Below are positions 1-54,351 of a stretch of DNA of 54,351 bases, piece by piece. How positions within the stretch are numbered: position 1 is the first letter of the stretch; every line of letters starts with the position of its first letter. Source of the stretch: Pseudomonadota bacterium (GTDB lineage: Bacteria; Desulfobacterota; Binatia; Binatales; Binataceae); assembly GCA_021324855.1 (NCBI GenBank), contig JAJPIG010000017.1:1-54351 (forward strand), given 5' to 3'. Below the pieces are notes generated by a model, which had not been told where the DNA came from, searched no databases, and saw only the letters and a program-made list of their open reading frames with translations. The translations under genes and the position numbers were made by a program.

Positions 1-198
1 CCGCATTCGAGCCTCGGCGCGCTGACGCCATTCGAGTTCGCGCAACTCAAAACGGAGAGACAGATTCCGCCCCCTGCGGGGGAAAATCACAACCGACTCT
101 ACTTATGCAAGACCCCGCTGCAAACCTTCCTTGACAGCGTGCCGTTGGCCCGCGAGAAGATAATTTCTCCCGCCGCCGCGGCGGGGGGTTCGGCCTGA
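1..198 (+). CDS. Transposase/integrase C-terminal end (partial, cut by window edge)
   Basis: An open frame enters from the left edge and stops with TGA at 196-198, giving 65 residues. The peptide contains PHSSLGALTPFEFA, the typical tail of DDE integrase-core transposases, and then KTPLQTFLDSVPLAREK, which resembles the end of IS481-type transposases. The catalytic core lies outside the window, so I cannot tell whether the element is intact. No terminal inverted repeat is obvious in the 65 bases that follow. It marks the left border of an accessory region with further transposase debris at 4.6-5.6 kb. The exact IS family is uncertain because the first motif is also common in IS3 elements. Confidence 0.75.
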   Translation, partial: PHSSLGALTPFEFAQLKTERQIPPPAGENHNRLYLCKTPLQTFLDSVPLAREKIISPAAAAGGSA

Positions 199-263
199 GG
201 TTGCTGCCGTGTACAAGCTACGCACGACAATCAACCCAAATCGGACCACCGGGACCTTGCCAA

Positions 264-1133
264 TCAACTGTCAGGGAAAGTCTTAGGTTTTACACCTTTC
301 TCGCCGCGAGGCGCCGGTGCCGGGCTGTAAGGCATCGGCATGTACTCAACGCTCGGCCGCCGCATCGCAACCTGCGGAAACAGCCTCATGAAACTGAATA
401 TTTCCGCGGGCATGTCGGTCGATACGTTCAGCCCGAGAGCCTTAGCCTCCTTGACGGTTATCGGATAATCGTGGGTCCAACGGCCCTCGGTCATGGTCTG
501 CGCCAACTGCTCGGCCTTTTCCTTCTCCCATCCGCGGGACAACAGCAGTTCCCTGACGTAGCCGCACACCTGCGCCATCGACTTCGCTGCCACGTCGGCC
601 ATGATCACCGTCTGGTCGTCGAGGTCCTTGCTTTCCTTTTTTTCGACCGCTTTTAGAATCGATGCGGCTGGCCACTGGCCGAGCTGCGGGTCTACCGGTC
701 CCAGCACCGCGTGCGGCGCCATCACAATATGGTTCGCGGCCATGGCGAGCAGCGTTCCACCGGACATCGCATAGTGCGGGACAAATACAGTCACTTCAGA
801 CGGATGGCTCGCGAGTGCGTTGGCGATCTGTTCGGCGGCCAGCACCAGTCCTCCGGGCGTATGGAGGATCAAATCGATCGGCACTTTTGGATCGGTCAAT
901 TGAATCGCTCGAAGCACCTCTTCTGAATCGTCGATATCGATATATCGGACCAGCGGGAAACCGAGCAGCGACATTGTTTCCTGGCGATGGATCAAGGCGA
1001 TAACGCGGCTGCCGCGTCGTCGTTCCAGCGCGCGGATAAGCCGGGCGCGGGTCGCTTCAAGGAATTTCTGACGGATGACCGGCTGCAGGCTTGCCAGGAT
1101 CAGGAAGAACCAGAAGACATCGAAAATCGTCAA
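264..1133 (-). CDS. Membrane-anchored ClpP-class serine protease (SDH proteinase family)
   Basis: 289 residues. A hydrophobic N-terminus (about residues 3-18) suggests a membrane anchor. The rest matches the ClpP/crotonase-fold serine proteases of the SDH proteinase family: PIDLILHTPGG (about 85-95) followed by the nucleophile motif HYAMSGGTLLAMAA (about 119-132), with Ser in SGG as the likely catalytic residue, and a downstream GPVDPQLG block. Members are thought to degrade membrane or misfolded proteins; the substrate here is unknown. It lies 35 bases downstream of a J-domain protein gene and in line with three hsp20 genes, so it probably belongs to a protein-quality-control operon. The C-terminus is Pro/Lys-rich and appears disordered. 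Confidence 0.85.
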   Translation of the reverse strand: MTIFDVFWFFLILASLQPVIRQKFLEATRARLIRALERRRGSRVIALIHRQETMSLLGFPLVRYIDIDDSEEVLRAIQLTDPKVPIDLILHTPGGLVLAAEQIANALASHPSEVTVFVPHYAMSGGTLLAMAANHIVMAPHAVLGPVDPQLGQWPAASILKAVEKKESKDLDDQTVIMADVAAKSMAQVCGYVRELLLSRGWEKEKAEQLAQTMTEGRWTHDYPITVKEAKALGLNVSTDMPAEIFSFMRLFPQVAMRRPSVEYMPMPYSPAPAPRGEKGVKPKTFPDS

Positions 1134-1168
1134 CCGTATGTTCCTTTCACTTGATTAAAGCGATCGAT

Positions 1169-1840
1169 CTAACATGAAGGCGGAGGTATCTTCCCCACGG
1201 CTCCCATGTACGGCACCGGCAGTTCCAGTCGCATATACGGAGAACTCAGTGCGGGTACCCGAACGCGAATTTGCTCCGCGCCAAGCGCAACCGCGTCTCC
1301 ATCGCATGCGTCACACGGCGCAGTTCCCGCGTGACCCGTCCCGCCGCATTCGCCGCACGGATACCACGCGGGAAGGTCAAGCACTGCAACGCCGCCACGC
1401 GCAGCGTCATCGGCCGAAAGCGTCGCGCTAAGTTCCACCGGTCCCCACTCGTCGTTGGTAGAATTCTTCATTTGGCGGAGCCGCTCACTCACTCTGGGCG
1501 CCAGCATTTCTAATTCGACCAGCGACATCACTCTGAGATCAATCGTAGGAACCAAGGCCGGCAGGGCTGTTTCCGATTCATCGGCTGACGTAAACGCCAG
1601 CGGTGTGGCGGCAGTCGTCTGTCGCAGCGCGTCGGCAATTCCATCATCATAGCGGCTGCGCCACTCGGCCCGTTCCAGTATCCGATAGGCCTCAATGATT
1701 TGCTGAAACATACCCGTCGCGCCGTAGCCGGCTCGGTCGGGATGATAACGTTTAATGAGCTGACGAAAAACCCGGCGCAAACCATCCGGGCTTTCCGTCG
1801 GCGTCACGCCGAGGATTGCGTATCGTGTCCTCGCCAGCAT
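1169..1840 (-). CDS. J-domain protein with a single zinc-binding pair
   Basis: 223 residues. The N-terminal 65 residues form a J-domain with the diagnostic HPD tripeptide (in LIKRYHPDRAGYG, about residue 32), which stimulates the ATPase of a DnaK partner. A central linker of about 90 residues follows, then a reduced zinc-finger-like segment, CGECGGTG...CDACDG (about 162-181), with two CxxC pairs instead of the four of full DnaJ. It lacks the Gly/Phe-rich region and full C-terminal substrate domains of DnaJ, so it is not the main DnaJ (a DnaJ/CbpA type is at 39.9-41.0 kb). It sits between an hsp20 gene and the ClpP-like protease, which fits a co-chaperone that hands clients from the small heat-shock proteins to DnaK. 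Confidence 0.8.
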   Translation of the reverse strand: MLARTRYAILGVTPTESPDGLRRVFRQLIKRYHPDRAGYGATGMFQQIIEAYRILERAEWRSRYDDGIADALRQTTAATPLAFTSADESETALPALVPTIDLRVMSLVELEMLAPRVSERLRQMKNSTNDEWGPVELSATLSADDAARGGVAVLDLPAWYPCGECGGTGHAGTAPCDACDGDAVALGAEQIRVRVPALSSPYMRLELPVPYMGAVGKIPPPSC

Positions 1841-1878
1841 AGTGACACGCTCCAGACGCGCGTAAATGGGTCGACTTT

Positions 1879-2469
1879 CTACAAAACCTTGACTTCGACG
1901 CGACGCGCACGCGCATTTGCACTCTTTGGCAGGGTAATCCTCAATAGCCCGTTCTTGTACCGGGCTTTTACGTGCTCGGTGTCGATTTCACACGGCAACG
2001 GTACCACCCTGACAAAAGAACCAAAGGTGCGCTCGGCGTAGTAGTATCCAGCGCCTTGTTCTTCGCCACTGCGATGCTTTTCGCCGCGCAACACGAGCCG
2101 ATCCTCGCTAATCTCGACGGCGAAATCATCCTTGTCGAGGCCGGGCATCTCGGCGGTGACCAGGATTTCGCTGGCGGTCTCCTGCACGTCGAGCGCGGGA
2201 CCGCCTTCCTCGAAAAACGAAGGGAACCAAGTCGCATCTTCCTCACCGCGCAGGCGTGAGCTTATGCGAGCGGGAATCAGTCTGTCCACCGCGCGCCGAA
2301 GGTTCGTTCGCAAATCGGTCAGCCTCTCGCTCAGCGGAACGGGCAACCCTGTCTCCTCTTCCCGACCGTTCCGGGCGCGGCGGCGCCACCACCTGTCGAG
2401 GGCATTGTGGATGTCCTCGCGCAGCCGCATCAGAGGTTCTTTCCAGCGTTCCGGGAAAAACTGAGCCAT
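1879..2469 (-). CDS. Small heat-shock protein (Hsp20 family), long N-terminus
   Basis: 196 residues, longer than the usual 140-160. An Arg-rich N-terminal extension (about residues 1-85) precedes an alpha-crystallin domain (about 90-190) with PALDVQETASEILVTAEMPG and the signature ARYKNGLLRITLPK near the end. These ATP-independent holdases bind unfolding proteins. It is the most divergent of three adjacent hsp20 genes and comes last among them in transcription order, before the J-domain gene. The N-terminal extension, which in this family controls oligomer size and client binding, is unlike those of the other two. The start codon ATG at 2467-2469 lies 83 bases from the preceding gene. Confidence 0.9.
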   Translation of the reverse strand: MAQFFPERWKEPLMRLREDIHNALDRWWRRRARNGREEETGLPVPLSERLTDLRTNLRRAVDRLIPARISSRLRGEEDATWFPSFFEEGGPALDVQETASEILVTAEMPGLDKDDFAVEISEDRLVLRGEKHRSGEEQGAGYYYAERTFGSFVRVVPLPCEIDTEHVKARYKNGLLRITLPKSANARARRVEVKVL

Positions 2470-2552
2470 GTTTTATTCTCCGCAGGAAAGCAACAGAAGC
2501 GGGCCACCGCGCGGAATCGACCGTTCGGATCGCGCGATGCCCGCCTTCTGGA

Positions 2553-2957
2553 TTAAGCAACCTTGACTTCGATCTGTTTCGGCTTGGCCTTTTCCGCCTT
2601 CGGCAAATTGAGCTTCAGGACGCCGTGTTTCAACTCTGCTGAAATCTTCTCGCGGTCAATTTCCTCGTTCAACTCGAACTGACGATAGAAGTTCGCAAGT
2701 TCATACTCGCGATAGATCGGGTCGCCCGGCGCCACATGGTTGGCCTTACCGGTGATGGTTAAAAGATCGCCGTCAACATCGACGCGAAGTCCCTCTTTCG
2801 CCACCCCGGGCAGATCAGCCATCAGAACCAGGCCATCAGAAGTCTCATAAATATCGACCGCTGGACGCAGGTGACGTTCTTGCGCGCGAGTGATTTCGCG
2901 GCCACTACCGCCGCTACGTTCAGGGCCGCTCGGAACTGGAACAGTTTTTTCAGCCAT
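2553..2957 (-). CDS. Small heat-shock protein (Hsp20 family)
   Basis: 134 residues. The alpha-crystallin domain starts near residue 35 (PAVDIYETSDGLVLMADLPG) and ends with the motif ELKHGVLKLNLPK, followed by the tail AEKAKPKQIEVKV. The tail is almost the same as that of the hsp20 gene immediately upstream (3015-3473), which points to a tandem duplication, although the N-terminal arms differ. It belongs to a three-gene hsp20 run on the minus strand, 57 bases after the previous gene. The TCTCCT at 2963-2968 reads AGGAGA on the coding strand and is a good ribosome-binding site just before the ATG. Confidence 0.9.
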   Translation of the reverse strand: MAEKTVPVPSGPERSGGSGREITRAQERHLRPAVDIYETSDGLVLMADLPGVAKEGLRVDVDGDLLTITGKANHVAPGDPIYREYELANFYRQFELNEEIDREKISAELKHGVLKLNLPKAEKAKPKQIEVKVA

Positions 2958-3014
2958 GACGATTCTCTCCTGCTTTCAAATTTTGCCGTAGTAGATTGCG
3001 ACCGTGCTTAACAC

Positions 3015-3473
3015 TCACGACACCTGGACACTGATCTGCTTGGGCTTTGCCTTCTCGGCTTTCGGCAGGGTGATGAGCAAGAGACCGTTTATGAATTCAG
3101 CCTTCACTTTCTGATCATCTATCTCGACCGGCAACGTGATGCTTCGAACAAACTTGCCGGCCGCCCGCTCCTCGCGATGAAAGGATTCAGCTTTAATCTC
3201 CGCCGGCGGTCCTTTCTTTTCGCCGGAGATGGTCAACGAGTTGTGAACCACCGTTAGCTTCAGAGAATTCGGATCTACGCCGGGGGCCATCGCCTCGACG
3301 TACAGATGGTCCCGGTCCTCGTGAACATTGACCAAGGGATATCCGCGCGCCAAACGTCCTGGGAGAAACGCCGCGCGAAAGCGCGGCTCCATCTGAAAGC
3401 CGAAATCCTCAAAGGCGCGGTCTATCTCGCGCCGCAATTCATCGATCTCACGCCAAGGATCCCAAGTCGCCAT
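3015..3473 (-). CDS. Small heat-shock protein (Hsp20 family), first gene of the cluster
   Basis: 152 residues from the chosen ATG at 3471-3473. The frame is open 15 codons further upstream, but the internal start is preferred because it has AGGAGG 10 bases upstream and because the peptide then begins MATWDPWREIDELRREI, the standard Hsp20 opening. The alpha-crystallin domain covers about residues 45-145, with AEFINGLLLITLPK as the conserved C-terminal motif. As the first gene on the minus strand it should carry the promoter of the cluster; I looked for a CIRCE repeat or a clear sigma-32 promoter in the 90 bases upstream and found neither. Confidence 0.92.
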   Translation of the reverse strand: MATWDPWREIDELRREIDRAFEDFGFQMEPRFRAAFLPGRLARGYPLVNVHEDRDHLYVEAMAPGVDPNSLKLTVVHNSLTISGEKKGPPAEIKAESFHREERAAGKFVRSITLPVEIDDQKVKAEFINGLLLITLPKAEKAKPKQISVQVS

Positions 3474-3483
3474 TTTTTCGAGC

Positions 3484-3489
3484 CTCCTT
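3484..3489 (-). promoter_or_regulatory. Shine-Dalgarno site of the first hsp20 gene
   Basis: CCTCCT on the plus strand, AGGAGG on the coding strand, lies 10 bases before the ATG at 3473. It decides the start in favour of the short form of the protein. Confidence 0.8.
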
Positions 3490-3518
3490 ACGGATTTGGA
3501 TTGGAATGCAAAGAGCAA

Positions 3519-3775
3519 CCGACTCGCCGAAAAGAACCGTCCGGGCGCGGCACCCGTGCAGAGCGGTCTTCGGCCCGCCTGCCGTCAGGCGTGGCGGAAC
3601 GTCGCACAAAACGCGCGCATCCCTTTCCACATCACCTCCGACCCGCCGGCTTACCTCCGAACTGACGGGGAGCCGGCCCGGCGGTTCAATTGCCGCCTAT
3701 CCTCGTGGGCATTGAACCCGCTTCAGCCTGGCCGGAACCGATGCCAAGGCTCGGCGAGGCCCGGACCGGACCGCG
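3519..3775. other. Intergenic stretch without a recognisable gene
   Basis: Nothing here reads as a known protein on either strand. A strong ribosome-binding-like sequence (GGAGGTGAT on the minus strand, about 3634-3642) is followed only by very short or overlapping frames. The segment should contain the promoter of the hsp20 operon. Confidence 0.4.
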
Positions 3776-3976
3776 CTAAGCGCGATCCAGCCTCCTTCCC
3801 AACCAGGTAGGCAAGCTCCGGAAGAATCTCTCTTCGCGGAAGGAAGTCCTGCCGTAAAAATCCGGATCCGACAGAACAGCCTGCTCCACGAGGAGGCTAA
3901 CCATGCGAGCAATTTCCTTACGATCGCCAGCATAGCCATCACCTCCTTTTAGGGGAGTTCTTCCACCGGCTAACAT
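3776..3976 (-). CDS. Small hypothetical protein (uncertain)
   Basis: 66 residues from ATG at 3974-3976, with GGAGAG five bases upstream. Product not recognised; it is hydrophilic, with a C-terminal stretch rich in Arg, Phe and Trp. An overlapping frame in another phase (stop near 3697; start GTG 3942, ATG 3939 or ATG 3933) has an even better site, AAAGGAGGTGAT, and begins MLAIVRKLLAWLASSWSRLF, which is amphipathic. At most one of the two is likely to be real. Both may be random frames next to the decaying marC gene. Confidence 0.25.
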   Translation of the reverse strand: MLAGGRTPLKGGDGYAGDRKEIARMVSLLVEQAVLSDPDFYGRTSFREERFFRSLPTWLGRRLDRA

Positions 3977-4091
3977 AAGCACTCTCCGAGTGCGGCGCAA
4001 AACGGGAACCAGAAAAAGCCGGATTGCTGCCGCCTCCAATTCGTCGCGCCAAAGAAGCGGACGCTTGCGGCCTCGCGGCCGATCGCGGCCA

Positions 4092-4521
4092 TTATGCGCT
4101 TCTCCACGAGCGCACAAGCGCGAGGCCGGGCAAAAGTCGAGCGAGGCCCGCTGTAATGAATTCCACGGCCACCGCCGTGAGGATCACCCCGAGCAATCGC
4201 GTAACCACGTTGATGCCGGTGGCTCCCAGAACGTCTCGGATCGGATCCGCCGCGCGCAGCGCCAGCCATAATGATCAGAATGCCGCCCGCCACTCGAAAC
4301 GCCGCGACATCAACGCCAAAAAAACGCAGCAACGGTTCCGCGACGAAAACAGAGGCGGCCAGCACAATCGCCACCGCGAGCGCCGTCATGTTGGCAATGC
4401 GTTTCCTGTCGGGCGGCGAATGATGCTGCGTGAGATTAACGAATATGGGCACCGCGCCGATTGGATCTGCGATTACGAATAGCGCTACGAGACTCTCCAC
4501 GTACTGCCGCCAGTGCTCCAT
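4092..4521 (-). pseudogene. MarC-family membrane protein, broken by an internal deletion and frameshift
   Basis: The N-terminal part from ATG 4521 reads MEHWRQYVESLVALFVIADP and continues through the first two MarC membrane helices to GGILIIMAG (about 86 codons). A different frame then gives the MarC C-terminus, DVLGATGINVVTRLLGVILT up to TAA at 4092-4094. MarC proteins are about 200 residues, whereas the whole locus is 430 bases (143 codons), so roughly 180 bases of the middle (helices 3-4 and the loop) are gone and the halves are out of frame. A ribosome-binding site (GAGAGGAA) is still present. It was probably a multi-pass inner-membrane protein; it cannot be functional now unless as a truncated peptide. 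Confidence 0.8.
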
Positions 4522-4645
4522 AAGTTCCTCTCCCTGATACCGCAGGACGCGCTCAACGCCGGTCCCGCCAACGCCGCGTGTTGAGAGTATGAAACTTGCG
4601 GCTGGCGCCTTGAAGCCAGTCGAGGAGATGGCGAGGCAACTGAGC

Positions 4646-5116
4646 ATGGCGACCAGACGAGAGCTTAAGGATGCGATCAGGCAGCGATATCAAGAGAGCA
4701 GCGATCGTCGCGAGCGGCGGCGGATCCTGACTGAGTTCGTCCGAATAACCGGATAACACCGCAAGCACGCGCTGCGCGTGCTAAACCATTCGTCGGCGCC
4801 AGCAAAGCTTCGCCAGCGGGAGCGGCTTTACGACGAGGCAGTGCATCAGGCATTGGCGGGGTTGTGGGAGGCGGCCGATCGCATCGGCGGCAAGCGGCTG
4901 CGAGTCCTCATCCCCGTGTTAAGCGAGGCGATGGAGCGCCACGGCCATCTCCAGCTCGACCCGGTAGTGAGAAACCGGCTGCTCGACATCAGCGTTGCGG
5001 CCATCGACCGTCTCTTGTGTCCCGAGCGCGCGGCGACCGGGCGTGTGCGTCGGCGGCGCTGGGGGACGGGTTCGGCAGTTCGCCAGAGCGTGCCGGTGCG
5101 AACCTTTGCCGAATGG
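4646..5116 (+). mobile_element. Transposase relic 1: N-terminal half of a DDE integrase, with a nonsense codon
   Basis: From ATG 4646 the frame reads MATRRELKDAIRQRY and on to FVRITG, then TAA at 4754-4756, and then continues in the same frame as HRKHALRVLNHSS...RLYDEAVHQALAGLWEAADR. In transposases of this family the sequence is LTGYHRKHA, so a Tyr codon has become TAA. The helix-turn-helix part ends at VRQSVPVRTFAEW (5116), just where the catalytic domain should start. The catalytic domain is missing. The remainder is joined in frame to a different transposase (next entry). The element is therefore inactive twice over. Confidence 0.8.
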
Positions 5117-5131
5117 AGCGCCCGGCGCGAC

Positions 5132-5581
5132 GCCCCAGCGGCGTTCAGATTCGTAGGAGCCAACCAGGCCATGCATCCGATTGCGAGAACGTGCCGCGTG
5201 CTGGGAGTCTCCCCTGGCGGCGATTATGCGCGGCTTAAGCGCCCGCCCTCGGCGCGGGCGAGCGCGGATTTGGAGTTGCGCGCGCGGGTCGCCGCGATCC
5301 ATCGCCGCTCGCGCCAGACCTATGGTGCGCCGCGCGTACACGCCGAACTGAGAGCGCAGGGCGTGCAGGTGGGAAGAAAGCGCGTGGCGCGCCCGATGCG
5401 TGCGGCTAATCTTCGCGGCGTGAGCCGGCGCCTCTGGACCGTCACCACCGTGCGCGATCGCAAGGCGCTGCCCGCGCCGGATCTGGTCGAGCGCAACTTC
5501 AGCGCCGCCGCGCCCAATCGCCTGTGGGTCGCAGACATCACCTATATCCCGACCTGGGCGGGCTTTCTCTATTTGGCGATT
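5132..5581 (+). mobile_element. Transposase relic 2: IS3-family OrfB fragment
   Basis: In the same reading frame as relic 1, but from a different family. It has CRVLGVSPGGDYARLKRPPS (end of the HTH_21 entry region), RRSRQTYGAPRVHAELRAQG (the conserved IS3 block) and RLWVADITYIPTWAGFLYLA, which holds the first Asp of the DDE triad. The sequence leaves the family at about 5581, so the second Asp and the Glu are lost. The long frame continues to 5974 only by chance, through unrelated DNA. No terminal repeats could be assigned. The fusion of two transposase types suggests one element inserted next to or into another, followed by deletion. Confidence 0.8.
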
Positions 5582-5786
5582 ACTCCTGCTATCCCTCTCC
5601 ACGGCGTCATCCTCCGGCACCCGCGCAAAGCCGGGCGCGAGTTGTGGCTCAACTCGCCGGATCTTGACGCCTTTTCACTTTTCCACCAACTCCGCGACAC
5701 TACCCAGCCAAAAATCGCTGCCAATCGAGTGACCGAGATCCAGCTTCGAATCATTTTCATACCCCACCGACGACCGTATGCGGCTC

Positions 5787-5815
5787 AAGTCCGGGTTCGA
5801 CTCCCGGCCGGGGCA
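5787..5815 (+). other. tRNA 3'-end-like fragment (possible attachment-site remnant)
   Basis: CCGGG-TTCGACT-CCCGG (5791-5807) has the exact layout of a tRNA T-arm, with a 5-base stem and a 7-base loop beginning TTCGA. It is followed by seven bases, CCGGGGC, and A, as in an acceptor strand plus discriminator. No anticodon arm or D-arm can be folded upstream, so this is not a complete tRNA. Integrases often use tRNA 3' ends as attachment sites and leave such duplicates at the edge of an island. It lies five bases from the end of the WYL regulator gene and about 200 bases from the transposase relics. Confidence 0.45.
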
Positions 5816-5819
5816 TATT

Positions 5820-6965
5820 TCACGGAACCGCCGCGCTGTTTTTGCTTGTGGCCTCGGGGGCGCGCAGCGGAGACCTTCTGGCAATCCGCGACACCGCTGC
5901 GCTCGGGACTTTGGCCAAGCCTCTTGAGGGATGTCGTCGGTTGTTCCGATACAGGTCCGCCATCTGGCCCGTAAGATCGGCGAGCTCGTCGCGCAGCGAA
6001 GCCGGTCCGAGGACTTTCACCCAAGGACCGAGGCTGAGAATGAAGTTCCGCAACTCGGTGGTTCCCCGTACCCGCATCGTGAGGACCGTCTTACCATCGC
6101 GTCGACGATGAAATTTTTGCGTCGGATGAATCATCCGGTGTCGCAGGTACGCCTCGGTGTTCTCCAGCAACAGAAGTTCGACCTTTGTCTCGGGGCCGTC
6201 AAGCAGTCCGAAGGTTCCGTCCAGATGTTTTGCGGGATGGTAGCCCTTCGGATAGGCAAAGCGGAGCCGATTCCCGTCACGGTCAGCTATGAAGTCCACG
6301 CTACGGATGCGCTCGACGGCAAGGTAGATGACGTTCCGATGTCGCCGGCTTAGCCCGAGCACGTAAAGGCCGCCACGATACCCAACCAGCGTATACGGCT
6401 CGAAGTCGTGCTGCTTCCCTTCGCCGGTGAGCCCCGCGTAATCGACCCGGATGACGTTCTGGCCGATGATGGCGCGAAGGATCACGTCAATCTGAGTATC
6501 GTAGTCGTGATAGTCCTTGGGGGCGTATGGGACCGCATAGAACTTGCGGTCGAAATTCTTGAGGCGGTCGTGCTCGTGCGCGGGCAGATTCTTGAAACTT
6601 CGATCCCAGAGGTCCTCCACGCTCTCCTTCATGACGGTTCCTTCCAGGAACCGGAGCGTCGTCAACGTGAAGTAGAGCGAGGCCGCGCGGTACGGATTGG
6701 AGTCGGGCGAGCGCGTCGCGGAACACAGCCGAAGCCAGCGGCGCGAGCCGCGATGGACGACCTCGAATATCGGCCGGCCGGTCCAGTCTCGCAATCCCTT
6801 CCGGCACGCGGCGACGTAACGGAGCAGCGTCCGCTCCGTAATGTCGAGTTCCCTCTGAATCGCCTCGAAGCTCCAACCGTACGGACGCGATCCCAGTTCA
6901 AGCGCGATGCGCGCGAGCCTCAGCGCCGCGGGATAGGTGGGCCGTCTTCCTTGCCGTTTAGCCAT
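5820..6965 (-). CDS. WYL-domain HTH transcriptional regulator
   Basis: 381 residues. An N-terminal winged-helix-like segment (about residues 10-60, WSFEAIQRELDITERTLLRY) is followed by a WYL domain (about 160-250: AIIGQNVIRVDYAG, YTLVGYRGGLYVLGLSRRH) and a WCX-like C-terminal region (about 265-345, ending near LGPASLRDELADLTGQMADLY). The last 35 residues are Ser/Ala/Arg-rich and probably disordered. WYL regulators sense ligands, often nucleic acid or nucleotides, and commonly control defence loci. It follows the AAA ATPase gene with a 94-base gap on the same strand. No strong ribosome-binding site is seen before the ATG at 6965. Confidence 0.85.
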   Translation of the reverse strand: MAKRQGRRPTYPAALRLARIALELGSRPYGWSFEAIQRELDITERTLLRYVAACRKGLRDWTGRPIFEVVHRGSRRWLRLCSATRSPDSNPYRAASLYFTLTTLRFLEGTVMKESVEDLWDRSFKNLPAHEHDRLKNFDRKFYAVPYAPKDYHDYDTQIDVILRAIIGQNVIRVDYAGLTGEGKQHDFEPYTLVGYRGGLYVLGLSRRHRNVIYLAVERIRSVDFIADRDGNRLRFAYPKGYHPAKHLDGTFGLLDGPETKVELLLLENTEAYLRHRMIHPTQKFHRRRDGKTVLTMRVRGTTELRNFILSLGPWVKVLGPASLRDELADLTGQMADLYRNNRRHPSRGLAKVPSAAVSRIARRSPLRAPEATSKNSAAVP

Positions 6966-7059
6966 GGATCATTCTACTACGCCTGAGGTCATCACACGCT
7001 TAATGTCTTCCGCCATGCGCACGCGTACGGGATCGAGATGGCCGACCACTGACGACCGT

Positions 7060-8232
7060 CTACGCGCGTTCTTGCGCATGGTCCAGTGCGAACCCGATCG
7101 GCGTGCGCTCAGTCACTGAGCGTCCGTCCAACAGCGCGTAAAGTTCAGCAATCGTCCTTGATCCACGCTGCGCCGGAAGATGGCCTTCTTGATCGCCGAC
7201 TGCTCGATGTGTCTTCAACCAGTTCGCCGCCTCCGGCGCTGAAAGCGGCAGGAACTCGACCTGTGACGCGCAGCGGCCGGGGCGGGTAACCGCCGGATGC
7301 AGCGCGCCAAGGTCTTCGTTGGTCGTGATTAGCAGCATCACGCGCGAGCCCTGCCCGAGAAGGCCATCAACCGCGTTCAGAAGCCGGGACAGCCCCTGAC
7401 CGGCGCGCTCTTTGGCGTCGATGCTCAGCAGTTCGCCGGTATCTTCAAGAACCACCATCCGCCAGCGATCGGAATCGCGGCTGCCATCCGCTTCGCTCCC
7501 GTCGATCACCATGCGAGCGAGATAATCTGCTCGCGAACCAAAGAGATTTTCGGGGTCGAGGACGTATTCAAACTGACACCACTCACGCCATTCCCACGCC
7601 AGCGCCCGAATCGCGAAGGTCTTGCCCGTTCCCGGTTTGCCGTGCCAGAGGAGCAGACGGCCGCCGGCGCCAGGTTTGAAGTTCGAGATAAGGCCGGCAA
7701 GCACCTGCGAGGTCCGAGCACCGTAGTTTTTTTGAATTTCCTCCCACGTCGGTACGCTCAGGGTCTTTTCCTCTCGCTCCGGCCCCTTTTCCCCCAAATA
7801 CCAGAAGGCGAACTCCGCGTTCGGACGGTCCGGCTCGATCTCGCCGCCCGCGGGCTCGAAGAGCGCCTGATGCTCATCGAGGCAGGCTTGGACCGATTCG
7901 GGATCGCGCCCGGCGACAAAAATAGTGACACCCTGGAATTTCGCACAGGCTAAAAGTTGTATCAGGTTGTCGCCACGCCTGAGCGCGAGCCGCAGGTCGC
8001 ATTCATCTCGCATGTCGGCGAGCACCTCATCGTCGGGCTTGAGATACTCGCTGGAGGTCGCGGCGACGAATGCGCGCTCGGAGCGCCATTCGGCGCGGCG
8101 GACGTGGCGCAGCCCGTTTGAGACCACTGCGGTCCTGAACACGTTCTGAAAAAGATCGTCGAGGTCCCTGGCCTCGAAGTTCTGAACGATCAGGGGCGAA
8201 AAACTGTTATTCTGCCGTGATTCTTGTCGCTT
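7060..8232 (-). CDS. AAA ATPase with an N-terminal DUF5925-like region
   Basis: 390 residues from ATG 8232 (an in-frame start at 8265 is also possible). The C-terminal half is an AAA+ domain with Walker A GKPGTGKT (about 202-209), Walker B RMVVLEDTGE (about 258), a sensor segment VMLLITTNE and an arginine in HPAVTRPGRC. The N-terminal 180 residues resemble the region found before AAA domains in DUF5925 proteins; this assignment rests on memory of the family. The function is unknown; such ATPases usually remodel a protein partner. It is transcribed divergently from the small Cys-rich gene at 8313 and is followed by a WYL regulator. This arrangement fits a stress or defence module, but no effector is recognisable. 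Confidence 0.75.
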   Translation of the reverse strand, partial: KRQESRQNNSFSPLIVQNFEARDLDDLFQNVFRTAVVSNGLRHVRRAEWRSERAFVAATSSEYLKPDDEVLADMRDECDLRLALRRGDNLIQLLACAKFQGVTIFVAGRDPESVQACLDEHQALFEPAGGEIEPDRPNAEFAFWYLGEKGPEREEKTLSVPTWEEIQKNYGARTSQVLAGLISNFKPGAGGRLLLWHGKPGTGKTFAIRALAWEWREWCQFEYVLDPENLFGSRADYLARMVIDGSEADGSRDSDRWRMVVLEDTGELLSIDAKERAGQGLSRLLNAVDGLLGQGSRVMLLITTNEDLGALHPAVTRPGRCASQVEFLPLSAPEAANWLKTHRAVGDQEGHLPAQRGSRTIAELYALLDGRSVTERTPIGFALDHAQERA

Positions 8233-8312
8233 CATGGCAATGATTGAAGCACGCTTCGCCGTCAACCGTTGTCAAGTACTAACGCTAGTTTAAATGCCGA
8301 GGTGAACACCGA

Positions 8313-8633
8313 GTGGCAAAGAAATTAGTAAACGTCGGCTTTCTCCACGCCGTCAAGTGCGAATGGTGTGGGCTCGCGATGTCGTGCAACTGCTGGGATG
8401 GAAACCAGCCGGATCGGGAGGGGCACATCCTCGTGCTCTGCCCGAGATGCCAGGTCACCAACTTTCTTAACCTGCTGTTCGGAGCTAAGGAACTCAGGTC
8501 GGTGTTGGTTTCCAGAATACAAGAGGCTGGAGGTCCGACGAGGCGGCGAACTGAGACGACGCGGCCGTGCTTAAAGCTGATTGCCAGTAACGATCGCGGC
8601 AAAGCAAAAGCCGACACCCGCACAGAACTCTGA
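8313..8633 (+). CDS. Small Cys-rich protein with zinc-ribbon-like spacing
   Basis: 106 residues from GTG 8313, with GAGGTG nine bases upstream. Residues 16-54 contain CEWCGLAMSCNCW and, about 25 residues later, CPRCQ, two CxxC knuckles that could hold one zinc ion. The C-terminal half is basic and low in complexity. I do not recognise the family. It is divergent from the AAA ATPase across an 80-base intergenic space, so the two may share control. It could be a small nucleic-acid-binding partner of that module, which is inference from context only. Confidence 0.5.
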   Translation: MAKKLVNVGFLHAVKCEWCGLAMSCNCWDGNQPDREGHILVLCPRCQVTNFLNLLFGAKELRSVLVSRIQEAGGPTRRRTETTRPCLKLIASNDRGKAKADTRTEL

Positions 8634-8672
8634 AGCTCCGATCGTAAGTAACCTGAGGCGTCGACGGTTGTC

Positions 8673-8722
8673 GCGCAGCCTCGGCCGGGTTTGGATGACC
8701 AGATATTCGGTCGAGGCTGCGC
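8673..8722. repeat. 15-base inverted repeat between convergent genes
   Basis: Arms at 8673-8687 and 8708-8722 pair over 15 positions with one G.T/A.C mismatch, around a 20-base loop. It lies between the stop of the Cys-rich gene (plus) and the stop of katG (minus). There is no T-run on either side, so it is not a classical terminator, though it could stall or protect both transcripts. Confidence 0.6.
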
Positions 8723-8758
8723 TGTGTGGATGCTCGAAGGGAAGCCTCTCAGCTTGGA

Positions 8759-11030
<2,272 letters not shown>

Positions 11031-11050
11031 ATCTGAAATACAAAAAAGAG

Positions 11051-11464
11051 TCACCCCCGTCGGCTGTAATTTTTTGCGCGGCCGCGCACCACTACCTGGT
11101 ACTCCCGGACCTCGAATCCGTTGAGCGACTCGAGTTTCGACACGGCCAGCGCCTCCCACGGAAGATCGTAAATGCGTCCCGTTTCTTCATCGATGAAATG
11201 ATGATGCCGGCTCACCCTGGCGTCGAACACCGTCTTGCCGTCGTTCAGCACGAACTGACGAAGGAGGCGCTTTTTCACGAATAGATTCAGGGTGTTGTAC
11301 ACCGTCGCCCGCGAAATCATGGGAAAGCTTTTGCGAACCTTTGCCCACACTTGATCCGCGGTTGGATGATCCTCGGTTGCGAGAACGTACTCGGCCACAG
11401 CCACGCGCTGCGCGGAAGGTTGGATTCCCGCATTGCGCAAATGGTCTGCAATCAATGGCCGCAT
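11051..11464 (-). CDS. Fur-family peroxide/iron-responsive regulator (PerR/Irr-like)
   Basis: 137 residues. The N-terminal winged helix (about 1-80) contains ISRATVYNTLNLFVKKRLL, the Fur DNA-recognition helix, and the metal-binding segment is VSRHHHFIDEETGRIYDLP (about 87-105). There is no cysteine in the protein, so the structural zinc site of classical Fur and PerR is absent. The HHH motif and the lack of CxxC are features of Irr-like and some peroxide-sensing members. Position directly upstream of katG makes it the likely repressor of katG, derepressed by peroxide through metal-catalysed His oxidation or by haem; which one cannot be told from sequence. A perfect inverted repeat four bases before its ATG suggests autoregulation. 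Confidence 0.88.
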   Translation of the reverse strand: MRPLIADHLRNAGIQPSAQRVAVAEYVLATEDHPTADQVWAKVRKSFPMISRATVYNTLNLFVKKRLLRQFVLNDGKTVFDARVSRHHHFIDEETGRIYDLPWEALAVSKLESLNGFEVREYQVVVRGRAKNYSRRG

Positions 11465-11468
11465 AGTT

Positions 11469-11483
11469 TTAGACTACTTCTAA
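11469..11483 (-). promoter_or_regulatory. Inverted-repeat operator of the Fur-family gene
   Basis: TTAGA-CTACT-TCTAA on the plus strand: arms of five bases, perfectly complementary, with a 5-base centre. On the coding strand it reads TTAGAAGTAGTCTAAAA. This resembles the Irr/PerR class of boxes (TTTAGAAnnnTTCTAAA). It ends four bases before the ATG, so bound repressor would block promoter clearance and the ribosome site. Confidence 0.65.
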
Positions 11484-11574
11484 TTTTTAATCGCGTCAAG
11501 CCAGCGCGGCAATTTCTCGAGTCCTTGAGAAACGACCATTTGATCGACGCTGAAATCTTCGCGATTAGTCCGAT

Positions 11575-12933
11575 TCAGATTGCGGGGCTCCTTTCCACGG
11601 TCAAACTCCGGGCGCTGCGTGCAAGCCATATCAGCAACACAAGCGCCGGAAGCGTCACTATGGTTGTGAGTTCGAAAAATCGCACCCATCCGAGCTGCTC
11701 AGCAAGGATACCGCCTGACGATGCGACCATCGTGCGCCCGACAGCGGAAAGCGATGAGAGCAGCGCGTATTGCGTCGCCGTGAAAGCCGGCGAACATAGC
11801 TCCGATAGATAGGCGACGAGAGCCGCACCCGCCATCGCGCCGGTCAGGTTCTCGGCCACAACGCACAGCGCGAGGTAATCGAGCCGATGGCCCCCGATTG
11901 CCTGCAGCACGTAGAAAAGATTGCCCGCCGATTGCATCACGCCGCAGAGCAACAGCGCGCGAAAAATTCCGAGGCGCGCTGTAACAGCGCCGCCGATCAA
12001 GGCGCCAAGAATCGTGGCGAAAAATCCGAACAGTTTTGAGACCGCAGCGATCTCATCCAGCGAAAAGCCCAGCGAGAGATAGAGCGGCATCGCCATTATG
12101 CCTGCCATCGCTTCGCCCAGCTTGTAACCGAGCACGAACAGGAGAATCACGGGCCATAACGGCCGCTGCATGAAGTCGATAAATGGTCCTGTCACCGCCG
12201 TCGCGATCCATTCCCGAACCGCGCGCCATCCTTTGGAGCGCGCTTCGAAAACGATTTCCGATGACGCTTCCGGCTCGGGGCCGAAAATGAAAACCAGCAG
12301 CCCGCTACCCAGCAGAATCGCCATCGCGCCATAGGCGACGAACCATCCGGCGCGAGCGGCGATAACCAGCGCGCCCGCGCCCGCCGCCAGCATCCCGATC
12401 CGGTAGCCGGTTTGGATCATTCCCGCTCCGGGACCCTGCTGTTCGGGCGCCAGCAGTTCCACGCGATAGGCATCGATAACGATGTCCTGACTGGCGGACA
12501 GAAACGCCACCAACAACGCCAGTGCAGCCATTGCGCCGAGATGGCTTTTCGGATCGCGCGATCCAAGAGCGAGGATCGCCGCGATCAATGCGATTTGGAT
12601 CGTGATCCCCCATCCGCGCCTGCGCCCCGCTGGGATCGGAGGCGGAAGACGATCGATGAGCGGCGACCACAGGAACTTGAGGGCATAGGGCGTGCCCACC
12701 AAGGCAAACGCACCGATGGCCGCGCGCCGCACGCCTGCGCTCGCGAGCCACGCCGAAAGCGTCGAAAACGTCAGCAGCAAGGGCAAACCGCTGGCGAAAC
12801 CCAGCGGCAGGATCAGTATCACGCGGCGATCGGCGTAGACAGCCAACGAGCGTCGCCATCCGCCCGCCGTCTCACTTGTTTGCGGCTCCGAAGCAGCCGG
12901 CCGCAAATCGTCGCGATTTGTCGGTTGATGCAT
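11575..12933 (-). CDS. MFS transporter, AmpG-like (muropeptide permease family)
   Basis: 452 residues from ATG 12933; an in-frame ATG at 12999 would overlap the divergent gene, so the shorter form is preferred although its ribosome site is weak. Twelve hydrophobic segments are visible. The opening LAVYADRRVILILPLGFASG, followed by LTFSTLSAWLASAGV and LKFLWSPLIDR, is typical of AmpG, which imports GlcNAc-anhydromuropeptides for cell-wall recycling in Gram-negative bacteria. SQDIVIDAYRVELL is another AmpG block. No recycling enzymes are adjacent, so substrate assignment rests on family likeness. It is divergent from another MFS gene and lies upstream of the Fur-family gene with a 110-base gap. 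Confidence 0.8.
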   Translation of the reverse strand: MHQPTNRDDLRPAASEPQTSETAGGWRRSLAVYADRRVILILPLGFASGLPLLLTFSTLSAWLASAGVRRAAIGAFALVGTPYALKFLWSPLIDRLPPPIPAGRRRGWGITIQIALIAAILALGSRDPKSHLGAMAALALLVAFLSASQDIVIDAYRVELLAPEQQGPGAGMIQTGYRIGMLAAGAGALVIAARAGWFVAYGAMAILLGSGLLVFIFGPEPEASSEIVFEARSKGWRAVREWIATAVTGPFIDFMQRPLWPVILLFVLGYKLGEAMAGIMAMPLYLSLGFSLDEIAAVSKLFGFFATILGALIGGAVTARLGIFRALLLCGVMQSAGNLFYVLQAIGGHRLDYLALCVVAENLTGAMAGAALVAYLSELCSPAFTATQYALLSSLSAVGRTMVASSGGILAEQLGWVRFFELTTIVTLPALVLLIWLARSARSLTVERSPAI

Positions 12934-13001
12934 CTCGGCGTTTGTATCGCGTGGAAATCCTCCGATAAAGCATGCAAAGCGGGTCGCGCCGGACGACATA
13001 T

Positions 13002-14456
13002 ATGTATTCTGAGCCTGCCGCGAGCCACGACAGTTTCGAAACCTTAATTCCCGCGCGTCTCGATCGTCTGCCGTGGACGCAATTTCATTGCCTGCTCGTC
13101 ATAGGGCTCGGGATCACCTGGGTCCTCGACGGGCTCGAAATCACGCTGATGAGCGCGGTGAGCGCCGTTCTGCAGCGGCCCGACGTGCTCCATTTCACCG
13201 CAGCCGAAGTCGGGTTCATCAGTTCGTGTTATCTGACTGGTGCCGTGCTTGGCTCGCTTGCGTTCGGCTATCTGACCGACCGCTTCGGACGCCGATTGTT
13301 TTTTTTCGTTAGTCTCTCGCTCTACCTAGCGGGAGTTGGTTTGACTGCTGCTTCATGGAACCTCGCGAGCTTTGCCATCTTTCGCTTTCTGACCGGCGCT
13401 GGAATCGGCGGCGAGTATTCTGCGGTCAACTCGGCGATCGATGAACTTATCCCCGCGCGTCTGCGCGGCCGCATCGATTTGCTCGTCAACGGAAGTTACT
13501 GGCTCGGCGCGGCGGCGGGCTCCGCCGCGACCTTGATCATCCTCGACCCGCGCCTGTTTGCGCCCAATCTCGGCTGGCGTCTGGGCTTCGGGATCGGCGC
13601 GACGATCGGGCTCATGATCATTCCGTTGCGAACCTTTATCCCTGAAAGCCCCCGCTGGCTGCTAACGCACGGACGTGGCAAAGAGGCGGAAGCGACCGTC
13701 GCCGAGATCGAACGCATGGCCGCTGCGGCGAGCGCGCGTCGCATCGAACCTTCCTCGCGCGCGCAACCGATACGCCTCCGCATGCGTGATCGTTTCGGTC
13801 TTGGCGAGATCCTGAAGCCGTTGATCACTCAATATCGCAGCCGTTCGATTCTGGCCGCCGTGCTGATGATCGCGCAGGCCTTTGTCTACAACGCGATCTT
13901 CTTTACCTACGCGATGGTGCTGAGCCGCTTCTATGGAGTGCCGCCCAATACGACCGGCATTTATCTGCTGCCCTTTGCAGTCGGGAATTTTCTCGGACCG
14001 CTGATGCTCGGGCCGTTGTTCGACGTGGTCGGGCGCCGCCAGATGATTGCCGCGACCTACGCGCTCGCCGCGCTCATTCTGATGCTTACGGGATGGATGT
14101 TTGCGCGCGGGCTGTTGTCGAGCGCCGGACAGACTGCGCTCTGGACCCTGATGTTTTTCTTCGCGTCGGCTGCAGCGAGCTCGGCCTACCTGACGGTAAG
14201 CGAAATCTTTCCACTCGAGATTCGCGCGCTGGCAATTGCGATCTTCTTCTCGACCGGCACCGCCGTCGGCGGCATCGCCGCGCCCTGGGTGTTCGGCAAA
14301 CTGATCTATGTCGGGTCGCGAATCGCGATGCTCTACGGCTACCTTCTGGCGGGCGGCCTGATGATGATCGCGGCGGCAGTCGAGCTCGCGATCGGAGTGG
14401 CGGCGGAGCGCCAGAGTTTGGAGGCTATCGCCGCCCCGCTGTCGTCAGCCGACTGA
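13002..14456 (+). CDS. MFS transporter, sugar-porter/metabolite-proton symporter type
   Basis: 484 residues from ATG 13002; ATG 12972 is an alternative start ten codons upstream. Twelve membrane segments. Loop 2-3 carries GYLTDRFGRRLFF, the MFS signature, and a second related motif, DVVGRRQM, follows helix 8. FIPESPRWLLTHGRGKEAEA after helix 6 is the PESPRWL motif of the sugar-porter and related organic-acid symporter families. The substrate cannot be deduced. It converges on gltX, overlapping that gene's end by 12 bases, and is one of very few plus-strand genes in the right half. Confidence 0.85.
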   Translation: MYSEPAASHDSFETLIPARLDRLPWTQFHCLLVIGLGITWVLDGLEITLMSAVSAVLQRPDVLHFTAAEVGFISSCYLTGAVLGSLAFGYLTDRFGRRLFFFVSLSLYLAGVGLTAASWNLASFAIFRFLTGAGIGGEYSAVNSAIDELIPARLRGRIDLLVNGSYWLGAAAGSAATLIILDPRLFAPNLGWRLGFGIGATIGLMIIPLRTFIPESPRWLLTHGRGKEAEATVAEIERMAAAASARRIEPSSRAQPIRLRMRDRFGLGEILKPLITQYRSRSILAAVLMIAQAFVYNAIFFTYAMVLSRFYGVPPNTTGIYLLPFAVGNFLGPLMLGPLFDVVGRRQMIAATYALAALILMLTGWMFARGLLSSAGQTALWTLMFFFASAAASSAYLTVSEIFPLEIRALAIAIFFSTGTAVGGIAAPWVFGKLIYVGSRIAMLYGYLLAGGLMMIAAAVELAIGVAAERQSLEAIAAPLSSAD

Positions 14457-15887
14457 GTGGGTTTTGCGGACCGCGTCGCGCAATCGCGCGATCGTGCGCT
14501 CGCGGCCAAGCACCGCGATCACCTCGAAAATTCCGGGGCTGACCGTCCCGCCGGTCAGCGCAACGCGCACTGGCTGCGCAAGTTGGCCGAGCTTCAGGTT
14601 GTGACCGGCCATCACGCGCTCGAACGCCGCCTTGATCGCTTCTTCGTTGAAGTTGTCAATCGAACCAAGTTGATTCGCAAGCTCCATCAATACCGGGGCC
14701 ATCTCGGGTTTTAGAAATTTCGCAGCCGCCTTCGGATCGATGTCGATTTCGTCCTTCAGATAGAACACCGCGAAATCGACCAGTTCGACCAGCGTCTTGG
14801 CGCGCTCGCGCAGCGTCGCGACCATCTTCGCAAGCCATGCGTCGTCGCCCGGGATCGGCAGGCCGCGCTTTTCGATAAACGGGCGCACCTCGCGCGCCAG
14901 TTGATCGAGCGGGCGTTCCTTCATGTAATGGAAATTCAGCCAGAGCAGCTTCTCGGGGTTGAAGATGCCCGCGGACTTGCCGCACGCGTCGAAATCGAAG
15001 TACGCGATCAACTCGTCGCGCGAGAAAATCTCCTGGTCGCCATGCGACCATCCGAGCCGCGCGAGGTAATTGAGCAGCGCTTCCGGCAGGTAGCCCGCAT
15101 CGCGATACGCAAAGACCGACGTTGCGCCATGTCGCTTCGAGAGCTTGGCGCCGTCGGGTCCCATTACCATCGGCAGATGCGCGTAAGCGGGCGGCGTCAG
15201 CCCGAGCGCGTGAAAGATCTGCATCTGGCGCGGAGTATTCGGCAGATGATCGTCGCCGCGCACGACATGTGTGATGCGAAAGTCAGCGTCGTCGAGCACG
15301 GTCGCAAAGTTGTAGGTGGGCACGCCGTCGGACCGGAAAATGATCAGATCGTCGAGTTCGGCGTTGTCGAACACCGCGCGCCCTTTGACGAGATCATCGA
15401 CGACGGTCTCACCGTGGCGCGGCGAACGGAAACGGATCGTGTAGTTGCGGCCCGCACGCGCATCGGGCAGCTCGATATCCGGCGGAAACGGCTTGTCGCG
15501 GCATCGTCCGTCGTAGCCGGGCTTGCGATGCTCGCGCTCGGCCTGCTTGCGCATCGCGTCAAGTTCCGCCGCAGTGCAGTAGCACGGATAAGCTCTGCCG
15601 TTTCTCAGTAATTCGCGCGCCGCCTCGCGATAACGGTGGAACCGATTCGCCTGAAAATATTCGGGATTGGGCGGCCCTTCGTCCCATTCGATCCCGAGCC
15701 ACGTCAGACTCTCGAGAATCTCATTCAGCGACTCTACGGTCGATCGCTCGCGGTCGGTATCGTCGATGCGCAGGATGAAGGCGCCGCGGTGATGCCGCGC
15801 GAAGAGCCATGCGAACAGTCCCGAGCGGACATTGCCGATATGAAGCGCGCCGGTCGGACTCGGCGCATAGCGGGTGCGAACCGTCAC
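14445..15887 (-). CDS. gltX: Glutamyl-tRNA synthetase
   Basis: 480 residues. Class I aminoacyl-tRNA synthetase charging tRNA-Glu (and possibly tRNA-Gln as a first step of the indirect route; no gatCAB is in view). The HIGH signature appears as YAPSPTGALHIGNVRSGLFA near the N-terminus and KMSKS as KLSKRHGATSV (about 247-257). The anticodon-binding domain fills the C-terminal third. It starts three bases after the guaA stop, so the two are co-transcribed. Its 3' end overlaps the convergent MFS gene by 12 bases. Confidence 0.97.
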   Translation of the reverse strand: MTVRTRYAPSPTGALHIGNVRSGLFAWLFARHHRGAFILRIDDTDRERSTVESLNEILESLTWLGIEWDEGPPNPEYFQANRFHRYREAARELLRNGRAYPCYCTAAELDAMRKQAEREHRKPGYDGRCRDKPFPPDIELPDARAGRNYTIRFRSPRHGETVVDDLVKGRAVFDNAELDDLIIFRSDGVPTYNFATVLDDADFRITHVVRGDDHLPNTPRQMQIFHALGLTPPAYAHLPMVMGPDGAKLSKRHGATSVFAYRDAGYLPEALLNYLARLGWSHGDQEIFSRDELIAYFDFDACGKSAGIFNPEKLLWLNFHYMKERPLDQLAREVRPFIEKRGLPIPGDDAWLAKMVATLRERAKTLVELVDFAVFYLKDEIDIDPKAAAKFLKPEMAPVLMELANQLGSIDNFNEEAIKAAFERVMAGHNLKLGQLAQPVRVALTGGTVSPGIFEVIAVLGRERTIARLRDAVRKTHSVG

Positions 15888-15890
15888 TCT

Positions 15891-17441
15891 TTACTCCCAT
15901 TCGATCGTCGCCGGCGGCTTCGACGTGATGTCATAAACGACGCGATTCACGCCGCGCACCTCGTTTGTGATGCGACTCGAAAGACGCGCCAGAAAGCCGG
16001 GATCGAGCCGCGCCCAATCCGCCGTCATCCCGTCGGATGATTCGACCGCGCGAATAGCGATCACGCTCTCGTAGCTCCGCCCGTCGCCCATCACGCCCAC
16101 CGTCTTGAGCGGCAACAGGACGGCGAACGCCTGCCACAGCGGTTCCTCGCGGCGCATAGATGCGAACTCTTCCATCACGATGGCGTCGGCGCGGCGCAGC
16201 AAATCCAGACCATCCCCGGTCACCTCGCCCACGATCCTCACTGCGAGACCCGGACCCGGAAACGGCTCACGGTCCACAATGTCCGCGGCAAGCCCGAGTT
16301 CGCGGCCAAGCTCGCGCACCTCGTCCTTGAAAAGTTCGCGCAGCGGCTCGATCAGTTCGAGATGCATCCGCTCCGGCAAGCCTCCTACATTGTGATGACT
16401 CTTGATCGTCGCCGACGGGCCCTTGAACGAGATCGATTCGATGACGTCAGGATACAGCGTCCCCTGCCCCAGAAATCGCGCGCCCCCCAAAGCCGCCGCC
16501 TCGCGCTCGAACACCTCGATGAACGTATGGCCGATGATGCGCCGCTTCTGTTCGGGATCGAGCACGCCGTCAAGCCGTTTCAAAAACAACGCAGCGGCGT
16601 CCGCGACGCGCAGATCGATGCCGAGCGTCTTCGCGAAATGGTTCTCCATTCGGTCGCGCTCGCCGGCGCGAAGCAGTCCGGTATCCACGAAGACGCACTT
16701 CAGGCGCTGGTCGATCGCGCGATGGATCAGCGCGGCTGCAACCGACGAATCAACGCCGCCCGAAAGGCCCATCACGACCTGTTCGCGAGCGCCGACGCGG
16801 CGGCGAATCTCGGCGACCTTGGCCTCGATAAAATTCGCCATCGTCCAGTCGCCGGCTTCGCCGCAGATGTCGATCACGAAATTGCGAATCACCTGCGCGC
16901 CGATTGGCGTATGCGCGACCTCGGGATGGAACTGAATGCCGCGCAAGCGGCCGTCGTGACTCCGCACCGCGGCGTAGGGTGAGTTGTCGCTGTGCGCGAT
17001 CGCGACCAGCGCCCCGGGCAAATGCTCGATTCGATCGCCATGACTCATCCAGACGCGATGCTTGCGGCCTTCGAGCCGCTCGAACAGCGGATCCGTCACG
17101 TCGATCTCGAGCGTCGCCGGACCGTACTCGCGCGCCCGCGCGCCAGCGCTGCGCGCGCCGAACCGCTGCGCGATTACATACAGTCCGTAACAGATGCCGA
17201 GCACGGGGCATCCGAGATCGAGCACCGCGGGATCGATGTCCGGAGCGCCGCTCTCGTAGAGGCTCGCCGGCCCGCCCGAAAGGATTATCCCCCTGGGCTC
17301 GAGCGCGCGAATTTTTTCGATCGCCAGGTTGTACGGATGAATCTCGCAGTAGACGTGCGCTTCGCGCACCCGTCGCGCGATTAGCTGCGTGTACTGGCTG
17401 CCGAAATCAAGGATTAGGATCACCGGAGTTGTCCCGTTCAA
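15891..17441 (-). CDS. guaA: GMP synthase (glutamine-hydrolysing)
   Basis: 516 residues. It converts XMP to GMP with glutamine as nitrogen donor. The N-terminal class I glutamine amidotransferase domain has the nucleophile in LGICYGLYVIA (about 80-90) and the His/Glu pair in FHPEVAHTP (about 173-181). The ATP-pyrophosphatase P-loop is MGLSGGVDSSVAA (about 225), followed by the dimerisation domain to the end PATIEWE. The start appears to be TTG at 17441; no ATG or GTG is available before the conserved ILDFGSQYTQ, and no good ribosome site is seen. A 95-base gap separates it from der. Confidence 0.96.
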   Translation of the reverse strand: MNGTTPVILILDFGSQYTQLIARRVREAHVYCEIHPYNLAIEKIRALEPRGIILSGGPASLYESGAPDIDPAVLDLGCPVLGICYGLYVIAQRFGARSAGARAREYGPATLEIDVTDPLFERLEGRKHRVWMSHGDRIEHLPGALVAIAHSDNSPYAAVRSHDGRLRGIQFHPEVAHTPIGAQVIRNFVIDICGEAGDWTMANFIEAKVAEIRRRVGAREQVVMGLSGGVDSSVAAALIHRAIDQRLKCVFVDTGLLRAGERDRMENHFAKTLGIDLRVADAAALFLKRLDGVLDPEQKRRIIGHTFIEVFEREAAALGGARFLGQGTLYPDVIESISFKGPSATIKSHHNVGGLPERMHLELIEPLRELFKDEVRELGRELGLAADIVDREPFPGPGLAVRIVGEVTGDGLDLLRRADAIVMEEFASMRREEPLWQAFAVLLPLKTVGVMGDGRSYESVIAIRAVESSDGMTADWARLDPGFLARLSSRITNEVRGVNRVVYDITSKPPATIEWE

Positions 17442-17536
17442 ATCAATATAGCCGAGGAGGCGCTAACCGCGAAGCTGCCGCGCCTAAGACGCCGTACAGG
17501 TGCTTTCAGGCGATCGGAAAAGCGAATCTGTCTCGA

Positions 17537-18988
17537 TCAACGCTGCGCGCGGGCGCGGGCGGGCTTGCGTCCGCCGGGGCCTTTTTCGGCATGCGGTCGC
17601 AGATCGGGCCGCGATGCTCCTGCGCGCCTGAACTCCAGGATAAGCGGCGTTCCGGCAAGCTCGAGGGCGGCGCGAAAGCGAGCTTCGAGGAAACGCACGT
17701 AATGCGCGGGGATGCCGCGCTCCAAATTGCAGAAGAACGCCAGCCGGGGCGGTGTGCTTCCAACCTGCGTCACGTACATCAGCTTGAGCCGCTTTCGATC
17801 GACGAGCGGCGGGTCCATCGCCCGCAGCGCATCGGCGAGAATCCGATTCAAACGCGCGGTCTGGAAAGTCGCGCGCCAGGCGCGTCCGACCGCAAGCGCC
17901 GCCGGCAAAATCTGGTCAATCCCGTCGCCGGTGAGCGCCGAAACGAAGACCATCGGCGCGAACGCGAGAAATGGAAAGATCGCCTCGGCATCGCGCTTGA
18001 ACGCCGCAATTCGGCGCCCGAGGCGCGCCGCGACATCCCATTTGTTGCACACCACGACCAGGCCCCGCCCGTTGCTCGCGACCAGCCGCGCGAGCCGCGC
18101 ATCCTGATCGGTAATACCCTCGGTCGCATCGATTACGAGCATCAGCACGTCCGCTCGCTTGATCGAACCGAGCGCCTGACCCACCGCACGACTTTCGAGT
18201 TCGCCGGTTATACGCGTGCGGCGGCGGATGCCGGCGGTGTCAATCAGGATCAGCCGCTCATCTTTCACGACCAGCGGCACGTCCACGATGTCGCGCGTCG
18301 TACCCGGCACTTCGCTGACGATCGAGCGCTCGTAGCCGGCGAGGCGATTCAACAGCGATGACTTGCCGACGTTCGGCCGGCCGATCAACGCAATACGCAG
18401 ATCGGGCACGGGCGGAGCCGCCGCGGATTTCGCCGACGGCAACCGCCGTGCGATGGCTTCGAGCATCTCGCCGACGCCGTGGCCATGCGCGGCCGAAACG
18501 AACGTGAGTTCCGGCGCAAGCGAGTAGAAATCGGCCGCGCCGGTCTCATTCCCGGGATGATCGATCTTGTTAACGACTGCGACGATCTCACGTCCCGTGC
18601 CGCGCACGAGATCGAAGGCCTCGCGGTCGGCCGCGGCCAGGCCCGCGCGCCCATCGAACACGAACACTATCACGTCGGAAATCGCGGCGGCGGAAAGTGC
18701 GCGCTCGACGACCTGCTCGGTCAGTGGTTCATGGCCGCCGAGTTCGAGGCCGCCGCTGTCGACCAGGATGAATTCACGGCCCTCGTGCGTGACTCGCGCG
18801 AGGTTGAGATCGCGAGTGGTGCCGGCGACCGCGCTCACAATCGCGCGATGGCCCCCCGCGAGGCGATTGAACAGCGTCGATTTCCCGGCATTCGTACGCC
18901 CGACGATCGTCACGATCGGCAGTCCTTCGGCGCCCAGCCGCAGCATCGCACCCGGGCCGCGGTTCGCGTCGTGCTCGCGCCGAAGCAT
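17537..18988 (-). CDS. der: Ribosome biogenesis GTPase Der (EngA)
   Basis: 483 residues. Tandem GTPase domains: the first has P-loop GRTNAGKSTLFN (about 30-41) with NKID further on, the second has GRPNVGKSSLLN (about 203-214), DTAGIRRR and NKWD. A KH-like C-terminal domain and an Arg/Lys-rich tail follow. It acts in 50S subunit maturation. The start ATG overlaps the era stop as TAATG (18986-18990), showing translational coupling; a second ATG 14 codons later is nearer the usual start, so the first residues are uncertain. Confidence 0.96.
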   Translation of the reverse strand: MLRREHDANRGPGAMLRLGAEGLPIVTIVGRTNAGKSTLFNRLAGGHRAIVSAVAGTTRDLNLARVTHEGREFILVDSGGLELGGHEPLTEQVVERALSAAAISDVIVFVFDGRAGLAAADREAFDLVRGTGREIVAVVNKIDHPGNETGAADFYSLAPELTFVSAAHGHGVGEMLEAIARRLPSAKSAAAPPVPDLRIALIGRPNVGKSSLLNRLAGYERSIVSEVPGTTRDIVDVPLVVKDERLILIDTAGIRRRTRITGELESRAVGQALGSIKRADVLMLVIDATEGITDQDARLARLVASNGRGLVVVCNKWDVAARLGRRIAAFKRDAEAIFPFLAFAPMVFVSALTGDGIDQILPAALAVGRAWRATFQTARLNRILADALRAMDPPLVDRKRLKLMYVTQVGSTPPRLAFFCNLERGIPAHYVRFLEARFRAALELAGTPLILEFRRAGASRPDLRPHAEKGPGGRKPARARAQR

Positions 18989-19884
18989 TACAGCCCCAGT
19001 TCGGCGAGTTTGCGCGGATTGCGGGTCCAGTCCTTCTCGACCTTGACCACCAGTTCGAGAAAGACGCGGGTGTCGAGCAGCGCCTCGATCTCACGGCGCG
19101 CCGCGGTTCCGATCTGCTTGAGCATCCGTCCGCCCGCCCCGATGATCATGCCCTTGTGCGAATCGCGCTCGACGATTATCCGCGCGGTTATGCGCACCAG
19201 CCGGCGCTCGGGCTCTTCGACGAATTGCTCGACCTGCACCGCAGTCGAAAACGGGATCTCCTGGCGCATCGCGAGAAAAATCTGCTCGCGGATCAATTCC
19301 TCGACCAGCGCGCGCTCGGTCTGATCGGTGTATTCATCGGCGGGCATCAGCGCCGGACCGACCGGCAGCATTTTCTTGATGGTCGCGACCAGGTCGTCGA
19401 GGTTCTCGCCGGTGCGCGCGCTCACCGGAATGATTTCGACATCGGGGACGAGTTGCCGGCACTCTTCAATCAGCGGCAGGAGCTGATTTCGCGGGATCAG
19501 ATCGATCTTGTTGATCGCGATGATTTTCGGAACCTTGAGCGCGCGAAATTCTTCGAGGAACGCCCGGTCCCCGGACTTGAGCCGCGCGGCCGCCTCGATC
19601 ACGCCGACCGCCGCCTCGCCCTCGCCGAGCGCGCGGCGCGCCGCCGCAACCATGCGCTGGTTCAGCAGCTTTCGCGCATGATGAATTCCGGGCATGTCGA
19701 TCAGGATTAACTGCGCATCGGGATCGTGACGAATCCCGACGATTCGGCGGCGCGTGGTCTGCGGCAATGGCGTCACGATCGCCACCTTGTGGCCGACCAG
19801 GCGATTCAAAAGCGTCGACTTGCCGACATTCGTGCGCCCGCCGAGTGCGACGAATCCTGAGCGGAATTGTTCAGCGCTGCTCAC
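18988..19884 (-). CDS. era: GTPase Era
   Basis: 298 residues from GTG 19884; the frame is open much further upstream but that part lies inside rnc. GTPase domain: GGRTNVGKSTLLNRL (P-loop), DMPGIHHAR (G3) and NKIDLI (G4). C-terminal KH domain: GMIIGAGGRMLKQIGTAAR. Era binds the 3' end of 16S rRNA and helps mature the 30S subunit. It overlaps the end of rnc by 14 bases and runs into der by one base. The rnc-era pairing is a common ancestral arrangement. Confidence 0.95.
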   Translation of the reverse strand: MSSAEQFRSGFVALGGRTNVGKSTLLNRLVGHKVAIVTPLPQTTRRRIVGIRHDPDAQLILIDMPGIHHARKLLNQRMVAAARRALGEGEAAVGVIEAAARLKSGDRAFLEEFRALKVPKIIAINKIDLIPRNQLLPLIEECRQLVPDVEIIPVSARTGENLDDLVATIKKMLPVGPALMPADEYTDQTERALVEELIREQIFLAMRQEIPFSTAVQVEQFVEEPERRLVRITARIIVERDSHKGMIIGAGGRMLKQIGTAARREIEALLDTRVFLELVVKVEKDWTRNPRKLAELGL

Positions 19885-20650
19885 GTCGTTCTTTTGCGAT
19901 CCAATCCAACGCCGTTCGCGCGGCCGCCTGCTCGCTCTGCTTTTTGCTCGCGCCTTCACCGATCCCAAGGTCGCGTCCCGCGATCCGGATTTTGGTGGTG
20001 AAATGCTTGGCATGATCCGGGCCGCGCGTCGCGACCAGTTCGTAGACCGGCTGGGCGCGGAAGCGGCGATAGGCGGCCTCCTGCAGCTCGGTCTTGTAAT
20101 CGCGTTCGGCAGCCGAGCCGCCAAGGTCGTCCGCGATCAGCAGTTCGACCGCACGCTGAGCCGGTTCGAGTCCTCCATCGGAATAGATCGCACCGATCAG
20201 CGCCTCCAGCGCGGCCGCGAGAATCGACGGCTTCTCCCGCCCGCCGCTCTTCTCCTCGCCCTTGCCCAGCCTGAGATACGTCCCGACGCCGATTTCCTGC
20301 GCTTTCAGAGCTAGCGTCCGTCCATTGACGATCGAGGCCCGCTGCTTCGAGAGCTGTCCTTCCTTGGCTTCGGGAAAGCGGCGCATCAGGAGGTCGGCGA
20401 TCGCAAGATCGAGCACCGCATCGCCGAGAAACTCCAGCCGCTCGTAATGTGGTTCGTTCGGGCCGACCGCGCTCGGATGAGTCAGGGCGGCGTCGAGCAA
20501 GCCGGGGTGCTCGAAATGGTAGCCGAGCGCCTGCTCGAGGCTCGTCCGGACGTGCTCAAAGCCCGCCCGCCGCTCGCGCTGTCGGCCACCCAACAACCTC
20601 GCCAGCCAGCGTCGCGCCCTCGACATGGGATGCCTGGAATTCGACCTCAT
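19871..20650 (-). CDS. rnc: Ribonuclease III
   Basis: 259 residues. Endonuclease for double-stranded RNA, needed for rRNA precursor processing. The RNase III signature is ERLEFLGDAVLDL (about 69-81), with the second acidic site in LAAALEALIGAIYSDGG. A double-stranded RNA binding domain occupies about 185-255. The ATG at 20650 has GAGGA just upstream, but lies 95 bases inside the end of mtaB; a later ATG at 20626 still overlaps. The 30-residue basic N-terminal extension before the usual family start is encoded in that overlap. Confidence 0.94.
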   Translation of the reverse strand: MRSNSRHPMSRARRWLARLLGGRQRERRAGFEHVRTSLEQALGYHFEHPGLLDAALTHPSAVGPNEPHYERLEFLGDAVLDLAIADLLMRRFPEAKEGQLSKQRASIVNGRTLALKAQEIGVGTYLRLGKGEEKSGGREKPSILAAALEALIGAIYSDGGLEPAQRAVELLIADDLGGSAAERDYKTELQEAAYRRFRAQPVYELVATRGPDHAKHFTTKIRIAGRDLGIGEGASKKQSEQAAARTALDWIAKERREQR

Positions 20651-21875
20651 GATTCCTCAGCTCGTCCGTGCCATCCACCGCGACGCGAAGATAATTGCGG
20701 CTCAGGCCCGTAAGCCGCCCATCGGCAGCCCGCTCCTCAAGCAGCACCCGAAGTTTCACGTCGCTGAAGCGCCGCGCAAAAGCGCAGCGCTTCTTCTCTC
20801 CTAATTCGCGTAGCGCCTGCGCCCGCTGGCGGATTTCTGCGGGCGCCACGCGCCCGTCGAGCTTGGCGGCGGTCGTGCCGGCACGCACCGAGTACGGAAA
20901 AACATGGAAATACGCCAGCGGCAGGCCTTCCACAAAACTAAAGTAACGCTTGAAGTCGTCGTCGGTCTCGCCGGGAAAGCCAACGATCAGATCGGCGCCG
21001 ATCGCTGCGTCCGGAATCGCTTCCAGGACACGTTGGACCCGCGCGCGGTAGAAGCCGGTATCGTACCGCCGCCGCATCCGGCTAAGCGTCCGATCCTCCC
21101 CCGCCTGAAGCGGCAGATGCAGATGCGGACAGAAAGCGTCCGAGCCGGCCAGCCTCGAAATGATCGAGTCGGTCAATTCCTCGGGATCAAGCGAACTCAG
21201 CCGAATGCGCCGAATCGGCGAGCGCTCGGCGATCATCTCAAGCAGCGCTTCAAGTGATGTAGCGGGCGAAAGGTCCTTGCCGTAGCCGCCGAGATGGACG
21301 CCTGCAAGCACCACCTCCTTGAAGCCACGCGCGGCGAGCCCGTCGATCGCGGCCATCACCTGACGCGGTTCGACGCTGCGCGAGGGTCCGCGCGAGGTCG
21401 GCACGATACAAAACGAGCAGAACTGGTCGCATCCCTCCTGCAACTTGAGAAAGGCGCGGGTGCGGCCAGCGGGCGTGACCGCTGAAATTTCGATCGGCGG
21501 ACGGACTTTGCGCAGATTCGAGACCATCACGCGTTCGCCGCCACCGTCGATGATCGCTCGATCGAGGTCGTCGGCGCGGCCGAGCCCGACCACGGCATCG
21601 ACCTCGGCGGCGCTTGCGAGCCGCGCCGGATTTGCCTGCGCGAGGCATCCGGTCATCACGATCCGGGCATTGGGATTCAGCCGGCGCGCGCGCCGCGCAA
21701 GCCTCAGACTCTCGACATCCGCGCGATCGGTCACCGTGCAGGTGTTGATCACGTAAGCATCGGCGGAGGCGTCGAACTCGGCGTGTTCAATACCGCGCGC
21801 GGCGAGCCGCGCCCGGATTACCGCCGAATCGTATTGATTGACCTTACAGCCGAGCGTTGCGATTGCCACCCGCAT
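20556..21875 (-). CDS. mtaB: tRNA t6A37 methylthiotransferase MtaB
   Basis: 439 residues from ATG 21875, nine bases after the mnmA stop. Radical-SAM enzyme of the MiaB family that converts t6A37 to ms2t6A37 in tRNAs reading ANN codons. The N-terminal domain has TLGCKVNQYDS with Cys, INTCTV and MTGCLAQ for the second iron-sulfur cluster; the radical-SAM cluster motif is GCDQFCSFCIVP. A TRAM-like segment closes the protein. TLGCKVNQ is characteristic of MtaB rather than MiaB. tsaE, needed for its t6A substrate, is in the same run at 28 kb. Confidence 0.93.
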   Translation of the reverse strand: MRVAIATLGCKVNQYDSAVIRARLAARGIEHAEFDASADAYVINTCTVTDRADVESLRLARRARRLNPNARIVMTGCLAQANPARLASAAEVDAVVGLGRADDLDRAIIDGGGERVMVSNLRKVRPPIEISAVTPAGRTRAFLKLQEGCDQFCSFCIVPTSRGPSRSVEPRQVMAAIDGLAARGFKEVVLAGVHLGGYGKDLSPATSLEALLEMIAERSPIRRIRLSSLDPEELTDSIISRLAGSDAFCPHLHLPLQAGEDRTLSRMRRRYDTGFYRARVQRVLEAIPDAAIGADLIVGFPGETDDDFKRYFSFVEGLPLAYFHVFPYSVRAGTTAAKLDGRVAPAEIRQRAQALRELGEKKRCAFARRFSDVKLRVLLEERAADGRLTGLSRNYLRVAVDGTDELRNHEVEFQASHVEGATLAGEVVGWPTARAAGGL

Positions 21876-21883
21876 TCGAAACC

Positions 21884-22972
21884 CTAGAGCGCCCGCTCGA
21901 TAAAGCCGCCGCCGAGCACTTCGTCCTGCCGATAAAAGACGCACGCCTGCCCGGGACTGACGGCCGGCCCCGCTCCATTGAAGCGGACCTCGGCGCGGTC
22001 GGCGGCAGTCATCGTAAGCGTGGCATCGAGCGCCGGATGGCGATAACGGATTTTCGCTTCGATCGGAATCGAATCGCCGGCCATCATTCCGGATGAGATC
22101 AGGCGGACGTCCGCCGCAACCAGACCACGCGCAGCCAGCGCCTCACGACGGCCGACGACAACTTCCGCGCTCGCCGGCCGTAACTCGCGGACATAAAGCG
22201 GCGCATCGGCGGCGATTCCCAGGCCGCGACGCTGGCCGACGGTGTATCGATGGATTCCGCGATGAACGCCGAGCACGCGTCCGGCGTCATCAACCACGCA
22301 GCCCGGACGCGGCGCCGTCGGACCCGCGGTCTGCTCGACAAAGCGCGCGTAATCGCCGTCGGGGACGAAGCAGATCTCCTGGCTCTCGGGTTTGTCGGCA
22401 TTGCGAAGGCCAAGCCGGCGTGCGTGGTCGCGCACCTCGCGCTTGGTCATCGTGCCGAGCGGAAAAAGCGTCCGCGCAAGCTCCGCCTGGCCGAGCGTGA
22501 AGAGGAAATATGACTGGTCCTTCGCGAGATCGCGCGCCCGCATCAAGCTGAAGCGACCCTCCGCGCTCCGCACGATTCGCGCATAATGGCCGGTCGCGAC
22601 GAACGCGGCGTCGATCGCACGCGCCCGCTCCCAGAGCCGATCGAACTTGATCTCGAGATTACAACGCACACACGGATTCGGGGTGCGTCCGGCGAGGTAT
22701 TCATCAACGAAGTTGCCGATTACGCGACGGGCGAAATCGGCGCGCATGTCGACAACGTAAAACGGAAAGTCCAGCCGCTCGGCGACGCGGCGCGCATCTT
22801 CGAAATCGTCATACGAGCAGCAGGTCGTTCGACGCCGCGCGACTGGATTTGCAAGCTCCGGAGCAAGGCGCATCGCGATTCCGACCACGTCGTAACCCCG
22901 CTCGCGCAAAAGTGCGGCGGCAACCGAACTGTCGACGCCGCCCGACATCGCGACCAGCACCCGCGCGCTCAT
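21884..22972 (-). CDS. mnmA: tRNA-specific 2-thiouridylase MnmA
   Basis: 362 residues. It thiolates U34 of tRNA-Lys, -Glu and -Gln. The PP-loop is AMSGGVDSSVAAALL at the N-terminus; catalytic cysteines lie in NPCVRCN (about 98-104) and EICFVPDGDYARF (about 199-211). It overlaps the cysteine desulfurase gene upstream by four bases (ATGA), so the enzyme and its probable sulfur source are made together. A family-typical beta-barrel C-terminal domain ends with the reaction-loop region VSPGQACVFY. Confidence 0.96.
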   Translation of the reverse strand: MSARVLVAMSGGVDSSVAAALLRERGYDVVGIAMRLAPELANPVARRRTTCCSYDDFEDARRVAERLDFPFYVVDMRADFARRVIGNFVDEYLAGRTPNPCVRCNLEIKFDRLWERARAIDAAFVATGHYARIVRSAEGRFSLMRARDLAKDQSYFLFTLGQAELARTLFPLGTMTKREVRDHARRLGLRNADKPESQEICFVPDGDYARFVEQTAGPTAPRPGCVVDDAGRVLGVHRGIHRYTVGQRRGLGIAADAPLYVRELRPASAEVVVGRREALAARGLVAADVRLISSGMMAGDSIPIEAKIRYRHPALDATLTMTAADRAEVRFNGAGPAVSPGQACVFYRQDEVLGGGFIERAL

Positions 22973-24147
22973 CGCGATGCCTCTGCGATTTCCGCGTCTC
23001 GCGCCGGCTCAGCATGAGCGACGCGCCGCCAGACACGCGCGATTATCGCGGCGGCGCGATCGATTTCATCCGCCGTGGTCGACCATCCGAGACTGATTCT
23101 GAGCGAGCTTCGCGCCTCCGCCTCGGTGCGGCCCATCGCGAGCAACACGTGCGAGGGCTCGACCGAGCCCGCCGCGCACGCCGACCCCATCGAGACCTCG
23201 ACGCCTTCGAGATCGAGCGCCAGCATCAGGCTCTCGCCGAGGACCTTGGGAAATGTGAGGCTCAGCGTGTTGGGAAGACGACGATCCGCAGCGCGCGGAC
23301 CGTTGAGCTTCAAGCCCGGCACGGCGTCGAGCAGAAGCGTGAGCAAGCGATCAGAAAGGTCGGCAATTTTCGCCGACTCGAAATCCAGTTTCTTCTCGAT
23401 TGTCCCGGCCGCCAGGCCGAAGCCGATCGCGCCGGCGAGATTCTGCGTGCCGGCGCGCAGACCGTGCTCCTGCGGACCGCCGAGAATCGTTGGCGCGATT
23501 GGCGCCATATCGCGGACATAAAGCGCACCGACTCCCGCCGGCCCGCCCAGCTTGTGCGCGCTCAGTGTCATCAGGTCGCATCCGAGCGCTTCGACGGAGA
23601 CCGGAATACGGCCCAGCGCCTGGGCGGCATCGACGTGGAATATCGCGCCGCAATTCCTGATCGCTGCGGCGAGCGGCGCCAGTTCCTGAATCGTGCCGGT
23701 CTCCGCATTGGCAAGGCCGAGCGTGACCAGCGCAGTGCGATTATCGAGCATTTCCGCGGCGCCGGCGATAATCCGGCCATCGCAATCGACCGGCGCCATT
23801 ACAATCTCGAAACCGCGCTCCTTAAGCGCGTTCAGCGGCTCGATGATCGACGAATGCTCGATCGACGAACTCACGATTTTTCGCCGCCCGGGATTCGCCG
23901 CCGCCGTGCCGAAAATCGCAAGATTGTTTGACTCAGTGCCGCCGCTGGTGAAAACGATTCGGCGCGGATCGGCATCGATAAGCTGCGCGACGCGCTCGCG
24001 GGCCTCCTCGAGCGCGCGCCGGGCTTGCCGGCCTGAGTGATGAATCGACGCGGGGTTCCCGGCCGATTCAGGCATCCCGGCGACGGCGTCGCGCACCTCG
24101 GGCCGCAGCGGCGAGGAGGCGTTATGATCGAGATAGATTCGCATCAC
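22969..24147 (-). CDS. Cysteine desulfurase (NifS/IscS family)
   Basis: 392 residues. A PLP enzyme that takes sulfur from cysteine as a persulfide. IYLDHNASSPLRPEV opens the protein, TSGGTESNNLAIFG is the PLP-phosphate site, SAHKLGGPAGVGALYV holds the Schiff-base Lys, and the mobile loop SMGSACAAGSVEPSH carries the catalytic Cys. Direct coupling to mnmA suggests a role in tRNA thiolation, with Fe-S assembly also possible; no IscU or SufU scaffold gene is near. An 87-base gap separates it from cysE, with no clear promoter. Confidence 0.93.
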   Translation of the reverse strand: MMRIYLDHNASSPLRPEVRDAVAGMPESAGNPASIHHSGRQARRALEEARERVAQLIDADPRRIVFTSGGTESNNLAIFGTAAANPGRRKIVSSSIEHSSIIEPLNALKERGFEIVMAPVDCDGRIIAGAAEMLDNRTALVTLGLANAETGTIQELAPLAAAIRNCGAIFHVDAAQALGRIPVSVEALGCDLMTLSAHKLGGPAGVGALYVRDMAPIAPTILGGPQEHGLRAGTQNLAGAIGFGLAAGTIEKKLDFESAKIADLSDRLLTLLLDAVPGLKLNGPRAADRRLPNTLSLTFPKVLGESLMLALDLEGVEVSMGSACAAGSVEPSHVLLAMGRTEAEARSSLRISLGWSTTADEIDRAAAIIARVWRRVAHAEPARDAEIAEASR

Positions 24148-24234
24148 TACAGAAAGTATTTCGGACTATAACTTAGCGTACCCAATCCGGCGGAAAAAGC
24201 TTGCGCTGCCGGTCAGGAAGCAATTGGATTTGGA

Positions 24235-24951
24235 CTACCTTGGCTTTTCGGCGAGGCGCGGCTGATTCGGCGGCCCGGCGCCGGTCGCCTGTTCCAGGCA
24301 ATCCTGCCGCTCTTCGAGCTCTCTAATCCGCACGGTGAGCTCATTAAGCTTTTCGATCATCGCGTTCATCGCGCGCGCGACCGGGTCAGGCAAGCGTCCG
24401 TGCTCAAGCTCCATCACGTCGTGGCGCGCGCTCTCGCCCTCGATCACCTTGCCGGGTATGCCGACGATGGTCGAGTAAGCGGGCGCGGACGAGATTACCA
24501 CCGCGCCCGCGCCGATCCGACTGCCGCGGCCGATCCGCACCGGACCGAGCACGGTTGCGCCGGCGCTGATCAGCACGTGGTCCTCGATGGTCGGATGGCG
24601 CTTCTCCTTGCTATGGCTGGTGCCACCCAGCGTAACGCCCTGGTAGATAAGCACGTCGTCGCCAATCTCGGTGGTCTCGCCGATCACGACGCCCATGCCA
24701 TGGTCGATGAACAGGCGGCGCCCGAGGCGCGCGCCGGGATGAATCTCGATACCGGTAAGAAAGCGGCTGATTTCGCTGACTATCCGGCCGAGCAGCTTCA
24801 GGCGTCGCTCCCAGAGCCAATGCGCGACACGATGATGCCAGATGGCGTGGAGGCCGGGATAGGTCAGGACCACTTCGAGCACGGTGCGCGCGGCGGGATC
24901 GTGGCGGAAGACCGCGTCGATGTCTTCGCGCATGCGGCTCAAGAGACCCAT
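24235..24951 (-). CDS. cysE: Serine O-acetyltransferase
   Basis: 238 residues. It makes O-acetylserine for cysteine synthesis. A short N-terminal helical region ([20 protein letters not shown]) of the EpsC/short CysE type is followed by left-handed beta-helix repeats: [20 protein letters not shown] with the catalytic His, [20 protein letters not shown], and [12 protein letters not shown]. The C-terminal 60 residues include a predicted coiled coil ([19 protein letters not shown]). It starts 12 bases after the cimA stop and precedes the cysteine desulfurase, linking cysteine supply with sulfur transfer. Confidence 0.94.
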
Positions 24952-24963
24952 CGAAGACCTCGC

Positions 24964-26634
24964 TCAGTTGGCGCGCGTGGGCAACGCCGCGGCCTCGTCC
25001 GCATTGCCCGCTCGCCCCGCGCCATCGCGTGTCGCCTGCGCCCGGATGCGGGGACGGGCGCCATCCTTGTAGAGCTTGTATTCGACAGAATCAACCAGCG
25101 CCTGCCAACTCGCTTCGATGACGTTGTTCGACACGCCCACGGTGCCCCAGTTGCGACGCCCGTCGTTCGATTCGATCAACACGCGGACCCGCGAGCCGGT
25201 GCCATGGCCCGTATCGAGCACGCGCACCTTGTAATCGATCAATTGCAGCGCTTCGAGCGATGGATAGTACGGCACTAATGATTGGCGCAGCGCCGCGTCG
25301 AGCGCGTGCACCGGACCGTTGCCGATCGCGGCGTTGCGCGTGCGTCGCCCATCAGGCCCTTCGATCACGACCACGGCCTCGCTAAACGGCGCCTGGTCCT
25401 CATGCCACTTGTCGTCGAAGACCCGGAAACTGACGAACCGAAAATACTCGCGCGCCAGCCCGAGCGTGCGCAGCATCACCAGCTCGAACGATGCATCGGC
25501 GCCGTCGAAGACATAGCCGAGCCCTTCAAGACGCTTGAGTTCATCCAGCAGCAGGCCGATCTTCTCGTTGCCGGGCTCCACGCGCAATCCAAACTCGCGC
25601 GCCTTGTAAAGGATGTTCGCGCGGCCTGAAAGCTCCGAGAGCACCACCCGTCGATTATTGCCGACCAGCGACGGATCGATGTGCTCGTAGGTGCGCGCGT
25701 TGCGCTGGATGCCCGAGACATGCAGCCCCGCCTTGTGCGTGAAGGCGCTGCGGCCGACGTAAGGCTGGCGCGCGACCGGAGTGACGTTGGCCAGCTCATA
25801 AACGAGCCGCGAGACGTCTTCGAGCGACTCGAGCCGCTTCGGCGGCACACATCGATAGCCGAGTTTGAGCTGCAGGTTCGGAATGATCGAAATCAGGTTC
25901 GCATTGCCGCAGCGCTCGCCGAGTCCGTTGATCGTGCCCTGCACCTGGGTCACGCCCGCTTCGACCGCGGCGAGCGAATTGGCGACCGCGACCTCGGAAT
26001 CGTTATGACAATGGATTCCCAGCTCGCATCCGACTGCGGCCTGTGCGGCTTTCACGCCGGCAACAATCTCATTCGGCAAACGGCCGCCGTTCGTGTCGCA
26101 GAGCGCGATAGTGTCAACGCCCGCGTCGTCAGCAGCCTTGAGGCAGGCAATCGCGAACTTCGGATTCGCCGCGAAGCCGTCGAAGAAATGCTCGGCATCG
26201 AAAATCACTTCATCGAGATGGCGTTTCAAGTAGGCGATGGTGTCGTGAAGGATTTCGAGGTTCTCGTCGAGTGGAATACGCAGCGCTTCGCGCACGTGCA
26301 GGTCCCAGGTCTTGCCGACCACGGTGCCGACGGAAGTGCCCGCGCGGATGATGAGTTGCAGATTCTTGTCTGCCGACGCGCGCACGCCGGCGCGGCGCGT
26401 CGAGCCAAACGCGGCGATCTTCGCGTGATGCAATCGGACGCGCTTGATCTCCTTGAAAAACGCCGCGTCACGTTCGTTCGATCCCGGCCATCCGCCCTCG
26501 ATGTAATCGATGCCGAGCGCATCCAGCCGCTGCGCAATCGTCACCTTGTCCTCGACCGTGAGCGACACCTCCTCGGACTGGCATCCGTCGCGCAGCGTCG
26601 TGTCGTAGAGCTGAATTTTGCGCGCTCCGGCCAT
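24964..26634 (-). CDS. cimA: (R)-citramalate synthase
   Basis: 556 residues. A DRE-TIM metallolyase that condenses pyruvate and acetyl-CoA to citramalate, giving a threonine-independent route to 2-oxobutyrate and isoleucine. LYDTTLRDGCQSEEV is the N-terminal metal/substrate site, GIHCHNDSEVAVAN the second metal motif and GTINGLGERCGNANL the conserved later block. YIEGGWPGSNERD is typical of the CimA branch rather than LeuA. A C-terminal LeuA-type allosteric domain (about 410-530) suggests isoleucine feedback. It follows lysC with one base between the genes. Confidence 0.92.
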   Translation of the reverse strand: MAGARKIQLYDTTLRDGCQSEEVSLTVEDKVTIAQRLDALGIDYIEGGWPGSNERDAAFFKEIKRVRLHHAKIAAFGSTRRAGVRASADKNLQLIIRAGTSVGTVVGKTWDLHVREALRIPLDENLEILHDTIAYLKRHLDEVIFDAEHFFDGFAANPKFAIACLKAADDAGVDTIALCDTNGGRLPNEIVAGVKAAQAAVGCELGIHCHNDSEVAVANSLAAVEAGVTQVQGTINGLGERCGNANLISIIPNLQLKLGYRCVPPKRLESLEDVSRLVYELANVTPVARQPYVGRSAFTHKAGLHVSGIQRNARTYEHIDPSLVGNNRRVVLSELSGRANILYKAREFGLRVEPGNEKIGLLLDELKRLEGLGYVFDGADASFELVMLRTLGLAREYFRFVSFRVFDDKWHEDQAPFSEAVVVIEGPDGRRTRNAAIGNGPVHALDAALRQSLVPYYPSLEALQLIDYKVRVLDTGHGTGSRVRVLIESNDGRRNWGTVGVSNNVIEASWQALVDSVEYKLYKDGARPRIRAQATRDGAGRAGNADEAAALPTRAN

Positions 26635-26635
26635 C

Positions 26636-27880
26636 TCAGAGCGTCTCCGGACCGGCGTTGTTCTGTTCCTCGCCGAGGAACGCGTCGTGCAGCGCGCGCA
26701 TCGCGAGCTCGCCGTACTTTGAGTTGACGACCACCGAAACCTTGATTTCCGAGGTCGCGATCATCTCGATATTCACCCTTTCGTCCGCCAGCACCTTGAA
26801 CATCTTCGCCGCGACCCCGGCGTGCGAACGCATCCCGATGCCGACCACCGAGACCTTGGCCACCTGCTCCTCATGGCGCACGCCGCGCGCGCCTATCTCA
26901 TCGCTCAAGGCCCGGACGATTTCGAGCGCGCGGCGCAGATCCGGGCGTCCCACGGTGAACGTCATATCGGTGCGGCCGTCGGCGCTCGCGTTCTGGATGA
27001 TCATATCGACGACGATGCCTGCGTCGGCAATCGGGCCGAAGATGCGCGCGGCAAGCCCGGGCCGATCCTCGACGCCGGCAATCGTCAGCTTGCTCTGGTT
27101 CTGATCGAGCGTGACGCCCGACACCAATATGTTTTCCATTGTTCGATCCTCATGGCCGACCCAGGTCCCTTCAAGCTCCTCGTTGAAGCTCGAACGCACA
27201 ATCAGCGGCACGTTGAAACGCCGCGCAAGCTCGACCGAGCGCAGTTGCAGGACCTTCGCACCCAGCCCCGCCATCTCGAGCATCTCGTCGTACGAAATGC
27301 GCTTAAGTTTGCGGGCGTGGGGACAAATGTTCGGGTCGGCGGTGTACACGCCATCGACGTCGGTAAAGATTTCGCAGGCCGACGCCTTGAGCGCCGCGGC
27401 CATCGCCACCGCGGTCAGGTCCGATGCGCCGCGTCCGAGCGTCGTCACGTCGCCACGCTCGTTCATCCCCTGATAACCGGCGATCACCACCACCCGATGA
27501 TCGCGAAGCGCTTCGTGCACGCGCCGGCATTCGATCCCTGTGATGCGGGCGCGGCCATGATGAGGATCAGTTCGCACTGGCAGTTGATGAGCGAGCAGCG
27601 AGACGGCCGGGCATCCGATGGCGCCGAGCCGGATCGAGAGCAGTGCCGCCGAAACCTGCTCCCCGGTTGCAACCAGCACGTCGGTCTCGCGTGCGTCAGG
27701 CACTTCGCAAAGCTCACCCGCGAGCCCGAACAGCCGATTGGTCTCGCCCGCCATCGCGGAGACCACCACGACGAGATCATCTCCGGCGGCGCGGGCGCGC
27801 GCCACGTGGTCGGCAACTTTCTTGATTCGCTCGATCGAGCCGACCGAGGTGCCCCCGAACTTCTTGACGACCAGAGCCAT
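26636..27880 (-). CDS. lysC: Aspartate kinase
   Basis: 414 residues. First step of the aspartate family (Lys, Thr, Met, diaminopimelate). VKKFGGTSVGS opens the catalytic domain; GRGASDLTAVAMAAAL and FTDVDGVYTADP are the later kinase signatures. Two ACT domains fill about 265-400, as in the feedback-controlled monofunctional enzyme. Start MALVVKKFGG is canonical and leaves no room for a shift. The 17 bases just before the ATG contain a strong hairpin rather than a ribosome site, which is unusual (see terminator entry). Confidence 0.95.
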   Translation of the reverse strand: MALVVKKFGGTSVGSIERIKKVADHVARARAAGDDLVVVVSAMAGETNRLFGLAGELCEVPDARETDVLVATGEQVSAALLSIRLGAIGCPAVSLLAHQLPVRTDPHHGRARITGIECRRVHEALRDHRVVVIAGYQGMNERGDVTTLGRGASDLTAVAMAAALKASACEIFTDVDGVYTADPNICPHARKLKRISYDEMLEMAGLGAKVLQLRSVELARRFNVPLIVRSSFNEELEGTWVGHEDRTMENILVSGVTLDQNQSKLTIAGVEDRPGLAARIFGPIADAGIVVDMIIQNASADGRTDMTFTVGRPDLRRALEIVRALSDEIGARGVRHEEQVAKVSVVGIGMRSHAGVAAKMFKVLADERVNIEMIATSEIKVSVVVNSKYGELAMRALHDAFLGEEQNNAGPETL

Positions 27881-27888
27881 GTTTTCAA

Positions 27889-27907
27889 AACCCGCCGAAG
27901 GCGGGTT
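27889..27907 (-). terminator. Terminator-like hairpin immediately before lysC
   Basis: On the coding strand AACCCGCC-TTC-GGCGGGTT, an 8-base perfect stem, followed by TTGAAAAC and the lysC ATG. A CTTCG-type loop and a short T-run are typical of intrinsic terminators. It comes about 54 bases after the tsaE stop, so it could end the upstream operon. Its position eight bases ahead of the next start codon also fits an attenuator. Confidence 0.6.
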
Positions 27908-27960
27908 GAACCTGTAATTATGAGCGGAAGCCGGGGCCTAAACCAGAGCCCCCGGGAGCG

Positions 27961-28431
27961 TCATCCGAAGCGCGTTTTGAGCTTGCCGATCAGTGCCGCG
28001 TAGCGGTCGCTGATGGCGCTCAACTCGATTCGTCGCTGATTCGCCCCCGCATACTCAATACGAACCGCGAGGTAATCGATCTCCGGCGCTTCGCGGAGCC
28101 GCTCGAACCATTCCACAGCCGCGACGCCCTCGGCGAAAAGATATTCGCGGAGCCCAAGGTCATCGAGACGCGCGACTTCGAGGCGGTAGAGATCAATATG
28201 GTAGAGCGTGAAACGCCCGCGATGTTCCTGAATCATCGTGAAGGTCGGGCTCAGCACCCTGTCCTCATCGAGGCCGAGCCCGCGCGCAAGCCCTTTGACG
28301 AAGCAGGTTTTTCCCGCGCCAAGGTCGCCGGTCAGCCCGATGATCTCGCCGCCCGTGAGCAACGTGGCGAGACGGCGCGCCCATGCTTTGGTCTCGCGCG
28401 CCGAGCGGCTTTCGATTTCGAAGCGCGTCAT
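27961..28431 (-). CDS. tsaE: tRNA threonylcarbamoyladenosine biosynthesis ATPase TsaE
   Basis: 156 residues from ATG 28431; GTG at 28452 is an alternative that leaves four bases to the nnr stop. P-loop ATPase with GLTGDLGAGKTCFVKGLARG (Walker A) and SPTFTMIQEH, then LYHIDLYRLE, the standard TsaE blocks. It works with TsaB, TsaD and TsaC in making t6A37; those partners are not in the window. The product is the substrate of MtaB, encoded 6 kb downstream on the same strand. Confidence 0.94.
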   Translation of the reverse strand: MTRFEIESRSARETKAWARRLATLLTGGEIIGLTGDLGAGKTCFVKGLARGLGLDEDRVLSPTFTMIQEHRGRFTLYHIDLYRLEVARLDDLGLREYLFAEGVAAVEWFERLREAPEIDYLAVRIEYAGANQRRIELSAISDRYAALIGKLKTRFG

Positions 28432-28455
28432 CGTCGAAGCTGCCAACGTCACGAG

Positions 28456-30015
28456 TCAGGCGCGCAGCGCAGCGAGCGCAGCGGGCAGTTCATCGATTAC
28501 GTCACCGGCTAGATAGCCGACCGGGCCACGATGAGTGGCCAATCGATCGGCCGCGAAACCGTGGAGAAAAACGCCGAGCTTGAGCGCATCGAACGGCGAA
28601 AGCCCCTGCCCCAGCAGCGCTCCGAGCATCCCCGACAGCGCGTCGCCCATGCCGGCCGTTGCCATCCCCGCGTTGCCGCTCGAATTGATGCAGACCTCGC
28701 CGCGCGGGCCTGCGATCACCGAGCGGCTCCCTTTCAGCAGCACGTGCGCCCCGGTCAGCTCCACGAGCCGGCGGGTGCTGGAGATCCGATCGGTGTTCAC
28801 TTCGGTTGTCGAGGCGCCGAGCAGGCGCGCCATCTCGCCGGGATGCGGCGTCAAGACGACCGGCCGGATTGAATTCCTGAGCCGCGCCGCGCCAAGCTGC
28901 GCAAGCAGGTTCAGTCCGTCCGCGTCGAGAACCATCGGTATCGATAAACGATCGGGATTATCGACCAGCCATTCGATCAACGTCCGCGTGCCGTCGCTTA
29001 CGCCGATTCCCGGACCGACCACGAGCGCGCTGCATCTGGACGCCAGCGCAGCGATCCGATCGACCGCGCGCGCGCCGTCGAAACGGCCGTTGAAATCGGG
29101 CATCGGCTCGGTCATCAACTCGGCCTGGCCGGACGCGACAATCGCGAAAATCGATTCGGGAATTGCGGCAGTCACCAGCCCCGCGCCCATTCTGAGCGCC
29201 GCCCGCGACGCGAGCAGCGCAGCGCCGGACTTGCCGCGGCTGCCTGCGACAATCAGCGGATGGCCGTAAGTTCCCTTGTGGGTGTTTGCGCTGCGCGGCT
29301 TAGCCAGCGGCGCGGCATCGGCCGCTTCGACAAACCATCCGGTGGTTCCGATTTCGTTGAAGGCGGAAGGTGCGAACCCGATATCGACGATGTCCAAAAG
29401 ACCGCAGCAGGCCGCGCCCGGGTAGGAGACATGACCGTACTTGGCCGCGCCGAAGGTCACTGTCAGATCGGCCTCGACCGCAGCTCCCATGATCGCGCCG
29501 GTATCCGCGTTCACACCTGACGCGATATCGACCGCGGCCACGAGCGCCGATGCCCGGTTGATCTCTTCGACCGCGCGCCGCGCGGCGCCTTTGATGTCAG
29601 CATTGAGGCCGGTGCCAAAAATGGCATCGAAGATCACCGCAACCTGCGAGCGGCCGGCGGCGAATACCGAAGCGACGCTCTGTTCGGTCGTCGCTTCGAT
29701 CGCCTCGACCTTTCGCTCACACTCCTCGTACGCGCGACGGGCGTCGCCGCGCAATTCGTCGCTGCGGCCGAGCAAAATGACGCCGACGTTCGCGCCGAGT
29801 TCGGCCATCCGACGCGCGGCCACCATTCCGTCGCCGCCGTTATTGCCGCGCCCCGCAACCACCAGCACGCCATTGCGAATCCGCTCCGGCCATCGACGCA
29901 CCACCGCATCGGCCACCGACTCGCCGGCCCGCGTCATCAGCGAGTAAGACGCGATTCCGCTCTGCTGGCTTATACGGTCGACCTCGCGGCTCTGCGCAGC
30001 GGTCAGAAGTCTCAT
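28456..30015 (-). CDS. nnr: Bifunctional NAD(P)H-hydrate epimerase/dehydratase
   Basis: 519 residues. It repairs hydrated NADH and NADPH. The N-terminal epimerase (YjeF_N, about 1-215) has VVAGRGNNGGDGMVAARR; the C-terminal ADP/ATP-dependent dehydratase (about 230-510) has VLTPHPGEMARLLG and GNAGMATAGMGDALSGMLGA, with the catalytic Asp in MGDAL. Both halves appear complete. It overlaps the pdxJ stop by four bases. Confidence 0.95.
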   Translation of the reverse strand: MRLLTAAQSREVDRISQQSGIASYSLMTRAGESVADAVVRRWPERIRNGVLVVAGRGNNGGDGMVAARRMAELGANVGVILLGRSDELRGDARRAYEECERKVEAIEATTEQSVASVFAAGRSQVAVIFDAIFGTGLNADIKGAARRAVEEINRASALVAAVDIASGVNADTGAIMGAAVEADLTVTFGAAKYGHVSYPGAACCGLLDIVDIGFAPSAFNEIGTTGWFVEAADAAPLAKPRSANTHKGTYGHPLIVAGSRGKSGAALLASRAALRMGAGLVTAAIPESIFAIVASGQAELMTEPMPDFNGRFDGARAVDRIAALASRCSALVVGPGIGVSDGTRTLIEWLVDNPDRLSIPMVLDADGLNLLAQLGAARLRNSIRPVVLTPHPGEMARLLGASTTEVNTDRISSTRRLVELTGAHVLLKGSRSVIAGPRGEVCINSSGNAGMATAGMGDALSGMLGALLGQGLSPFDALKLGVFLHGFAADRLATHRGPVGYLAGDVIDELPAALAALRA

Positions 30016-30839
30016 CGCGAACCCGGATGTCTTGCCGCGGTCCGACGACGCGTCCGCGCGCGTGGAATGATCGAAAGGTCGGGCGTCGCGATGGCCGCCT
30101 TCATCTCGCGCACCGCGCGCGCCATCCCGACTATCACAGCCCGCGCAACGATCGCATGCCCGATATGAAGCCAGCGCAGATTACGGATCGCGGCGATCGG
30201 CCCGACGTTGCGATAATTGAGCCCATGCCCGGCATTGCACTTGAGCTTGAGCGCGCGGGTTGCCTCGACCGCCGCGCGAATTTTCTCGAGTTCGGCCAGC
30301 GCCGCATCACCCAGCCGTCGATCGGGACTGCTGTCGGAGCCGAGCAAATCGTCATCGGCGAGATTCGCGTAGCTCCCGGTGTGAAGCTCGACGAAATCCG
30401 CGCCCAGCGCCGCCGCGGCCTCAAGCTGATGCTGCTCCGGATCGATGAACAGGCTCACGCCGATGCGAGCGTCCTTCAGCCGGCGAACGAGGAGGGACAA
30501 TCGATCGGCGAGCCCGGCCGCATCGAGTCCGCCCTCGGTGGTAAGTTCGGCGCGCCGTTCGGGAACCATGCAGACCTCGTCGGGTCGAACCCGCACCGCC
30601 AACTCGATCATCTCTTCGATCGGAGCGAGCTCTTGGTTCAAGTGAAGCTTGAGATCGCTGCGCAGCCGGAACAGGTCGTAATCCTGAATATGGCGGCGGT
30701 CTTCGCGCAGATGAACTGTGATGGCATCCGCGCCCGCGCGCGCGGCAATCTGCGCCGCCTCAACCGGATCCGGATAAGTCGAGCGGCGGACCTGCCGCAC
30801 GGTCGCAACGTGATCGATATTCACGCCGAGCTGCACCAT
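30012..30839 (-). CDS. pdxJ: Pyridoxine 5'-phosphate synthase
   Basis: 275 residues, a little longer than the usual 240 because of an Arg-rich tail of about 25 residues. Final ring-closing step of the DXP-dependent vitamin B6 pathway. LGVNIDHVATVRQVR at the N-terminus, AITVHLREDRRHIQD, ELHTGSYAN and GHGLNYRNVGPIAAI are family motifs; His of HLREDRRH and Glu in the CMVPERRAELTTEGG block are active-site residues. It lies between glmM (six-base gap) and nnr (four-base overlap), an arrangement seen in several proteobacterial groups. Confidence 0.96.
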   Translation of the reverse strand: MVQLGVNIDHVATVRQVRRSTYPDPVEAAQIAARAGADAITVHLREDRRHIQDYDLFRLRSDLKLHLNQELAPIEEMIELAVRVRPDEVCMVPERRAELTTEGGLDAAGLADRLSLLVRRLKDARIGVSLFIDPEQHQLEAAAALGADFVELHTGSYANLADDDLLGSDSSPDRRLGDAALAELEKIRAAVEATRALKLKCNAGHGLNYRNVGPIAAIRNLRWLHIGHAIVARAVIVGMARAVREMKAAIATPDLSIIPRARTRRRTAARHPGSR

Positions 30840-30845
30840 CTGGAT

Positions 30846-32204
30846 TTACGAGCGCGCGCCGGCGTGGCGCTGAATCGATGCGCTGATCTCGCGCGCGATG
30901 GCCGCAATCGTCCCGTAGTCGTCGCCCTCGACCATCACCCGCGCGACCATCTCGGTGCCGGAGTAGCGCACCAGCAGCCGCCCGCTGCCCGCCAGGCGCC
31001 GCTCGGCATCGGTTATCAGCCCGCGTACTTCCGGCATCCCGTCGAGCGGCGTCCGCTCGCGCACGCGGACGTTTTCGAGCACTTGCGGCACCCGGCGCAT
31101 CGCGCGCAATTCGCTTAGCGGACGTTGCCTCTCGAGCATGTGATCGATCATCAGGAGCGCGGTCAGGAGACCGTCGCCGGTCGTCGCATGGTCCATAAAA
31201 ATGACGTGGCCGGACTGCTCACCGCCCAGATTGTAACGCCCCGATCGCATCTCGCGCGCCACCGCCGGATCGCCGACCTCGGTGCGCAGCAATCGCACAC
31301 CGCTTGCTTCCAGAGCGCGCTCGAGCCCGAAGTTGCTCATCACCGTCGCGACCACGGTGTTGTCGCGCAAGCGTCCTTCGGCGGCCAGCTTGCGTCCAAG
31401 GATCGCCATCACGTCGTCGCCGTCCAGCAGCTCGCCATGCTCGTCGAACAGCAGCACGCGATCAGCGTCGCCGTCGAGCGCGATGCCGAGGTGAGCGCCG
31501 CTCTCTTTGATCGTGGCGCGTAGGCGCTCCGGATGCATCGCGCCGCACTCGCGGTTGATGTTCATCCCGTCGGGGTCAACGCCCAGCGCAATCACTTCCG
31601 CACCGAGTTCATCGAGCAGGTCGGGTCCGACCTTGTAGGCTGCTCCGTTGGCGCAATCGACGACAATTTTGAGACCCTCGAAAGTAGTCCTGCGCGGCAG
31701 GCAATTCTTCAGCCATACCAGGTAGCGCCCCTGCGCATCGTCGATGCGCGCGGCTTTGCCGATCTGATCGGCCGGCGCGCGTTCGAGGCGGCCGTCGTTG
31801 AAGACCAGCTCCTCGATCCGATTCTCGGTCTCATCGTCGAGCTTGAAGCCTTCGCGCGAAAAAAACTTGATGCCGTTGTCCTGGAAGGGGTTGTGCGACG
31901 CCGAGATCACCACGCCCGCGTCGGCGCGCATGTTGCGCGTCAAAAAGGCGATCGCCGGCGTCGGCATCGGTCCAACCAGCCACACGTCAACGCCCATCGA
32001 ACAGATGCCCGAGGCTAACGCGGTTTCCAGCATGTAACCGGAAAGGCGCGTGTCCTTGCCGATCAGGATGCGCCGATGGCGTCCGCTCGGAGCGTGGAAA
32101 ACATGAGCAAGGGCGCGGCCCAGCCGCAGCGCGGTCTCAGAGGTGATCGGCTCGCGGTTGGCGATGCCGCGTACGCCGTCGGTGCCAAAAAGTCGGTTCC
32201 CCAT
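30846..32204 (-). CDS. glmM: Phosphoglucosamine mutase
   Basis: 452 residues. It interconverts glucosamine-6-P and glucosamine-1-P for UDP-GlcNAc and cell-wall synthesis. LFGTDGVRGIANREP at the start, the phosphoserine loop VVISASHNPFQDNG (active Ser about residue 100), metal site ALDGDADRVLLFDE and the C-terminal phosphate loop LVRYSGTEMVARVM are all present. It follows cdaR by five bases. The cdaA-cdaR-glmM order is conserved in many bacteria, where c-di-AMP synthesis is tuned by GlmM. Confidence 0.97.
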   Translation of the reverse strand: MGNRLFGTDGVRGIANREPITSETALRLGRALAHVFHAPSGRHRRILIGKDTRLSGYMLETALASGICSMGVDVWLVGPMPTPAIAFLTRNMRADAGVVISASHNPFQDNGIKFFSREGFKLDDETENRIEELVFNDGRLERAPADQIGKAARIDDAQGRYLVWLKNCLPRRTTFEGLKIVVDCANGAAYKVGPDLLDELGAEVIALGVDPDGMNINRECGAMHPERLRATIKESGAHLGIALDGDADRVLLFDEHGELLDGDDVMAILGRKLAAEGRLRDNTVVATVMSNFGLERALEASGVRLLRTEVGDPAVAREMRSGRYNLGGEQSGHVIFMDHATTGDGLLTALLMIDHMLERQRPLSELRAMRRVPQVLENVRVRERTPLDGMPEVRGLITDAERRLAGSGRLLVRYSGTEMVARVMVEGDDYGTIAAIAREISASIQRHAGARS

Positions 32205-32209
32205 CTTCG

Positions 32210-33187
32210 CTAACGATAGACCCTAAGTCTAACCTGCTGCGGTTCGTGACGCACCAACTGCATCCCGTCCGGAAGCCGGACCTGCAGCGGCACGATATGC
32301 CACGCCCCGGGCTGAATCCCGCTCGCATCGACAAAGACCGCGCCCTCAAGATCAAGCTTCGCCATCTTCAACAGCGGACCGCGGATTGCGAGATTGGCGT
32401 CCGCCGGTTCGACCCGCGATCGATAGTCCGTCGCCCGCACCTGTACCTTGAGCCCCTTGAACTCGCGATCGACGATCACCTGCTGCAGCGCAACCTTGGC
32501 CTCGACCACCTCCGTGCCGAGCCTCACGTGCGAACCAGGGTCGAGCACGCGCACCGGCGCGTCGAGGTCGGCGTTTACGCCCTGCACGGAGAGCGGCTCG
32601 GTATCTACATGCTTTAGCGCCGAGATGTAGCGGCTCGGTCCGGTCGCTTCGATCGTGGCCGGCTTGACTTCGGTGGATGCCACGCGGTATCCGGTCGCCG
32701 GCTTGCCCTCGATGTCGAGCTTCACCGGCACATCCGCGCTGACGATCCGATCGATATCAAGGACGATCTGCGACGGGACGATCCGTGTCACGCTGATTCC
32801 GCGATACTCGGCAAACATCTCCGGCGTGAGCCGAAATGACGCCTGTCCCGGCCCCACGCCGATCAGGTTGAGTCTGAGCGTCAGGCGATCGGGGTCGAGC
32901 AGCGAAAGCATGGTCGGCGTGCCCGCCATGGTGAGCTTGATGAACTGCGGATGGTCGTTGATGATCGTCAGGCCGGCGGGGAGCGAGTTGTAGCGCACCG
33001 GGACCTCAATGGTGTCCTCTTCGGAATGTTCGCCGGCGTTGACGAACACCCAGAGCGCGACCGCGAGCAGCAGCGAAAGCAGCCGTAGTCCCGGGTTGCG
33101 CATCAGGAAACGCCGCAGACGCCCGGTCGGCGCGCGCGCGGATTTCGCGGACTCTATAAGGACTGGTGATTTGGCCGGCTTCGCCAT
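32210..33187 (-). CDS. YbbR-domain protein (CdaR-like regulator of diadenylate cyclase)
   Basis: 325 residues. A basic cytoplasmic N-terminus and one membrane helix (about 32-50, LRLLSLLLAVALWVFVNAG) are followed by several YbbR repeats of about 80 residues (for example IEVPVRYNSLPAGLTIINDH and VPVKLDIEGKPATGYRVAST) that would lie outside the membrane. In Firmicutes the homologue CdaR modulates CdaA. The gene is directly after cdaA (six-base gap) and before glmM, the canonical order. Confidence 0.88.
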   Translation of the reverse strand: MAKPAKSPVLIESAKSARAPTGRLRRFLMRNPGLRLLSLLLAVALWVFVNAGEHSEEDTIEVPVRYNSLPAGLTIINDHPQFIKLTMAGTPTMLSLLDPDRLTLRLNLIGVGPGQASFRLTPEMFAEYRGISVTRIVPSQIVLDIDRIVSADVPVKLDIEGKPATGYRVASTEVKPATIEATGPSRYISALKHVDTEPLSVQGVNADLDAPVRVLDPGSHVRLGTEVVEAKVALQQVIVDREFKGLKVQVRATDYRSRVEPADANLAIRGPLLKMAKLDLEGAVFVDASGIQPGAWHIVPLQVRLPDGMQLVRHEPQQVRLRVYR

Positions 33188-33193
33188 CGTCGA

Positions 33194-33946
33194 TCACGAC
33201 CTCAATCGATGAAGACGGGCGAGCAGCCGCGATGAATCGATGTCCTGGAGCAGCCGGCCGCGAATTGCGATCGAAATGGTGCCGTGCTCCTCGGAGACGA
33301 CGATCACCAGTGCGTCGTTCTCCTCGGTCAGCCCGATCGCCGCACGATGGCGCGTGCCGAGCGTCGGCGCGACATTCTGATCGGTTGCGAGCGGCAGCAG
33401 GCATCCAGCCGCGAGCACGCGGTCGCCCTTGATGATCACCGCGCCGTCATGCAGCGGCGAGCCGCGCATGAAGATGGTTTCGATCAGCTCCCGCGACACG
33501 CGCGCGTCGATCTGGCGGCCGGTCTCGACGTATTCGCTGAGCCCGATCTCCTGCTCGATTGCGATCAGCGCGCCGATTCGCCGCGCCGCGAGCCAGGTCG
33601 CCGCGGCGGAAATCTCCTCGGCGGCGCGCGCCACGTTCGCGCGCGCGGCGAAGAACGGGCCCGCGCCCATCCGGGCAAGCGCGCGCCGAATATCCGATTG
33701 AAAAATCACTACCAGTATGACGATCAACGAGCCGAGGAAATTGTTGAGCAGCCAGTTAAGCGTGAACAGCCCGAGCATCTGCGAAGCCACGAAAGCCAGA
33801 CCGAGCAACGCCAGACCGACAACCATCTGCACCGTGCGCGTGCCGCGAATCAGCACGATCACGCGATAGATCACGAACGCGACGATCAGAATGTCCAGCG
33901 CGTCCTGCCATCTGAGCGGAGGTATAAAGCCAATGTAACCGTGCAT
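33194..33946 (-). CDS. cdaA: Diadenylate cyclase CdaA (DisA_N domain)
   Basis: 250 residues. Three N-terminal membrane helices (about 12-75) precede a DisA_N cyclase domain that makes c-di-AMP from two ATP. The catalytic motifs are GSPLHDGAVII (DGA) and LGTRHRAAIGLTEENDA (RHR), both intact. Its product is an essential signal for turgor and potassium control in many bacteria, less common in Gram-negatives but known in Deltaproteobacteria. It lies six bases after folP and heads the cdaA-cdaR-glmM trio. Confidence 0.95.
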   Translation of the reverse strand: MHGYIGFIPPLRWQDALDILIVAFVIYRVIVLIRGTRTVQMVVGLALLGLAFVASQMLGLFTLNWLLNNFLGSLIVILVVIFQSDIRRALARMGAGPFFAARANVARAAEEISAAATWLAARRIGALIAIEQEIGLSEYVETGRQIDARVSRELIETIFMRGSPLHDGAVIIKGDRVLAAGCLLPLATDQNVAPTLGTRHRAAIGLTEENDALVIVVSEEHGTISIAIRGRLLQDIDSSRLLARLHRLRS

Positions 33947-33952
33947 AGCCCG

Positions 33953-34819
33953 TCAGATGCGGATGCTGCCCGCAATCGATGCTGCCGCTTTGAGCGCCGC
34001 CGACGTCAGTCCGGGGTCGTGAACTCTCAGGATATCGGCGCCCATCATCACCGCCGTCACCTCCGCCGCTGCGAGGCGCGCCGCACGCTCGCGCTCACCG
34101 GCGTTTGCAAGTCCAAGCCGCAGCGCTTTCCCGGAAAATCCTATCAGAACCGGACAGCCAAGCGCAGCGACTTTCGGCAACCCTCGCATCAATGCCAGGT
34201 TGTGCTCGACCCGTTTGGCAAAGCCGAAACCGGGATCGACGATCAGACGCGACGGCGGAATGCCGGCGGCAATTGCCGCGCGAATCCGGCTGCGCAAGTA
34301 CCGGCATACTTCGGCGACGACGCTCCGATACTGCGCCATCATGGTCATCGTCTCCGGGATGCCCCGCATGTGCATCAGGACCACCGCCGCCCGGCCGCGC
34401 GCGGCGACCTCCGCCATCCCAGGATCGAAGCTTAGCGCGCTGACGTCATTGATAATCGCCGCACCGGAATCGAGCGCGGCCTTCGCAACAATCGCTTTTC
34501 GTGTATCTATCGAGACAGGGATATCAAGCTTCGGAACGAGCCGCTGAAGAACGGGAACAACACGCCGCAGTTCCTCTTCGCTCGGTACTTCGCGTGCGCC
34601 CGGACGGGTCGACTCGCCGCCGACGTCGATGATGTCGGCGCCCTCCGCGGCCATCCGAAGCGCGTGCTCGACGGCGCGTTCCGGATCGAGGTAGCGGCCG
34701 CCGTCGCGGAACGAGTCCGGCGTAACATTGAGGATCCCCATCACGGCCGGGAACGCGATTGTGCGGCCGTCGGCGAGTTTGAGCGCGCGGCGGCGCGAGC
34801 GATGGCGCGGCGGCATCAT
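33953..34819 (-). CDS. folP: Dihydropteroate synthase
   Basis: 288 residues from ATG 34819 (ATG 34816 also possible). The frame is open to ATG 34858, but that part is encoded in DNA matching an RHS remnant on the other strand, so the upstream start is unlikely. It joins p-aminobenzoate to the pterin in folate synthesis. GILNVTPDSFRDGGRY, DVGGESTRPGA, INDVSAL and LIVDPGFGFAKRVEHN are the signature blocks. The insertion scar begins about 30 bases before the start, so its native promoter or coupling to ftsH has probably been replaced. Confidence 0.95.
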   Translation of the reverse strand: MMPPRHRSRRRALKLADGRTIAFPAVMGILNVTPDSFRDGGRYLDPERAVEHALRMAAEGADIIDVGGESTRPGAREVPSEEELRRVVPVLQRLVPKLDIPVSIDTRKAIVAKAALDSGAAIINDVSALSFDPGMAEVAARGRAAVVLMHMRGIPETMTMMAQYRSVVAEVCRYLRSRIRAAIAAGIPPSRLIVDPGFGFAKRVEHNLALMRGLPKVAALGCPVLIGFSGKALRLGLANAGERERAARLAAAEVTAVMMGADILRVHDPGLTSAALKAAASIAGSIRI

Positions 34820-34850
34820 GATCGACAGTATTCTGTCATCTATGATGGCG

Positions 34851-34913
34851 CGTCTCACCCAGGGTAGCTCGAGCGTGGGCCTCAGCTACGACAACGCCAA
34901 CCGGCGCATCTCG
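34851..34913 (+). pseudogene. RHS/YD-repeat remnant, left fragment
   Basis: Reads RLTQGSSSVGLSYDNANRRI, a typical RHS (YD) repeat unit. In RHS proteins this unit continues directly into SLTLPNGVTVTYGYD; here the continuation is found about 690 bases away at 35605. No start, no upstream RHS sequence and no full gene remain: the flank on the left is folP. Confidence 0.75.
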
Positions 34914-35019
34914 GATGGAGGTGTGCCTTCCTAATGCCCCGGCGGAGCTGGTCTGGGGGTGGCGATAACGCTTCGCTCTCCGAAAGAAGCTGCGGTAGAA
35001 TTGGTGGCGGTGAAGCGCC

Positions 35020-35265
35020 ATGGGTAACTGGGAGCCGGCCGCATATCGCGATTACAAGTGGATCGTGCGCGATCCGGAGCTACTGGGCGGCAAGCTGGCG
35101 GTGCGGGGCACACGGCTGTCGGTCGCGTTCGTGCTGGCCTGCCTAGGCGAGGGAATGAGCGCGGAGGAGATCGCGCAGACCTATGCGCCGTTCCCGCTCG
35201 AGGCCATCCCGGAGATCATGAAGGTCGCATCCGAGCTGCTCGATTTGGGGCATGTGGCTGCCTGA
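35020..35265 (+). CDS. DUF433 protein (antitoxin-like)
   Basis: 81 residues. The DUF433 pattern is complete: RDPELLGGKLAVRGTRLSV, then GMSAEEIAQTYAPFPLEAI. DUF433 proteins are small helix-turn-helix proteins that often precede DUF5615 PIN-like proteins and are regarded as antitoxins of VapBC-like pairs. It overlaps the next gene by 14 bases, normal for such pairs. A minus-10-like TAGAAT at 34996-35001 could drive it, but no matching minus-35 box is clear. Confidence 0.85.
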   Translation: MGNWEPAAYRDYKWIVRDPELLGGKLAVRGTRLSVAFVLACLGEGMSAEEIAQTYAPFPLEAIPEIMKVASELLDLGHVAA

Positions 35266-35590
35266 CGCCAATATGCCGGTGCAGCTCGTGGCGCTGCTCG
35301 GGGAGTTGGGCGTCGAGGCCGATTCGGCGGTTACGCGCGGGTGGAATACGCTCAGCAACGGGGCGCTGGTGAGCGCAGCCGTGGCGGCGGAATTTATCGC
35401 GCTGCTGACCCGGGATCGGCTGTTCGGAGAATCGGCGGCGCAGGCGCTCAAGGTCCACTCCGAGTTCGGTATCGCGCGGATTACACTGCCGCAACTGCGC
35501 GCCAACCAGTTCCTGGTGGCGTTCCGCGCGGCGTGGCAAAAGACGCGAATCGTCCCAGCGCCGGGACAGATGATAGAGTGGCCCGGGTAA
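35252..35590 (+). CDS. DUF5615 PIN-like protein (toxin-like)
   Basis: 112 residues. WLPDANMPVQLVALLGELGV at the start carries the first PIN-domain Asp (normally DENL or DANM), and IALLTRDRLFGESAAQAL contains the TRD-like second acidic site (usually TxDxDF). Late Arg-rich region as in the family. The predicted role is a ribonuclease toxin neutralised by the DUF433 partner. The second motif is slightly degenerate (RDRLFG in place of xDxDFG), so nuclease activity is uncertain. The pair sits inside a broken RHS repeat. Confidence 0.8.
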   Translation: MWLPDANMPVQLVALLGELGVEADSAVTRGWNTLSNGALVSAAVAAEFIALLTRDRLFGESAAQALKVHSEFGIARITLPQLRANQFLVAFRAAWQKTRIVPAPGQMIEWPG

Positions 35591-35604
35591 TAAAAGCCGC
35601 GCGT

Positions 35605-35803
35605 CTGCCCAACAGCGTGATCGTCACCTACGGCTACGACGCGGATTCGCGGCCGACCGGGCTCACCTATGGAACCGGCGGCTCATGGACGAGCCCCGCC
35701 CGGCAATCTGAGCAACCTGACATACACCGGAGCCTGTCCTGAGCGAAGTCGAAGGAACGCCGACGGACGGCGAACAGTGGTCGGCGGCAGCCTGGCGGCG
35801 GCT
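35605..35803 (+). pseudogene. RHS/YD-repeat remnant, right fragment
   Basis: Begins LPNSVIVTYGYDADSRPTGL (35605 onward), the continuation of the left fragment. After GTGG the frame shifts and reads GNLSNLTYT, then a 30-base in-frame insert (see repeat), then ADGRRTVVGGSLAA, which is again RHS sequence. It loses similarity near 35803. The gene is broken by the toxin-antitoxin insertion, a frameshift and loss of both ends. Confidence 0.75.
35729..35758. repeat. Short interspersed repeat inside the RHS remnant
   Basis: The 30-base segment contains TGTCCTGAGCGAAGTCGAAG, which I recall as a widely dispersed short repeat in many environmental bacterial genomes, giving peptides such as ACPERS when translated. 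Here it exactly replaces the two codons (Tyr-Asp) expected between LTYT and ADGRR, adding ten codons in frame. The core is partly palindromic (TCCT...AGGA around TCGA). Confidence 0.6.
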
Positions 35804-35905
35804 GAAAGGAAACGGTCAGAATCCGTGTGATGTGGCGCACACTGATCCACGTTGCTGGAGCTGATAGGCGAGCGGCGGGCGCGTCAGAGATCAGCCAAGC
35901 CGACT

Positions 35906-36135
35906 TTAGTTCTCTTTCTTACCGCGCGCGATCGCGTCATCGATGATTTTCCAGAAGCGCTTGTTCTGGGACAGCGCCAGCGCTTCAAGGTCGGTATCCT
36001 CGGTCGCCGGAATCAGCGCCACGCACGGCCGGCCGTTCCTGGCGATCAGCACCGAGCCGCTCTTGGGCAGCTAGGCAGCTCCTTGGCGTAGCGGCTAAAC
36101 CGCGTTTTGACCTCGCGAATGTTCTCGACCTTCAT
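35906..36135 (-). pseudogene. Phd/YefM-type antitoxin, frameshifted
   Basis: From ATG 36135: MKVENIREVKTRFSRYAKEL, the Phd/YefM N-terminal DNA-binding start, ending at an early TGA. In the next frame the protein continues LPKSGSVLIARNGRPCVALI and ends ...IARGKKEN at TAA 35906-35908. At the break the sequence reads GAG-CTGCCTAG-CTGCCCAAG: an 8-base near-duplication of CTGCC explains the shift. Removing it would restore a single frame of about 74 codons. No toxin gene is adjacent. Confidence 0.75.
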
Positions 36136-36182
36136 AGACCTCACGCCAGCGCCGTTCGCAATCAACGCCGCGGCGCGGTTAC

Positions 36183-38114
<1,932 letters not shown>

Positions 38115-38153
38115 CTGATTATGAGGCTACCATGCCGTTTCAAATCCGCGCAA

Positions 38154-39569
38154 TCACAGGTCGAGCCGGGAGTCTAGAAAAGATGCCTTCAGACGGACTA
38201 CTTTTTGCGTTTCATCGCTAAGCAAGGCCTGCCGTGAACGCGCGATGCCGGGAATCCACACAATCTGTTCCCCGGATGTGATCAGTGGGTAACTGATGCG
38301 ACGCGCCGGCGGCAGCTTGTGGTCGATGAAAACGTCCTTGACCTTGCGGGTACCCGCCATACCCAACGGCGCAATCCGATCGCCGCGTAGTATGTTGCGC
38401 GCGATCAACGGCCCCGGCAGCCGGTCGGCATCGAAGAGGGCCTGATAAAGGTCTTCAGGCAAAGCCGCGGCGTCGGGCGAAATGGATGCCGCTTCGAGAC
38501 GACATCCCGCCGGTTCAATCACGGTCTGCCCGGTTCTTACCAGTTCCATGGCATAGCGTTCGTAAGAAATCGGCCGGCGGCGTTCGACCGAAAGCGTCGC
38601 GTAGGCGCGCATCGCGTGCCATCCGCCGGGAAGGTCCAGTTTGCCATTCGGCGGCCCGGCGCAGCAGAGGTCGAATAGCCTCCGAATGTGCGTCCGATCG
38701 ATCCGACGCAGCGTCCCCATGCGAATCGTGAGAAAGCGGCGCAGCATCGCAGCAGCCAGCGCCGGATGAAGTTTCTCAAAACCTGAAAGCCCCAACTTAC
38801 CCAGACCGTTCAGACGGGAGCGCAGCTCCCGCTCCGCGGCCATCGCGATGAACTCGTCCGCATCGCGCAACTCCAGACCAAGCTCTGCCAGCCGACGCGC
38901 GAAGCCCGGCGCATAGTCGCGCTCGATCAGCGGGATCAGCTCATTGCGCACCCGATTCCGCATATGGCGCGGCGAGCTATTCGAGCTGTCGGCGACGAAT
39001 TCCGCGCCAATGGCTTTGAGGTACCGAAGCAAGTCATCGCGATCGATCGTGAGCAGTGGGCGGATGATCCGGCCCGGACCTGCATCAGTCATCGCAGAAA
39101 GACCCGCGATACCCGCACCGCGAAGCATTCGCAGCATGATGGTCTCGGCCTGATCGTTCGCCTGATGGCCCAAGGCGATCCAGCGCGCGCCAAGCCGGTC
39201 CGCCGCGCGATCCAGAAACGCGCGCCGCGCATCGCGGGCGCGTTCCTCGAGATTGCCAATGTCGGTCGCGAGGACAGCGGACTCGACGATCAACTGGATT
39301 CCGAGCTCGGCGCACACCCGGCGGACGAACCGCTCGTCGCGCTCCGATTCAGCGCCGCGCAAGCCATGATTCAAGTGCGCCGCGGCGATCCGGCGTCCGA
39401 TGCGATGCGTCGCATGCAGCAACGCCATCGAGTCTGGCCCGCCCGAGACCGCCACGAGGATCGGATCGTCCGGCGCGACGCCGATCCGTACCAGGGCGTC
39501 GGCGAGCGTTGCCTCGATTTTTCGGATCAGCCTGTCGGTTGCAGCGTCGATGCGTGACACCCTTCTCAT
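38154..39569 (-). CDS. tilS: tRNA(Ile)-lysidine synthetase
   Basis: 471 residues. It converts C34 to lysidine in the tRNA-Ile that reads AUA. PP-loop LVAVSGGPDSMALLHA (about 38-53), then AHLNHGLRGAESERDERFV and LGHQANDQAETIMLRMLRG, the N-type ATPase blocks. The C-terminal substrate-binding domains are present (FIDHKLPPARR and the region around LITSGEQIVWIPGIARS). It overlaps the MerR-type gene upstream by four bases and leads into ftsH, the standard tilS-ftsH order. Confidence 0.95.
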   Translation of the reverse strand: MRRVSRIDAATDRLIRKIEATLADALVRIGVAPDDPILVAVSGGPDSMALLHATHRIGRRIAAAHLNHGLRGAESERDERFVRRVCAELGIQLIVESAVLATDIGNLEERARDARRAFLDRAADRLGARWIALGHQANDQAETIMLRMLRGAGIAGLSAMTDAGPGRIIRPLLTIDRDDLLRYLKAIGAEFVADSSNSSPRHMRNRVRNELIPLIERDYAPGFARRLAELGLELRDADEFIAMAAERELRSRLNGLGKLGLSGFEKLHPALAAAMLRRFLTIRMGTLRRIDRTHIRRLFDLCCAGPPNGKLDLPGGWHAMRAYATLSVERRRPISYERYAMELVRTGQTVIEPAGCRLEAASISPDAAALPEDLYQALFDADRLPGPLIARNILRGDRIAPLGMAGTRKVKDVFIDHKLPPARRISYPLITSGEQIVWIPGIARSRQALLSDETQKVVRLKASFLDSRLDL

Positions 39570-39862
39570 CCGGCGAGCCGGTCGAGCAGGTTGAGGATTA
39601 CATCGATTCCCGGCAGGTTGACCTCAAGCTCTTCGGCAAGCGTTCGAATGATTCGAACCCGTTCCAATGCTTGGCGCGTATAAAGCGGCTCGCGTCGCCC
39701 GTCGATCTCGATCACGCGGGCCGGCACGAGCAATTCCTCTTCCTCCCACAGTCGAAGCTGGCCTTCGCTGACCTTCGCAATTCGGCAAAGCGCGATCCGA
39801 CTGAAGTAGGTTGGCGAACGTTCCGCGATTTTGCGAACTCCTGACGCCCTCCGGCGGGCCAT
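39566..39862 (-). CDS. MerR-type HTH protein, HspR/CbpM-like
   Basis: 98 residues. An N-terminal helix-turn-helix of the MerR type (RIAKVSEGQLRLWEEEELLV) is followed by a helix with YTRQALERVRIIRTLAEELE and VNLPGIDVILNLLDRLAG. The last segment is characteristic of HspR and CbpM, which repress or modulate DnaK/DnaJ-type chaperones. It is 21 bases after the DnaJ/CbpA-type gene on the same strand, the typical partner. It may act either as a transcription repressor of this unit or as a direct inhibitor of the J-protein. Confidence 0.8.
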   Translation of the reverse strand: MARRRASGVRKIAERSPTYFSRIALCRIAKVSEGQLRLWEEEELLVPARVIEIDGRREPLYTRQALERVRIIRTLAEELEVNLPGIDVILNLLDRLAG

Positions 39863-39883
39863 GACTCCTTCCCTTCTTCTAAC

Positions 39884-41002
39884 TTATAACTCCCGCGCGA
39901 GATCGGCGCGCGGATCGGGAACGCCGCGAGCCCTGCGCTTTTCAGCCAACTGCTGCATAAGATGCCGCTCGTCGTCGCTTAGATCCGTCGGCGCCAGCAC
40001 CTTCAATTCGAATAGAAGATCGCCGGCCGGCTGCTTGCCGCGCGCCGGGATGCCGCGGCCGCGCAGCCGCATCACGCGCCCGGTCTGGCTACCAGCCGGA
40101 ATCTTAAGCGATACGCGTCCATCGAGCGTCGGCGCGACCACCTCCGCGCCCAGCGCCGCCTCGTAATCCCAGACCGGAAGCTCAACCCGGATGTCACGGC
40201 CCGATACCGTGAAGCCCGGTTGATGCTCCAGCCGGACGGTGAGGAATAGGTCCCCGTTAAGTTCGGCGCGCGGTCCCCGGCCGCCCTGCCCCTTCAGCCG
40301 GATTCGGTCGCCGTCGGTCATTCCGGGCGGAATCGTCACTTCAAGCGTACGCCGCGCTGGTATCGTGCCGCGCCCGGCGCACCGTGGACACGGCTCGGCC
40401 GATCGGATGACGCGCATCTTTTCGCGCTTCTCCTCGTGCGCGACCATTCCGGTGCCGCCGCATTGCGGGCAATCGTCCTCTGCGGTGAGTTCGAGGCGCC
40501 GTTTCGCGCCATGCATCGCATCGCGCAGTGAAATTGTTACCTCGGCCTCAAGGTCGGGGGCTCGCGCCGCCGCTGAACCGCCGCCGAAATCAAAATCCGT
40601 GAAATCGGCCCCGGTGCGAAATCCGCGACGGCCGCGTCCGCCGCCCATCGAGAAACCGCCGCCGCCCGCAAAGAAGCGCTCGAAGAAATCGCTGAAGCCA
40701 CCGCCGAAACCGCCACCCGTGCCCGCCTCCGCACGTGCGCCCGCGTACTGCCGGAAGATGTCCTCCTGCGACGCGCCGCGCTCCCAATCGGCTCCGAGCT
40801 GATCATATTTCTTGCGCTTCTCGGCATCGCCGATTACTTGGTACGCCTCGTTGATCTCCTTGAAGCGCTGCTCGGCGGCCTTGTTATTAGGATTGACATC
40901 AGGATGGTACTTGCGTGCAAGCTTGCGAAAAGCGCTCTTGATCTCGGCTTCGCTTGCGTTGCGCTCAACTCCCAGGGTCTTGTAGTAGTCGCGAAATTCC
41001 AT
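39884..41002 (-). CDS. DnaJ/CbpA-type chaperone with half zinc finger
   Basis: 372 residues. J-domain (about 4-70) with HPD in LARKYHPDVNPNN; a long Gly/Phe-rich linker (about 88-145); a zinc segment with only two CxxCxGxG motifs, CPQCGGTG and CPRCAGRG, instead of four; then two beta-barrel substrate domains ending about residue 345. It is between DnaJ and CbpA in architecture. It should deliver clients to DnaK; no dnaK or grpE is in the window. Pairing with the HspR/CbpM-like gene supports a CbpA-like role. Confidence 0.88.
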   Translation of the reverse strand: MEFRDYYKTLGVERNASEAEIKSAFRKLARKYHPDVNPNNKAAEQRFKEINEAYQVIGDAEKRKKYDQLGADWERGASQEDIFRQYAGARAEAGTGGGFGGGFSDFFERFFAGGGGFSMGGGRGRRGFRTGADFTDFDFGGGSAAARAPDLEAEVTISLRDAMHGAKRRLELTAEDDCPQCGGTGMVAHEEKREKMRVIRSAEPCPRCAGRGTIPARRTLEVTIPPGMTDGDRIRLKGQGGRGPRAELNGDLFLTVRLEHQPGFTVSGRDIRVELPVWDYEAALGAEVVAPTLDGRVSLKIPAGSQTGRVMRLRGRGIPARGKQPAGDLLFELKVLAPTDLSDDERHLMQQLAEKRRARGVPDPRADLAREL

Positions 41003-41051
41003 CCTTGGTTTCTCAATTCAAGATGGCCATGAATTCGCTGATAGCAAGGGT

Positions 41052-41228
41052 TCACGAGGCCGAGCGCGTCTTGGATGACTGCCCGGTCAACTCCGCAAGG
41101 CGGCGTTCGAGCGCCGCGACCTCTTGTTCGAGCCGACGTTGACGCCTCCAGATGAACATCACGTAGGCGAAAATCACCATGAAGATAATCGTATAGGCCG
41201 CGAACAGATAGCCGAAGTTTTCCATCAT
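41052..41228 (-). CDS. ccmD: CcmD-like haem exporter subunit
   Basis: 58 residues from ATG 41228, which overlaps the ccmC stop as TGATG. MMENFGYLFAAYTIIFMVIF gives one membrane helix (about 6-28), followed by a cytoplasmic helix (EQEVAALERRLAEL). Size, topology and position after ccmC are those of CcmD, the small subunit that releases holo-CcmE from the CcmABC complex. Sequence conservation in this family is low, so the assignment leans on context. Confidence 0.8.
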   Translation of the reverse strand: MMENFGYLFAAYTIIFMVIFAYVMFIWRRQRRLEQEVAALERRLAELTGQSSKTRSAS

Positions 41229-41932
41229 CAGTCTCCGGCCTCGGCCAGCGCGATTTCGAGCGTCAGCCGATTCAGACGCGCGCGAGTGCGAAGCGTCGCG
41301 AGCCGCAGGATCAACAGCCACGCGAAGAGCGCGGTGAACGCGGCCATCGCGACCAGCAACGTTGCTACCATCCTGGGATCTTCCAGGCCGTGGCCGCCCT
41401 GGCGCGTGACGAGCACCGCAGGATGGATTGTGCGCCAGAGCCGCACCGAGACGATCACCACGGGCACGTCAAGCGCGGCAATGATCCCGAGCACCGCCGC
41501 GACGCGCGCGCTTTGCGGCGTCTCATCCGCTGCCGCGCGGAGCATCAGGTAACCGCCGTACATCAGCCAAAGTAGCAGCGTCGTGGTCAGGCGCGAATCC
41601 CACGTCCACCAAACGCCCCAGATCGGCTTGGCCCAGATCGATCCAGTGATCAGCACGAGCGTGCAGAAGACCATCCCGGTCTCTGCCGCTGCCTGACCGA
41701 GGTCATCCCAGATTTGATCGCCGAGCCAGAGATAGAGCGCACCCGCGATCGCGACCAGTCCGAAGCCGGCGAAAGCGACCCACGCACAAGGCACATGAAA
41801 ATAGAAGATACGCTGCACGATTCCCTGCGTTGCCTCGTTGGGCACATAGAGGAAGGCCATATAGAGCGCGGCGACCATCAGGAGCGCCGTTACGATTCCA
41901 AGCATCGCTATGAAATTACGATTCATTCGCAA
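41228..41932 (-). CDS. ccmC: Haem exporter protein CcmC
   Basis: 234 residues with six membrane segments. The tryptophan-rich haem-handling motif is PIWGVWWTWDSRLTTTLLL (about 104-122), with the conserved His residues in FYFHVPCAWVAFAG and RTIHPAVL. CcmC loads haem on CcmE. It is separated from ccmB by a 284-base space that is unusual for this otherwise packed cluster. Confidence 0.94.
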   Translation of the reverse strand: MRMNRNFIAMLGIVTALLMVAALYMAFLYVPNEATQGIVQRIFYFHVPCAWVAFAGFGLVAIAGALYLWLGDQIWDDLGQAAAETGMVFCTLVLITGSIWAKPIWGVWWTWDSRLTTTLLLWLMYGGYLMLRAAADETPQSARVAAVLGIIAALDVPVVIVSVRLWRTIHPAVLVTRQGGHGLEDPRMVATLLVAMAAFTALFAWLLILRLATLRTRARLNRLTLEIALAEAGD

Positions 41933-42080
41933 GACTGCATCCTACTCTATATGTTCCGCCCGCGCCTGCCGCGGCAAGGCTGACCTTGGACGATCGGATG
42001 GCGCCATCATGCCCGGACAACGTTACCATTGAGCCTCGGCATCGGCAGGACTTTTGTCCGTCCGGGGCTCTTGCCGATGA

Positions 42081-42194
42081 GCGTTCTTCCTGACGGAGCA
42101 ATGGGCGCTCTACCGGCAATTCGCTCCGATCACGCCTCAGACGACCATCAACTTCGGAGCGACGATGGCGTTTCCTCAACTGAAAGAATGGTAA
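42081..42194 (+). other. Possible decayed gene fragment between ccmC and ccmB
   Basis: The 284-base gap 41933-42216 holds no complete gene. On the plus strand 37 codons read FLTEQWALYRQFAPITPQTT and on to FPQLKEW, ending in TAA at 42192-42194. It looks more protein-like than the Arg-rich frames around it, but a stop lies just upstream and no family is recognised. It could be the tail of a lost inserted gene, or chance. Confidence 0.25.
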
Positions 42195-42216
42195 ATCCTG
42201 CTTCAGCGCGCAGCGC

Positions 42217-42891
42217 TCAGGCTTGCTCGGCCATCACGTGCTCGAACAGCAGGTAGCCAGCGACGGTGTAGATAACGTCGAACGCGATCAGGATCCTGAT
42301 CCAGGTCCACGCTGCGCCAAAGGGCGCCCCGCCAAGTAAAACCGCCGAGGCTTTGACGCCCGCGATAAGCGCCGGGACGTAGATCGGCACTGCGAGCATC
42401 GGCAGCGTCAGATCGCCGAGCCTGGTATGACCCGCGATCGCGGCGAGCATGATTGCCAGCGCCGCGAAGCCGAGCAGGCCGAGCGCCAGAATCGGGACCA
42501 TCCGCAGCAGGCCCGAATCGAAACTCAGATTGAAGAACAGCACCATCAGGATAACGGCCGCGATCTCGGCGACCGCCATGAAGACCAGCGCGGCGGCGAG
42601 TTTGGCCAGATAGAGCGTCGCGCGGTCGACCGGCGCGATGAGCAGCCCGGCAATACATCCGTTCTCCCGCTCGGCGCCAAGGGCACGGGTCGCGCCGACC
42701 ATCCCGGAAAACAGCAGTGCAATCCAGAGCGCGCCTGCGGCTGCTTCCGTGCCGCGCGCGCCCGCCTGGCTCAGCGCAAAAACGACCACAACCAGGATCA
42801 GAATCGACAGCGCGACCATTGCGATCGTGCTCTCGCCTGAGCGCAGTTCGAGCCGAAGATCCTTGCGCAGGATTGCTGCGAACGCGGACAT
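42217..42891 (-). CDS. ccmB: Haem exporter protein CcmB
   Basis: 224 residues, six membrane helices. The N-terminus AAILRKDLRLELRSGE is the amphipathic start of CcmB, followed by LWIALLFSGMVGATRALGAERENGC. It is the membrane subunit of the CcmAB ABC transporter that drives release of holo-CcmE from CcmC. It starts 12 bases after the ccmA stop. Confidence 0.94.
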   Translation of the reverse strand: MSAFAAILRKDLRLELRSGESTIAMVALSILILVVVVFALSQAGARGTEAAAGALWIALLFSGMVGATRALGAERENGCIAGLLIAPVDRATLYLAKLAAALVFMAVAEIAAVILMVLFFNLSFDSGLLRMVPILALGLLGFAALAIMLAAIAGHTRLGDLTLPMLAVPIYVPALIAGVKASAVLLGGAPFGAAWTWIRILIAFDVIYTVAGYLLFEHVMAEQA

Positions 42892-42903
42892 TTTCCGGGC
42901 CCC

Positions 42904-43554
42904 TCAGCCGGCAATTCGCTCCACGCGACGGCGTTCCAGCCGGCCGGCACGGAGATCGTAAAGCTCGAAATCAAGACCCGCGAGCGCATCCGTGCCGTGC
43001 GCGGTGATCAGGACGGCGGCGCCGCGCGCGAGGCTTGCTTTAATTAAGTCCTTTGCGAGCGAGACACCGTCGGCGTCGAGAGCCGTGAACGGCTCGTCCA
43101 TGATCACCAGGTCGGGATCGCCGATCAAAGCGCGGGCCAGCGCGAGGCGTTGTTCATTACCGCGCGAGATCGTGCGCACCCGATAATCGGCGAACCCTTC
43201 AAGTCCAATGCGCGCCAGCCATCGCATAGCGCGCTCGCGTGGGTCGCCGAGTCCATAGAGCGTGGCATAGAACTCCAGATTCTCAGCCGCAGTCAAGCGC
43301 GGATAGAGAAAACTCTGATGGCTGACTAGCCCAACCCTGCGCCGGGCCTGGGACGTGCCGAACACCGCGACGGAGCCTGAGGTGGGGCGCAGCAGGCCGG
43401 CGAAAATTTTCACCAACGTCGACTTGCCCGAACCGTTCACACCGCTAATCGCGACAAGGCTGCCCGGCCAAAGCTCGAACTCTACATTGCGCAGGACGGG
43501 CACGACGCCGAAGGTCATCGCGACCCCATGCGCGGCCAGCGCCGGCTGAGTCAT
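42904..43554 (-). CDS. ccmA: Haem exporter ATP-binding protein CcmA
   Basis: 216 residues from ATG 43554, which overlaps the upstream stop as TGATG. ABC ATPase: Walker A GVNGSGKSTLVKIFAG, signature ISRGNEQRLALARAL (LSxGQ-like, with an Asn-Glu pair), Walker B LVIMDEPFTALD, switch His in LITAHG. With CcmB it energises cytochrome c maturation. Short length and cluster position fit CcmA. Confidence 0.95.
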   Translation of the reverse strand: MTQPALAAHGVAMTFGVVPVLRNVEFELWPGSLVAISGVNGSGKSTLVKIFAGLLRPTSGSVAVFGTSQARRRVGLVSHQSFLYPRLTAAENLEFYATLYGLGDPRERAMRWLARIGLEGFADYRVRTISRGNEQRLALARALIGDPDLVIMDEPFTALDADGVSLAKDLIKASLARGAAVLITAHGTDALAGLDFELYDLRAGRLERRRVERIAG

Positions 43555-44024
43555 CAGCCGGCCTCGCCGCCCACGCGGCGGAGCGCCGCGAGCGGCGCAC
43601 CGCATATGGCGCAGAACTTATGCGCAGGGCCGACTGCGCCGCCGCAATGAGGACAGAAGCGGACGTTGCGGGGCGCGGCGCCCCGCAACGGACGGACCAC
43701 GCCTGCGCCCGCGGCTGCAGGCGTCGCCGCGGATGAACTCGGACGGCTCGCGACCCGCAGCCGTCCGAGCGCATCCATGGCTGCCAACGCGCGCTCTTCG
43801 AGCGGCGCTTTCAACACCGCATAATCAGCATCGGAGAGCTTTCCCATCTCGTGGTCGAATTCGAGATCGCGCAAGCCCTGCATCGCGAGTTCGCGTTCAT
43901 GCTCGAGCCGCTCAGCTTCCGTCGAGCGGCTCGCACCGCGACGCCAGAATGATTCCCCCGTCAGCGGTGCGGCGACAAACAGCGTCACGCCGGTTACGAT
44001 CAAGATTGCAGCGATGTAGATCAT
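43554..44024 (-). CDS. CcmI-like membrane protein with C-terminal zinc ribbon
   Basis: 156 residues. One membrane helix (about 3-22), then a helical segment LEHERELAMQGLRDLEFDHE and GKLSDADYAVLKAPLEERAL, which matches the start of CcmI proteins. After an Ala/Pro-rich linker the protein ends in a zinc ribbon, CPHCGGAVGPAHKFCAICG. The TPR part of classical CcmI is absent. It sits between ccmH and ccmA, one base into ccmA. It may present apocytochromes or thiol pairs to the ligation machinery; that is inference. Confidence 0.75.
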   Translation of the reverse strand: MIYIAAILIVTGVTLFVAAPLTGESFWRRGASRSTEAERLEHERELAMQGLRDLEFDHEMGKLSDADYAVLKAPLEERALAAMDALGRLRVASRPSSSAATPAAAGAGVVRPLRGAAPRNVRFCPHCGGAVGPAHKFCAICGAPLAALRRVGGEAG

Positions 44025-44029
44025 CGCTG

Positions 44030-44524
44030 CTACATCCCTTCCCTGAGACGACGTTCGAGCTCGCGCCTGAGCGCAGGATTGGCGTCGTCGGCCGGCGGCG
44101 GCTCGGACGCTCCGCGAGCGCTGTCAACGGAGGGCGTGGCGCGCCATCTCGAAACGGTGAATATCACGAGCATCGCGCCGAGCACGATCGCGATCGGCGG
44201 TATCACCCACGCGAGCAGATTGAACCCTTGCATGGTCGGCGCGGAGAGCACCTTCTCCCCGTACTGGGCGCGGAAAAGCCCGATGATTTGCGCGCCATCC
44301 ATCCCCTGCGCGATGAGTTTGTCGATCTTTTCGCGCACCGGAACTGCGAACTCGCAGTTCGGATGATTGCAGTTGGCAACCGTCAGACCGCACCCACATT
44401 GGCAGGTCAGCCCCTCGGCCACCGCGTCGCGCGTGGTCTTCGCAAACCTCTGGGTGGCCGCCGCGGCGTTGATCTCGGCGCCGGCAACTAGCGCAATGAT
44501 CGCAATGATTGACGCGAGGCGCAT
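44030..44524 (-). CDS. ccmH: Cytochrome c maturation protein CcmH
   Basis: 164 residues from ATG 44524; a longer open frame upstream overlaps ccmF and is rejected. Signal peptide or anchor (MRLASIIAIIALVAGAEI), then the redox motif EGLTCQCGCGLTVANCNH, a Cys-rich variant of the LRCxxCQ motif, and a C-terminal membrane helix (about 105-127). CcmH keeps apocytochrome CxxCH cysteines reduced for haem ligation. It is eight bases after ccmF. Confidence 0.9.
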   Translation of the reverse strand: MRLASIIAIIALVAGAEINAAAATQRFAKTTRDAVAEGLTCQCGCGLTVANCNHPNCEFAVPVREKIDKLIAQGMDGAQIIGLFRAQYGEKVLSAPTMQGFNLLAWVIPPIAIVLGAMLVIFTVSRWRATPSVDSARGASEPPPADDANPALRRELERRLREGM

Positions 44525-44532
44525 CGCCGCGC

Positions 44533-46554
44533 TCAGCGGCCTCCCGAAGCGGCTTCGGGCGCGAACCGATCGTCGCTCGCGCGACCGCGCACGGTCGCGG
44601 CGATCGCGGCGCGCTCGCGGACGTTGGGCCACATCGCGACGACAGTTCCCAGCGCCATCACGAATCCGCCGAGCCAAATCCAGAAGACCAGCGGCGTCAG
44701 AAACACTTGGAAGGTCGCGGTCGCCGAGGCCTCGTCGAACCCGGCCAAAACAACATAGAGGTCTGAGACCGGCGTCGAGCGGATCGCGACGTCGGTTGCG
44801 GGCTGCTGTGCGGCTTTGTAAAAAAGCTTGGCGGGAGACATCGTCGCGACCTCGCGCCCGTCACGCGTGACGATTAACTTCGCGCGCACAATCTCGACGT
44901 GGGGCGTCTCGCGTGAGGCGAGCCCTGTATAGCGCAGGTCGTAGGGTCCGACCGAAAAACTCTCCCCGCTCTTCACGCTGCGCTTGACCTCGGTCTTGAA
45001 GAACGACGAGCCGACAATTCCGATGAACGCGAAGACCACGCCGATATGGATGATGTAGCCGCCGTAGCGGCGATTGTTCTTCGCGACCAGGTTGACCAGG
45101 GCGCGCGCGGGTGGCTCGGCCACTAGATGACCCCGCGCGCTGACGCCGCGCCGGAACTCAACCAGGATCGTGCCGAGGACGAACGCAGCAAGCGAAAACG
45201 CTGTCAGCGCGTACCATCGATGAAGACCCGCCGCGAACGCGCACAGTCCCGCCGCGACACCGAAGATCACCGGCGCGGCGAAGCTTTGGATCAGGTTTCG
45301 CGGTGTGGTTCGTCGCCATGCGATCAACGGTCCGGCGCCCATCAGGAAAATCAGCCCGAGCGCGAGCGGCGCAACGACACGATTGAAGAATGGCGGTCCG
45401 ACGGTGATTTTCACGCCGCGCACCGCCTCGGAGAGCACCGGAAAGAGCGTACCCCAGAAGACCGCGAAGGCGATCCCGATCAGCACCAGGTTGTTGAACA
45501 GAAAGGCGGCCTCGCGCGAGAGATAGGACTCGAATTCCGCCGGCGTCCTCAGATCGTTCACGCGCCACAGCAGCAGCGCGGTGTAGAGAATCGCGATGCC
45601 GATAAGGAAACCAAGGAAGTAAGGACCGAGGCCGGACTGCGTGAACGAATGGACCGACGAAATGACACCGCTGCGGGTAATGAAAGTGCCGAAGAGCGTC
45701 AGCCCGAACGCCATCCCGATAAGCGCGAGGTTCCAGACCTTCAGCATGTCCTTGCGCTCCTGGATCATCACCGAGTGAAGATAGGCGGTCATCACCAGCC
45801 ACGGCATAAACGCAGCATTCTCGACCGGATCCCACGCCCAGTAGCCGCCCCATCCGAGCACTTCGTACGCCCAGCGTGCGCCGAAGAGATTGCCGAGCGT
45901 CAGGAAAAACCATGAAAAGATCGCCCAGCGGCGCGTGGTGCGAATCCAGCTATCGTCAAGACGGCGCGTGATTAGCGCCGCCGCGCCGAACGCGAACGGG
46001 ACGGTCGCGCTGACGTAGCCGGTGTAAAGCGAGGGCGGATGGATCGCCATCCAGTAGTTCTGCAGCAGCGGATTCAGGTCGGTGCCTTGCGCCGGGATGT
46101 TGGTGAGCAACGCGAACGGGCGCGTCACGAAATTCAGCATCGCAAGGAAGAAGATCGCGACGCCCGCCATCACGGCGAGCGCCCATGGCGCGATTTCAAG
46201 ATTGCGACGGCGGTTCTGCCAGGCGACGATCGCTGAAAAGATCGAAAGCAGCCACGTCCAGAAGAGCAGCGAGCCCTGCTGTCCACCCCAGAGCGCGGTG
46301 ATCTTGTAGATCGTCGGGAGCGTGGTGCTCGAATACGAGGCGACGTACTCAAGCGAGAAGTCGCTTCGCAGAAGCCCGGTCCACAAAACCAGCATCGCGA
46401 TCGTGACCATCGCGCACATCGCCCAGATCGCATGCCGGGCGCTGGCGACAAGATCGGGCAGGCCGCGGTCAACGCCGTAGAGGTTCGCGGGGATCGAGTA
46501 GATGGCGAGAATCAGCGCGAGCGCGAGCGCCAGTTGACCGAGCAGCGGCATCAC
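44533..46554 (-). CDS. ccmF: Haem lyase CcmF
   Basis: 673 residues and about 15 membrane segments. The tryptophan-rich haem motif GWGGYWAWDPVENAAFMPWL (about 235) is preceded and followed by conserved His (for example YLHSVMIQER). GTFITRSGVISSVHSF is a further family block. It transfers haem from CcmE to apocytochrome c. The start is GTG 46554, overlapping the ccmE stop as TAGTG, or ATG one codon later at 46551. Confidence 0.96.
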   Translation of the reverse strand: MMPLLGQLALALALILAIYSIPANLYGVDRGLPDLVASARHAIWAMCAMVTIAMLVLWTGLLRSDFSLEYVASYSSTTLPTIYKITALWGGQQGSLLFWTWLLSIFSAIVAWQNRRRNLEIAPWALAVMAGVAIFFLAMLNFVTRPFALLTNIPAQGTDLNPLLQNYWMAIHPPSLYTGYVSATVPFAFGAAALITRRLDDSWIRTTRRWAIFSWFFLTLGNLFGARWAYEVLGWGGYWAWDPVENAAFMPWLVMTAYLHSVMIQERKDMLKVWNLALIGMAFGLTLFGTFITRSGVISSVHSFTQSGLGPYFLGFLIGIAILYTALLLWRVNDLRTPAEFESYLSREAAFLFNNLVLIGIAFAVFWGTLFPVLSEAVRGVKITVGPPFFNRVVAPLALGLIFLMGAGPLIAWRRTTPRNLIQSFAAPVIFGVAAGLCAFAAGLHRWYALTAFSLAAFVLGTILVEFRRGVSARGHLVAEPPARALVNLVAKNNRRYGGYIIHIGVVFAFIGIVGSSFFKTEVKRSVKSGESFSVGPYDLRYTGLASRETPHVEIVRAKLIVTRDGREVATMSPAKLFYKAAQQPATDVAIRSTPVSDLYVVLAGFDEASATATFQVFLTPLVFWIWLGGFVMALGTVVAMWPNVRERAAIAATVRGRASDDRFAPEAASGGR

Positions 46555-47000
46555 TACCCCTTCTTGTCAGGAACGTATTTCGATGGGCATTTGGTGAGTA
46601 CCTGGCTCGCCTCGAGTCGCGCGGGGGTGCTGAGCCGGCCTTCGACAATCACGTCGCGATTATCGGCAAGCATATCGGGTTTCGGCTCGCCGCGCGCGAT
46701 GACGTCGAACAGCACCGGCGCGCCGACGGCGACCGGCTGGACGGTCGCACCATCCTCGGCCTTCGGCAACGGCATCATCGTGAATTCAAGCGTGAGCGTG
46801 GCCGGGTCCCATCGGATCGTGCCCGGCTTGACGCGGCCAGCGACGCGCAGACTCTGGCCCATCAATTCGGATTCGCGCGCGCGGACTTCGTTAACGGTCA
46901 AGTAGTATTCGGAGGTGCTCTGTATAGCGGTCGTGATCAGGTATGCAACGGCGGCCATAACCAGGCCGACGCCGATCACGAACCGTAGCTTCCGTGGCAT
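46554..47000 (-). CDS. ccmE: Haem chaperone CcmE, Cys-type (CxxxY)
   Basis: 148 residues. N-terminal membrane anchor (about 5-24), OB-fold periplasmic domain with LRVAGRVKPGTIRWDPA and VEGRLSTPARLEASQVLTKC. Haem attaches covalently near the C-terminus: classical CcmE uses His in HDENY, while here the motif is KCPSKY, a CxxxY type known from archaea and Desulfovibrio (System I*). It is the first gene of the ccm cluster as transcribed, 112 bases after yacG. Confidence 0.92.
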   Translation of the reverse strand: MPRKLRFVIGVGLVMAAVAYLITTAIQSTSEYYLTVNEVRARESELMGQSLRVAGRVKPGTIRWDPATLTLEFTMMPLPKAEDGATVQPVAVGAPVLFDVIARGEPKPDMLADNRDVIVEGRLSTPARLEASQVLTKCPSKYVPDKKG

Positions 47001-47112
47001 TGTGAGTTACTCTATCGCTTGCGCAGCGCTTTCGCGCGCTACGAAGACGATACATTTTGACTTGTATAAGATGCGGTCGGCAAGCGAACCGGAACGGCCA
47101 GTTGCCAGTCGC

Positions 47113-47301
47113 TTAATGCAAAAACCGTTGCTTCTTTCGGTCGTCGGGATGGTCGCGATCTTCGCGTTTGCTGCCCGCGACGCGATAGCCCTCGCCCGCC
47201 CAGGTCCCCAGGTCGACCATTTGGCAGCGTTCGGAGCAAAACGGGCGAAAGCGATTGGTTGGCGAACCGTCGGCCGGCCGTTTGCAAATTGGACATCGCA
47301 C
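47113..47301 (-). CDS. yacG: DNA gyrase inhibitor YacG (zinc protein)
   Basis: 62 residues. The YacG zinc site is complete: RCPICKRPADG...FRPFCSERCQMVDLGTWAGE (CxxC...CxxxC), followed by EGYRVAG. In E. coli YacG binds GyrB and blocks DNA binding. It usually accompanies coaE; here it is alone between an unknown membrane protein and ccmE. The start is ATG or an alternative codon at 47301, short and typical. Confidence 0.88.
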   Translation of the reverse strand: MRCPICKRPADGSPTNRFRPFCSERCQMVDLGTWAGEGYRVAGSKREDRDHPDDRKKQRFLH

Positions 47302-47339
47302 AAGCTGATCGTTCCAAATTCGCGATCAGGCCGCAATCT

Positions 47340-47945
47340 CTATTTGACGCCGATTTCGGGCCAATCGGGTGCTTCGCTGCAATGCGAAGTTCCGCCACGG
47401 ACCTCGAAACGTTTCGCGTCGGCGACATAGCCGAACCGCTCGAAGTAGCAGAGCCGGCGGCGATCGAAGCCTCGGTAGGTCGCCTTGACTTCGACTTCAA
47501 ATGCAGCTTTGCCATCGATGATCGCGGCGTACTTGCCCGGCGGCAAATGTCGATAAATGTAATGCGGGACGTTGGGCGAGAGGATTCCCGCCCGCAGCCG
47601 GTCAATGGCTCCGATCGGGGCGCCGTCGATCAGCACGCGCGAGTCAATCACTGTTTCATCAGAGGAAAGGTGGCCGAAGTTGCGATACTGGATCGTCACG
47701 CGAGGATCGTTCGGCTTCGAGTCGTCCAGCCGCACCGATTCGACACCGACATAGGGGCGCTCAGAAGCAAGATAGATCCATCGCGCGATACTCGAGGTGC
47801 GCCAGGTCGCGAAGGCGCTGAAGATGGTGGCCAACACCATCAATCCGGTCATCAACTCGGCGACGCCAAGAATCTGACCGAGCCGACGGCGCTCGTTGCG
47901 GGTCAGCGGATCGTTTCCTTCATTCTCGCCTTCCTCATGCGCCAT
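47340..47945 (-). CDS. Unknown protein with one membrane helix
   Basis: 201 residues from ATG 47945, with GGGGAGGGGACGAGG directly upstream; a longer open frame is antisense noise. Residues 1-25 are acidic and polar, about 28-50 form one or two hydrophobic stretches (ILGVAELMTGLMVLATIFSA), and the rest is a soluble domain with RPYVGVESVRLDDSKPNDPR and IQYRNFGHLSSDETV, reminiscent of beta-sandwich extracytoplasmic domains. No family recognised. It lies after another unknown membrane gene and before yacG. Confidence 0.6.
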   Translation of the reverse strand: MAHEEGENEGNDPLTRNERRRLGQILGVAELMTGLMVLATIFSAFATWRTSSIARWIYLASERPYVGVESVRLDDSKPNDPRVTIQYRNFGHLSSDETVIDSRVLIDGAPIGAIDRLRAGILSPNVPHYIYRHLPPGKYAAIIDGKAAFEVEVKATYRGFDRRRLCYFERFGYVADAKRFEVRGGTSHCSEAPDWPEIGVK

Positions 47946-47974
47946 CCTCGTCCCCTCCCCCGCACCTGGAATTG

Positions 47975-48571
47975 TTATGGTCTCGCAGGCGTGGAGTGGC
48001 CGCGACGGAGCAATATCGCAGACAGCACTACAATCGCGAGCGCGACCAGCAGCAACACCACGACGAGCCAGAGGTAGGTCTCGATTTCGGTGCCGATCAG
48101 CGCCGCGAACGCGAGCACCGCGCTTATCCAGTAGAAGCTCTGATCGAAATGGACGCCGGCGAGAAAGCTCGTAATCGCCAGCATCAAAATAGCTGTCAGC
48201 GCAACGGCGTCGGTCGACATCTGTCCGCGCGAATGCTGGAGAAAGAGGATTTCGAGCGCGATGATCGGGCCCAGCCAATGGAGCGCCTGACGCAACACGA
48301 TCCGCCAGAGGGCGATTTCGTGAGCACGCCCGGAAGCGAGTTCATGGGCGAGGCACCCGATGCCAAAGATGGGGAACATCGCGAACCAGTAATCGTGCGA
48401 CTTCTGGCTCGAATAATTCGAAAGGAACAGCCCCAGCATCACCATCACGGTAAGCGCGCCGACCAGCAGGATACGCCGGATCAGCAGCGTGTGGATCCGC
48501 CCCGCGTGATACATCAGCCGGTCGGACCACGCCACCGGGCTTGAAGGCTCCGTAATCGGCGTGGCGCTCAT
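47975..48571 (-). CDS. Unknown multi-pass membrane protein coupled to glgB
   Basis: 198 residues from ATG 48571, overlapping the glgB stop as ATGA. About six hydrophobic segments (for example [20 protein letters not shown] and [20 protein letters not shown]). No family recognised; the pattern recalls small conserved membrane proteins with paired helices. Coupling to glgB places it in the glucan operon, perhaps by position only. Confidence 0.6.
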
Positions 48572-50775
48572 GGGACCGCAAACCACATGGTGGCGAGCGG
48601 CGGCAGCGTAAGGCGCAGCGAGAAATCGAGTCCATGCCAAGGGATCGCCTCGGCCATCACTGCACCGCCGTTGCCGACGTTCGTACCCGCATAGAATGCT
48701 GAGTCAGAGTTGAGGATTTCGCGATAAAGACCGGCCACCGGGACGCCTACACGATAGCGTCGGCGGACAACCGGTGAGAAATTGCAGACGCATAGGATGC
48801 TCCGGCCGCTGTGCGGTGCGATGCGCAGAAACGCGATCACGTTCTCGTCGGCGTTGTGCAAATCGACCCATCGAAAGCCCGCAGGCTCTGTGTCGGCCTC
48901 CCAAAGCGCCGGTTCATTTCGATAAATGCGATTCAGATCGCGCACCAGGGTTTGGAGCCCGCGATGCTCATCGTACTGGCATAGATGCCAGTCGAGGCTC
49001 TCCTCGCTATGCCATTCGCGCCATTGACCGAACTCGCTGCCCATAAAGAGCAGTTTCTTGCCCGGATGCGCCCACATGTAGCCATAAAGCGCGCGCAGGT
49101 TCGCGAACTGCTGCCATCGATCACCCGGCATCTTCGAGAGCATCGCGCTTTTGCCGTGCACCACCTCATCGTGTGAGAGCGGCAAGATGAAGTTCTCGGT
49201 CCAGGCGTAGAGAAAGCCGAAGGTGAGATCCTGATGATGGAAGCGGCGATGCACCGGATCTTTGGTGAAGTAATCGAGCGTGTCGTGCATCCAGCCCATG
49301 TCCCATTTGAAGCCGAAGCCCAGGCCGCCAAGATAGGTCGGCCGGCTGACGGCGCCCCACGCGGTCGACTCTTCGGCAATCATCGAGATGCCCGGGTTGA
49401 GCCGGTAGACGGTTTCATTGAGCTGGCGGATGAAATCAACGGCATCCAGATTCTCGCGGCCGCCGTAGCGATTCGGAATCCATTCGCCCTCGCGCCGCGC
49501 GTAATCGAGGTAGAGCATCGAGGCGACCGCATCAACCCGCAGGCCGTCGGCGTGATAATCGCCGAGCCATTTGAGTGCGCTTGAGATCAGAAACGATCGC
49601 ACCTCGCTGCGGCCGTAGTTGAAAATGTAGGTGCCCCAGTCGGGATGCTCACCCTGGCGCGGATCGATATGTTCGTAGAGCGCCGTGCCGTCGAAGCGGC
49701 CGAGCGAGAAATCGTCCTTCGGAAAATGCGCCGGCACCCAATCGAGCAGCACGCCGATGCCGCGGTTGTGTAGGTGATCGACGAAGAAGCGAAAATCGTC
49801 GGGAGTTCCCCAGCGCGCGCTCGGTGCGAAATATCCGGTCACCTGGTATCCCCATGATCCGCTATACGGATGCTCCATCACCGGCAGCAACTCGACGTGC
49901 GTGAAACCCATGTCGCTTACATAATCGGCGAGCATCGGGGCGAGCTCGCGATAGGAAAGCTGCCGCTGAGGTTCGGCGGGATCGCGCCGCCATGAACCGA
50001 GATGCACTTCGTAAATCGACATCGGCGAGCGATATGGATCGGTCTTCGCGCGGCGCTCCAGCCAGTCATCGTCGGTGTAGCGATAGGTCGGCTCGTAAAC
50101 TATCGAACCAGTGCGCGGCGGCAGCTCCATCGCGGCAGCATAGGGATCGGTCTTGAGCATCGGCGGGCCGCCGGCCTGTGTACGCAGCTCGAACTTGTAG
50201 CACGCGCCGGCCGTCAATTCCGGGATGAAAAGCTCCCAGATGCCGGAGCTGTCGAGTGAGCGCATTTGATGAATGCGGCCATCCCAATGATTGAAATCGC
50301 CGACCACGCTTACACCCGCGGCATTCGGCGCCCAGACCGCGAACGCGACTCCGCGCACACCCGCATGCTCCCTCACGTGTGCGCCGAGCTTTTGATATGC
50401 GCGCTCATCTTGACCGGAGTTGATAAGATAAAGGTCGAGCTCGCCGAGCGTGGGCGGAAAAGCATACGGATCGTGAATCTTCCTGATCTCTCCATCGAGG
50501 TGATGGATCTCCAGGCGATAATCGAGCCGCGTGCGATTCGCGACCCGGGTTTCGAAAAGCGAGGTGCCCGGATACGGCCGCATGCTCTGCGGCGCCCCGT
50601 CGTCGGGAATCACGATCACTTCGCCGGCGTCAGGGCGAAGCGCGCGTACGACAACACTGTGATCGAACTGATGGGCTCCGAGCAGTGCGTGCGGGTTTGC
50701 ATGGCGAAGTTCAAGCAGCGCTTTAATTTCGGCCGCGCTCATCGTTGGAGACAAAACGGCCTCGTCAGGTACCAC
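48568..50775 (-). CDS. glgB: 1,4-alpha-glucan branching enzyme
   Basis: 735 residues from GTG 50775. It introduces alpha-1,6 branches in glycogen or GlgE-type glucan. N-terminal CBM48 domains (about 20-230), GH13 core with [37 protein letters not shown] (catalytic Asp), [10 protein letters not shown] (catalytic Glu) and [13 protein letters not shown] (third acid), then a C-terminal beta domain. It overlaps the end of the treS-maltokinase gene by 11 bases. Full length, no defect seen. Confidence 0.96.
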
Positions 50776-53700
50776 TAGCGGCCTCCGTGCCTAAAATCTC
50801 TTCGATGCCGAGCAACGGGACGCGCAGCCAGTCGGGCCGGTTGTTAAGCTCGTACCCAAGTTCGTAAACCGCCTTCTCCAGCAACAGCGCGTCGAGCATG
50901 ATGCGCAAGTCCTGACGATCAACCGGGACGAACGACGCACGCCCGACGGTCTTCAGGTACCCGTCCAGGTAGGCCCACGAACACCAGGTCTGCCAGAGCC
51001 GCGCCCACGGCTCCATCGCTTCGAAATCGTTGATGCCGAGCGCGCCGCTGCGCAGCCGATCGAACAGCGCCACCAGCGAGGCATAATGAAACGACCGCAG
51101 CATCCCGGCCACGTCGCGCAGCGGCGAGCGCTTGCGGCGGCGGTCGTCGAGCGAGCGCGCCGGCTCGCCTTCGAAATCGATAATCATGAAGTCCTTGCCA
51201 GTGTTCAGAATCTGCCCGAGATGGAGATCGCCGTGACATCGCGTGCGCATCACGACAAAGCGATGGTTCAGAAACGCAGCGAAGCGTGCCTGAATGCGAT
51301 CTTGATTCGCTGCCAGCCGCTGCAGAGGTCCGCGCAGTTCCGGGGCAGTCAAGTCGGGCCGGCTGCGTAGCTGCCGCAGCACGCCTCCGAGCAAGTTACG
51401 CATCGATTGATACGCCGACCGCTGGTAGAGCGTCGTGTAAGGCTCCGGCGCAAAGGCCGGTTCGTCCTCGGCGCTGGCAAGCGCCAGATGCAGCTCTGCG
51501 GTGCGGCGGCCCAGAAGTGCCGCAACTCCGAGATAGGCGCCGATCAGATCACGAGTCGCTGTGGATGGCTCTTGTGCGGTTATCACCTCAACCAGCGGCC
51601 GGTTGGAGACCCCGATATTCGCATCCTTCTTGGTCACCGCGCGCTCGAAGTAGCGCATCAGCTCGCGATGGGTGTACTCCCAGGCATCGCCCTGGTTCGG
51701 TGCGAACCCGTGCAGCACTGCCATCGTGCGCGGCTCTTCGCGTCCGGTCTGATATTCGAGCCATCCGGCGAGCGGCGGAGTGTGCGGGAAATTCGCGCGC
51801 TGCGTAAGAAAGCGGCCGATTTCTAGATCAGGATTCAATCCGGGGTCGAGCCGGCGAAACATTTTGAGGATTAACTTATCCCCAAACACCATCGAAAAGT
51901 TGCTCTGCTCGGCGCGAATCGGCTTCACATCGATTCTGCCGTCAAGCGCTTCGCGGATGCCCTGCCAGGCCCCGGTCACGCCGACCCGCAGTTCGCCACG
52001 CTCGCCGCGCAGGGGACGCCGGCGTTCGATGATGCCGAGCAGCGCGTGACAGAACTCGGCGTCCGCGCCGGCATCGTAAACCAATCCTTCAGCCCGGCCG
52101 TTGCGACTATGCAGTTTCATCTCGGCAATTACACGGTGAGGAGCTTGCGAACGCATCTCGGCGGCGCGATCGCCTTCGGCGCGCGCCAGCGGGATTACAT
52201 AGGTCTCCGAATCGCCGTAGGTGTATTCGACGGCCACCAAGCCGAGCATCGTGCCGCTCGCTTCGTGGATCTGAATCAGGTCATTAATCGCTGCGCGCTT
52301 TATGTTACGCGCCTTGCTCCGAAACCATCGCGAGCGCGGCAGGTACGACGCCAGCGCAGGCTCGAGTTCCTCGCGCTCGGCGCCGCGAATGAAACTCTCC
52401 CATGAGCCGGTCGCCTCAAGCCGCGGAGCGCTGGCCGCCGCGGCGGCCACTTCGATTGTCTCCTTGCGCGGCGGCTCGAGCGCAAACCAGTCGAAATTAT
52501 GCGGTCCGAGCGTCAGCAGGTAAGGATGCTCGCCGATGGGCGGAAAGGCAGTGCGGCCGATCAGCTCCACCGGAACCATTCCGCGAAAGCGGCTCAAATC
52601 GAGCTCCACGTACTGCACGAAACGCGACAGGTTTGCGACCACCAGGATGCGTTCGTCGCCGAAGCTTCGAACGAAGGCAAGCACGCGCGCGTTTTCCGGG
52701 CTCAGAAGCTCCATCGTGCCGCGCCCAAAGGCCTTGTACTGCTTGCGCAGCGCTATCAGCCGGCGCATCCACCAGAGCAGCGAATGGCGGTTGCGCTCCT
52801 GCGCTTCAACATTGACGGTCTGGTAGTGATACTCGTACTCGATGATCACCGGCAGGATGAGCTGCTGGGGGCTGGCGCTGGAAAATCCGGCGTTCCGATC
52901 GCCGCTCCATTGCATCGGCGTGCGCACGCCGTCGCGATCGCCGAGGTAGACATTGTCGCCCATCCCGATTTCGTCGCCGTAGTAAACGACCGGAGTCCCC
53001 GGCATCGAGAACAGCAACGCGTTGACCAGCTCGATCGTGCGGCGATTGTTGCCGAGCAGTGGCGCGAGACGGCGTCGGATGCCGAGGTTGACCCGCATGC
53101 GCGATTCCTGCGCATACGCGCGGTACATGTACTCGCGCTCCTCCTCGGTAACCATCTCGAGCGTGAGCTCGTCGTGGTTGCGCAGAAAGAGCGCCCACTG
53201 GCAGGTTTCATCGATCGGCGGTGTCTGGTTCCAGATGTCGGTCAGCGGAAACCGATCTTCCATCCGCACCGCCAGGAAAATGCGCGGCATCAGCGGAAAA
53301 TGGAATGCCATGTGACATTCGGCCGCGTTCAGATACGCGACCGCGTCCTCCGGCCACTGGTTGGCCTCGGCGAGAAACATCCGATTCTTGTACTTGCGGT
53401 CGACGTGCGCGCGGAGCTCCTGTAGTAACGCGTGGGTCTCCGGCAGGTTCTCGCAACTCGTGTTCTCGCGCTTATAGAGATAAGGGATCGCATCCAGCCG
53501 CACGCCATCGACGCCCATCGAAAACCAGAAATCGAGGATGCTGAACGTCGCGCGCCGGACCTCGGGATTGTCGTAATTCAGATCAGGCTGATGCGAGTAA
53601 AAGCGATGAAAATAATAGGCGTGGGCGACCGTATCCCACGACCAGTTCGAAGGCTCAAAGTCCTGGAAAATAACCCGCGCTTCCTTGAACTTCTCCGCGG

Positions 53701-54112
53701 TGTCGCTCCAGATGTAGAAATCGCGATAGCGGCTCCCGCGCGGCGAGCGGCGCGCGCGCTGAAACCAGGGATGCTGGTCGGAGGTGTGATTCATGACCAG
53801 TTCGATCACCACGCGTAATCCGCGGCGATGCGCCTCCCTTAAGAAGCGCTTGAAATCCTGCAGCGTGCCGCAATCCGGATGGATGCTGGTGTAATCGGAA
53901 ATGTCATAGCCGTCGTCGCGCAATGGCGACGGATAGAACGGCAGCAGCCACAGCGTCGTGATGCCGAGATGCTCTAGATAATCGAGCTTCTCGGTGAGGC
54001 CGCGAAAATCCCCTATTCCATCGCCGTCGCTGTCATAGAACGAGCGCACGCGAAGTTCGTAAAAGATCGCGTCCTTGTACCAGAGCGGATCGTCCGCCAG
54101 TACCGTCTCCAC
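50765..54112 (-). CDS. treS: Trehalose synthase-maltokinase fusion
   Basis: 1115 residues from GTG 54112. The N-terminal GH13 trehalose synthase (about 1-545) has [38 protein letters not shown] (nucleophile Asp), [13 protein letters not shown] (acid Glu) and [14 protein letters not shown]. The C-terminal maltokinase (about 580-1105) has [15 protein letters not shown] and [20 protein letters not shown], the APH-like catalytic and metal loops. Trehalose is converted to maltose and then maltose-1-phosphate, the GlgE substrate. Lying between glgE and glgB, it completes the pathway; TreS-Mak fusions are known in several phyla. Confidence 0.94.
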
Positions 54113-54123
54113 CTACGCGCCCC

Positions 54124-54351
54124 TTAGTGCTCTCTACTTACGAGGAAAACATGCGCCGGCTCGACCTGCGGATCGAGCCGTACATAATTGCGATCCGCCC
54201 ATCGATAGCGATTGCCGGTCAACAGGTCGGTGACGAAATACGATTCGCCCGGCTTGACGCCGACCGCATCGGGCGGAACGAAAGCCGTGCATTCGTGCAC
54301 GCCCATCGGATCGAGATTCACCGCCACCATGATCACGTTGCGCCGGTCGTC
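54124..54351 (-). CDS. glgE: Maltosyltransferase GlgE, C-terminal end (partial)
   Basis: 76 residues; the gene continues past the right edge. DDRRNVIMVAVNLDPMGVHE, then GESYFVTDLLTGNRYRWADR and VEPAHVFLV form the C-terminal beta-sandwich of GlgE (GH13_3), which extends alpha-1,4-glucan using maltose-1-phosphate. The stop lies 11 bases before the treS start. Identity rests on this short end plus the neighbouring treS-maltokinase and glgB, which together define the GlgE pathway. Confidence 0.82.
   Translation of the reverse strand, partial: DDRRNVIMVAVNLDPMGVHECTAFVPPDAVGVKPGESYFVTDLLTGNRYRWADRNYVRLDPQVEPAHVFLVSREH

Follow-up and report, generated by a model that had tools for sequence, protein, structure and literature searches.

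A 24-nt segment in an RHS remnant of a Binataceae genome as a probable copy of a widespread REP-like hairpin unit

What is the short segment that lies in frame within an RHS fragment of a Binataceae genome, flanked by the peptides LTYT and ADGRR, and how might it have arrived there? The window in which it was noticed, a stretch of 54,351 nt from contig JAJPIG010000017.1, holds an exact 20-base core at this position (Table 1). It is the sole match in the window when up to three mismatches are allowed, against 0.02 expected from shuffled sequences; by the same search, the copy is single. The original prediction, made from the letters of the window, was that a 30-base interspersed repeat had entered an RHS remnant, replacing two codons and keeping the frame, and that the precise junction suggested a small mobile or gene-conversion unit tolerant of coding regions.

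The RHS remnant and its uninterrupted homologues

The label “RHS remnant” is a fair one because no RHS_repeat match occurs in the whole genome at E ≤ 0.001, and it is borne out by the sub-cut-off PF05593 match of the upstream piece and by the shift of frame between that piece and the one carrying LTYT. Translation from position 35702 reads GNLSNLTYT-GACPERSRRN-ADGRRTVVGGSLAA. Two loci, L302 and L309, from two genomes of the same family, to which the upstream piece is 61-66% identical, are uninterrupted at the site, reading LTYG-YD-ADGRR and LSYT-YD-ADGRR, respectively. The in-frame replacement of two codons was thus correctly predicted, since the homologues have Tyr-Asp where the window has the segment, and the 30 nt of the window compared with 6 nt in L302 and L309 amount to a net gain of 24 nt. 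The core is not a fixture of this site in RHS genes, being absent from all 30 RHS loci examined in relatives, a set that includes some overlaps. When 395 genomes of the phylum were searched with a 65-residue query, the window was the only match at E ≤ 1e-5, and a 20-residue peptide searched against plasmids gave two weak Streptomyces matches.

The length assigned to the unit is based on the net gain of 24 nt relative to L302 and L309 and on the equal length seen in three host palindrome families (described below). Together, these sites indicate 23-24 nt, and the predicted 30-base unit is not supported. The proposal of a small mobile or gene-conversion unit that tolerates coding sequence stands in part, namely in the insertion of a defined unit relative to the homologues and in the occurrence of the motif within Pfam domains of other genes. 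The precise in-frame junction can be accounted for without any coding preference, because the 24-nt unit is open in five of six frames and its insertions mostly keep the frame.

Table 1. The segment and its surroundings, in positions of the window.
Feature	Position	Strand	Remarks
Small gene with DUF5615 domain	35252-35590	+	E 1.7e-5, slightly above cut-off; immediately 5' of the RHS remnant
RHS remnant, upstream piece	35605-35703	+	PF05593, E 3.6e-4, 21.3 bits, slightly below the 22-bit cut-off; tblastn to L302, L309
RHS remnant, downstream piece with unit	35702-35829	+	Different frame; no stop, no Pfam match
24-nt unit GCCTGTC-CTGAGCGAAGTCGAAG-G	35732-35755	+	Frame reading ACPERSRR; ends ±1-4 nt
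Exact 20-base core	35735-35754		Between LTYT and ADGRR
TGTC	35735-35738	+	Similar to the CGTC/TGTC tag of CGTC REPs, as given in an excerpt of PMC3733652
Bipartite core CTGAGC-GAA-GTCGAAG	35739-35754	+	Core fixed by search

Occurrence and hairpin structure of the unit

Within the window's own genome, one exact 20-mer and one with two mismatches were found, and the 18-mer CCTGAGCGAAGTCGAAGG occurs exactly twice, in the window and on another contig; the core is therefore rare there, yet not unique. The second exact 18-mer (G000:C9:110632, locus L011) is surrounded by decayed look-alikes of the motif. With the three-base spacer left free, the motif is present in 15 of 57 relatives in up to 42 copies, the reversed pattern occurring 0 to 1 times, and the exact 18-mer is found in 20 of 395 genomes of the phylum. 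That the core is very common in environmental genomes, which had been proposed at the outset, was confirmed by a scan for CCTGAGCGAAGTCGAAGG in one genome per species, which returned at least 119 stretches from many phyla. Those listed include Flavobacteria, Sphingomonads, Chloroflexi, Acidobacteria, Cyanobacteria, Patescibacteria, Planctomycetes, and others. In 15 genomes picked because they bear copies, CTGAGCNNNGTCGAAG is present in 1 to 264 copies per genome, with a reversed control of 0 in all, and the bipartite core reaches 56-264 copies in each of seven genomes from Sphingomonas, Flavobacterium and Scalindua, again with a reversed control of 0. S. yabuuchiae has 198 copies, Sphingomonas sp. 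BT553 has 57, and a Parabacteroides has 14. Short matches were seen in 198 plasmid records (best E 0.06), including 23 places in one Sphingomonas parapaucimobilis record, and 90 stretches were found among 2.9 million virus contigs, so viruses are not a main home of the core. The copies in genome G050 lie 11 forward and 6 reverse, with no clear GC skew in 20 samples of 20 kb.

Two arrangements of the core were also seen. Genome G187 (L255, L260) has tandem cores spaced 27 nt, with GGACTCAC-type spacers, and three genomes of one genus (G192, G264 and G285; L200, L207-L212, L215, L217, L222-L226) have the core within a repeat of ~60 nt with GAACGG on both sides. A search of the full-text literature with the letters of the core returned no paper on it; the search is thin in subscription journals and does not extend to figures, so an earlier description is possible. 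Shorter pieces of the core gave no title on bacterial repeats among the matches listed, and PERSRR returned unrelated papers only.

The spacer and outer stem of the core vary among copies, and the family can be written as NYYTRYC-CTGAGC-NNN-GTCGAAG-G. The first outer pair is formed in 156 of 157 copies with full flanks, a figure inflated by selection, as the scan pattern itself fixes this pair (C-G) in 125 copies. Among the 32 copies outside the scan pattern, the first outer pair is formed in 31 (shuffled mean 11.1, maximum 20) and the second in 29 (shuffled mean 10.4, maximum 20). For the second pair, the 125 selected copies give a count of 103 (shuffled mean 47.8, maximum 67). The third outer pair shows no covariation, lying inside the shuffled range in both sets. 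Pair types vary while pairing is kept, as would be expected of a hairpin in which the core is fixed and two outer pairs are free to change. Class A, the window's type (35 copies), has YTRYC immediately 5' of the core, and its second pair is formed in 27 of 35 (shuffled mean 19.4, maximum 27). Class B (73 copies) is defined by GTC or GTTC plus three further bases 5' of the core, with 34 of 43 loci named as Sphingomonads or Bacteroidota, and 49 copies fall outside both classes. Pairs of copies within 120 nt of each other, in the 119 stretches listed, are head-to-head in 19 of 27 cases, tail-to-tail in 5 and tandem in 3. Modelled as single-stranded DNA, the window copy has a best fold of 4 bp around a 12-nt loop at -0.9 kcal/mol, and 174 of 200 shuffles fold as well; for two class-B-like oligonucleotides, 19 and 86 of 200 shuffles, respectively, were as good.

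Copies in palindrome loops and inside genes

Empty and occupied versions of the same palindrome allow the length of the unit to be read a second time. In ATTCCSGC-loop-GCSGGAAT (341 loci), a palindrome that we take to resemble family CGTC-1 and whose loops hold units of the window's class, 22 loops are of 4 nt and two, in two genomes (L245, L254), are of 28 nt and contain the unit; the other long loops are one of 27 nt with another hairpin and one of 16 nt. Further places of this palindrome have mostly 4-nt loops among the matches listed. In the palindrome CCCTCTCCC-loop-GGGAGAGGG, 30 loops in the plus-strand listing are of 3-7 nt, and those with the unit measure 29 nt (L132, L203), 28 nt (L439, with a two-base spacer) and 29 nt (L440, with a decayed core); long loops without the unit are L347 (28 nt), L044 (17-18), L109 (50) and L361 (38). 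L439 and L440 come from one genome, G050, in which eight CTGGA/TCCAG loops are empty. The core's own loop is of 3 nt in 289 cases, of 2 nt in 27 and of 26 nt in four. A core lies within three of these four, all in G122, and cores are found in longer spans of this loop in L227 (30 nt), L024 (37 nt) and L202, L216 and L218 (52-58 nt). Loops thus go from 4 to 28, from 5 to 28-29 and from 2 to 26 nt, and the three palindrome families and the RHS site agree on a gain of 23-24 nt. Some of the occupied sites may go back to a single event, as the 26-nt self-loops with a core are all three from G122, and G050 is the source of both L439 and L440.

Another hairpin, which starts with a GGAGTTTAYC-like sequence, occupies loops (26-27 nt) of ATTCCSGC palindromes in G285 and G192 (e.g., G192:C69:38135-38176), and loop nesting is therefore not confined to the 24-nt unit.

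The frequency of units in loops was compared with that for swapped flanks and random positions. Among 102 copies from the 119 stretches listed, a set without neighbouring cores and with look-alikes removed, 10 have a flanking helix of at least 7 bp, compared with 0.9 for swapped flanks (maximum 4 in 200) and 1.1 for random positions; two further sets gave 1 of 21, compared with 0.1 for swapped flanks, and 5 of 32, compared with 0.4. The class-A test started from 124 units across loci, 82 of which remained after look-alike removal. Helices of at least 6, 7 and 8 bp flank 12, 10 and 9 of these, compared with 1.67, 0.71 and 0.35 for swapped flanks (maximum 3 of 500 at the 8-bp threshold) and 1.95, 0.72 and 0.18 for random positions. 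Depending on the threshold, this excess is 7- to 26-fold, and class-A units are over-represented in the loops of unrelated palindromes. The notion that palindromes are the sole insertion target was rejected, as a flanking helix of at least 6 bp is missing from 70 of the 82 class-A units; the RHS site is itself among the sites without an evident flanking palindrome.

Copies also lie inside genes. In the 119 stretches listed, a motif is spanned by 47 ORF entries of at least 180 codons, no fewer than 30 of which lie to either side of it, and 20 of these entries, chosen by codon-position GC, were scanned against Pfam. Seventeen have a match at E ≤ 0.001, that of L151 falling under its cut-off. The motif lies inside the best-matched stretch in seven (DNA ligase, RuvC, MFS, dihydrolipoamide dehydrogenase, ornithine carbamoyltransferase, DUF885 and transglutaminase) and outside or between matched stretches in the remaining ones. 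A preference for RHS genes, as raised by the original prediction, was not seen, none of the 20 scanned ORFs (of 47) matching an RHS family; a YD-repeat regular expression applied to 193 copies gave no match, missed the window as well, and was not counted. Six motif-bearing proteins were compared with PDB relatives. In its best alignment, RuvC is 8 residues longer at the motif, dihydrolipoamide dehydrogenase has gaps totalling 8, a molybdenum-enzyme protein has 21 extra residues in a linker, and transglutaminase has about 4-5. Ornithine carbamoyltransferase has no net gain, and DNA ligase has none relative to the closest PDB chain and about 6 relative to the next. Some of the coding matches are insertions; replacement or chance may account for others.

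Of the 17 ORFs with a Pfam match, three are DNA repair genes (L045, L084 and L107, encoding an ATP-dependent ligase, RuvC and MutL), too few to test. They recall a remark on repair genes in the excerpt of PMC3733652; the ligase has no clear gain.

Possible origins and relation to known repeats

We give slightly better than even odds to the view that a non-autonomous, REP-like hairpin unit of 24 nt was inserted here via single-stranded DNA and that the window segment is an intragenic copy of it. Such a unit would move as single-stranded DNA, fold into an irregular hairpin that is read by a hairpin-recognising enzyme, and be joined into single-stranded DNA that lies exposed, as on a lagging-strand template, with hairpin loops as the preferred target; the enzyme may act in trans, may have been lost, or may belong to a family other than Y1_Tnp. 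Support comes from the 24-nt gain over the unit-free RHS homologues, core counts far above chance in many genomes, the two covarying pairs, the head-to-head pairs, the over-representation in loops and the lengths of those loops, and the gains in RuvC and dihydrolipoamide dehydrogenase. Counting against it are the poor fold of the window copy (energy models may misjudge the odd core pairs), the third pair, the 70 class-A units without a helix, and the missing gains in ornithine carbamoyltransferase and ligase, and no candidate mobilising enzyme was found, Y1_Tnp being the sole family looked for. A more far-reaching view, which we offer only tentatively, is that of a cross-phylum single-stranded DNA parasite of 24 nt, a codon-length unit without an enzyme of its own, which would insert into the hairpin loops of other repeats and of its own copies, build nested hairpins and add eight-residue in-frame segments to proteins by a mechanism new to description.

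Spread without any enzyme is rather unlikely, though several observations agree with it. A replicating strand stalled at a hairpin would switch template and copy the tip of another, so that tips are added or exchanged in a manner resembling gene conversion, and copies would be enriched in hairpin loops and nested inside the core's own loop, as observed. It also agrees with the lack of Y1_Tnp in three copy-bearing genomes (S. yabuuchiae, Sphingomonas sp. BT553 and a Parabacteroides). Loose switching of this kind does not, however, predict a constant gain of 23-24 nt at palindrome-free sites such as that in the RHS remnant. Movement by a RAYT/TnpA_REP-type transposase (Y1_Tnp, PF01797), as thought for GTAG REPs, we regard as unlikely. 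It would suit the REP-like hairpin and the pairs, and some Y1_Tnp is present in 12 of the 15 copy-bearing genomes and in 7 of 15 relatives with the motif as opposed to 11 of 42 without it (Fisher p 0.20, not significant). Against it, the window's genome, like the three just named, has no Y1_Tnp, and copies do not track the gene among relatives (18 genes and 3 motifs in G035, 0 and 17 in G050, 0 and 8 in G032). The TnpA_REP neighbour suggested at the outset did not materialise either: in copy-bearing genomes, 30 Y1_Tnp loci (of 50 places) taken with flanks of up to 1.5 kb all lack the exact motif, and so do 20 loci (of 27 places) in relatives, two of which have a one-mismatch motif. The 0 of 30 speaks against flanking REPs and not against action in trans, because few chance neighbours are expected at such densities.

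A core copied for a function at the DNA level, such as a protein-binding or uptake-type site, with the RHS copy as a by-product, appears very unlikely. The bipartite core is fixed and its three-base spacer free across phyla, as such a site would have it, but the outer bases vary freely with pairing kept, and the distribution is very uneven, the exact 18-mer being present in 20 of the 395 genomes from the phylum. That many records are MAGs might suggest a chance match or an assembly artefact, which we hold to be extremely improbable given the 0.02 matches expected in the window, the control counts (as many as 264 copies in the genome of an isolate, with 0 reversed) and the variation of spacer and stem between copies.

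The preferred reading, insertion of a hairpin unit via single-stranded DNA, has a mechanism that is testable through the near-constant 24-nt gain, the loop preference, and the occurrence in G050 of a palindrome with both empty and occupied loops. Moreover, ACPERSRR, PSTSLR and LRLRSG in proteins of unrelated bacteria may trace back to one mobile repeat rather than being conserved motifs, with a bearing on annotation and domain models.

Among known systems, the CGTC REPs (Di Nocera et al. 2013, PMC3733652) offer the most points of comparison. As described in the excerpt of that paper, these have stems of 8-9 bp, loops of 4-5 nt, a short tail that is mostly CCA, and an unpaired CGTC, TGTC or CCTC tag at one end; head-to-head pairs predominate, copies occur within genes, no transposase lies beside them, and how REP-like repeats multiply without a dedicated transposase is treated as an open question. 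The present unit is likewise a short palindrome with predominantly head-to-head pairs, copies in genes, and no transposase alongside, as judged from Y1_Tnp alone at 30 loci. TGTC does stand 5' of the window core, but its last C pairs with a G 3' of the core in the aligned family. Unlike the CGTC REPs, the window copy has a 4-bp, 12-nt-loop fold (and the family two covarying outer pairs), a core with mismatches and a 2-3-nt spacer, and GGAAC after the core in place of the CCA tail. As stem, loop and tail misfit in the window copy, the unit is not filed as a CGTC REP, the CGTC families being compared by description only. A MITE, defined in the same excerpt as 70-300 bp with terminal inverted repeats of 15-30 bp, was ruled out by a net gain of just 24 nt. 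The palindromic elements of Rickettsia (RPE), likened here by their description in that excerpt, are also short palindromic repeats in frame within ORFs. In the present case, however, the ORF is a remnant and the palindrome weak, the unit is in frame in some other genes as well, and it is spread across many phyla, whereas RPE are reported there from Rickettsia. With the GTAG REPs and their TnpA_REP/RAYT (PMC8266576, in excerpt), the unit shares an irregular hairpin with mismatches, single-strand recognition being a feature of the GTAG system; it has no GTAG tag and no RAYT beside copies in the loci examined. Finally, the IS elements that target REPs (PMC1525189, in excerpt) are whole elements, whereas the unit is 24 nt long and has no protein of its own, but in both cases palindromic repeats serve as insertion targets.
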